This document shows, piece after piece, positions 1 to 34,275 of a stretch of 34,275 bases of DNA. Within the stretch, counting starts at the first letter, position 1, and every line of letters starts with the position of its first letter. The translations under genes were made by a program, and so were the position numbers. The stretch is taken from the NCBI GenBank assembly GCA_035759705.1, contig DASTUJ010000199.1, forward strand, positions 1 through 34,275, read 5' to 3'. The notes beneath the pieces are model-generated. The model saw only the letters and a program-made list of their open reading frames with translations, did not search any database and was not told where the DNA came from. This DNA comes from Actinomycetota bacterium. GTDB taxonomy: Bacteria > Actinomycetota > CADDZG01 > JAHWKV01.

Positions 1-15
1 AGGTTGAACTCGTGA
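1..15 (+). CDS. C-terminal end of an upstream gene (possible response regulator), partial
   Basis: Frame 1 reads R-L-N-S and then TGA at 13-15. That stop overlaps the GTG of the histidine kinase gene at 12-14 as GTGA. OmpR-family response regulators often end in a G-Y-R-L motif and commonly sit in this overlap arrangement before their kinase. With only four codons visible, the response-regulator identity is inference from context. Confidence 0.35.
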   Translation, partial: RLNS

Positions 16-1469
16 CCCTCCGCCGCCGGATTCTTTTGGGGTGCGCGGTGATTGCCTCGGTGCTGCTGATCGCCGACCTTTTCCTGGCGGCGACCGTGCG
101 CTCCGTGCTGCTGCAGGGCGTCGACACCCAGCTCACCGAGTCGGCCCGGCGGATCACGCAGCTCGGCACGTTCCGGGTCTTCGGAGGCGAGGTGGTCAGG
201 GGGGTGCCCCTCGCCCCGCCCCAGCGCACCGTCGTCTCCGCTCCCGCCGGACAGGCGCCCGAGGTGCTGACCGACCTGTTCATCGGTGTGGTCGGCGGCG
301 GCCGGGACGAGGTCGCTGCGATGACCAACGTGCTCGGCGCCCGTCCGGCCCAGCTGCCCGAGGTCGAGCCCAGCATTGTTATGGAGCACCTGACCGGATC
401 GGACCCGAGCCTGCCGTTCACGGTCGAGGCGTCCGACGGGTCCCAGGACTGGAGGGTGGTCGCGGCGCCGGGCCCGAACTCCGATGTGCTGGTGATCGGT
501 ATGAGCCTGGCGCCGATGGGTGACACCCTGCAGAGGGTGCTGTCGATAGCCGGGATCATGACCGTCGCCATCCTGGCGACACTCGCTGCGGTGGCGGTGT
601 GGATGATCCGGCTGGGCGTGAGGCCGATGACCCAGATGGCGGGGACCGCCGAGGCCATCGCCGCCGGGGAGCTGCACCACCGGGTGGAGGTGACCGGCAC
701 GGGGACCGAAGCCTCCCGGCTGGGGACCTCGCTCAACCGAATGCTGGAACGAATAGAGGAGGCCTTTTCCGCCCGGACCGCCTCGGAAGAACGACTGCGG
801 CGGTTCGTTGCCGACGCCTCCCACGAGCTGCGCACCCCGCTGACCTCGATCCTGGGCTACGCCGAGCTGTGGCGCACCGGGGCTCTGGAGGACCCGGCGG
901 ATCGCTCGGAGGCCATGCGCCGGCTGGACGAGGAGGCCCACCGCATGGGGGTGCTGGTCGACGACCTCCTGCTGCTGGCGCACCTGGACGAGGGCCGCCC
1001 GCTGGAGCAGTCGCCGGTTGAGGTGGACCGGATCGCCGCCGATGCGATCGCCGACGCCCGGGCCATCGAGCCGGACCGAACGATCACCTTCGAAGCCGAG
1101 CCGGCCCAGGTGACCGGCGACGAGTCGCGCCTGCGCCAGGTCGTGGGCAACCTGCTGACCAACGCTCGGGTTCACACCCCGCCGGGGACGGCGGTCCACG
1201 TGTCGGTGAAGTCCGTCGACGGTGCGGTTCGCCTGGAGGTCGCCGACGAGGGGCCGGGGATCGACCCGGAGCACCGGCAGCGCCTCTTCGAGCGGTTCTA
1301 CCGGGCCGACCCGGCCCGCAGCCGGGTGTCCGGAGGCAGCGGCTTGGGCCTGGCGATAGTCGCAGCGGTCGTTGAGGCCCACGGGGGAAAGGTCTCGTTC
1401 GACGAGCGCCCGGGCGGCGGGGCCCGGTTCGTCATCGAGCTTCCGGCAGGGGCGCAGGCTCCGCCCTAA
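12..1469 (+). CDS. Membrane sensor histidine kinase (HAMP, HisKA, HATPase)
   Basis: This is a two-component sensor kinase of about 485 residues with the usual EnvZ/PhoR-like layout. An N-terminal membrane segment lies at about residues 7-29. An extracytoplasmic sensor region without a recognised fold follows (30-175), then a second membrane segment (about 177-200) and a HAMP linker (about 200-255). The dimerisation/phosphoacceptor helix contains SHELRTPL with the phosphorylated His at 271. The ATPase domain shows an N box (GNLLTNA, 379-385), a G1 box (DEGPGID, 412-418) and a G2 box (GGSGLGLA, 441-448). It autophosphorylates from ATP and passes phosphate to a response regulator, most likely the gene whose stop codon overlaps its GTG start. 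The signal sensed cannot be read from the sequence. The adjacent export operon could be a target, but that is only positional inference. Confidence 0.93.
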   Translation: MTLRRRILLGCAVIASVLLIADLFLAATVRSVLLQGVDTQLTESARRITQLGTFRVFGGEVVRGVPLAPPQRTVVSAPAGQAPEVLTDLFIGVVGGGRDEVAAMTNVLGARPAQLPEVEPSIVMEHLTGSDPSLPFTVEASDGSQDWRVVAAPGPNSDVLVIGMSLAPMGDTLQRVLSIAGIMTVAILATLAAVAVWMIRLGVRPMTQMAGTAEAIAAGELHHRVEVTGTGTEASRLGTSLNRMLERIEEAFSARTASEERLRRFVADASHELRTPLTSILGYAELWRTGALEDPADRSEAMRRLDEEAHRMGVLVDDLLLLAHLDEGRPLEQSPVEVDRIAADAIADARAIEPDRTITFEAEPAQVTGDESRLRQVVGNLLTNARVHTPPGTAVHVSVKSVDGAVRLEVADEGPGIDPEHRQRLFERFYRADPARSRVSGGSGLGLAIVAAVVEAHGGKVSFDERPGGGARFVIELPAGAQAPP

Positions 1470-1523
1470 ACTGTCACCGGCGGCCCATAACATCCTCGGC
1501 ATGGGCAACTCAGGAGGTGCACT

Positions 1524-2093
1524 GTGGCACTTGCTAACCCCGGCGCCGGCAGCTACCGGTATGCGGATCTGGGCACCTTCCCGGACGACCACCTGCGCCG
1601 GGAGATCATCGACGGGGATCTGATCGTGACCCCCTCCCCGATAGTCCGGCACCAAAAGGCGGTCGGAAATATCTTCTTCCGGCTCGAGTCCTACTCCAGG
1701 CGATACGGCGGAGGGGCCTACGTAGCGCCTCTCGACGTGTACTTTGCCGATGACAACGTGGTCGAGCCCGACGTGCTTTTTGTCGGGCAGGACCGGGCGG
1801 GGCAGATCGAGAAGAAGTTTGTGAGAGATGCGCCGGACCTGGTCGTGGAGGTGTCCTCCCCGTCCACGCGGCGTTTGGAGCTGGTGCGCAAACGGGAGTT
1901 GTACCAGCGGTTCGGGGTCCCCGAGTACTGGTACGTCGACCTCGAGGCGGATCGGGTCGAGGTCTACCGGCTGTCCGGCGGTTCGTACCCCCCGCCGGAG
2001 CTTCTTTACCCGGGCGAATCCCTGACCTCGCCCAACCTCGAAGGTTTCGCCATTTCGGTCGACGAAGCATTGGCCATCGAACCACTCACATAA
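1524..2093 (+). CDS. Uma2-family (DUF820) PD-(D/E)XK nuclease-fold protein
   Basis: This 189-residue protein matches the Uma2/DUF820 family, whose members have a restriction-endonuclease-like fold and are abundant in cyanobacteria and actinobacteria. Visible family marks are EPDVLFV (Asp83), the strand LVVEVSSPST (Glu109), Lys123 in the following helix, and the GVPEYWYVD block near residues 131-139. Asp83, Glu109 and Lys123 fit the PD-(D/E)XK catalytic set. The GTG start is supported by GGAGG at 1513-1517, six bases upstream; an ATG at 1501 lacks such a site. The gene stands alone, on the same strand as its neighbours but without overlaps. Cellular function is unknown for the family, and nuclease activity here is inferred from fold only. 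Confidence 0.88.
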   Translation: MALANPGAGSYRYADLGTFPDDHLRREIIDGDLIVTPSPIVRHQKAVGNIFFRLESYSRRYGGGAYVAPLDVYFADDNVVEPDVLFVGQDRAGQIEKKFVRDAPDLVVEVSSPSTRRLELVRKRELYQRFGVPEYWYVDLEADRVEVYRLSGGSYPPPELLYPGESLTSPNLEGFAISVDEALAIEPLT

Positions 2094-2133
2094 AACTCTG
2101 ACGATTCTCTAAAAGCGGTTGGAAAGTCGGCCT

Positions 2134-2163
2134 CCAGTATTCGGTTTACGACAACCGAACTGG
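2134..2163 (+). promoter_or_regulatory. Inverted repeat overlapping the ribosome binding site of the lipoprotein gene
   Basis: TTCGGTT (2140-2146) pairs with AACCGAA (2153-2159) around a 6-nt loop. CCAG (2134-2137) pairs with CTGG (2160-2163) after a two-base TA bulge. The right arm runs into the GGAGG (2162-2166) that serves the ATG at 2173. It could be a repressor operator or an RNA hairpin masking the ribosome binding site. The pairing is visible directly; the regulatory role is inference. Confidence 0.45.
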
Positions 2164-2172
2164 AGGACCGCA

Positions 2173-2811
2173 ATGGAACACCGCAGGCTCCTGAAGCTTC
2201 TCGCCGCCCCCGCCCTGGCCCTTGCCCTTGCGGCGTGCAGCACCCCGAGCAGCGCCGGCGTCGCCACGCTGGGGGACGGCGCCGACGCCGAAGCCGACAA
2301 GGCGCCCGATACCAAAGACGCCGAGGCCGAGATGCAGAAGTGGACCGAGTGCATGCGGGAGAACGGGGTCGACATCCCGGACGCCACGGTCGACGAAGAC
2401 GGCGGCTTTCAGATCACACGCCGGGTCGACAGCGGGGACGGCCCGCCTTCCGGGGGAGCGGTCAGGCTCAGCGAAGACTTCGAGAAGGCCATCACCGAGT
2501 GCGGCGACCCGCCGCGGATCGCCGGCGCCGGTCCCAGCGAGGAGGACCTCGAGGAGATGCAGGAGAACGCCCTCGAGCTGTCGCAGTGCATGCGTGACGA
2601 GGGGATCGAGGACTTTCCGGACCCCGACTTCTCCCGGAGCGGCCCCGGCGCCGGCGCCGGCGTGAGGGTGACCGTGGGCGGCCCGTTCGGCGGCGAGGTC
2701 GACATGGAGGACCCCGAGGTTCAGGCTGCGTTCGAGAAGTGCGCCAGGGAGAATGGCGGGGACGGCCCGGTGAGGATCGGCGGCGGACCGGCTAACCGGG
2801 TCGCCGACTGA
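2173..2811 (+). CDS. Predicted lipoprotein with duplicated CMRE(N)G cysteine repeat
   Basis: This secreted lipoprotein of 212 residues is the first gene of a MacB-like export operon. The signal sequence ends in a lipobox, LALAAC, with Cys22 as the lipidated residue. The mature part contains two related units of about 80 residues. Unit one starts at ECMRENGVDIPD (Cys60) and ends near AITEC (Cys110). Unit two starts at QCMRDEGIEDFPD (Cys139) and ends near AFEKC (Cys190). The Cys-to-Cys distances are 50 and 51, which suggests one disulfide per unit. Similar CMR-x-x-G proteins are known in actinobacteria beside peptidoglycan-binding adaptors and MacB-type ABC genes; their role is not established. 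The ATG at 2173 is chosen because GGAGG lies six bases upstream and the signal peptide begins there. The stop overlaps the adaptor ATG by one base. Confidence 0.85.
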   Translation: MEHRRLLKLLAAPALALALAACSTPSSAGVATLGDGADAEADKAPDTKDAEAEMQKWTECMRENGVDIPDATVDEDGGFQITRRVDSGDGPPSGGAVRLSEDFEKAITECGDPPRIAGAGPSEEDLEEMQENALELSQCMRDEGIEDFPDPDFSRSGPGAGAGVRVTVGGPFGGEVDMEDPEVQAAFEKCARENGGDGPVRIGGGPANRVAD

Positions 2812-3878
2812 TGCAGCCCAAGCGGATGGTGGTTGCGGCGGTGGTGCTGGCGGTTGCCGGCGCCACCACTGCGCTGGCGACCACCCGGGGGACCGAGGGT
2901 GCGGAGCCGCCAAAGGTCGCCACCACGACCGCCCGCCTGGTGAAGCAGGACCTGGTCGTCAGCGACAGCTTCGACGGCACCCTCGGGTTCGGCGAGGCCC
3001 GGGACCTGGTGTCCGAGCGGGCCGGCGTCGTGACTTCGGTCGCGGAGGCAAAGGCGACCGTCAAACCGGGCGGTGAGCTCTTCCGCATCGACTTCGAGCC
3101 GACCGTCCTGCTGACCGGCGACGTTCCGGCCTACCGGGCCCTCGACTCCTCCAGCACCAACGGCCCGGACATCCGCCAGCTCGAGCAGGGGCTGGTCGAC
3201 GCGGGTCACGGGGCCGGCGTCACTGTGGACGAGGACTTCACCTCGGGCACCGCGGCGGCGGTCGCCCGCTGGGAGGGGGCGCTCGGCCGGGCCAACCCCG
3301 ACGGCAAGGTGGAGTTGGGCGACGTCATCTTCCTGCCCAACCCGGTCCGTGTCTCCACAGTCGAGGCGCAGAAGGGGACCCGGGTCGCCTCGGCGGCCAC
3401 GGTCCTGACCGCCACCCCCACCACGCGCGTGGTCCAGGTCGACCTGCAGGCCGCCCGGGCGGACGAGCTGGAGCCGGGGACCAAGGTTCAGCTGACCATG
3501 CCCGACGACGCCGAGACCACCGGGACCGTCGCCTCCGTCGGTGCGGAGTCGGAATCGGAGGACAACCCGGCCCAGCCCGGAGGTGAGCCGACCGTTCCGG
3601 TCGTGATCACCCTGGACGACCCTTCGGCCGCAAGTGACTTTGAGTCCGGCTCGGTGGACGTCGATATCGAGCGGTCCCGGGAGGAGGGAGCGATCGTCGC
3701 CCCGGTCACCGCCCTGGTGGCGCTCGCCGAGGGCGGCTATGCGGTGCAGCTGGTCGACGATTCGGCGCCCAACGGCTACCGGCTGGTCGGCGTGGAGGTC
3801 GGCACCAACACCAACAACCTCGTTGCGATAAGCGGGGAAGGCATCGAGGCCGGCGCCGAGGTCGTGGTGCCCAGGTGA
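2811..3878 (+). CDS. HlyD/MacA-like efflux adaptor with peptidoglycan-binding domain
   Basis: This is a membrane-anchored adaptor of 355 residues. The N-terminal hydrophobic segment spans about residues 6-24. Next comes a beta-rich lipoyl-like half (about 45-105), a peptidoglycan-binding type 1 domain (about 119-175, with DIRQLEQGLVDAG and the following RWEGALGR), and then beta-barrel and membrane-proximal regions typical of RND/MacA-type adaptors. In actinobacteria this architecture accompanies MacB-type ABC transporters, where the adaptor is thought to link the transporter to the cell wall. The start is the ATG in TGATG, overlapping the lipoprotein stop by one base. The end overlaps the ATPase start by 4 nt. 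A second adaptor of the same type closes the operon (5772-7232). Confidence 0.88.
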   Translation: MQPKRMVVAAVVLAVAGATTALATTRGTEGAEPPKVATTTARLVKQDLVVSDSFDGTLGFGEARDLVSERAGVVTSVAEAKATVKPGGELFRIDFEPTVLLTGDVPAYRALDSSSTNGPDIRQLEQGLVDAGHGAGVTVDEDFTSGTAAAVARWEGALGRANPDGKVELGDVIFLPNPVRVSTVEAQKGTRVASAATVLTATPTTRVVQVDLQAARADELEPGTKVQLTMPDDAETTGTVASVGAESESEDNPAQPGGEPTVPVVITLDDPSAASDFESGSVDVDIERSREEGAIVAPVTALVALAEGGYAVQLVDDSAPNGYRLVGVEVGTNTNNLVAISGEGIEAGAEVVVPR

Positions 3879-4570
3879 CCGAGCCGATCGTGCTTTTGAA
3901 CGCCATATATAAGGAGTACCCGGGCGAGCCGCCGACCCCGGTCCTCCACGACCTGAACCTGTCGGTGCAGCCGGGTGAGCTGGCGGCGGTCGTCGGGCCC
4001 TCCGGTTCCGGCAAGTCAACGCTGCTCAACATCATCGGGACCCTGGACCGGCCGACCAGCGGCTCGGTGAAGATCGCCGGGTACGACACCGCCGAGTTGG
4101 GCGACAACGACCTGTCGGCGCTCCGGGCCCGGGAGATCGGCTTCGTCTTCCAGCAGTTCTTCCTGCTCAGCGGGATGACCGCGGTCGACAATGTCGCGGA
4201 CGGCCTTCTGTACAGCGGCCGGTCTTTGGCGCAGCGGCGCAGCCTGGCGGTCGAGGCCCTGGAGCAGGTCGGCCTCGGGCACCGCCTCACCTATGACCCC
4301 TCCAAGCTGTCGGGCGGGGAGCGCCAGCGGGTGGCCATCGCCCGGGCGCTGGTGGGCAGACCGTCGGTGGTGCTGGCCGACGAGCCCACCGGCAACCTGG
4401 ACTCCCGCTCCTCGGATGCGATCCTCGCCCTGCTCCACGACCTCAACGAAACCGGCGCCACCATCCTGGTCATCACCCACGACCGGGACATCGCCGCAGC
4501 CCTTCCCCGGCGGATCACGATGCTGGACGGCCGGATCGAGTCGGACACCGCTGCCGAGCTGGTGCCGTGA
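3875..4570 (+). CDS. MacB/LolD-type ABC transporter ATP-binding protein
   Basis: This is a 231-residue ATPase subunit of a MacB-type exporter. Walker A is GPSGSGKST (41-49), the Q-loop glutamine is near residue 93, the signature is LSGGERQRVAIARAL (from 145), Walker B is VVLADEPTGNLD with catalytic Glu170, and the switch His is in ITHD (His202). The DEPTGNLD wording and the length are typical of the MacB/LolD/FtsE group. It would power the FtsX-like permease encoded next, with which it shares a 4-nt overlap. The GTG start at 3875 lies within the end of the adaptor gene. Substrate is unknown; the MacB family exports antibiotics, peptides or lipoproteins, or transmits mechanical force across the envelope. 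Confidence 0.95.
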   Translation: MTEPIVLLNAIYKEYPGEPPTPVLHDLNLSVQPGELAAVVGPSGSGKSTLLNIIGTLDRPTSGSVKIAGYDTAELGDNDLSALRAREIGFVFQQFFLLSGMTAVDNVADGLLYSGRSLAQRRSLAVEALEQVGLGHRLTYDPSKLSGGERQRVAIARALVGRPSVVLADEPTGNLDSRSSDAILALLHDLNETGATILVITHDRDIAAALPRRITMLDGRIESDTAAELVP

Positions 4571-5772
4571 GCGCCGTTCCTCTGCAGCGGAGCGCCGTCC
4601 ACCCGGGCGACATGTTCCGCATCGCCACGGTCGGCCTGCGCAGCCGGCGCCTGCGGGCCGCCCTCTCCGCGCTCGGCATCGCCATCGGCATTGCGGCGAT
4701 GGTGGCGGTCCTCGGCATCTCCGAGTCCTCCCGGGCCGAGCTGCTCAGCTCGCTGGACCGCCTCGGCACCAACCTGCTGACCATCGAGGCAGGCACCGGC
4801 TTCGGGCTGGGCTCCGGGGAAGGCCTGCCGACGACGGCCGAAGCGATGCTCGGGCGCATCGAACCGGTGCAGGGCGTGTCGTCAGTGACCGTGGTCGACG
4901 CGACCGTCCGCCGCACCGACCTGGTCCCCACCACTCGCACCGGCGGGATCACGGTCCAGGCGACCGACCCCGAACTCCTCGACACCCTCCGGGGCCGGAT
5001 GGCCGGCGGCGAGTGGCTGGACGAGACCCGCGTCGGACTGCCGGTGGTAGTGCTGGGATCGGTGGCGGCCGAGCGCCTGGGCGTTACCGAGGTCTCCGAC
5101 AACATCATGGTGTGGATCGGCGACCGGTGGTTCAGCGTGATCGGCGTCCTGGAGCCGCTGGAGCTGGCCCCCAACCTGGACCGGGCGGCGATGATCGGGG
5201 AGGAGATTGCCGAAACAGAGTTCGGCACCACCCCGAGTCCGGGCACGATCTACCTTCGGACCGACCCGGAGGTCATCGACGACGTCCGCACCGTGGTCCC
5301 CGCCACCGCCAACCCGGCCGAGCCGGACACGGTGGAGGTCTCTCGCCCGAGCGACGCCCTGGAGGCCAAGGCGGCCGCAAGCAGCGCGTTCACCTCGCTC
5401 TTCCTGGGACTTGGAGCAGTTGCGCTGCTGGTGGGAGGTGTCGGGATTGCCAACGTCATGGTCATCGCAGTGCTGGAGCGCCGATCCGAGATCGGCTTGC
5501 GCCGGGCATTGGGCGCCACTCGTCGGCACGTCAGCGTGCAGTTCCTGACCGAGGCCCTCCTGCTGTCGGGAACCGGCGGCGTGATCGGAGCGGTCCTTGG
5601 GGCGGCCGTGACCGCCGGATACAGCGTGCTCCGGGGTTGGGATATCCGGGTGCCGGTGGTCGGGGTCGTGGGTGCGGTTGTCGCTTCGTTGGTCATTGGA
5701 GCCCTGGCCGGCCTGTACCCGGCTCGCCGGGCGGCCCGGCTGTCGCCGACCGACGCGCTGAGGCCTTCCTGA
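4567..5772 (+). CDS. MacB/FtsX-type ABC transporter permease
   Basis: This is a 401-residue permease. A first membrane helix lies at about residues 31-51. A large extracytoplasmic MacB-type domain follows (about 52-270), then three C-terminal membrane helices in the FtsX domain. The conserved stretch ERRSEIGLRRALGATRRHV and the closing GLYPARRAARLSPTDALR are family hallmarks of MacB permeases. It forms a dimer working with the ATPase encoded just upstream (GTG start in a 4-nt overlap). The stop and the next adaptor ATG overlap as TGATG. Together with the two flanking adaptors it should form an envelope-spanning transporter or mechanotransmission complex. Confidence 0.94.
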   Translation: MSAVPLQRSAVHPGDMFRIATVGLRSRRLRAALSALGIAIGIAAMVAVLGISESSRAELLSSLDRLGTNLLTIEAGTGFGLGSGEGLPTTAEAMLGRIEPVQGVSSVTVVDATVRRTDLVPTTRTGGITVQATDPELLDTLRGRMAGGEWLDETRVGLPVVVLGSVAAERLGVTEVSDNIMVWIGDRWFSVIGVLEPLELAPNLDRAAMIGEEIAETEFGTTPSPGTIYLRTDPEVIDDVRTVVPATANPAEPDTVEVSRPSDALEAKAAASSAFTSLFLGLGAVALLVGGVGIANVMVIAVLERRSEIGLRRALGATRRHVSVQFLTEALLLSGTGGVIGAVLGAAVTAGYSVLRGWDIRVPVVGVVGAVVASLVIGALAGLYPARRAARLSPTDALRPS

Positions 5773-7232
5773 TGCGCCCGTCGAGGAGAACCATTGCCTT
5801 CACGGCCGCCGCCGTGTTGCTGCCGGCGTCGCTCTTCGGGGTCTTCTCTCTTGGATCCGAAGCCGGCGCAGAAACAGACGGTCACGGCGGACCGCTGGCG
5901 ACTGCAACCGCCCGGGACCTCCTGACCACCGAGACCGTCACCGGGTCCCTGGCCCGGGCCGAAACCAAGACCATCGTGTACGGCGGCACCAGCAGCGGCG
6001 TCGGGGGCCTGCGAATCGCAGCGAGTTCGAAGCCGGAGGTCTGCCCGACGACGGCACCCACCCCGACGGCTTCACCGGCGCCCGGCCCATCTCCTTCGGC
6101 CTCACCGAGTCCCGGCCCTACGCCGTGCGAAACGCCCGAACCGGTCGCTTCGCCGTCTCCCTCCCCGACACCGACTGGCTTGCCGTCCCCCGAGCCGACG
6201 CCAGACCCCTCGCCTTCGCCGAGCTCGAGCCCTTCGCCGGAGCCGTCTCCGACGGCAGCACCGGACCCGGAGCCCCGGCCCGAAGCTCGGGCGCCGGACC
6301 AGGCCGCCGGGCAGACCGACCAAACCTCCGAAGGGCCGGTCGCGGGCGGCCGAACCCCGGACAACGGCGGCACGGCGCCCCAGGGCGATGCAAAGTCCGA
6401 CCCCGAAAACGGCCTGGGAACGCCCCCGGCGCCAACGCTTACCGGGGTGCTGGAGGTTGGCGCCGTCGCCGACCGTGGTTCGGTTCTGTACTTAGCGGAC
6501 ACCGAACCGGTCGTTGCGCTGCTCGCCCCGGAAGCCCTCTTCCGGGACCTCAGCACCGCCTCGTCGGACGGTGACGACATCAGGGCCCTGGAGGAGAACC
6601 TCTCGGCCCTGGGCTACGGGTCGAACCTGACCGTCGACCGGCACTTCGACTCCGCCACCGGTTCGGCGGTGAAGAGGTGGGAGGAAGCCCTCGGGCGGGA
6701 GTCGCCGGACGGAGTCGTTTCGGTCGGAGAGGTCGTCTTCATCGTGGAGCCGGCTGCAGTAATCAGCCGCCGGGCGAGGGTCGGCGACAAGCTGAACGTC
6801 GGCACGCCGGTGCTGACTCTCGGAACCAGGAGCATGGTCGTCACGGCCAAGGTCGACGTAGCGGACAGGTCTAAGTGGTCCCCAGACACGGTGGTCCGGC
6901 TCGACTGGGCCGATCAGCCCGGCACGGGCACCGTGATCGAGGTCGGCAAGGACGAGGTCGACGGACAGGTCGAGGTCACCATTGCCCTCGGAGCCGATGC
7001 GCCGAGCGTTCCGGTGGGCACCGAGGTCGATGCCGAAGCCACGACTGCCGAGCGGGACGGAGTCGTCACAATCCCCGTGTCGGCGGTCTTCGAAGGTCCG
7101 GACGGCCCATCGGTCAGAACCGAAGCCGGCGAGGCGGCCCCGGTGGAGCTCGGGATAGTCTCGGGCGGCCTAGCGGAGATCACCGAAGGCCTGAAGGCTG
7201 GAACCAAAGTGCGGCTGCCGGGTTGGCAGTAA
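5772..7232 (+). CDS. Second peptidoglycan-binding efflux adaptor with long Pro/Ser-rich insert
   Basis: This is a 486-residue adaptor paralogous to the one at 2811-3878. A signal/anchor segment covers about residues 7-28. The beginning of the beta-rich adaptor core is at about 45-80. A low-complexity insert rich in Pro, Ser, Thr and Glu covers about 92-170 and continues as a polar linker to about 222, flanked by Cys91 and Cys119. The core resumes with VLEVGAVADRGSVLY, followed by a peptidoglycan-binding domain (about 268-325, DIRALEENLSALGYG) and the barrel/C-terminal region. The insert falls between the two lipoyl half-motifs, where classical HlyD/MacA proteins carry a coiled-coil hairpin. 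The ATG at 5772 overlaps the permease stop as TGATG. The open frame extends far upstream but only as a shadow of the ATPase and permease genes. No terminator hairpin is evident before the convergent dprA-like gene 17 bases downstream. Confidence 0.88.
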   Translation: MRPSRRTIAFTAAAVLLPASLFGVFSLGSEAGAETDGHGGPLATATARDLLTTETVTGSLARAETKTIVYGGTSSGVGGLRIAASSKPEVCPTTAPTPTASPAPGPSPSASPSPGPTPCETPEPVASPSPSPTPTGLPSPEPTPDPSPSPSSSPSPEPSPTAAPDPEPRPEARAPDQAAGQTDQTSEGPVAGGRTPDNGGTAPQGDAKSDPENGLGTPPAPTLTGVLEVGAVADRGSVLYLADTEPVVALLAPEALFRDLSTASSDGDDIRALEENLSALGYGSNLTVDRHFDSATGSAVKRWEEALGRESPDGVVSVGEVVFIVEPAAVISRRARVGDKLNVGTPVLTLGTRSMVVTAKVDVADRSKWSPDTVVRLDWADQPGTGTVIEVGKDEVDGQVEVTIALGADAPSVPVGTEVDAEATTAERDGVVTIPVSAVFEGPDGPSVRTEAGEAAPVELGIVSGGLAEITEGLKAGTKVRLPGWQ

Positions 7233-7249
7233 GACCAACGGAAACTGTT

Positions 7250-8194
7250 TCAGAAGATCATGCGGAGTTGCTCGTCCTCCTCGGGCGCCCCCTGCGGGCG
7301 GCATACCGAAAGCACGTCCGCCGCCGACCCCACCGCCACCGCGCCCTTTTGCACCAGCTTCGAGTTGCCCGGTCCGGCGCCGGGACCGGTCCAGACCGCT
7401 ACCGGGGCAAAACTGCGCTGAAGCGCCTCCACCGCGCCGGCCCAGGTCCCTCCGGCCCCGTCGTCGGAGGTCACCACCAGCGTCACCTGCGACAGGCCGT
7501 AGACCAGCTTGTTCCTCCCCATGGCGCCGCCGACGCTGAACCCGGCCGACGGAGCGTAGGGCGTAGCCAGGCACAGCCGTCCTGCCTCAATTCCCTCGGC
7601 CACCGAGGGGTCCTTCAACAGACGTTCCAACGAGTCTGCCGGCAGTCCGATAACCCCGCCGTGCGCCTCCAGCGCCGCCCCCATTGCCGTCTGGTCGATG
7701 CCCTTGGCCACCCCGGAGACCACCGGCAGGCCGGCCTCCACCGCTGCCCTCGCGACCACATCGGCCACCTCGCGCGCCTCGCGCCCCACGTTGCGCGACC
7801 CCACTATCCCAACGCCGTCGTCCACCATCAGCGAGGGGTCTCCGGCGACGTGAAGAACCGGGGGGGCGCTGCTCCCGAGGCGCTCTTTCAGCTTCACCGG
7901 GTACCCGTCGTCGAAAATCGACAAGATCCTGATCTGCGACAACTCGAGCCGGTCCCGTGTGGCGGCGAGCTCCTCCGTTCGCTCCAGCAGGGACGCCAGC
8001 CGTTCCGCGTCTGCCAGCCCCAGGCCGGTCATTGACTGGATGCCGGCAACGTCGCAGCCAAGCAGCCGGGACGGGTCATCCACGGTGGCGATCAGATCCC
8101 AGAAGTCCTTGGGGGAAAAGGGCGCTTCAGCCCCTTTCAGCAGCCGGGTGGTCAGCAGGACGGTCGCCAGAGAGCGGTTGCCGGAGCCGCTCAC
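7250..8194 (-). CDS. DprA/Smf-like protein (SLOG superfamily Rossmann fold)
   Basis: This 314-residue protein carries the DprA Rossmann fold. The N-terminal part has an HhH-like stretch (about 50-75, GIQSMTGLGLADAERLASLL). The fold then shows GIVGSR (129-134), VVSGVAKGID (158-167) and GRNKLVYGLSQVTLVV (from 227), corresponding to the GSR, SGxAxGID and RNR-x-I-x-GLS motifs of DprA. The GGTWAGA segment (249-255) resembles a DprA-like subgroup rather than standard competence DprA. No C-terminal winged-helix domain is obvious. DprA binds single-stranded DNA and loads RecA; SLOG relatives can bind nucleotide-derived ligands. Translation starts at a GTG overlapping the TGA of the recQ-PRTase gene by 4 nt, so the two are coupled. 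This partner suggests a joint DNA-processing or defence role rather than uptake; no competence genes are nearby. Confidence 0.85.
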   Translation of the reverse strand: MSGSGNRSLATVLLTTRLLKGAEAPFSPKDFWDLIATVDDPSRLLGCDVAGIQSMTGLGLADAERLASLLERTEELAATRDRLELSQIRILSIFDDGYPVKLKERLGSSAPPVLHVAGDPSLMVDDGVGIVGSRNVGREAREVADVVARAAVEAGLPVVSGVAKGIDQTAMGAALEAHGGVIGLPADSLERLLKDPSVAEGIEAGRLCLATPYAPSAGFSVGGAMGRNKLVYGLSQVTLVVTSDDGAGGTWAGAVEALQRSFAPVAVWTGPGAGPGNSKLVQKGAVAVGSAADVLSVCRPQGAPEEDEQLRMIF

Positions 8195-10260
8195 GATCCG
8201 GCCGCCGCAGCCAGGGCGAAGGGAAAAACCGGCCCGCTTCCGCTTTCCCGCAACTTCACGCCGATCACAGTGAGGGTCCAGCGGCTGTCGAAGACGTCGT
8301 CCACCAGCAGCACCGGGCCCCCGGGCACCTCTCCGGAGACCCGGAACGCATCGGCGACGTTGCGATACTGCTGCGCACTGTTTTGCATCTCCTTTTGTGG
8401 CCGGTTGCCCGCAACCTTCGCAACCACCGGATGGAGCGGAAGTCCGAGGGCGCCGGCCAGCCGTTCGGCGAAGCCGGCGACCAGCGTATCGCGGGTCAAC
8501 GAAGGAACAAAGGTCACCCATTCGGGTGCCGGCCGGGGGCCCCAGGCACGAATCAGCCGCACCGAAGCCTCCACCAGCGCATCGTGAAAGGCGCCGTCCG
8601 AGTACTTGCCTTTGCGAACCAGGCTGCCCCAGCCGCCGTCGCCCCACTCACCGAGAGCTCGGCCGGTTTCGAGCCGCTCCTCGACCCGGATCTTGCCCGA
8701 ACGCAGCCCGGTGCCGGATGGCCACTGCTTGCGGGGCTCGATCTCGAGCGGCCGCTGGCGCAGGTACTCCGCCGCCTCCCGGACCAGATCCGGGTCCACC
8801 TCGACCGAAAGCGACGACCCGGCGCAGTTCATGCAAACGCCGCACGGCCCGGCTTCGGGGTCGTCCAACTGGCGTTCCAGGAACTCCATCAGGCATCCGG
8901 AGTGGTCCCGGTACTCCACCATCACCCTCTGCTCGTTCCGCCGGGCGGCGGTTACCCCGTTGAACCGCTCCAGCGGGTAGGTCCACGGCTGCTCGGTCCG
9001 CCGGTAGCCGCCCTTGACGTACTCCACCGCCCCTTCGACCTCCAGAACCTTCATCATCTGGGTCAACCGGGTCCGCCCGAGGTTCACCTGCGACTCGAAG
9101 TAGCTCAGGCTCACCGGCGCGCCCGCCCGCTCGAGAATCCCGACGACCTCCTCGGCCACCGCCTTGGGCGGGAAGGCGGTTTTGATGAACCAGTCCTGGA
9201 TGTCCCGGTCCTCCTCGCCGGCCAGCAGTACGCCCCACGAGGTCTCCAGGGCGCGCCCGGCCCGGCCCACCTGCTGGTAGTAGGCGATGGGGGAGCCGGG
9301 GGACTGGTAGTGGATGACGAACGAGAGATCCGGCTTGTCGAACCCCATCCCCAGCGCCGATGTGGCGACCACCGCCTTGACCCGGTTCTCCAGCAGGTCC
9401 TGCTCGGTCTGGATGCGATCCGGAGCCTCCCCGTCACCGGAGTAGGACGACGCCGAGATGCCGTGGCGCTGCAGCCAGGCGGTTACCCGGTCGACGTCCC
9501 GGATGGTGAGGCAGTACACGATCCCGGTTCCCGGCAGCTGCTTCAGCGCGCCGACCAGCCAGGCCAGCCGCTGGGCTGCGTCCGGCATGGGGAACACGTG
9601 GAGCCTCAGTCCGCCGCGGGCCAGGCCGCCCCGATGAAGCACGAGAGAGCTGCCCAGCTGGCCGGCGACGTCCTGGACGACCCGGTTGTTCGCGGTGGCG
9701 GTGGTGCCGACAACCGGGATGCCCGCCGGCAGCCGGTTGAGGATGTGCCTCAGGCGAAGGTAGTCCGGGCGGAAGTCGTGGCCCCAGTCGCTGATGCAGT
9801 GGATCTCGTCGATCACCACCAACCCGATCCGGCTGCCGATCACCGGCATCACGTCCTCCTGGAACCGCCGGTTGGCGAAGCGTTCGGGCGCAACCAGCAG
9901 CAGGTCGACCGTGTCTGCGGCGATGGCTGCCTCCACCCGCTCCCACTCGTCGGCGTTGGAGCTGTTGATGGTGTCCGCCCGCACCCCCAGCCGGGAGGCC
10001 ATCGCGATCTGGTTGCGCATGAGCGCCAGCAGGGGGGAGACCAGGATGGTCGGCCCGCCGCCGGCTTCCCGCAGCAGCTTGGTGGTGATGAGGTAGACCG
10101 CGCTCTTGCCCCAGCCGGTGCGCTGCACGACCAGAACCCGGCCCCGGTCCTCGGCCAGAGCCCGGATGGCCTCCAGCTGGCCTTCCCGGAACTCCGCCTG
10201 CGGGCCGGACAGCTCGCGCAGCAGTTCGAGTGCCCGGGTGGCCACCACCGATTCAGTCAT
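8191..10260 (-). CDS. RecQ-family DNA helicase fused to a phosphoribosyltransferase-like domain
   Basis: This is a 689-residue superfamily 2 helicase. Visible motifs are the Q-motif-like FREGQ (24-28), motif I RTGWGKS (47-53), motif II DEIH (151-154), motif III TTAT (186-189) and motif VI QQVGRAGR (329-336). A RecQ zinc site follows, with Cys456, Cys473, Cys476 and Cys479, the same x16-x2-x2 spacing as E. coli RecQ. Instead of an HRDC domain the C-terminus (about 570-689) looks like a type I phosphoribosyltransferase. Its PRPP-loop-like segment VLLVDDVFDSRWTL (650-663) has S-R in place of the usual T-G. The ATG at 10260 is chosen; a TTG at 10317 would add a poor leader overlapping the divergent gene. 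It overlaps the dprA-like gene by 4 nt. It unwinds 3'-5' by family analogy; the role of the fused domain is unknown. Confidence 0.9.
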   Translation of the reverse strand: MTESVVATRALELLRELSGPQAEFREGQLEAIRALAEDRGRVLVVQRTGWGKSAVYLITTKLLREAGGGPTILVSPLLALMRNQIAMASRLGVRADTINSSNADEWERVEAAIAADTVDLLLVAPERFANRRFQEDVMPVIGSRIGLVVIDEIHCISDWGHDFRPDYLRLRHILNRLPAGIPVVGTTATANNRVVQDVAGQLGSSLVLHRGGLARGGLRLHVFPMPDAAQRLAWLVGALKQLPGTGIVYCLTIRDVDRVTAWLQRHGISASSYSGDGEAPDRIQTEQDLLENRVKAVVATSALGMGFDKPDLSFVIHYQSPGSPIAYYQQVGRAGRALETSWGVLLAGEEDRDIQDWFIKTAFPPKAVAEEVVGILERAGAPVSLSYFESQVNLGRTRLTQMMKVLEVEGAVEYVKGGYRRTEQPWTYPLERFNGVTAARRNEQRVMVEYRDHSGCLMEFLERQLDDPEAGPCGVCMNCAGSSLSVEVDPDLVREAAEYLRQRPLEIEPRKQWPSGTGLRSGKIRVEERLETGRALGEWGDGGWGSLVRKGKYSDGAFHDALVEASVRLIRAWGPRPAPEWVTFVPSLTRDTLVAGFAERLAGALGLPLHPVVAKVAGNRPQKEMQNSAQQYRNVADAFRVSGEVPGGPVLLVDDVFDSRWTLTVIGVKLRESGSGPVFPFALAAAAGS

Positions 10261-10288
10261 GCCCCCATCGTAGGGGCCGGCGGTGACA

Positions 10289-10305
10289 ACCCGACCCGGT
10301 CGGGT
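10289..10305. promoter_or_regulatory. Perfect 17-bp palindrome in the divergent promoter region
   Basis: ACCCGACC and GGTCGGGT are exact reverse complements separated by a single C. The site sits in the 56-bp gap between the recQ-PRTase start (10260, minus) and the gene at 10317 (plus). An 8-1-8 palindrome here is well placed to be an operator controlling one or both genes. The palindrome is seen directly; the binding protein is unknown. Confidence 0.5.
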
Positions 10306-10316
10306 AGGTTGAAGCA

Positions 10317-10808
10317 ATGGACGAATTACCCGAACCCTGGCCCCCGGTCGACCCCGAAGACATCCAGACGGGGTTCGATCACTTCGCCGCAGTCAACGGT
10401 GTCGACCCCGAAAAGGACCCCCACGCGACGGTTTTCGACCTGATGCTCCACTACTACGCCGAGGTCCGGGTCAACGGCTGCGACCCCGGCGACGACGAGG
10501 ACATGCTCCTCCTCGACTGGGGGAGCTACGACTGGGGCGAGGGCCGCGCCTACGAGGTCGACCTCTCCCGCCAGGTGGTCCTTCCGGGAAGAACCGACGA
10601 GGCGGTCTTCCACCTCCATATCGTCTACCGTTTCCCGAACACCGGGGACCTGGCCAAGGTACCGGTGGGCAACGACTGGTGGGGCACCCCCGCGTCGGTC
10701 GACGAGTTCGCCGAGGCCCTGAAGGGCAACCCGGCGCTCGTTCTGGCGGCGGACGCCGAGCCGCTGTCGGTGGAGATCTACCTCGAATCGCCCGACGAAG
10801 CAGCGTGA
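10317..10808 (+). CDS. Conserved-looking protein of unknown function
   Basis: I do not recognise this 163-residue protein. It is soluble and strongly acidic, with no signal peptide or membrane segment. The N-terminal half carries a helix-like stretch (DPHATVFDLMLHYYAEVRV) and an Asp/Glu-rich patch (CDPGDDEDMLLLDWGSYDWG). The centre, DEAVFHLHIVYRF, looks like a beta strand. The ATG at 10317 has only a weak upstream AGG. It reads away from the recQ-PRTase gene across a gap holding a perfect palindrome and is followed four bases later by the VOC gene, so these two are probably cotranscribed. Codon use matches neighbouring genes, which supports real coding. Confidence 0.75.
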   Translation: MDELPEPWPPVDPEDIQTGFDHFAAVNGVDPEKDPHATVFDLMLHYYAEVRVNGCDPGDDEDMLLLDWGSYDWGEGRAYEVDLSRQVVLPGRTDEAVFHLHIVYRFPNTGDLAKVPVGNDWWGTPASVDEFAEALKGNPALVLAADAEPLSVEIYLESPDEAA

Positions 10809-10812
10809 ACCC

Positions 10813-11223
10813 ATGAATTTCCGCTTCCACCACGCAGCGATCAGCGTCTCGGACATGGCTGCTTCGAAGGCCTTCTACGGCGAGCTTGGGTTCCAGCCGG
10901 TCCTGGACTGGACCGACCCCGGCGGAAGCGCTCAGATCTGCCACCTCAAGCTGGGCGAGACCTTCCTGGAGATCTTCCGCTTCGGCGACCCCCAACCGGC
11001 CCCGGAATCCGCAGGGCAGCTGCAGACCGACCTTCCCCGCATCGGCTCGAAGCACTTCGCGCTGCAGGTCGACTCGATCGAGGAGGCCAGGGCCTTTGTG
11101 GAACAAAGGGGGTGGGCCGCGGGTGTCAACATCGTCGAAGGCCGGACCGGTGTCCGCTACTTCTTCGTCCCCGACCCCGACGGGATCCTGCTGGAGTTCG
11201 TGGAGGACCGCCGCAACCTGTGA
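10813..11223 (+). CDS. VOC-superfamily (glyoxalase/dioxygenase fold) protein
   Basis: This 136-residue single-module protein of the vicinal oxygen chelate superfamily has two beta-alpha-beta-beta-beta halves. Candidate metal ligands occur at the expected spots: His7 (HHAAISVSD), Glu53 (FLEIF), His81 (KHFALQV) and Glu128 (LLEFVED). The DPDGILLEF ending is typical of glyoxalase I-like members. Such proteins act as dimers on small molecules (isomerases, dioxygenases, or antibiotic-binding or modifying proteins). The substrate cannot be told from sequence. It starts four bases after the unknown gene upstream, suggesting cotranscription. Confidence 0.9.
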   Translation: MNFRFHHAAISVSDMAASKAFYGELGFQPVLDWTDPGGSAQICHLKLGETFLEIFRFGDPQPAPESAGQLQTDLPRIGSKHFALQVDSIEEARAFVEQRGWAAGVNIVEGRTGVRYFFVPDPDGILLEFVEDRRNL

Positions 11224-11285
11224 GCCCACTCTTCACGCTCATCTCGTATGGGTAACTAATTCACAAGCGACTAGAGGAGGACTTG

Positions 11286-11615
11286 ATGGTAGAAGGAGAA
11301 AGTCCCGCCAACCGCTGGATCCGGGAGTACAACGCGCAGCTCATGTCGTTCGACGAGCTCGCCGACAAGATCGCCGGGTACAAGTTCAAGGAGCGCAAGG
11401 GTGAGGCCTCCCAGCCCACGATGGGCAGGGCTCTGGACTACAAGAACGCTGACTACGAGCCGGGTACCTTCGACGACGTCTACCAGGCCCGGGCGTTCGG
11501 CCTGATCACCAAACAGGAGATGGAGACGATCCTCGAACGGGTCAACCAGGCCGCTTCATCCGATCAGGCAGAGCCGGCCGCTAAACCAACGACCGGCTAT
11601 CAGCGCCCCGGATAG
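11286..11615 (+). CDS. Small hypothetical protein upstream of a Ser/Thr kinase
   Basis: This 109-residue soluble protein is not recognised. A strong GAGGAGG (11274-11280) five bases upstream fixes the ATG at 11286. The protein is mostly helical in appearance, with charged stretches (FDELADKIAGYKFKERKG) and a helix near the end (GLITKQEMETILERVNQA), followed by a polar tail. There are no cysteines, signal peptide or membrane segments. It precedes the kinase gene by 16 bases, so it may be cotranscribed and could be a kinase substrate or regulator, but that is position-based inference. A possible -10-like TAACTA lies at 11253-11258. Confidence 0.75.
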   Translation: MVEGESPANRWIREYNAQLMSFDELADKIAGYKFKERKGEASQPTMGRALDYKNADYEPGTFDDVYQARAFGLITKQEMETILERVNQAASSDQAEPAAKPTTGYQRPG

Positions 11616-11631
11616 TGGGTAAAGGCAACCC

Positions 11632-13368
11632 GTGAACGATCGGGTCATAGCCGGGAGATACCAGATCGACGAGGCCATTGGCCGCGGCGGCATGGGCACC
11701 GTCTGGCGCGCCCGGGACGAGGTTCTCGGCCGGATGGTGGCCCTCAAAGAGGTCCAGCTACCCACCAACCTCACGACCGACGGGCGGGCCGATGTGCGGG
11801 AGCGGGTGATCCGGGAGGCCCGGGCTGCAGCCAAGATGAGCCACCCCTCCGCGGTCACCGTCTACGACGTGATCGAGGAGGACAACCACATCTACATCGC
11901 GATGGAGTTGGTGGATTCGCCCACCCTCAGCGAGCTCGTCGAGGAGGGCGGACCCTTCACCCCCCAGCGTGCGGCCGTCACCGGCCTGGCGGTCCTCGAT
12001 GCGCTCGAGGTCGCCCACGCCAGCGGCATAGTCCACCGAGACGTAAAGCCCGCAAACATCATGGTCGGGGAGGAGCGCATCAAGCTGGCCGACTTCGGCG
12101 TCGCCTCGATCAAGGGCGACCCTCGCCTCACCGCCACCGGCATGGTCATCGGCTCTCCTTCTTATATGTCGCCCGAGCAGGCCACCGGGGAGGCGGCCGA
12201 CCCCGCCACCGACTACTGGGGCCTCGGCGCCACCCTCTTCTTCGCCACCGAGGGCAGCGGCCCCTTCGACCGGCCCGGGCCGATGCCCACCCTCATGGCG
12301 ATCGCCAACGAGGAGGCCCCGGAGGCGGAGCACGCAGGCCCCCTGAAGGACGTGATCTCACTGCTGCTCTCCAAGGACCCGGCGCAGCGACCGACCGGCG
12401 AATCGCTTCGCCCGATACTCGCCGGCGTAGCAGCGAACGGAAGCGGCCCCGAGGCCCCGGAAGAGAACGAGCCGGACGGCAGGACCGGCGCCACGCGGGT
12501 CGCCGCCGCGGCCGCCCTCCCCGAAACACTCACCGACGTCCCGGTTGTCGAGCCGCCACGACAGGTTGTGGAGGAGCGCAGGTACGTCGAACCGGCCGCG
12601 GCCGTCCCGGTGAGGGAGGTTGTGGAGCGCAGTTCCGAGCCGCCGCCCCCGATGCCTCCGGAAACCGGCAGGGGCGGCAACGGCTGGGCGATCGCCGCCG
12701 GTGCGATCGCACTGCTGCTGCTGCTGGTCTTCCTGGTGCCCCGGCTGCAGAACAACAACGACGAACCGGACAACCAAACCGCAGTCGAGTCGCCCGAGGC
12801 CACGCAGGCAGAATCGCCCGCCGCCCCGGCTGCCCCGCCGCCGCAGCAGTCGGCCGAATCCCAGGACACCGAGGAGTCGCAGGCCGAGGAGCCGGATGAG
12901 TCCTCAGCCCGGGCGGCCTCCCTGCCCGACGGCTGGCAGCGCTCCCCGGTGGGCGACACCGGCTACAGCATCGGCCACCCGTCCGACTGGAGAACCGTCC
13001 AAAACCCGCTCGGCGACGGCAGCTCGGTGCGGTTCCAGGCTTCGGGCAGCCGCTACCTGCTGGTCGACTGGACCGACGAGCCCGGGGAGGACGCGGCCGC
13101 CGCCTGGGAGCAGCAGGCGCCCGCCTTTGCCTCCCGCCACCAGAACTACAACGAGATCCGCATCGAGGAGACCCGGTTCGGCGACTTCGACACCGCCGCC
13201 ATCTGGGAGTGGACCTACACGAGCGGCGGCGCCGCCCTCCACGCCGCCAACCTGGGATTCGCCGACGACGAGTACGGCTTCGCCCTCAACTTCCAGACCC
13301 GGGACTCCGACTGGGAGGACTCCCAGGACATCTTCGAGCAGTTCCAGGAGACCTTCGGGACCGAGTAA
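11632..13368 (+). CDS. Transmembrane Ser/Thr protein kinase (PknB-type) with extracellular domain
   Basis: This is a 578-residue receptor-like kinase. The kinase domain covers about residues 8-265. It has the glycine loop IGRGGMGTVW (16-25), catalytic Lys39 in VALKE, the catalytic loop HRDVKPAN with Asp137, the DFG motif (154-156), and an activation segment ending in SPEQ. A Pro/Glu-rich juxtamembrane region (about 270-350) precedes one membrane helix (about 352-370). A second Pro/Ser/Glu-rich linker leads to an extracellular domain (about 431-578) containing GYSIGHPSDW. PASTA repeats are absent, so this is not a PknB that senses peptidoglycan in the standard way. The outer domain resembles secreted LpqN/PsbP-like beta folds only loosely. 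The GTG start at 11632 has AAAGG six bases upstream. Confidence 0.94.
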   Translation: MNDRVIAGRYQIDEAIGRGGMGTVWRARDEVLGRMVALKEVQLPTNLTTDGRADVRERVIREARAAAKMSHPSAVTVYDVIEEDNHIYIAMELVDSPTLSELVEEGGPFTPQRAAVTGLAVLDALEVAHASGIVHRDVKPANIMVGEERIKLADFGVASIKGDPRLTATGMVIGSPSYMSPEQATGEAADPATDYWGLGATLFFATEGSGPFDRPGPMPTLMAIANEEAPEAEHAGPLKDVISLLLSKDPAQRPTGESLRPILAGVAANGSGPEAPEENEPDGRTGATRVAAAAALPETLTDVPVVEPPRQVVEERRYVEPAAAVPVREVVERSSEPPPPMPPETGRGGNGWAIAAGAIALLLLLVFLVPRLQNNNDEPDNQTAVESPEATQAESPAAPAAPPPQQSAESQDTEESQAEEPDESSARAASLPDGWQRSPVGDTGYSIGHPSDWRTVQNPLGDGSSVRFQASGSRYLLVDWTDEPGEDAAAAWEQQAPAFASRHQNYNEIRIEETRFGDFDTAAIWEWTYTSGGAALHAANLGFADDEYGFALNFQTRDSDWEDSQDIFEQFQETFGTE

Positions 13369-13409
13369 AGGGCCTCGACACAAACCTCTGCTTAATCGCG
13401 CCCGCTTTT

Positions 13410-13488
13410 GCGATAGCGGCCAAGAACTGTCCTAGTTCGGCGATAGCTTTCGATCTACGAGTTTTCCTCGATGTCTCAAACGAAAACT
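13410..13488 (+). promoter_or_regulatory. Repeat-rich leader of the DrrAB exporter operon
   Basis: The 155-bp gap before the exporter is visibly more AT-rich than its surroundings. It holds a direct repeat GCGATAGC at 13410-13417 and 13440-13447, exactly 30 bp apart (about three helical turns). It also holds an inverted repeat AGTTTTC (13460-13466) / GAAAACT (13482-13488) with a 15-nt spacer. Paired sites like these are typical of operators for drug-export regulators. No regulator gene is adjacent, and binding is inference. Confidence 0.4.
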
Positions 13489-13523
13489 TCTCTACAGCTA
13501 GATCCACGGAAGGGGTGATGCTG

Positions 13524-14537
13524 ATGTCCGACATGATCGAAACGTCGGGCCTTGTGAAACGGTACGGCTCGGTTGTGGCCCTCAACGGCCTCGACCTCAG
13601 GGTTCCCCAGGGCAAGGTGCTGGGACTCCTCGGGCCGAACGGCGCCGGCAAGACCACCGCGGTACGAATTCTCTCCACCCTGCTCGAGCCCGACGAGGGT
13701 GAAGTGATGGTCGCCGGCCTCGACGTCCGGACCAACCCGCAGGAAGTCAGGAAGCGCATCGGCCTTTCGGGTCAGAGCGCAGCCATCGACGACCAGCTGA
13801 CCGGGTTCGAGAACCTCGACATGGTCGGCCGCATGTACCACCTGGGCCGCAAGGGCGCCCGGGCAAGGGCCCGCCAACTGTTGGAGGACTTCTCGTTGAC
13901 GGACGCCGGCGATCGTCCTGCCAAGACCTACTCCGGAGGCATGCGGCGCCGGTTGGACCTGGCGGCGGCGCTGGTGGCGGAGCCGGAGGTCATCTTCCTG
14001 GACGAGCCGACCACCGGCCTGGACCCCCGCAGCCGGTCCCAGATGTGGGAAACGATCCAAACCCTCGTCTCCGAAGGAGCGACTGTTCTTCTCACCACCC
14101 AGTACATGGAGGAAGCGGACCGGCTCGCCGACGACATCGTCGTCATCGACAAGGGACAGAAGATCGCGCAGGGGACCGCAACCGAACTCAAGGCGCAGAT
14201 CGGCGGAGAGCGGATCGGCGTCGTGCTGGTCGACCACGAAGACCTGCCCACCGCCCAGACCATCCTGATGAAGTTCGCAGTTGACGAGGTTCAGGTCGAC
14301 GACCAGGCCCGGCAGCTGACGGCCGGTGTCGCCGGAGGCGTCGAGGACCTGCGGCAGGTGCTGCAGCTGCTCGGTGACTCGTCGATCAAGGTGGCCGACG
14401 TGGGGCTTCACCGGCCCACGATGGACGACGTTTTCCTCTCGCTCACCGGTCACGGCACCGAAGAAGAGGATGAAGCGGCGAAGGACGGCAAGGGCGGCAA
14501 GAAAGACAGGAAGAATAAGAAGGAGAGCTCCCGATGA
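13524..14537 (+). CDS. DrrA-type ABC exporter ATP-binding protein
   Basis: This 337-residue ATPase is of the daunorubicin-resistance (DrrA) ABC-2 group. Walker A is GPNGAGKTT (37-45), the signature is YSGGMRRRLDLA (from 136), and Walker B is VIFLDEPTTGLDPRSR with Glu161. The TTQYMEEADRLADDI stretch and a C-terminal regulatory segment (about 220-310) are characteristic of DrrA. The last about 25 residues are a Glu- then Lys-rich tail. The ATG at 13524 is preferred because AAGGGG (13510-13515) is eight bases upstream; the in-frame ATG at 13518 is too close. The open frame upstream overlaps the kinase gene and is not coding. It overlaps the permease ATG by 4 nt and should pair with it to export a hydrophobic compound. 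Confidence 0.94.
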   Translation: MSDMIETSGLVKRYGSVVALNGLDLRVPQGKVLGLLGPNGAGKTTAVRILSTLLEPDEGEVMVAGLDVRTNPQEVRKRIGLSGQSAAIDDQLTGFENLDMVGRMYHLGRKGARARARQLLEDFSLTDAGDRPAKTYSGGMRRRLDLAAALVAEPEVIFLDEPTTGLDPRSRSQMWETIQTLVSEGATVLLTTQYMEEADRLADDIVVIDKGQKIAQGTATELKAQIGGERIGVVLVDHEDLPTAQTILMKFAVDEVQVDDQARQLTAGVAGGVEDLRQVLQLLGDSSIKVADVGLHRPTMDDVFLSLTGHGTEEEDEAAKDGKGGKKDRKNKKESSR

Positions 14538-15337
14538 GTGCACTGGCTCTGGCTTTTGCCGACGGCGCGGTTGTCGCCAAGCGCAACCTGATCAAGATCA
14601 AGCGGGTTCCCGAGGTCCTGATCTGGACCACCATGTCCCCGATCATGTTCGTCCTGCTGTTCTCGTACGTGTTCGGAAGCTCCATCAACGTCCCGGGAGT
14701 CAACTACCGGGAGTTCCTGATGGCGGGGATCTTCGCCCAAACGGTGATCTTCGGGTCGACGTTCACCGGCGCCGGGCTGGCTGAGGACATGACCAAGGGA
14801 ATCATCGACCGGTTTCGGTCCCTGCCGATCTCCAAGTCGGCGGTTCTGATCGGCCGCACCGCCAGCGACATCTTCTACAACGCAATCTCGATCATCGTGA
14901 TGTCGTTGACCGGCTTGCTGGTCGGCTGGCGGATCCGCACCTCGATCGTCGACGCCATCGCAGGGTTCCTGCTGCTGCTTTTGTTCTCCTACGCAGTGAG
15001 CTGGATTATGGCGTACGTGGGGTTGAAGGTGTCCAGCGTCGAGGTCGTCAACAACGCCTCGTTCATGTTCATCATGCCGCTGGTCTTCGTCTCGAACGCC
15101 TTCGTTCCGAGCGAGAACCTTCCCGGGCCTCTCAAGGCGTTTGCCGAGTGGAACCCGGTGTCGGCGCTGGCCCGGGCCGCCCGGGTGCTGTTCGGGAACA
15201 CGGGCGGAATGCCGGCGGCGGATGTCTGGTCCATGCAGCACCCGGTTGCCTACTCGCTGATCTGCGTGGCGGGGATCCTGGCGGTGTTCGTGCCGCTCTC
15301 CATCCGCCAGTACGGCAAGACGGCGGCCCGCCGTTAG
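14534..15337 (+). CDS. DrrB-type ABC-2 transporter permease
   Basis: This is a 267-residue ABC-2 membrane protein with about six hydrophobic helices. The family stretch GIIDRFRSLPISKSAVLIGR (about residues 90-109) is the characteristic cytoplasmic segment of DrrB-type permeases. NAFVPSENLPGPLKAFAEWN with the following PVSALARAAR is the typical C-terminal conserved region. It forms the membrane channel for the ATPase encoded immediately upstream (ATGA overlap). The stop codon shares four bases with the stop of the convergent acyltransferase gene, so there is no room for a dedicated terminator. The substrate is unknown. Confidence 0.94.
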   Translation: MSALALAFADGAVVAKRNLIKIKRVPEVLIWTTMSPIMFVLLFSYVFGSSINVPGVNYREFLMAGIFAQTVIFGSTFTGAGLAEDMTKGIIDRFRSLPISKSAVLIGRTASDIFYNAISIIVMSLTGLLVGWRIRTSIVDAIAGFLLLLLFSYAVSWIMAYVGLKVSSVEVVNNASFMFIMPLVFVSNAFVPSENLPGPLKAFAEWNPVSALARAARVLFGNTGGMPAADVWSMQHPVAYSLICVAGILAVFVPLSIRQYGKTAARR

Positions 15338-16926
15338 GCGGGAACGCTCACTCTCCGCTTGACCAGCAGCGCCCCGGCGGCGCCGGCGGCGGAGAGCAGG
15401 TGAAGCACGCTGATCGCCCGGTTTACGGCGATCACGTTGAAGCTGGGGTTGGCCCCGAGGAACAGGATCCCGGCCAGCCCCAGCACCGCGAGCAGCGCGA
15501 CCGCCTGCCATGCGGCGGAGCGGGCCCTTCTCGCGCCGGCGTTGCCGGCGTTTAGCAGGGACCAGCCGACCACCAGGTGGATGAGGCTCTGCAGCGGGTT
15601 CATCGTGAAGCCGAACAGGGCGTTCCCGTCGGCCGAAGCGAAGCCGCCGAAGCTGGCGGTGGCGAACCCGATGAAGCCGAGAATGCAGTAGACGAGCCCG
15701 AGAACGGTGGCGACCTGCTGGCCCCGGGTCAGTGGCAGGCGAACGGTATCGGGCTGCGAGCCCGGGGCCGACGCTGCCTCCCGCTTCGGACGGCCCCGCT
15801 CGTAGCGGCCGAAGACCATCACCAGCACCAGCAGGGTTCCTGCGAGCATCGCCACCCAGACCGGACGAAGCGCCCACCACAGCGGCGTGCCGGCCTCCGG
15901 TCCGGGGAACCCGAGCGGGTAGACGGCGGCGGCGATGATCACAGCTGCGGTCATGTGCCACAGGAACATCGTCATCATCAGGCCGTTGAGGGCGATAACT
16001 CCGGCCCACGGCTTGCGCCGGGCGAGAACCTTGGAGACCGGGTCCCGAAGCAGCATCGCCAGGCCCACCTGCCAGATGGTCAGGACCAGGATGCAGACGG
16101 TCGGGGGGTTGGTGTTCGATCGTCCGTGGACGTTGAACACCATGTTCGGCGAGTAGTCGGCGACCTGGGTCAGCAGCACCAGGCCGCCCAGCCCTCCGGC
16201 GGCCATCGCCAGGAACGCCTTGCGACCGAGCCGGAGCAGCGAACCGTCGGCGTAGAAGAATCCGAGCTGGTGGGCGAACAACCAGATGAAAAGGTAGTTG
16301 AGGGCGCCGATGAACGGCAACTCCAGCCAGATGCCGAGAACGTCGACCACCACTGCGCCGAGGGCCATCGTGGCGAGTGCCCCCCGCCCGAAGCGGCGGT
16401 GGATCTTCAGCATCTTGGGCGCCATCCCGATCATGATCAGGTAGACGCCGAGGAACCACAGGGGAGCGGTGAGGAGCTTCATCGACAGCTCGAATGCCCG
16501 GACGTTGAGGTTGAAGAAGACGTCGAGGACGATCGAGATCGGAATCCAGACCGCCAGGAAGATCGCGGTGGGCTTGAGCAGGCGGGCCGCCCTGGTGGAG
16601 ACGAAGCCGGAGTAGGTGCCGCCCTTGCGGTTCAGTGAGTCGAGGGTCACCAGGTTGGAGAACCCGCCGACGAAGAAGAACAGCGGCATCACCTGCAGAA
16701 GCCAGGTGGCGAGCCAGAGCGCCGGGATCTTCTCGAGCGCGTTGACGCCGACGAGGCGGCCGTTCTTCCAGTAGACGACGGTGACCAGCCAGTGTCCGAG
16801 CACAACGACGAGGATGCTGAAGGCGCGGAGGAAGTCGACGTAACGGTCACGGCTGGCGGGGGTCTGGTCTGCGAGGTTCAGGAAGCTGCGGCGAGGCTTG
16901 ACAACGGGGGTCTGGGTGGCTGTCAT
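15334..16926 (-). CDS. Acyltransferase-3 family membrane protein
   Basis: This is a 530-residue polytopic membrane protein with roughly ten or more hydrophobic helices. The N-terminal motif RDRYVDFLRAFSILVVVLGH, with the catalytic-type His45, is the hallmark of the acyltransferase-3 (OafA/NodX/YrhL) family. These enzymes move acyl groups from a cytoplasmic donor onto extracytoplasmic sugars, lipids or antibiotics. A short Arg/Lys-containing cytoplasmic loop (near RYERGRPKREA) divides the helices. The ATG at 16926 is the natural start, with the RDRYVDFLRAF motif 27 residues in. The product modified is unknown. It converges on the DrrB permease gene with a 4-nt stop overlap. Confidence 0.9.
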   Translation of the reverse strand: MTATQTPVVKPRRSFLNLADQTPASRDRYVDFLRAFSILVVVLGHWLVTVVYWKNGRLVGVNALEKIPALWLATWLLQVMPLFFFVGGFSNLVTLDSLNRKGGTYSGFVSTRAARLLKPTAIFLAVWIPISIVLDVFFNLNVRAFELSMKLLTAPLWFLGVYLIMIGMAPKMLKIHRRFGRGALATMALGAVVVDVLGIWLELPFIGALNYLFIWLFAHQLGFFYADGSLLRLGRKAFLAMAAGGLGGLVLLTQVADYSPNMVFNVHGRSNTNPPTVCILVLTIWQVGLAMLLRDPVSKVLARRKPWAGVIALNGLMMTMFLWHMTAAVIIAAAVYPLGFPGPEAGTPLWWALRPVWVAMLAGTLLVLVMVFGRYERGRPKREAASAPGSQPDTVRLPLTRGQQVATVLGLVYCILGFIGFATASFGGFASADGNALFGFTMNPLQSLIHLVVGWSLLNAGNAGARRARSAAWQAVALLAVLGLAGILFLGANPSFNVIAVNRAISVLHLLSAAGAAGALLVKRRVSVPA

Positions 16927-17043
16927 GCGGGGTGGGATGCCGGTCCCCCCGAGTTTGTTTCAGCCCAATCCGGGCTGCCGGGATGATTCAGCGGCCTGAG
17001 GACGACGAACTGCCGAAACGGCTGAGGCGGAGGAATGCCGCCA

Positions 17044-17664
17044 CTATCCCATGGCCGACGCGTTCACCCACGCGATGGCGTGTCGAATCGCCGGGCTCAA
17101 TGCCTCACGTTCGGCAAGAGCCTTCAGTCGCTGTTTGGAGGCCTTGCGCTCCTCGCGGTTCATGATCAGCGACTCCAGGTCGGCCGCCTGAATGACCGCA
17201 GCCAGCGCCGCGGTCCTCTCGTCCGGCGTCCGCTCCAGCAGGATCACATCACGAAGGCGGCGGCGAAGCTCGTCCTCCACCGCAGGGTTCATTTCCGGGT
17301 AACGGTTCCTGGAGAATCCGAGCACCTTGCGTTCGTCTTCGCGCACGATGCCGTTGTCGACGAGCTGGGCCAGAAGGCGCTTGCGAAGGCCCTTGGTGAG
17401 CTTGGGGATGATCTTCTCGGCCTTCTTGTGCTCGTTCTGCTCCAGGATCCGTCTGAGTGCCGAGTCGAGCGCCGGATCGTCCAGAGGGGGACCGTCCCGC
17501 GGGATCACCCGCTTGTCCTCGATGGTTATGCGCTTTGCAAGCGCCAGGTCCAGAAGCTGGGCGCCGGCCAGCGCGGTGTCCAGGGTGCTCGAGACACCCA
17601 TCCGGACGTTCCCCTTCTCGTCGTCCAGGGCGAGCAGCAGGATCTCTGCGGACAGCGAGGTCAT
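17044..17664 (-). CDS. GPP34 (GOLPH3-like) family phosphoprotein
   Basis: This 206-residue soluble protein belongs to the GPP34/GOLPH3-like family. The hallmark N-terminus is SAEILLLALDDEKGNVR, followed by LLDLALAKRITIEDKRVIP, LDSALRRILEQ and a charged helical C-terminal half. In eukaryotes GOLPH3 binds PI4P on Golgi membranes. Bacterial members are common in actinobacteria and may associate with membranes, but their function is unknown. The ATG at 17664 fits the family N-terminus best; an in-frame ATG at 17712 would add 16 residues without a ribosome binding site. It is transcribed away from the small acidic-protein gene at 17793, and the 128-bp gap should hold both promoters. Confidence 0.85.
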   Translation of the reverse strand: MTSLSAEILLLALDDEKGNVRMGVSSTLDTALAGAQLLDLALAKRITIEDKRVIPRDGPPLDDPALDSALRRILEQNEHKKAEKIIPKLTKGLRKRLLAQLVDNGIVREDERKVLGFSRNRYPEMNPAVEDELRRRLRDVILLERTPDERTAALAAVIQAADLESLIMNREERKASKQRLKALAEREALSPAIRHAIAWVNASAMG

Positions 17665-17792
17665 ATCCCATGGTACCGCCGCGGGAATGCATCGCTTACC
17701 GGGTTTAGCCATTTTGGATCGCGGGCAGGAACCAAGAGAACTTTAGGGCAGATCCCCTGCCTGCATAGTCGTCTAGCAAAGGGAGGCTGAGG

Positions 17793-18038
17793 ATGACTGA
17801 CGAAGCTGAAGACACCGGTCTTAGGACTGTTGGAAACCCCCCGCTGCACGCGGATGACCGTCCCGTCAACGAGAGCCCCGACGACACCATGGGCGAGGGC
17901 GAGGCAGGTCTCGGACCCCGGGGCGATGCTGCGAACCACACCCCCGAGTTCAGCGAGATCCAGAGCAGCCGCCGCGGCGGCGGGGCAGCCGGGTCCGCAG
18001 TACGCGCCGGGGACAACCCCCAGCCTGCCGACGAGTAG
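17793..18038 (+). CDS. Small acidic, probably disordered protein
   Basis: This 81-residue protein is rich in Glu, Asp, Gly and Pro, with no hydrophobic core, cysteine or signal peptide, so it is probably unstructured. The start is well supported: GGGAGG at 17781-17786 lies six bases before the ATG. It stands alone between divergent and convergent neighbours and ends 12 bases before a strong hairpin terminator, which argues for a real, independently expressed transcript. I do not recognise the family. Its composition resembles small stress-related actinobacterial proteins, but no function can be assigned. Confidence 0.65.
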   Translation: MTDEAEDTGLRTVGNPPLHADDRPVNESPDDTMGEGEAGLGPRGDAANHTPEFSEIQSSRRGGGAAGSAVRAGDNPQPADE

Positions 18039-18050
18039 GCGCACTTTTTA

Positions 18051-18084
18051 AAGGGAACCTCCGGCTTCGGCCGGGGGTTCCCTT
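18051..18084. terminator. Strong bidirectional hairpin terminator with TTCG loop
   Basis: A 15-bp stem (AAGGGAACCTCCGGC, 18051-18065, against 18070-18084) has one G-U wobble and encloses a TTCG tetraloop at 18066-18069. It lies between the convergent small-protein gene (stop 18038) and the STAS gene (stop 18116), so it can end transcription from both sides. A run of T precedes it at 18045-18049 and only a short T stretch follows. Confidence 0.85.
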
Positions 18085-18115
18085 GCTTTGGGCGACTGCC
18101 GGGTTCAAGTGATGA

Positions 18116-18451
18116 CTAGGAGCGAATTGCCTCGTCGACGCTGATGCGGACGGTGAGGATCTGGTCCAGGCCGGTCAGGGCCAGGATCCTGCGCATCTGC
18201 TTGTTGGGCGACACCAGCACCAGCTCGCCCTCCTCGCCCTTCAGGCGTTTGTGGGCGCCGACGATCACACCGAGGCCGCTGGAGTCCATAAACTCCACCG
18301 CCTGGACGTCGACCGCAATGAAGTGATTCTTCTCGTCGGCCACCTTGGCGATGGCCTCTCGCAGGAACCCGCAGGTGTAGACATCGACCTCACCGGCCAG
18401 CTTCAGGACGGTCCAGCGGCCGGCGGTCCTTGATTCAATCTTGAGATCTAT
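18116..18451 (-). CDS. STAS-domain anti-sigma factor antagonist (RsbV-like) with apparent ATA start
   Basis: This is a 111-residue RsbV/SpoIIAA-like protein. The reading frame encodes DLKIESRTAG, then LKLAGEVDVYTCGFLREAI, then VEFMDSSGLGVIVGAHKRL, including the phosphorylatable Ser in DSSGL. When dephosphorylated, such proteins bind an RsbW-type kinase and free its sigma factor. The conserved N-terminus needs translation to begin at 18451, where the codon is ATA. No ATG, GTG or TTG exists in frame between there and the upstream stop at 18470. A GGAGG at plus-strand 18458-18462 sits exactly six bases before the ATA, supporting initiation at that spot. The first standard start (GTG at 18343) would remove the first strands of the domain. 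The upstream phosphatase gene is in the same frame, separated by its TGA and six codons. The phosphatase is the likely activator of this protein. Confidence 0.82.
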   Translation of the reverse strand: MDLKIESRTAGRWTVLKLAGEVDVYTCGFLREAIAKVADEKNHFIAVDVQAVEFMDSSGLGVIVGAHKRLKGEEGELVLVSPNKQMRRILALTGLDQILTVRISVDEAIRS

Positions 18452-18469
18452 GACGTTCCTCCAAACAGT

Positions 18470-19792
18470 TCAAGCTCTAGGTTCCGTCACCGCCGGGGCG
18501 GCATCCGGATCAACTCTTATCACCAGGATTGCCATGTCGTCGTGTGAACGTTCGGTCTGGAAGGCCTCCACCACCTCTTCTAGATGGTCGGCGATCTGCT
18601 GGGCGCTTTTCCCGGCGCACCTGCCCAGCTCCGTCTCGAGCCGGTCCTGTCCGAACTGACCTTCCAGTCCCCTTGCCTCGGTAATCCCGTCGGTGTACAG
18701 AACTAAGGATTCCCCGGGGAGCACCTTAATAACCTGATCCGCCAGCTTCGGGTCGGGCGTAACCCCAATCAGGGTACCCGGCTTGCCCACGGCATCCACG
18801 GTTCCGTCCCGGCGGAGCACCAGGGGAGGCGGGTGGCCCGCCCGGCCGAGAGTGATCTGGACGCCGCCCTCGACGAACTTCATGCGGCAGTAGGCCACGG
18901 TGATGAAGCGGTGGTAGTCGCCCTGAAGCACGAGCTGGTTGAGGAAAGCCAGGATCCGGCGGGGCTTGCGCAGGTTGACGTTGGCCGCCCGGATCGAGTG
19001 CCGTGCCAGTGCTGATAAGGCGGCCGCATCGGCGCCCTTTCCGCAGACGTCGCCCATGACCGCAGCCCAACCGGAGTCGCCGGCGCCGGTGGGGAACACG
19101 TCGTAGAAGTCCCCGCCGACCTCCGCCCCCTCGCCGCCGGCGTTGTACAGAGCAGCGATGTCGAGCCCGGGAACCCGTGGGAGGGCCGACGGCATGAGGC
19201 TGCGCTGGAGCGTGATGGCCATGTCCCGGCTCGACTCGTAGAGTTTTGCGTTGTCCATCGCCAGCGCCGCGCGGCGGGCCAGGTCCTCGGCCATCGTGGG
19301 GACGATCGACCGGCTGCCGGAGTCGGTCGGGTCTGAGAGAAGGGTCAGAGTCCCCAGGGCGGACCGGGCGACAATCGGAACGCTGAGGCACCAGCGCAGG
19401 TTGCGCTCCCTCAACATCTCGTAGTTGTGCTCGTTGCCGGCTATGACCTGTAGCTCGTAGTCGGTGGCGTTGTCCAGGATGACCATCTCGCCGGTGTCGG
19501 CGGCCAGAATCGCCGGGTGCGGCGTTCCGGGGACCGGGCTGACCCGCAGCATGGAAGCGGCCAGCTCCACCTCGTTGGCTCGGGCGCCCACCCGGTTGAG
19601 GTTTCCACCGGGGTCGGCGGTGTCGATCAGGCAGAGGTCGCCGAGCGCCGGGACCACGGAACGTCCGAGGGCTTCGATGGTTGAGGCCGAGTCGAGCGCC
19701 GCCGACAGCATCGTGCTGGCGGTGAGCAGGAACCGGTACCGCTGCTCGGCGAGCTCGGCATCGGAGGTAACTGGAAGCTCCTCGATTTTCAT
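18470..19792 (-). CDS. GAF-domain PP2C (SpoIIE/RsbU-like) serine phosphatase
   Basis: This 440-residue cytoplasmic phosphatase has a GAF-like sensor at about residues 20-180 and a SpoIIE-type PP2C domain at about 195-428. Metal-binding motifs are visible: GGDFYD (226-231), GDVCGKG (247-253), TDGITEA (367-373) and HDDMA (417-421). In partner-switching systems this enzyme dephosphorylates the RsbV-like STAS protein, here encoded directly downstream. Activation could come from a ligand of the GAF domain or from RsbT released by the stressosome; it has no obvious RsbU-type N-terminal RsbT-binding domain. The ATG at 19792 lacks a clear ribosome binding site. It lies 91 bases downstream of rsbX. 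Confidence 0.92.
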   Translation of the reverse strand: MKIEELPVTSDAELAEQRYRFLLTASTMLSAALDSASTIEALGRSVVPALGDLCLIDTADPGGNLNRVGARANEVELAASMLRVSPVPGTPHPAILAADTGEMVILDNATDYELQVIAGNEHNYEMLRERNLRWCLSVPIVARSALGTLTLLSDPTDSGSRSIVPTMAEDLARRAALAMDNAKLYESSRDMAITLQRSLMPSALPRVPGLDIAALYNAGGEGAEVGGDFYDVFPTGAGDSGWAAVMGDVCGKGADAAALSALARHSIRAANVNLRKPRRILAFLNQLVLQGDYHRFITVAYCRMKFVEGGVQITLGRAGHPPPLVLRRDGTVDAVGKPGTLIGVTPDPKLADQVIKVLPGESLVLYTDGITEARGLEGQFGQDRLETELGRCAGKSAQQIADHLEEVVEAFQTERSHDDMAILVIRVDPDAAPAVTEPRA

Positions 19793-19883
19793 GGGGCTGC
19801 ATTCACTTTCGGCTCGTTCCCCAAAGACAAATCGACATCGGTTCTAGCCTACGTCAATCCGTTCAAACGCCTGCCCGCAGGCC

Positions 19884-20507
19884 TCAGGCGCTGCCGAGGT
19901 ACCGGGCGGCCAGGACCAGGGCGTCGTCCATCTCGCCCCAGTAGTCCGTGATGATGTGGTCGGCGATCTGCTTGACCGTCCCACCGAGCCTGAACTCCTC
20001 GTGGAAGTGGTTGTTGATGCCGTCGGTCGAGAGGACGATGAGGTCTCCCCGGCTGAGCGGGAGGGTGCTGCTGTGCACCTTCGGCACGTGGTGCCCGACC
20101 ACTCCGCCCCGCAGCGGCGGGGCCTGCCTGACCAGGGTGTCTCCCGGCACCGCCGGCCACAAGCGGCCTTCGACGTTGCCTACGCCCATCCAGGTCAGGG
20201 TGTCGTCGTGTTCATTGATGTGTACCAGCGTCATCACCGCGCCCCGGGTCCCCCGCAACGCCTGATGGCAGTGGTCGAGGATCACCGGAAGGGGCTCTCC
20301 GGCGCACTCCCGGACCTTCGACTCGGCTGCCTCGGCGGCTTTTGCAGCCTCGACGCCGTGACCGAGCCCGTCGATGACCGCAAGGATCGCTCCGTCCCGC
20401 ACGCGCTCGACCACGCTTGTGTCGCCGGAGGACACCTCGCCGGGCATCGTCCTGGACGCCACGGCCCAGTCGAGGAAGCGCATATCCCTCAATGCCCGCG
20501 GGTCCAT
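19884..20507 (-). CDS. rsbX: RsbX-like PP2C phosphatase of the stressosome
   Basis: This is a 207-residue stand-alone SpoIIE/PP2C-type domain, close in size to Bacillus RsbX. Motifs are SSGD (26-29), VIDGLGHG (44-51), STDGINN (160-166) and MDDALVLA (193-200). RsbX removes phosphates from RsbS and RsbR, resetting the stressosome after stress. The start overlaps the end of the rsbT-like gene by 19 bases. A second in-frame ATG at 20483, just after the rsbT stop and preceded by GAGGG, is an alternative that would trim eight residues. The position after rsbR-rsbS-rsbT agrees with the assignment. Confidence 0.85.
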   Translation of the reverse strand: MDPRALRDMRFLDWAVASRTMPGEVSSGDTSVVERVRDGAILAVIDGLGHGVEAAKAAEAAESKVRECAGEPLPVILDHCHQALRGTRGAVMTLVHINEHDDTLTWMGVGNVEGRLWPAVPGDTLVRQAPPLRGGVVGHHVPKVHSSTLPLSRGDLIVLSTDGINNHFHEEFRLGGTVKQIADHIITDYWGEMDDALVLAARYLGSA

Positions 20508-20875
20508 TTCTTCATCACCACGGTGGTGCCCTCCGCGACCTGCGAGGAGATCGCAAACTCGTCCATCAGCCGCCGGGCGCCCGGCAGGCCGAGCCCCATG
20601 CCGGAGCCGGTGGTGTAGCCGTCCCGCATCGCAAGGTCCAGGTCCGGGATGCCCGGGCCGTTGTCCCGGGCGATCACCAGCACCCCCACCCGGCTGCCTT
20701 CCACCAAAGGGGCGACGACCACCTCGCCTTTTAGGGCATAACGAATGATGTTGCGGGCCAACTCTGAGATGGCGGTGGAGATCATCGTCAGGTCGCTTCC
20801 GGTGAAGCCGACGCCCTCGGCCACCCGCCGGCCGGTCTGGCGAGCAATCAGGACATCGGCGTCCGACGCGACCGT
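20489..20875 (-). CDS. rsbT: RsbT-like serine kinase (GHKL ATPase) lacking a canonical start codon
   Basis: This is an RsbT-type anti-sigma regulatory kinase. The frame shows SDADVLIARQTGRRVAEG, then TAISELARNIIRYA (N box), DNGPGI (G1 box) and GMGLGLPGARRL (G2 box). RsbT phosphorylates RsbS/RsbR and, once released, activates a PP2C phosphatase. The conserved N-terminus lies upstream of the first standard start (GTG at 20824), yet no ATG, GTG or TTG occurs in frame back to the preceding stop. The best candidate is ACG at 20875, six bases after GAGGAG; CTG codons at 20926 and 20923 are alternatives. An ATG overlapping the rsbS stop (TGATG, 20961) is in another frame and ends after 13 codons. 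A -1 shift from it would enter this frame, so a frameshift or a missing base is also possible. The start given here is provisional. Confidence 0.78.
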   Translation of the reverse strand, partial: TVASDADVLIARQTGRRVAEGVGFTGSDLTMISTAISELARNIIRYALKGEVVVAPLVEGSRVGVLVIARDNGPGIPDLDLAMRDGYTTGSGMGLGLPGARRLMDEFAISSQVAEGTTVVMKKWTRGH

Positions 20876-20960
20876 GACGATCTCCTCGCCGGAGCCGTCG
20901 GCCGGAAGTGCTGCGCCGTTCAGCAGTGTGCTGCGCCCCTGACCGATCCCACGCGGGGCA

Positions 20961-21311
20961 TCAAATCAGCTGATCCAGGAAGGCGAGCCCCTCTTCCAGG
21001 TCCAGGGCCGTGTTGACCTCTTCGAGGCTGGTCCCCAGCTGCACCATTGCGTACGCCACCTCGGCCTGAATGCCGACCAGGACGGTTTCGGCGCCGCGCA
21101 GCTTGGTCATGTAGGCGATGTTGCGCAGGGAGCGTGAGGCGAAGGAATCCATGACGTCCAGGGCGGTGACGTCGATGATGATGCCGCGGGAGCGGTACCG
21201 GCCCACCTGCTCCATCAGGTCCTCCCGCAGCGAAACCATGTCGCTGTCGGTCAGGGCAGCCTGGATCGATGCGATCAGGTATTTGCCCTGCTTGAGGATT
21301 GGGACGGCCAT
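20961..21311 (-). CDS. rsbS: RsbS-like STAS protein of the stressosome
   Basis: This 116-residue single STAS domain resembles RsbS: VPILKQGKYLIASIQAAL at the start and VTALDVMDSFASRSLRNIAY around the phosphorylation site, with Ser56 in the position corresponding to RsbS Ser59 of Bacillus. RsbS and RsbR form the large icosahedral stressosome that holds RsbT. The ATG at 21311 follows the rsbR stop by 18 bases, and the gene order rsbR-rsbS-rsbT is the conserved one. Confidence 0.92.
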   Translation of the reverse strand: MAVPILKQGKYLIASIQAALTDSDMVSLREDLMEQVGRYRSRGIIIDVTALDVMDSFASRSLRNIAYMTKLRGAETVLVGIQAEVAYAMVQLGTSLEEVNTALDLEEGLAFLDQLI

Positions 21312-21329
21312 GGCCTAAGGACCCGTCTG

Positions 21330-22226
21330 CTAGCGGAGCTCGACGGCCAGTGACTCCACCCGCCGGACCTCGTACCCGAGCAGGCGCTCCGCTTCTTCGA
21401 TGCCTCCCTGGAGGTCTCCGACCGCGTTCATCTTGCTGAGGTCGACCCCGATGGTGACCAGGGTCTGGGCGATCTCGGACGACAGGCCGGTGATGATGAC
21501 GCTGGCGCCCATCAGCCGGGAGGCCTCGACCGTCTGGACGAGGTTGTTGGCCACGGTGGAGTCGATCTGCGGCACGCCGGTGATGTCGATGACCACGACC
21601 TTTGCCCGGTTGGTGCGGATACCCCGAAGCAACTGCTCGGTGACCTGCCGGGCCCTCTGGGAGTCCAGCACGCCGATGATCGGAAGGATCAGCAGGCGCT
21701 CGCGGACCTGGAGCACCGGGGTCGACAGCTCCCGGATGGCCTCCTGCTGCTGGCGGATTACTCGCTCGCGCTCCTGCACGAACGAAACGCCCACCGTGTT
21801 GGCGATGCGGTTGGCGGCAGGCTCGTAGACGTCCAGAACCCGGTTCAAAAGGTCGAAGTCCGCCTGGTACTTCTCGAAAAGGCTTCGGGCGAGGACGTCT
21901 CGCAGGAGCAGCACGATGCCGAGGACCTCGTGGGTCTCGACGCCTCGGGGAATGATGCGCTCCGAGAGGTTGCGGGCGTAGTCCTGCAGCGCCTCGACGC
22001 TTCCGGTTTCCAGCACCTCGACGTAGTTGTCGTAGACCGAGGTGGCCTCCGAGAAGATCTCCTCCGGGGTCATGGCGGTCAGCAGCTGGGCGTCGGTGAT
22101 CCGGCGAGCCCACTCCTCGCGCAGCTGGGTTCGGTTCTCACGGAGGTGGGCCACCAGCTCGCGAAGGAGGGCATCCATGCGGTTGGGGTCATAAGGCGGC
22201 GGGGGTGGAGTCGCTCGGTTCGCCAT
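21330..22226 (-). CDS. rsbR: RsbR-like stressosome sensor (N-terminal RsbR domain plus STAS)
   Basis: This 298-residue protein has a helical N-terminal RsbR-type domain (about 18-160), a linker helix rich in Gln/Glu/Arg, and a STAS domain (about 170-285). The phosphorylatable threonines expected from Bacillus RsbRA are visible: Thr169 in ELSTPVL and Thr224 in DSTVANNL. VVVIDITGVPQIDSTVANN and TLVTIGVDLSKMNAVGDL are strong RsbR signatures. The N-terminal domain is the presumed stress input; it is not a PAS, and no heme or flavin motif is evident. The start has GGAGGAAG upstream with eight-base spacing. As the first gene of the minus-strand cluster it should carry the promoter in the 22227-22580 gap. 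Confidence 0.93.
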   Translation of the reverse strand: MANRATPPPPPYDPNRMDALLRELVAHLRENRTQLREEWARRITDAQLLTAMTPEEIFSEATSVYDNYVEVLETGSVEALQDYARNLSERIIPRGVETHEVLGIVLLLRDVLARSLFEKYQADFDLLNRVLDVYEPAANRIANTVGVSFVQERERVIRQQQEAIRELSTPVLQVRERLLILPIIGVLDSQRARQVTEQLLRGIRTNRAKVVVIDITGVPQIDSTVANNLVQTVEASRLMGASVIITGLSSEIAQTLVTIGVDLSKMNAVGDLQGGIEEAERLLGYEVRRVESLAVELR

Positions 22227-22580
22227 TTAACTGCTTCCTCCGTGGGGCTGCGGAGCCCAGAACCGGCAGGTTGTGGCTCCTGCTTCGGCCGCGAGCCACC
22301 GGTGCTGCGACTGGGGGTTCGACCGTTCGAATCTACACCAAAAGGTAAACGCCGCACGTTGGTGATCGTTTGGGGACGCCCCCGATGGGGCAAGTAAGGA
22401 AGCGAACAATAAACATGGCGGCTCTGCCCCGGACCCGGTCCGGCCGCTTGCTAATTTGAGGCGCTCAGTACGACGAAAAATGAGCGGAGTGTTCCGAGAG
22501 ATTAGCCGGCAGCTTATGAGAGTCGAAGACATTCGTTCCGAGTGCCCGACCCCTAGGCGCCGTCATTGGAGGGCTCGGAG
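22227..22580. other. 354-bp divergent intergenic region between rsbR and the RsbW-like gene
   Basis: No credible gene is seen here. The stretch is less GC-rich than its surroundings, particularly 22400-22560, and should contain promoters for both directions. There is a small palindrome TTCGA-CCGT-TCGAA at 22318-22331. A GTTT (22368-22371) followed about 15 bases later by GGGGCA faintly resembles a SigB/SigF promoter, but the match is too weak to call. Short open frames here have no ribosome binding site and no coding character. Confidence 0.5.
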
Positions 22581-22982
22581 GTGAGACCGCTGATTGAATT
22601 GACGCTACCTGCGCAGCCTATAGCTGCATCGGAGGCCAGGCGAAGCCTATCGGTGCTCGCCAGCCAGGTTCCCGAAGAAACCTACGAAGACGTGCGCATC
22701 CTTGTGACCGAGCTGGTCACCAACAGCGTGCGTCACTCCGGGGTTGCCAACGCCGAAGCCGAACACGTTTGGCTCGGGGTCTGGAGCAATCCAAACTGCC
22801 TGAGGGTGGAGGTCGCCGACTCCGGTGAAGGCTTCGAGAAGGCGGTAAAGCCCACCACACCCGACCAGCTCGGGGGTTGGGGGCTGCAGATCGTCGACCG
22901 TCTCACCGACCGGTGGGGAGTCAGGAGGCTCAACGGCTCCCGGTCCACCGTCTGGTTCGAGATAGACATACACAAGGCCTGA
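22581..22982 (+). CDS. RsbW-like ATP-binding anti-sigma/serine kinase
   Basis: This is a 133-residue GHKL-type ATPase of the RsbW/SpoIIAB group. It shows an N box ELVTNSVRH (44-52), a G1 box DSGEGF (80-85) and a G2 box GGWGLQIVD (98-106). Such proteins bind and inhibit a sigma factor and phosphorylate an RsbV-like STAS partner, here plausibly the protein at 18116-18451. The GTG at 22581 is chosen because GGAGG at 22568-22572 is eight bases upstream; a TTG at 22566 would overlap that site. No sigma factor gene is adjacent, so its target may lie elsewhere. Many actinobacterial ATPases of this type are orphan regulators. Confidence 0.88.
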   Translation: MRPLIELTLPAQPIAASEARRSLSVLASQVPEETYEDVRILVTELVTNSVRHSGVANAEAEHVWLGVWSNPNCLRVEVADSGEGFEKAVKPTTPDQLGGWGLQIVDRLTDRWGVRRLNGSRSTVWFEIDIHKA

Positions 22983-23031
22983 ACGCCGCCGCCGTTTGGG
23001 GCCTAGAGTAGGGCCGGAGCGAGCGCGAGGT

Positions 23032-23063
23032 TTGACATCTGAAGGACGTAGGTAATCCGTCCT
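23032..23063 (+). promoter_or_regulatory. Candidate promoter and small hairpin upstream of the trehalose operon
   Basis: TTGACA at 23032-23037 is a perfect -35 box, but the -10 region is poor (TAATCC at 23053, spacing 15). AGGACG (23043-23048) and CGTCCT (23058-23063) form a 6-bp inverted repeat across the presumed -10 area, which could be an operator. Both readings are tentative. Confidence 0.3.
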
Positions 23064-23090
23064 CGCAGGCAACCCGAGAGGATGTACTCA

Positions 23091-25206
<2,116 letters not shown>

Positions 25207-25214
<8 letters not shown>

Positions 25215-27873
25215 CCCGATTTTTGCGACCTACCGGGTTCAGCTGACCCCGGAGTTCGGATTCGACGCGGCGATTGAGATCGTCCCGTACCTGGCCGAGC
25301 TCGGAATAAGCCACCTCTACTGCTCCCCCTATCTCCAGGCGGCCAAGGGCAGCAACCACGGCTACGACGTGGTCGACCCGACTAAGGTCAACCGGGAGCT
25401 GGGCGGCGAGCCGGGCCGGCAGCGATTGGTCGAGGCGCTGAAGAAGAACCGGATGGGGCAGGTCGTCGACATCGTCCCCAACCACATGGCCATCGGCGAC
25501 CGGGCCAACCGCTGGTGGTGGGACGTGCTGGAGAACGGCCGGGCCAGCCGGTACGCCCGGTACTTCGACGTCGACTGGAACCCGCCGGAGGCCAAGCTGC
25601 GCAACCGGGTGCTCATGGCGATCCTGGGCGACCACTACGGCCGGATAGTCGAGGCCGGCGAGGTCCGGGTCGTGCGCGAGGACGCCGAGTTCACCCTGGC
25701 CTACCACGAGCACGCACTCCCGCTGTCGCCGCCCTCGCTGGAGGGGATTCTGGCGTCGGCCGCCAGGCACTGTGAGAACCCCGAGCTCGAGTCCCTGGCC
25801 GCGGCTTTTGGGCGTCTGCCGAAGTCGACCGAGTCCGACGAGGAGCTGGTCCACGAGCGCCTGCGGGACAAGGAGGTTCTAAAAGACCGGCTGCTCAGCC
25901 TGATGGAGGCCGACCACGAGGTGGTCAAGGCCGTCGAAACCGCCCTCGAGGTGCTGAACGGCAACCCCGACGCCCTGGACGAGCTCCTGCAGCGGCAGAA
26001 CTACCGCCTGGCGTACTGGAAGACCGCGGTCCAGGACCTGGACTACCGGCGATTCTTCGACGTCGACACCCTGGTCGGAGTGCGCAACGAAGATCCCGAG
26101 GTGTTCGACGACACCCACCGGCAGATTCTCGGCTGGGTGGAAGCCGGCGAGGTGCAGGGCCTCCGCATCGACCACCCCGACGGCCTCCGGGACCCCGAGG
26201 GGTACCTGCAGCGGCTGTCGGATCGGGCGCCGGGGGCCTGGATAGTGGTCGAGAAGATCCTGGAGCCGGGAGAGCGACTGCCCGAGACCTGGCCGGTGGC
26301 CGGGACCACCGGCTACGACTTCCTCAACCGGCTGACCGGGCTGTTCGTCGACGGGTCGAACGAGCCGGTTCTCACCGCCCTCTACACCGAGCTCACCTCC
26401 GTGTCCGGCGACTGGCGGGAGATGGTCCTGGAGCGCAAACACCAGGTGCTGCGGGAGGTGTTGACCGCCGACCTCACCCGCCTGACCGGGCTGTTCGTGG
26501 AGATCTGCGAGCGCCACCGCCGCTACCGGGACTACACCCGCTACGAGCTCAGCCAGGCGCTGCGTGAGGTGCTGGCGTCCTTCCCGGTCTACCGGACCTA
26601 CATCCGGCCGGGCGACGCGGCGAGCTGGCAGGACCTCAGGCACGTGGTGGAGACGGTGGAGGCGGCGAAGGCCCGGCGGACCGACCTCGACCCGGAGCTG
26701 TTCGGGTTTCTGGAGAGCCTGCTACTGCTGCAGGTCCCGCTCCCGGAGTCCGATGCGCCGGTGCCCCCCGAGATAGAGCTGGTGATGCGGTTCCAGCAGC
26801 TGTCCGGGCCGGTCATGACCAAAGGCGTGGAGGACACCTCCTTTTACAACTACAACCGATTCGTCGCCCTGAACGAGGTCGGCGGGGACCCGGGGCGGTT
26901 CGGCCTGCCGGTCGAAGAGTTCCACGAAGCCTGCCGGCTCGCCCAGGAGTGCTACCCGGCCGGCATGCTGGACACTTCGACCCACGACACCAAGCGGTCG
27001 GAGGACGTGAGGGCCCGGCTGGCGCTGCTGAGCGAGATGCCCGAAGCCTGGGCGGTGGCGGTGCGCAAGTGGATGAGGCACAACGACGACTACCGGTCCG
27101 GGCTGGTGGACCACAACATCGAGTACCTGCTCTACCAGGTGCTGGTCGGGGCCTGGCCGCTCACGAAGGAGCGCGCCGTCGCCTACATCCAGAAGGCGTC
27201 GAAGGAGGCGAAGACCCACACCTCCTGGCTGGCCCCGAACGCCTCCTACGACGACGCGCTGGTGGCTTTTGTCGAGGCACTGTTCGACGACGGGCCGTTC
27301 CAGGAGATGCTGGCGGGGTTCGTGGCTCCGCTCATCGCTCCCGGCCGGGTCAACTCCCTCTCCCAGACCCTCGTCAAGTTGACCGCTCCGGGCGTCCCCG
27401 ACCTCTACCAGGGAACCGAGCTGTGGGACCTCAGCCTGGTAGACCCGGACAACCGCCGTCCGGTGGACTACGGCACGCGCATCGGGCTGCTCCGTGGGCT
27501 CGACGGCATGAAGGTCCAGGACGTGCTCGCCCGGGAGGACGAGGGCCTTCCGAAGCTGTTCCTGATCCGCCGGGCCCTCAGGCTGCGCCGCCAGCTGCCG
27601 GAGGCGTTCGGGGCCGAGGCGAGCTACGAGCCGCTGCCGGCCGGGGGAGCGAAGGCCGCCAACCTGGTGGCGTTCACCCGGTGGGGTGTGGTGGCAACCG
27701 TGGTCCCCCGCCTGGTCCTGGGCGTCCAGGACGGATGGGGAGACACGACCGTCGAGCTGCCGGCGGGCGCATGGAAGAACGTCTTCACCGGTGAAGCCGT
27801 AGCCGGCGGGGCCGTTTCGGTGTCCGACCTGCTGTCAGGCTTCCCGGTGGCGCTTCTGCGGCTCGAGTCTTAA
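25207..27873 (+). CDS. treY: Malto-oligosyltrehalose synthase (TreY)
   Basis: This 888-residue GH13 enzyme isomerises the reducing-end alpha-1,4 linkage of malto-oligosaccharides to alpha,alpha-1,1, giving maltooligosyltrehalose. The opening TYRVQLTPEFGFDAA and YLAELGISHLYCSPYL, then GSNHGYDVVDPTKVNRELGG, are diagnostic for TreY. Likely catalytic residues are Asp322 (LRIDHPDG), Glu349 (VVEKIL) and His593-Asp594 (STHDTKRSED). It is somewhat longer than several characterised TreY proteins (about 770). The GTG start overlaps the end of glgX by 8 nt and the stop is 4 nt from treZ, so the three genes form one operon. Confidence 0.96.
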
Positions 27874-27877
27874 AAAA

Positions 27878-29608
27878 GTGCACACCTTTCGGGTCTGGGC
27901 CCCCAAGCCGGAGCGGGTAGACCTGCTTCTCGGCGACCAGGTGCACCCCATGGTCCCCGGCGACGGCGGCTGGTGGGAGCTGGAGGTGGAGGACGCAGGC
28001 CCCGGCACCCGCTACCGGTTCTCTCTCGACGGGGGGCCCGGCCGTCCGGACCCCCGTTCGGCGTCCCAGCCGGAGGGGATCGACGGCCCGTCGGAGGTGG
28101 TGGACCACGCTGCATTCGAGTGGACGGATCGGTCTTGGCGGGGCATTCCGCTGGCGGGGGCGGTCCTCTACGAGCTGCACGTCGGGACCTTCTCGCCCGA
28201 GGGCACCTTCGCCGGGGCGATCGAGCACCTGGAACACCTGGTCGAGCTCGGCGTCGACGCGGTCGAGCTGCTGCCGGTGGCCGAGTTCTCGGGCAGCCGG
28301 GGTTGGGGTTACGACGGGGTCGACCTGTTCGCCCCCCACCACGCCTACGGGGGGCCCGACGGGCTGAAGGCGCTGGTCGACGCGTGCCACGGCGCCGGGA
28401 TCGGCGTGGTGATGGACGTGGTCTACAACCACCTGGGCCCCGCCGGGAACTACCTGCCCGAGTTCGGGCCCTACTTCTCCGACCGGCACAAGACCAACTG
28501 GGGCGACGCCCTGAACTACGACGGGCCGGACAGCGGCGAGGTTCGCCGGTTTGTCATAGACAACGCCCTTTGTTGGCTACGGGACTACCAAATCGACGGG
28601 CTGCGCCTGGATGCGGTCCACGCCATCGTCGACGACTCCGCCGTCCACCTCCTGGAGCAGATGGCGGCCGAGGTCCGCGCCCTATCCGCCGCCACCCGGA
28701 GGACGCTTTTCCTGGTGGCCGAAAGCGACCTCAACGACCCCAAGTTCGTGCGGCCGGTGGAGGCCGGGGGTTACGGACTCGACGCCTCCTGGGCCGACGA
28801 GTGGCACCATGCGCTGCACGGTGCGCTTACCGGGGAGTGCACCGGCTACTACGAAGATTTCGGGTCGCTGGCGCTGCTGGCGAAGGCCCTGAAACAGGCC
28901 TGGGTTTACGACGGGACCTGGTCGCAGCACCGCCGCCGGGTCCACGGCCGCTCCCCGGCGGGCCTGCCGGGCGACCGCTTTGTCGTGTCGACCCAGAACC
29001 ACGACCAGGTCGGAAACCGTGCGATGGGGGAGCGCAGCGGCGCCCTCATGAACGAGGGCCGCCTGAAGATCGCTGCGGCCCTGCTTCTGACCTCCCCCTT
29101 CGTTCCGCTGCTCTTCCAGGGCGAGGAGTGGGCCGCCGGCACGCCGTTTCAATACTTCACCGATCACCCCGACCCGGATCTGGGGCGGGCGGTCAGTGAA
29201 GGCCGCCGCAGCGAGTTCTCGTCGTTCGGCTGGGAGCCCGAGCAGGTCCCGGACCCGCAGGACCGGGCGACGTTCGAACGTTCCAAGCTCGACTGGAATG
29301 AGATCAAGGACGATCACCGCCGGGTGCTGGAGTGGCACCGGATGCTCATCGAGTTGCGCCGCAGAGTTCGGTCGTTGACCGACCCCCGGCGGGACTCGAT
29401 CGACGTGAGCTTCAACGAGGAAGCCGGCTGGCTCGTGTTTCGGCGTCCCGGCATCGCGGTCGTGCTCAACCTGGGTAAAGGCGTGGTTTCGGTGCCTTTG
29501 GGCGGGCTCGAACGACTCCTGCTGGCCTCCGAGCCGGGGGTGGAGGTCGTCGGGGATCTGGTGACGCTGCCACCCGACACCGTAGGTATTTTTGGACCGG
29601 CTGCTTAG
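27878..29608 (+). CDS. treZ: Malto-oligosyltrehalose trehalohydrolase (TreZ)
   Basis: This 576-residue GH13 enzyme cleaves maltooligosyltrehalose to release trehalose. An N-terminal domain (VWAPKPERVDLLL) is followed by the barrel, with ELHVGTFSPEGTF and GWGYDGVDLFAPHHAYGG characteristic of TreZ. Catalytic candidates are Asp245 (LRLDAVHA), Glu282 (LVAESDLNDP) and His375-Asp376 (TQNHDQVGNR). LFQGEEWAAGTPFQYFTDH is another TreZ mark. The GTG start lies four bases after the treY stop. No OtsA/OtsB or TreS gene is in the window, so trehalose here is drawn from glycogen. The stop codon overlaps the stop of a possible small minus-strand gene by 4 nt. Confidence 0.96.
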   Translation: MHTFRVWAPKPERVDLLLGDQVHPMVPGDGGWWELEVEDAGPGTRYRFSLDGGPGRPDPRSASQPEGIDGPSEVVDHAAFEWTDRSWRGIPLAGAVLYELHVGTFSPEGTFAGAIEHLEHLVELGVDAVELLPVAEFSGSRGWGYDGVDLFAPHHAYGGPDGLKALVDACHGAGIGVVMDVVYNHLGPAGNYLPEFGPYFSDRHKTNWGDALNYDGPDSGEVRRFVIDNALCWLRDYQIDGLRLDAVHAIVDDSAVHLLEQMAAEVRALSAATRRTLFLVAESDLNDPKFVRPVEAGGYGLDASWADEWHHALHGALTGECTGYYEDFGSLALLAKALKQAWVYDGTWSQHRRRVHGRSPAGLPGDRFVVSTQNHDQVGNRAMGERSGALMNEGRLKIAAALLLTSPFVPLLFQGEEWAAGTPFQYFTDHPDPDLGRAVSEGRRSEFSSFGWEPEQVPDPQDRATFERSKLDWNEIKDDHRRVLEWHRMLIELRRRVRSLTDPRRDSIDVSFNEEAGWLVFRRPGIAVVLNLGKGVVSVPLGGLERLLLASEPGVEVVGDLVTLPPDTVGIFGPAA

Positions 29609-29778
29609 TCCCTGTTGATCGGTTCTTCCGCCGGGTCGAGCTGCCACTCGGTGAAGAAGTTGGTCGAATCTGCGCCGTCTGCGCCGGGTCCGTCCGCCGG
29701 CACGCCTGAACCGGGGCGAACCCTGTCCGGTTGGGGTTCTCCACGGTGATCTAACACTTCGGTCACGTTGGCCCCCAT
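29605..29778 (-). CDS. Possible small acidic protein (57 residues)
   Basis: An ATG at 29778 opens a 57-codon frame ending in TAA at 29605. The product is acidic and Pro/Gly-rich with a C-terminal stretch TNFFTEWQLDPAEEPINRD. Its stop overlaps the treZ stop by 4 nt, the same geometry as two other convergent pairs in this window, which slightly favours a real gene. There is no clear ribosome binding site before the ATG, and no family is recognised. Confidence 0.35.
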   Translation of the reverse strand: MGANVTEVLDHRGEPQPDRVRPGSGVPADGPGADGADSTNFFTEWQLDPAEEPINRD

Positions 29779-29993
29779 TCTGGAGTCGGTGAAAAGTTAA
29801 ACGAATCCATTCTCGCCGCGAAAGCTTCCTACCCCCGGTCGTTATTGCTAACCCCGGTGGCGTCCAATTGTTCCCGGCCTGGGTGGGAAATATGCACAAA
29901 AAAGGCAGGCGCGGTTTATCTGTGCAGACCCGATTAGCCGGCTGCCGTCCGGGTACTCATCTGGGGACCAACCCACTACGTAAGGAGTTTGTG
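29779..29993 (+). promoter_or_regulatory. Intergenic region with possible structured leader of the small CxxC protein
   Basis: This gene-free stretch is less GC-rich. TTGTTC (29868-29873) and TATGCA (29891-29896) are 17 bp apart and could form a promoter. TTCCC (29871-29875) / GGGAA (29885-29889) is a short inverted repeat inside it. Downstream, TGCACA (29893-29898) pairs with TGTGCA (29921-29926), and ACCCG (29928-29932) with CGGGT (29950-29954), so a folded 5' leader is possible. No known riboswitch consensus is recognised. Confidence 0.3.
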
Positions 29994-30236
29994 ATGGCTG
30001 AGACGACCTTCAAGTGCGAAGTGTGTGCCGGCGAGTTCCCCTCCTCCCAGCTCAAGGAGTTCTTCGACGAGGACGGGCGCCGGCTGGAGCTGTGCCCGCA
30101 GGATCTGGACGCGAAGATGAACGAAGCCGGGTCGGTCAGCGGGGGGCCGGGGGAGAAGAAGGAGGCTGCGGCCTACGACGACGACGGACCCCGGACGGGA
30201 CCCTACGGCGAGCGTGAGGCCCCGGCCCAGCGCTAA
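29994..30236 (+). CDS. Small CxxC protein, possible zinc-binding
   Basis: This is an 80-residue protein. The N-terminal half [20 protein letters not shown] has a CxxC pair and a further Cys in LELCPQDLD, resembling an incomplete zinc ribbon or treble-clef knuckle. The C-terminal half is polar, acidic and probably disordered. AAGGAG at 29982-29987 lies six bases before the ATG at 29994, fixing the start. It is preceded by a long leader with inverted repeats and converges on the LLM oxidoreductase gene with a 4-nt stop overlap. I do not recognise a characterised family; metal binding is inferred from the cysteines. Confidence 0.75.
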
Positions 30237-31288
30237 GAACCCTTACCGGCCGCGCGACGTGCGGCCACCTCTTCCCGGACGGCCGGGGCGACCTCGTTCC
30301 CGAACAACTCGATCGACCGCATGATCTTGTCGTGCGGCATGGTGCCGACGCTGAACTGCACCAGGAAACGATCGTGCCGGAAGATGTCGTACTGGAACAG
30401 GATCTTGTCGATCACCTGCTGCGGGGTGCCGACGAAGTTGGCGCCCCGCAGGGCTGCGCTGTTGCTGTAGTCCTGGTGGGTCAGCGGCGCCCAGCCCCGC
30501 TCCCTGCCGATCTTGTTCATCGTCACCGCCACGTACGGGAAGGACTCGTCGATCGCCTGCTGGGCGTTGTCGGCGATGTAGCCGTGCGAGTTGATGCTGA
30601 GCGGCGGCGCCGGGTCCCACCCCGCCTGGCGGGCCGCGTCCCGGTGCATCTCGGCGAACGGCGCAAAACGCTCCGGCATGCCCCCGATGATCGCCAGGGC
30701 CATCGGCAGGCCCAGCGCGCCGGCCCGGACGGCCGACCGGGGGTTGCCGCCCACGGCCACCCAGACGGGGAGCGGGTGCTGGAGGGGACGGGGGTAGACG
30801 CCGCGGCCCTCGATTGGGGGACGGTGCCTGCCCTGCCAGCTGACGATCTCGGACTCCCGCAGCTCCAGGAGCATCAGAAGCTTCTCCTCGAACAGCGAGT
30901 CGTAGTCGTGCAGGTCGTACCCGAACAGCGGGAACGACTCGATGAACGAGCCCCGGCCCGCCATGATCTCGGCCCGGCCTCCGGTCAAAAGGTCGAGGGT
31001 GGCAAAGTCCTGGAATATCCGCACCGGGTCGTCGGAGCTGATGACGTTCACCGCACTGGTTAGCCGGATCTGCTTTGTCCGCTCCCCGGCGGCGGCCAGC
31101 ACGATGGCCGGGGCGGAGACTACGAAGTCGGGGCGGTGGTGCTCGCCGACGCCGAAGACGTCGAGCCCCACGCTGTCGGCCAGCTCAATCTCCTCCATGA
31201 GGTCCCGAAGGCGCTGCCGGGCGCTGATCGTCTCGCCGGTGTTCGGGTCGGTGGTCTGCTCCGCGAAGGTGTAGATGCCAAGTTCCAT
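30233..31288 (-). CDS. LLM class (luciferase-like) flavin-dependent oxidoreductase
   Basis: This 351-residue TIM-barrel flavoprotein is of the bacterial luciferase-like monooxygenase family. Visible features are [10 protein letters not shown] at the start, [16 protein letters not shown] (a common LLM motif), [18 protein letters not shown], a flavin/phosphate-site-like [18 protein letters not shown], and [16 protein letters not shown]. These enzymes use reduced FMN or F420 to oxidise small organic substrates; the actual substrate and cofactor here are not evident. The ATG at 31288 matches the family N-terminus; the open frame upstream is non-coding and overlaps the divergent caspase leader. 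The two genes share a 129-bp intergenic region. Confidence 0.92.
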
Positions 31289-31362
31289 GGGATGTCCGAT
31301 CGTCCGTGAGGTAGCTTCAGTTTGCCCCGAAACCTCTCGCTCGGCCCGCCGGCCCGGAAGGC

Positions 31363-31391
31363 TTGTGCCCGGCAATCGGCGCGCCCACAAT
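31363..31391 (+). promoter_or_regulatory. Candidate promoter of the caspase/hydrolase operon
   Basis: TTGTGC (31363-31368) and CACAAT (31386-31391) are separated by 17 bp, partial matches to -35 and -10 boxes. Transcription from here would leave a leader of about 20 nt before the TTG start at 31418, with GGAGGA at 31405-31410. The match is suggestive only. Confidence 0.3.
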
Positions 31392-31417
31392 GTGAAGGTG
31401 TACCGGAGGAGAGATTT

Positions 31418-33202
31418 TTGGTAAGGGCGGCGGTGCTCATAGGAGTCAGCCAGACCGGCAACCTGCAGACCCTCAAAGCGGTGCACGACGGCGTCCGGGC
31501 GATGGAGAGGTGGGCGCTCGGGCAGGGCATGGACCGGGAGCTCGTCAAGGTTCTCAGCGACGAGGGCGGGCCGGTGGAGGTAGGCCAGGTCAAGAAGGCG
31601 GTGAAGGAGATCGTCGACCTAACCACCGTCAACCAGCTGATCGTCTACTTCTCGGGCCACGGCGTGAACATCAGCCGGGGGGAGTACTGGCTGCTCTCCG
31701 GGGCCCCCGAGGACTCGAACGCCGCAGTGAACGTCGCCGGCAGCATCGAGCTGGCACGCACCTGCGGCATCCGGCACGTTGTGCTGATCTCCGACGCCTG
31801 CCGCACCGCTGCCGAAGGCATCCAGGGGCAGGGGATCCGGGGGTCGGAGATCTTCCCCAACGTTCTGGACGCGGTGGAGGAGCGGCCGGTAGACGTGTTC
31901 TTCGCCTGCGGGCTGGGCGACCCGGCCCTCGAGGTCAAGAACCCTAAGAAGGCGGCCGCCGGCTACCGGGCCGTCTACACCGACTCGCTGGCCCAGGCCC
32001 TCGGAGGGAAAAAGAACGTGGCGGTGAAGCACCCGGAGAAAAACGAAACCGTCCAGCTCATAGAGGTGGACCGGTCCGGCGCCAAGCCCAGGGGGTTGAT
32101 TCGCCCGGTTCCGCTGTCGCTCCACCTACGGGCCGACGTCCTGGCGCGCCTGACCAAGGCCAAGGTGAAGCCGGGCGTACACCAGACGCCGGTGGCCCGG
32201 ATCATCTCCCAGGAGACCTGGCTGGCGGAGGTCCCGGTGCCTCCGGCAGCGTTCGACGGCCTCGGCAGCGACTCCGGAAAGGCGGCGTTCTCCGAGCCTG
32301 CAATCCAAACGATCTTCGAAGAGTCCGGCCGGATGCTGGCCGGCACCCTGGCCCAGAACCGCGTCCTCGCGGCCGACCCGGCTTCGGCCGGGCAGGCCGA
32401 GCTCGCCGAGCCCCTGGGGCGCATATTCCAGCCCTTCGGTCCCCGCCACTTTGAGACCTCCTGCGGCTTCAAGGTTCGCGGGGCGAAATTCGCCTCGGCT
32501 CTGGGCGCCGGGGTCAAAACCAACATCCCCGACCCGGAGCGGCAGATCCTCTCGGTGCAGGGGGTGGCCGAAGGGGCCGCCAACCTGCTCATCGAGTTTG
32601 ACGACGGCACCGGACTGGTCCTCCCGGCGATCCGCGACTACGTCGGGTCGATCACGGTCGAGGACGGCGCCGTCGTGAACGTGAGCTTCGAGCCGGTCGA
32701 GAACTCCGCCCGGTGGCAGGCGCTCGAAGGACGGGAGGACGAGGTGAGAAGCCTTCGGGCGCTGCTGGCCTCGTCGGCCCGCCTGGGGGTGTTCAGGTTG
32801 AGGGACGCAGACGCCGGCCTCATGGAGGAACGGATGAAAGTCGGCAGAGGCCTCGATCCGTCGATCGCCCTCTACGCCGCCTACGCCTACCACGACCGGC
32901 AGGAAGCGGAACCGGTCCGGGCGATGCAGAAGGCGATATTCGGGGATCTGAAGGTGCGCCTGTTCGACCTCGCCCTCCTCGCAGGCGAACTCCGGGGGCG
33001 GCAGGTCCGGTCCGAGAAGAGGTTGTTTCCCTTCGTCCCACTGCTCTCCCAGGGATGGGCCCTGCTGCGAGCCCAGCAGATTGTCCTGCCGCCCGGCCTG
33101 GAGGCCCTCGGCGACCATCGCGTGGAGTCGTTGTGGACACTTTTCGACCCGCAGGGAGTAGAGCTCATCCGTTCCGCCATCAAGACCAAGGAGATCGACT
33201 GA
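31418..33202 (+). CDS. Caspase-like (peptidase C14 / metacaspase) protein with large C-terminal region
   Basis: This 594-residue protein has an N-terminal caspase-fold domain (about 1-235). It opens with [16 protein letters not shown]. The catalytic His81 is in IVYFSGHGV and the catalytic Cys128 in [10 protein letters not shown], the canonical HG and DAC motifs. The remaining 350 residues are not recognised; they contain beta-rich stretches (about 345-430) and a helical end (about 435-594), with no membrane segment. The TTG start at 31418 is chosen because GGAGGA (31405-31410) is seven bases upstream and the caspase core begins at once; no ATG or GTG fits. The stop overlaps the next ATG (TGATG), so the protease and the hydrolase are translationally coupled. 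Bacterial caspases often act in immunity or programmed death by cleaving a partner; here the target is unknown. Confidence 0.88.
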
Positions 33203-34095
33203 TGTCACAGCTAGTTTTTGTGCACGGCCGCGGTCAGGAGAACAAAGACGCACTGAAGATCAAAAAGGAGTGGCTGAAGGCCCTGGACGTGGGGCTCAAA
33301 AAGTCGAACCTGACCCTCCCGGTGACGGAGGAGGACGTCCGGCTGCCCTGGTACGGCAAGACCCTGTTCGACCTGGCGGCGGGGGTGAACCCGGAGAACG
33401 CGGCCGAGGTCATCATTCGGGGGGCCCAGGACGACGCCAGGCAGCAGGCCTTCATGCTCTCGGTGCTGAGGCAGGTGCAGCAGAAGACCGGGATCACGGA
33501 CGAGCAGATCGAAGAGATGGCTCCGGGAGACGAGCCTATCGAGCGCGGCATTCTCAACAACCGGGGGGTGCTCGGTCTGCTGAGAGCCGTCGACCGCTTC
33601 GTCCCGGGGGGGAGCGGAGCCGCGATCGGGCTGGCCACCAAGGACGTCTACGCGTACATCAACGACCCCGGCACCAGGGCCAAGATCAACAAGGGGGTGA
33701 GGGCGGCCATCAAGCCCGGTGTGCCGACCGTGGTGGTGGCCCACTCGCTCGGCAGCGTTGTGGCTTACAGCCTGATCAAGGAGGAGGGCGAAAAGAACGG
33801 GTGGAAGATCCCGCTGCTCGTGAGCGTCGGCAGCCCGCTTTCCGTCAACGCAATAAAGAAGGCGGTCGGGCCGAACGAGCACCCCAAGGTCGTAGGCAAG
33901 TGGCTGAACGCCCTGGACCCGAGCGACACCGTGGCGCTGTTCCCCCTCGACAAGAAGAACTTCCCAATCGACCCGATGGTCGAGAACATTCTGGACGTCG
34001 AGAATTCGACCGAAAACCACCACGGGATATCGGGTTACCTGGACCACAAGGTGGTCGCCAAACGCATCCACGACGCGCTGGCCGCCAGGGGGTAG
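33202..34095 (+). CDS. Alpha/beta-hydrolase fold serine hydrolase coupled to the caspase gene
   Basis: This 297-residue protein has an alpha/beta-hydrolase core interrupted by a helical insert. An oxyanion-type VFVHGRG lies at residues 5-11. The nucleophile elbow AHSLGS places Ser182. The probable acid is Asp242 in ALDPSD, and the His is 273 or 274 in ENHHGISGYL. The region 60-165 between the first strand and the nucleophile is an extended lid-like insert with acidic helices (TGITDEQIEEMAPGDE). Lipase, esterase or peptidase activity is possible. AAGGAG lies about eight bases upstream of the ATG, which overlaps the caspase TGA by one base. Tight coupling suggests a functional pair, for instance protease-activated effector or substrate and sensor; this is inference. 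There is no signal peptide, so it should be cytoplasmic. Confidence 0.87.
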   Translation: MSQLVFVHGRGQENKDALKIKKEWLKALDVGLKKSNLTLPVTEEDVRLPWYGKTLFDLAAGVNPENAAEVIIRGAQDDARQQAFMLSVLRQVQQKTGITDEQIEEMAPGDEPIERGILNNRGVLGLLRAVDRFVPGGSGAAIGLATKDVYAYINDPGTRAKINKGVRAAIKPGVPTVVVAHSLGSVVAYSLIKEEGEKNGWKIPLLVSVGSPLSVNAIKKAVGPNEHPKVVGKWLNALDPSDTVALFPLDKKNFPIDPMVENILDVENSTENHHGISGYLDHKVVAKRIHDALAARG

Positions 34096-34194
34096 AGGTT
34101 TCCATCCGGCGGCCCCGGGGTAGAACCTGAGGACACGCATCCCGACTACAGCGCGCCCGCAGCCTGGGTTTTGAGGATCGTGGAGGAGGAAGAT

Positions 34195-34275
34195 ATGCCG
34201 CAGATTGTCAAAGATGTCATGACGCCGGACCCGAAAGTCCTGCTCAAGACGGCCACCGTCAAGGAGGCCGCAGAG
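34195..34275 (+). CDS. CBS-domain protein, 5' part only (runs off the window)
   Basis: The first 27 codons are present: MPQIVKDVMTPDP, then TATVKEAAE, the usual beginning of a CBS domain (VxDVMTxDP). GGAGGAGGA (34182-34190) precedes the ATG at 34195. CBS pairs bind adenosine nucleotides and regulate attached or partner proteins. Whether other domains follow cannot be seen. The 99-bp gap after the hydrolase gene holds AGGTT/AACCT as a loose inverted repeat but no convincing terminator. Confidence 0.85.
   Translation, partial: MPQIVKDVMTPDPKVLLKTATVKEAAE

Follow-up and report, generated by a model that had tools for sequence, protein, structure and literature searches.

What does a RecQ-like helicase that carries a phosphoribosyltransferase (PRTase) domain do beside a DprA-like protein? 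Such a pair is encoded on the reverse strand of an actinobacterial contig (DASTUJ010000199.1, assembly GCA_035759705.1), of which we analysed a stretch of 34,275 nucleotides, referred to here as the window. The upstream gene (8191..10260) starts with ATG and encodes a protein of 689 amino acids, and the downstream gene (7250..8194) starts with GTG and encodes a DprA-like SLOG protein of 314. For reasons given below, we call them rqlH (psyrT, the toxin) and rqlI (psyrA, the antitoxin). The genes overlap by four nucleotides (GTGA, 8191..8194, reverse strand), the TGA stop of rqlH running into the GTG start of rqlI, and from this arrangement we infer that their translation may be coupled, as a previous sequence-only reading had held. 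The same -4 spacing was present in 28 of 82 relatives.

The predicted helicase has a RecQ core, as that reading had also held, scoring 232 bits against TIGR00614, above the cut-off. Its Walker A motif, TGWGKS, lies at 10102..10119 and its DEIH helicase motif at 9799..9810 (both reverse strand); in the alignment to E. coli RqlH, K52 and D151 of these motifs correspond to K49 and D148. Cysteines C456, C473, C476 and C479 make up a zinc site in the protein sequence (8824..8895, reverse strand), spaced as in E. coli RecQ, in agreement with the earlier reading. RqlH does not qualify as a canonical RecQ: it reached 263.9 bits against a curated cut-off of 640.2 for the full-length model (TIGR01389/PRK11057), aligning only over residues 13-366, and a Pfam profile search returned no match to HRDC models. 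The place of the HRDC domain is taken by a ComF/ShosT-like PRTase domain, residues 495-689 (8194..8778, reverse strand). In Pfam this domain stays below threshold (16.4 bits; cut-off 26.3), but the region gave a profile match to solved structures of PRPP synthetases, HGPRT and PurF. An AlphaFold2 model of these residues, built on an alignment of relatives, had a mean pLDDT of 96. When it was searched against the PDB with Foldseek, ComF ranked top and ComF, APRT and PurF were the best matches, while ShosT (8zvd) had the highest query TM-score (0.54) and the lowest rmsd (2.7 Å) among the matches listed. Modelling against ComF, Apt and PurF, the check suggested in the sequence-only reading, thus confirmed the predicted PRTase fold. 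The PRPP loop, VLLVDDVFDSRWT (8275..8313, reverse strand), contains D655 and D658, which align with E. coli D663 and D666 (PMC4670107). Its sequence had been written correctly in the earlier reading, but the S-R that was taken there as unusual is not, D-S-(R/G)-W-T being the norm of the family. Further upstream in the domain lies K552 (8605..8607, reverse strand), a residue conserved in paired relatives.

The partner, RqlI, scored 109.5 bits against PF02481, above the Pfam cut-off, and carries a GGTWAGA motif (7433..7453, reverse strand) that is near-invariant across the relatives compared, in line with its original description as a DprA variant. The best fold matches of its AlphaFold2 model (pLDDT 94.5) were DprA and ShosA. 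Taken with the PDB matches of the PRTase domain, these show that the folds had been read correctly and that the pair resembles ShosTA plus a helicase. A ComF-like PRTase, a helicase and a DprA also recall comFA-comFC-dprA, and ComF being the best Foldseek match of the PRTase and DprA the fold of the partner, the pair could be imagined as a DNA-uptake module for transformation. We regard this as very improbable. RqlI was rejected as a canonical transformation DprA, since it scored 83.9 bits against the curated TIGR00732 cut-off of 191.15; the genome encodes a canonical DprA of its own, which reaches 237 bits against PF02481; no competence gene was found among the window ORFs scanned; and RqlHI is already known as a toxin-antitoxin pair. 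Separate copies of both RecQ and DprA occur elsewhere in the genome, which suggests that the pair supplements the housekeeping proteins. In the window it is flanked by a MacB-type efflux operon and, on the opposite side, by a glyoxalase-like gene and a protein kinase. The scanned window ORFs contained no other recognised defence gene, so there is no local defence island, a point against a defence role for the pair. Elsewhere in the window, three successive alpha-amylase-family genes (23082-29608) resemble a glycogen/trehalose (GlgX-TreY-TreZ) cluster.

Judged by its sequence, the pair is a new actinobacterial member of the RqlHI/PsyrTA family, an already described toxin-antitoxin system whose toxin is a PRTase; PsyrTA of P. 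syringae and RqlHI of E. coli are one and the same family. PADLOC assigned the helicase to PsyrT (872 bits, residues 8-687) and its partner to PsyrA (267 bits). As the family requires, a RecQ core, a zinc site and a C-terminal PRTase are combined in a single protein, and a DprA-like gene follows on the same strand immediately 3' of rqlH, here with the four-nucleotide overlap. Window RqlH is 47% identical to chromosomal RqlH of E. coli and keeps K49, D148 and D663 (here K52, D151 and D655), which in the reference sequence sit at exactly the published numbers. Two other assignments were rejected: ShosTA, given that the window PRTase is fused to RecQ and RqlI scores only 79.6 bits against the ShosA model, far below PsyrA; and Dpd, the best DpdF score being 305 bits against 872 for PsyrT. 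The earlier suggestion of a dedicated repair or anti-invader unit, distinct from transformation, therefore came close to the truth and missed the toxin-antitoxin identity.

RqlHI/PsyrTA has been known as a toxin-antitoxin pair since 2013-2015 and is on record as an anti-phage defence. In E. coli, deletion of the PRTase or the D663A mutation abolishes the growth inhibition, filamentation and SOS induction caused by RqlH; RqlI neutralises RqlH and co-immunoprecipitates with it; and residues 1-320 of RqlI suffice, the C-terminal HTH being dispensable (PMC4670107). These published genetics, with the PRTase as toxin and the DprA-like protein as antitoxin, contradict the first reading, in which DprA was to load DNA and the PRTase to act as a sensor. 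On this basis we consider it likely that the window genes encode a pair in which a helicase-borne PRTase toxin is restrained by RqlI and released by phage or DNA damage. RqlH would move along DNA, as its M. smegmatis homologue does (PMC4670107), bearing a ComF/ShosT-like PRTase as the toxic part, a toxicity shown in E. coli. The PRTase would most probably consume PRPP and disturb purine nucleotides in the manner of ShosT, or else modify bases while the helicase grips DNA. According to a review (PMC12593503), ShosT combines PRTase with pyrophosphatase activity, upsets purine metabolism and leads to filamentation and duplications in the DNA, and we would prefer ShosT-type chemistry for RqlH because these effects fit the RqlH phenotypes. 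DNA damage, the SOS response and filamentation would then follow from PRTase action. RqlI, presumably made by coupled translation, would bind RqlH and keep the toxin silent, and its DprA fold may bind single-stranded DNA; phage replication or DNA damage would lift this restraint, so that the infected cell stops. Published evidence for anti-phage protection by the family is mixed: a DprA-PRTase pair was protective against T7 and lambda in one test, whereas PsyrTA in one native E. coli host gave no phage protection and caused a growth defect on expression (PMC12409345).

The distribution of the pair bears on a second explanation, in which RqlH and RqlI are a housekeeping DNA-repair pair that acts jointly on damaged or replicating DNA, toxicity being a by-product of the half-system. 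The authors of the E. coli study proposed such a joint DNA function (PMC4670107), and the locus is conserved in two species of the genus: a sister species has the helicase at the same place, with RqlH 82% identical, its RqlI not being visible because the contig ends inside rqlH. Against this stands a patchy occurrence. Of three other genomes of the genus that were examined, two did not yield the pair (one of these is only 81% complete), and although RqlHI pairs were present in all six phyla sampled, their frequency per phylum was about 3-18% of genomes. Pairs also lie on plasmids within restriction and BREX operons, and E. coli lost nothing measurable when both genes were deleted (PMC4670107). 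We therefore hold the repair explanation to be unlikely, even though RqlH proteins without a partner keep their helicase residues (see below), which indicates that the helicase has a use of its own, and we favor the toxin-antitoxin reading.

The settings of individual relatives were varied. In E. coli, the homologous pair occupies a type I restriction operon, between hsdS and hsdR (L095, 4019-7536; L266, 6001-10772), including on a plasmid; in one chromosome an IS3-like element separates the helicase from the PRTase, RqlI still being annotated as intact. A chromosomal E. coli pair is flanked by gntU and yhgN. On an Acinetobacter plasmid, pglX and pglZ of a BREX operon flank the pair (L097, 3992-7521). 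A single actinobacterial genome has two different RqlHI pairs on the same contig, about 21 kb apart (L040 and L055). RqlH of Sinorhizobium pSymB (L099, 3989-6980) lacks cysteines of the zinc site, and the match to its RqlI shifts to another frame near 6820; this copy may be decaying. A divergent paired subfamily (L222, L223 and L094) has the loop DDIYDSG(Y/A) and forms a long branch, two of the three members being on the tree. Phage records gave no match.

A 2015 study reported that RqlH lacks RqlI in 99.6% of Gram-positives, for which it had no explanation (PMC4670107). We surveyed genomes from six phyla and scored RqlI-like ORFs downstream of rqlH with an HMM, calling an RqlH orphan when no RqlI was found in the downstream sequence examined (0.9 kb or more, in many cases 1.5 or 3.5 kb), a definition that does not imply genome-wide absence. 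A further 80 loci were excluded from the counts because they had been selected by the scan pattern DDx[VFS]DSxWT. In total, 64 RqlH were paired and 66 were orphans, 60 of the latter actinobacterial. The paired/orphan counts were 9/60 in Actinomycetota, 8/3 in Pseudomonadota, 17/3 in Chloroflexota, 6/0 in Bacillota, 9/0 in Acidobacteriota and 15/0 in Cyanobacteriota. The orphan state is thus mainly actinobacterial, and the Bacillota, all six of whose sampled RqlH were paired, correct the notion that the pair is missing from Gram-positives. It had been anticipated that frequent separation of the pair would count against a functional unit; separation is the rule in Actinomycetota alone, where 60 of 69 RqlH are orphans, whereas 55 of 61 RqlH in the other five phyla are paired.

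We then compared columns invariant among paired RqlH with those of the orphans. D655 and D658, picked because E. coli mutants alter these residues, were both present in 59 of 62 paired proteins against 28 of 66 orphans. With K552, Q622 and N634, which were chosen post hoc after the first set had been seen, all five PRTase-site residues were intact in 55/59 paired RqlH and in 1/66 orphans; for K552 alone the figures were 58/59 and 2/66. In later sets, K552 was absent from all six determinable new orphans (Pseudomonadota and Chloroflexota). Almost all actinobacterial orphans sampled were without K552, and most lacked other site residues. By contrast, the helicase catalytic residues checked were kept in nearly every orphan, and zinc cysteines C456, C473 and C476 in all 66. 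The key exception is L032, an orphan with all five site residues intact; four paired RqlH (L033, L192, L194 and L251) have one site residue changed, and the pattern-selected set outside the counts held a few further orphans with the site kept (L126 and L170). No cluster of ORFs flanking the orphans, as a candidate replacement partner, covered more than 11 of 62 loci, and the clusters inspected resembled high-GC shadow ORFs. An orphan RqlH on a haloarchaeal plasmid (L098, 3968-6049) has G at D658 and F at K552.

These comparisons of sequences suggest that RqlI can be dispensed with only where the PRTase is disabled. The pattern could also reflect lineage drift, in which the loss of RqlI and the changes in the PRTase of one actinobacterial clade are causally unrelated, and a single clade does contain most orphans. 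On a tree built from helicase columns only, we counted at least six changes in pairing, which the drift explanation can claim as few, and four supported independent contrasts; those for K552 ran in the expected direction in about three and in the opposite direction in none (p = 0.25), and our Fisher tests ignore ancestry. Formal phylogenetic support is therefore weak, because most orphans form one clade. However, K552 has been lost repeatedly, in orphan lineages that are separate from one another (L197/L198, L098/L218 and L028/L031) and in all six new orphans from the Pseudomonadota and Chloroflexota samples, and within the large clade different sub-clades lose different residues while the helicase residues persist. 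Drift is thus possible and in our judgement doubtful. We lean towards the causal account, in which RqlI can be lost only once the RqlH PRTase site is disabled, so that streptomycete, mycobacterial and other orphans would be detoxified helicases and K552 would be essential for toxic activity or for contact with RqlI. After such a loss, with the PRTase site dismantled, RqlH would probably act as a helicase only. If true, this would account for the fact that most Gram-positive RqlH have no antitoxin, offering a testable answer to the 2015 puzzle of a toxic helicase kept without its antitoxin and naming specific candidate residues for PRTase toxicity. The contrast between paired and orphan RqlH in the PRTase site appears to be new, as we found no description of it in the literature searched.

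How does the window pair compare with known systems? ComF and DprA competence proteins share its PRTase and SLOG folds but have no helicase fusion and serve transformation. ShosTA likewise couples a PRTase toxin to a DprA-like antitoxin of similar folds (8zvd and 8zva), although ShosT shares only 10% identity with the window PRTase in the structural match and is not known to have a RecQ helicase. RqlH of Mycobacterium smegmatis, from the same phylum, has the helicase-PRTase architecture and is reported without RqlI, whereas window RqlH has one. PsyrT of PsyrTA (PDLC03928/PDLC03927) aligns over nearly the whole model and PsyrA over 302 of 398 positions, but P. syringae belongs to a different phylum. 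RqlHI of extraintestinal E. coli (PMC4670107) agrees with it in gene order, overlap, RecQ, zinc and PRTase architecture and the residues mutated; its RqlI is 400-431 amino acids long with a C-terminal HTH, while window RqlI has 314 and no HTH. The short form without this tail is shared by the window, other Actinomycetota, Chloroflexota and Verrucomicrobiota, and cyanobacterial and proteobacterial RqlI are mostly longer.
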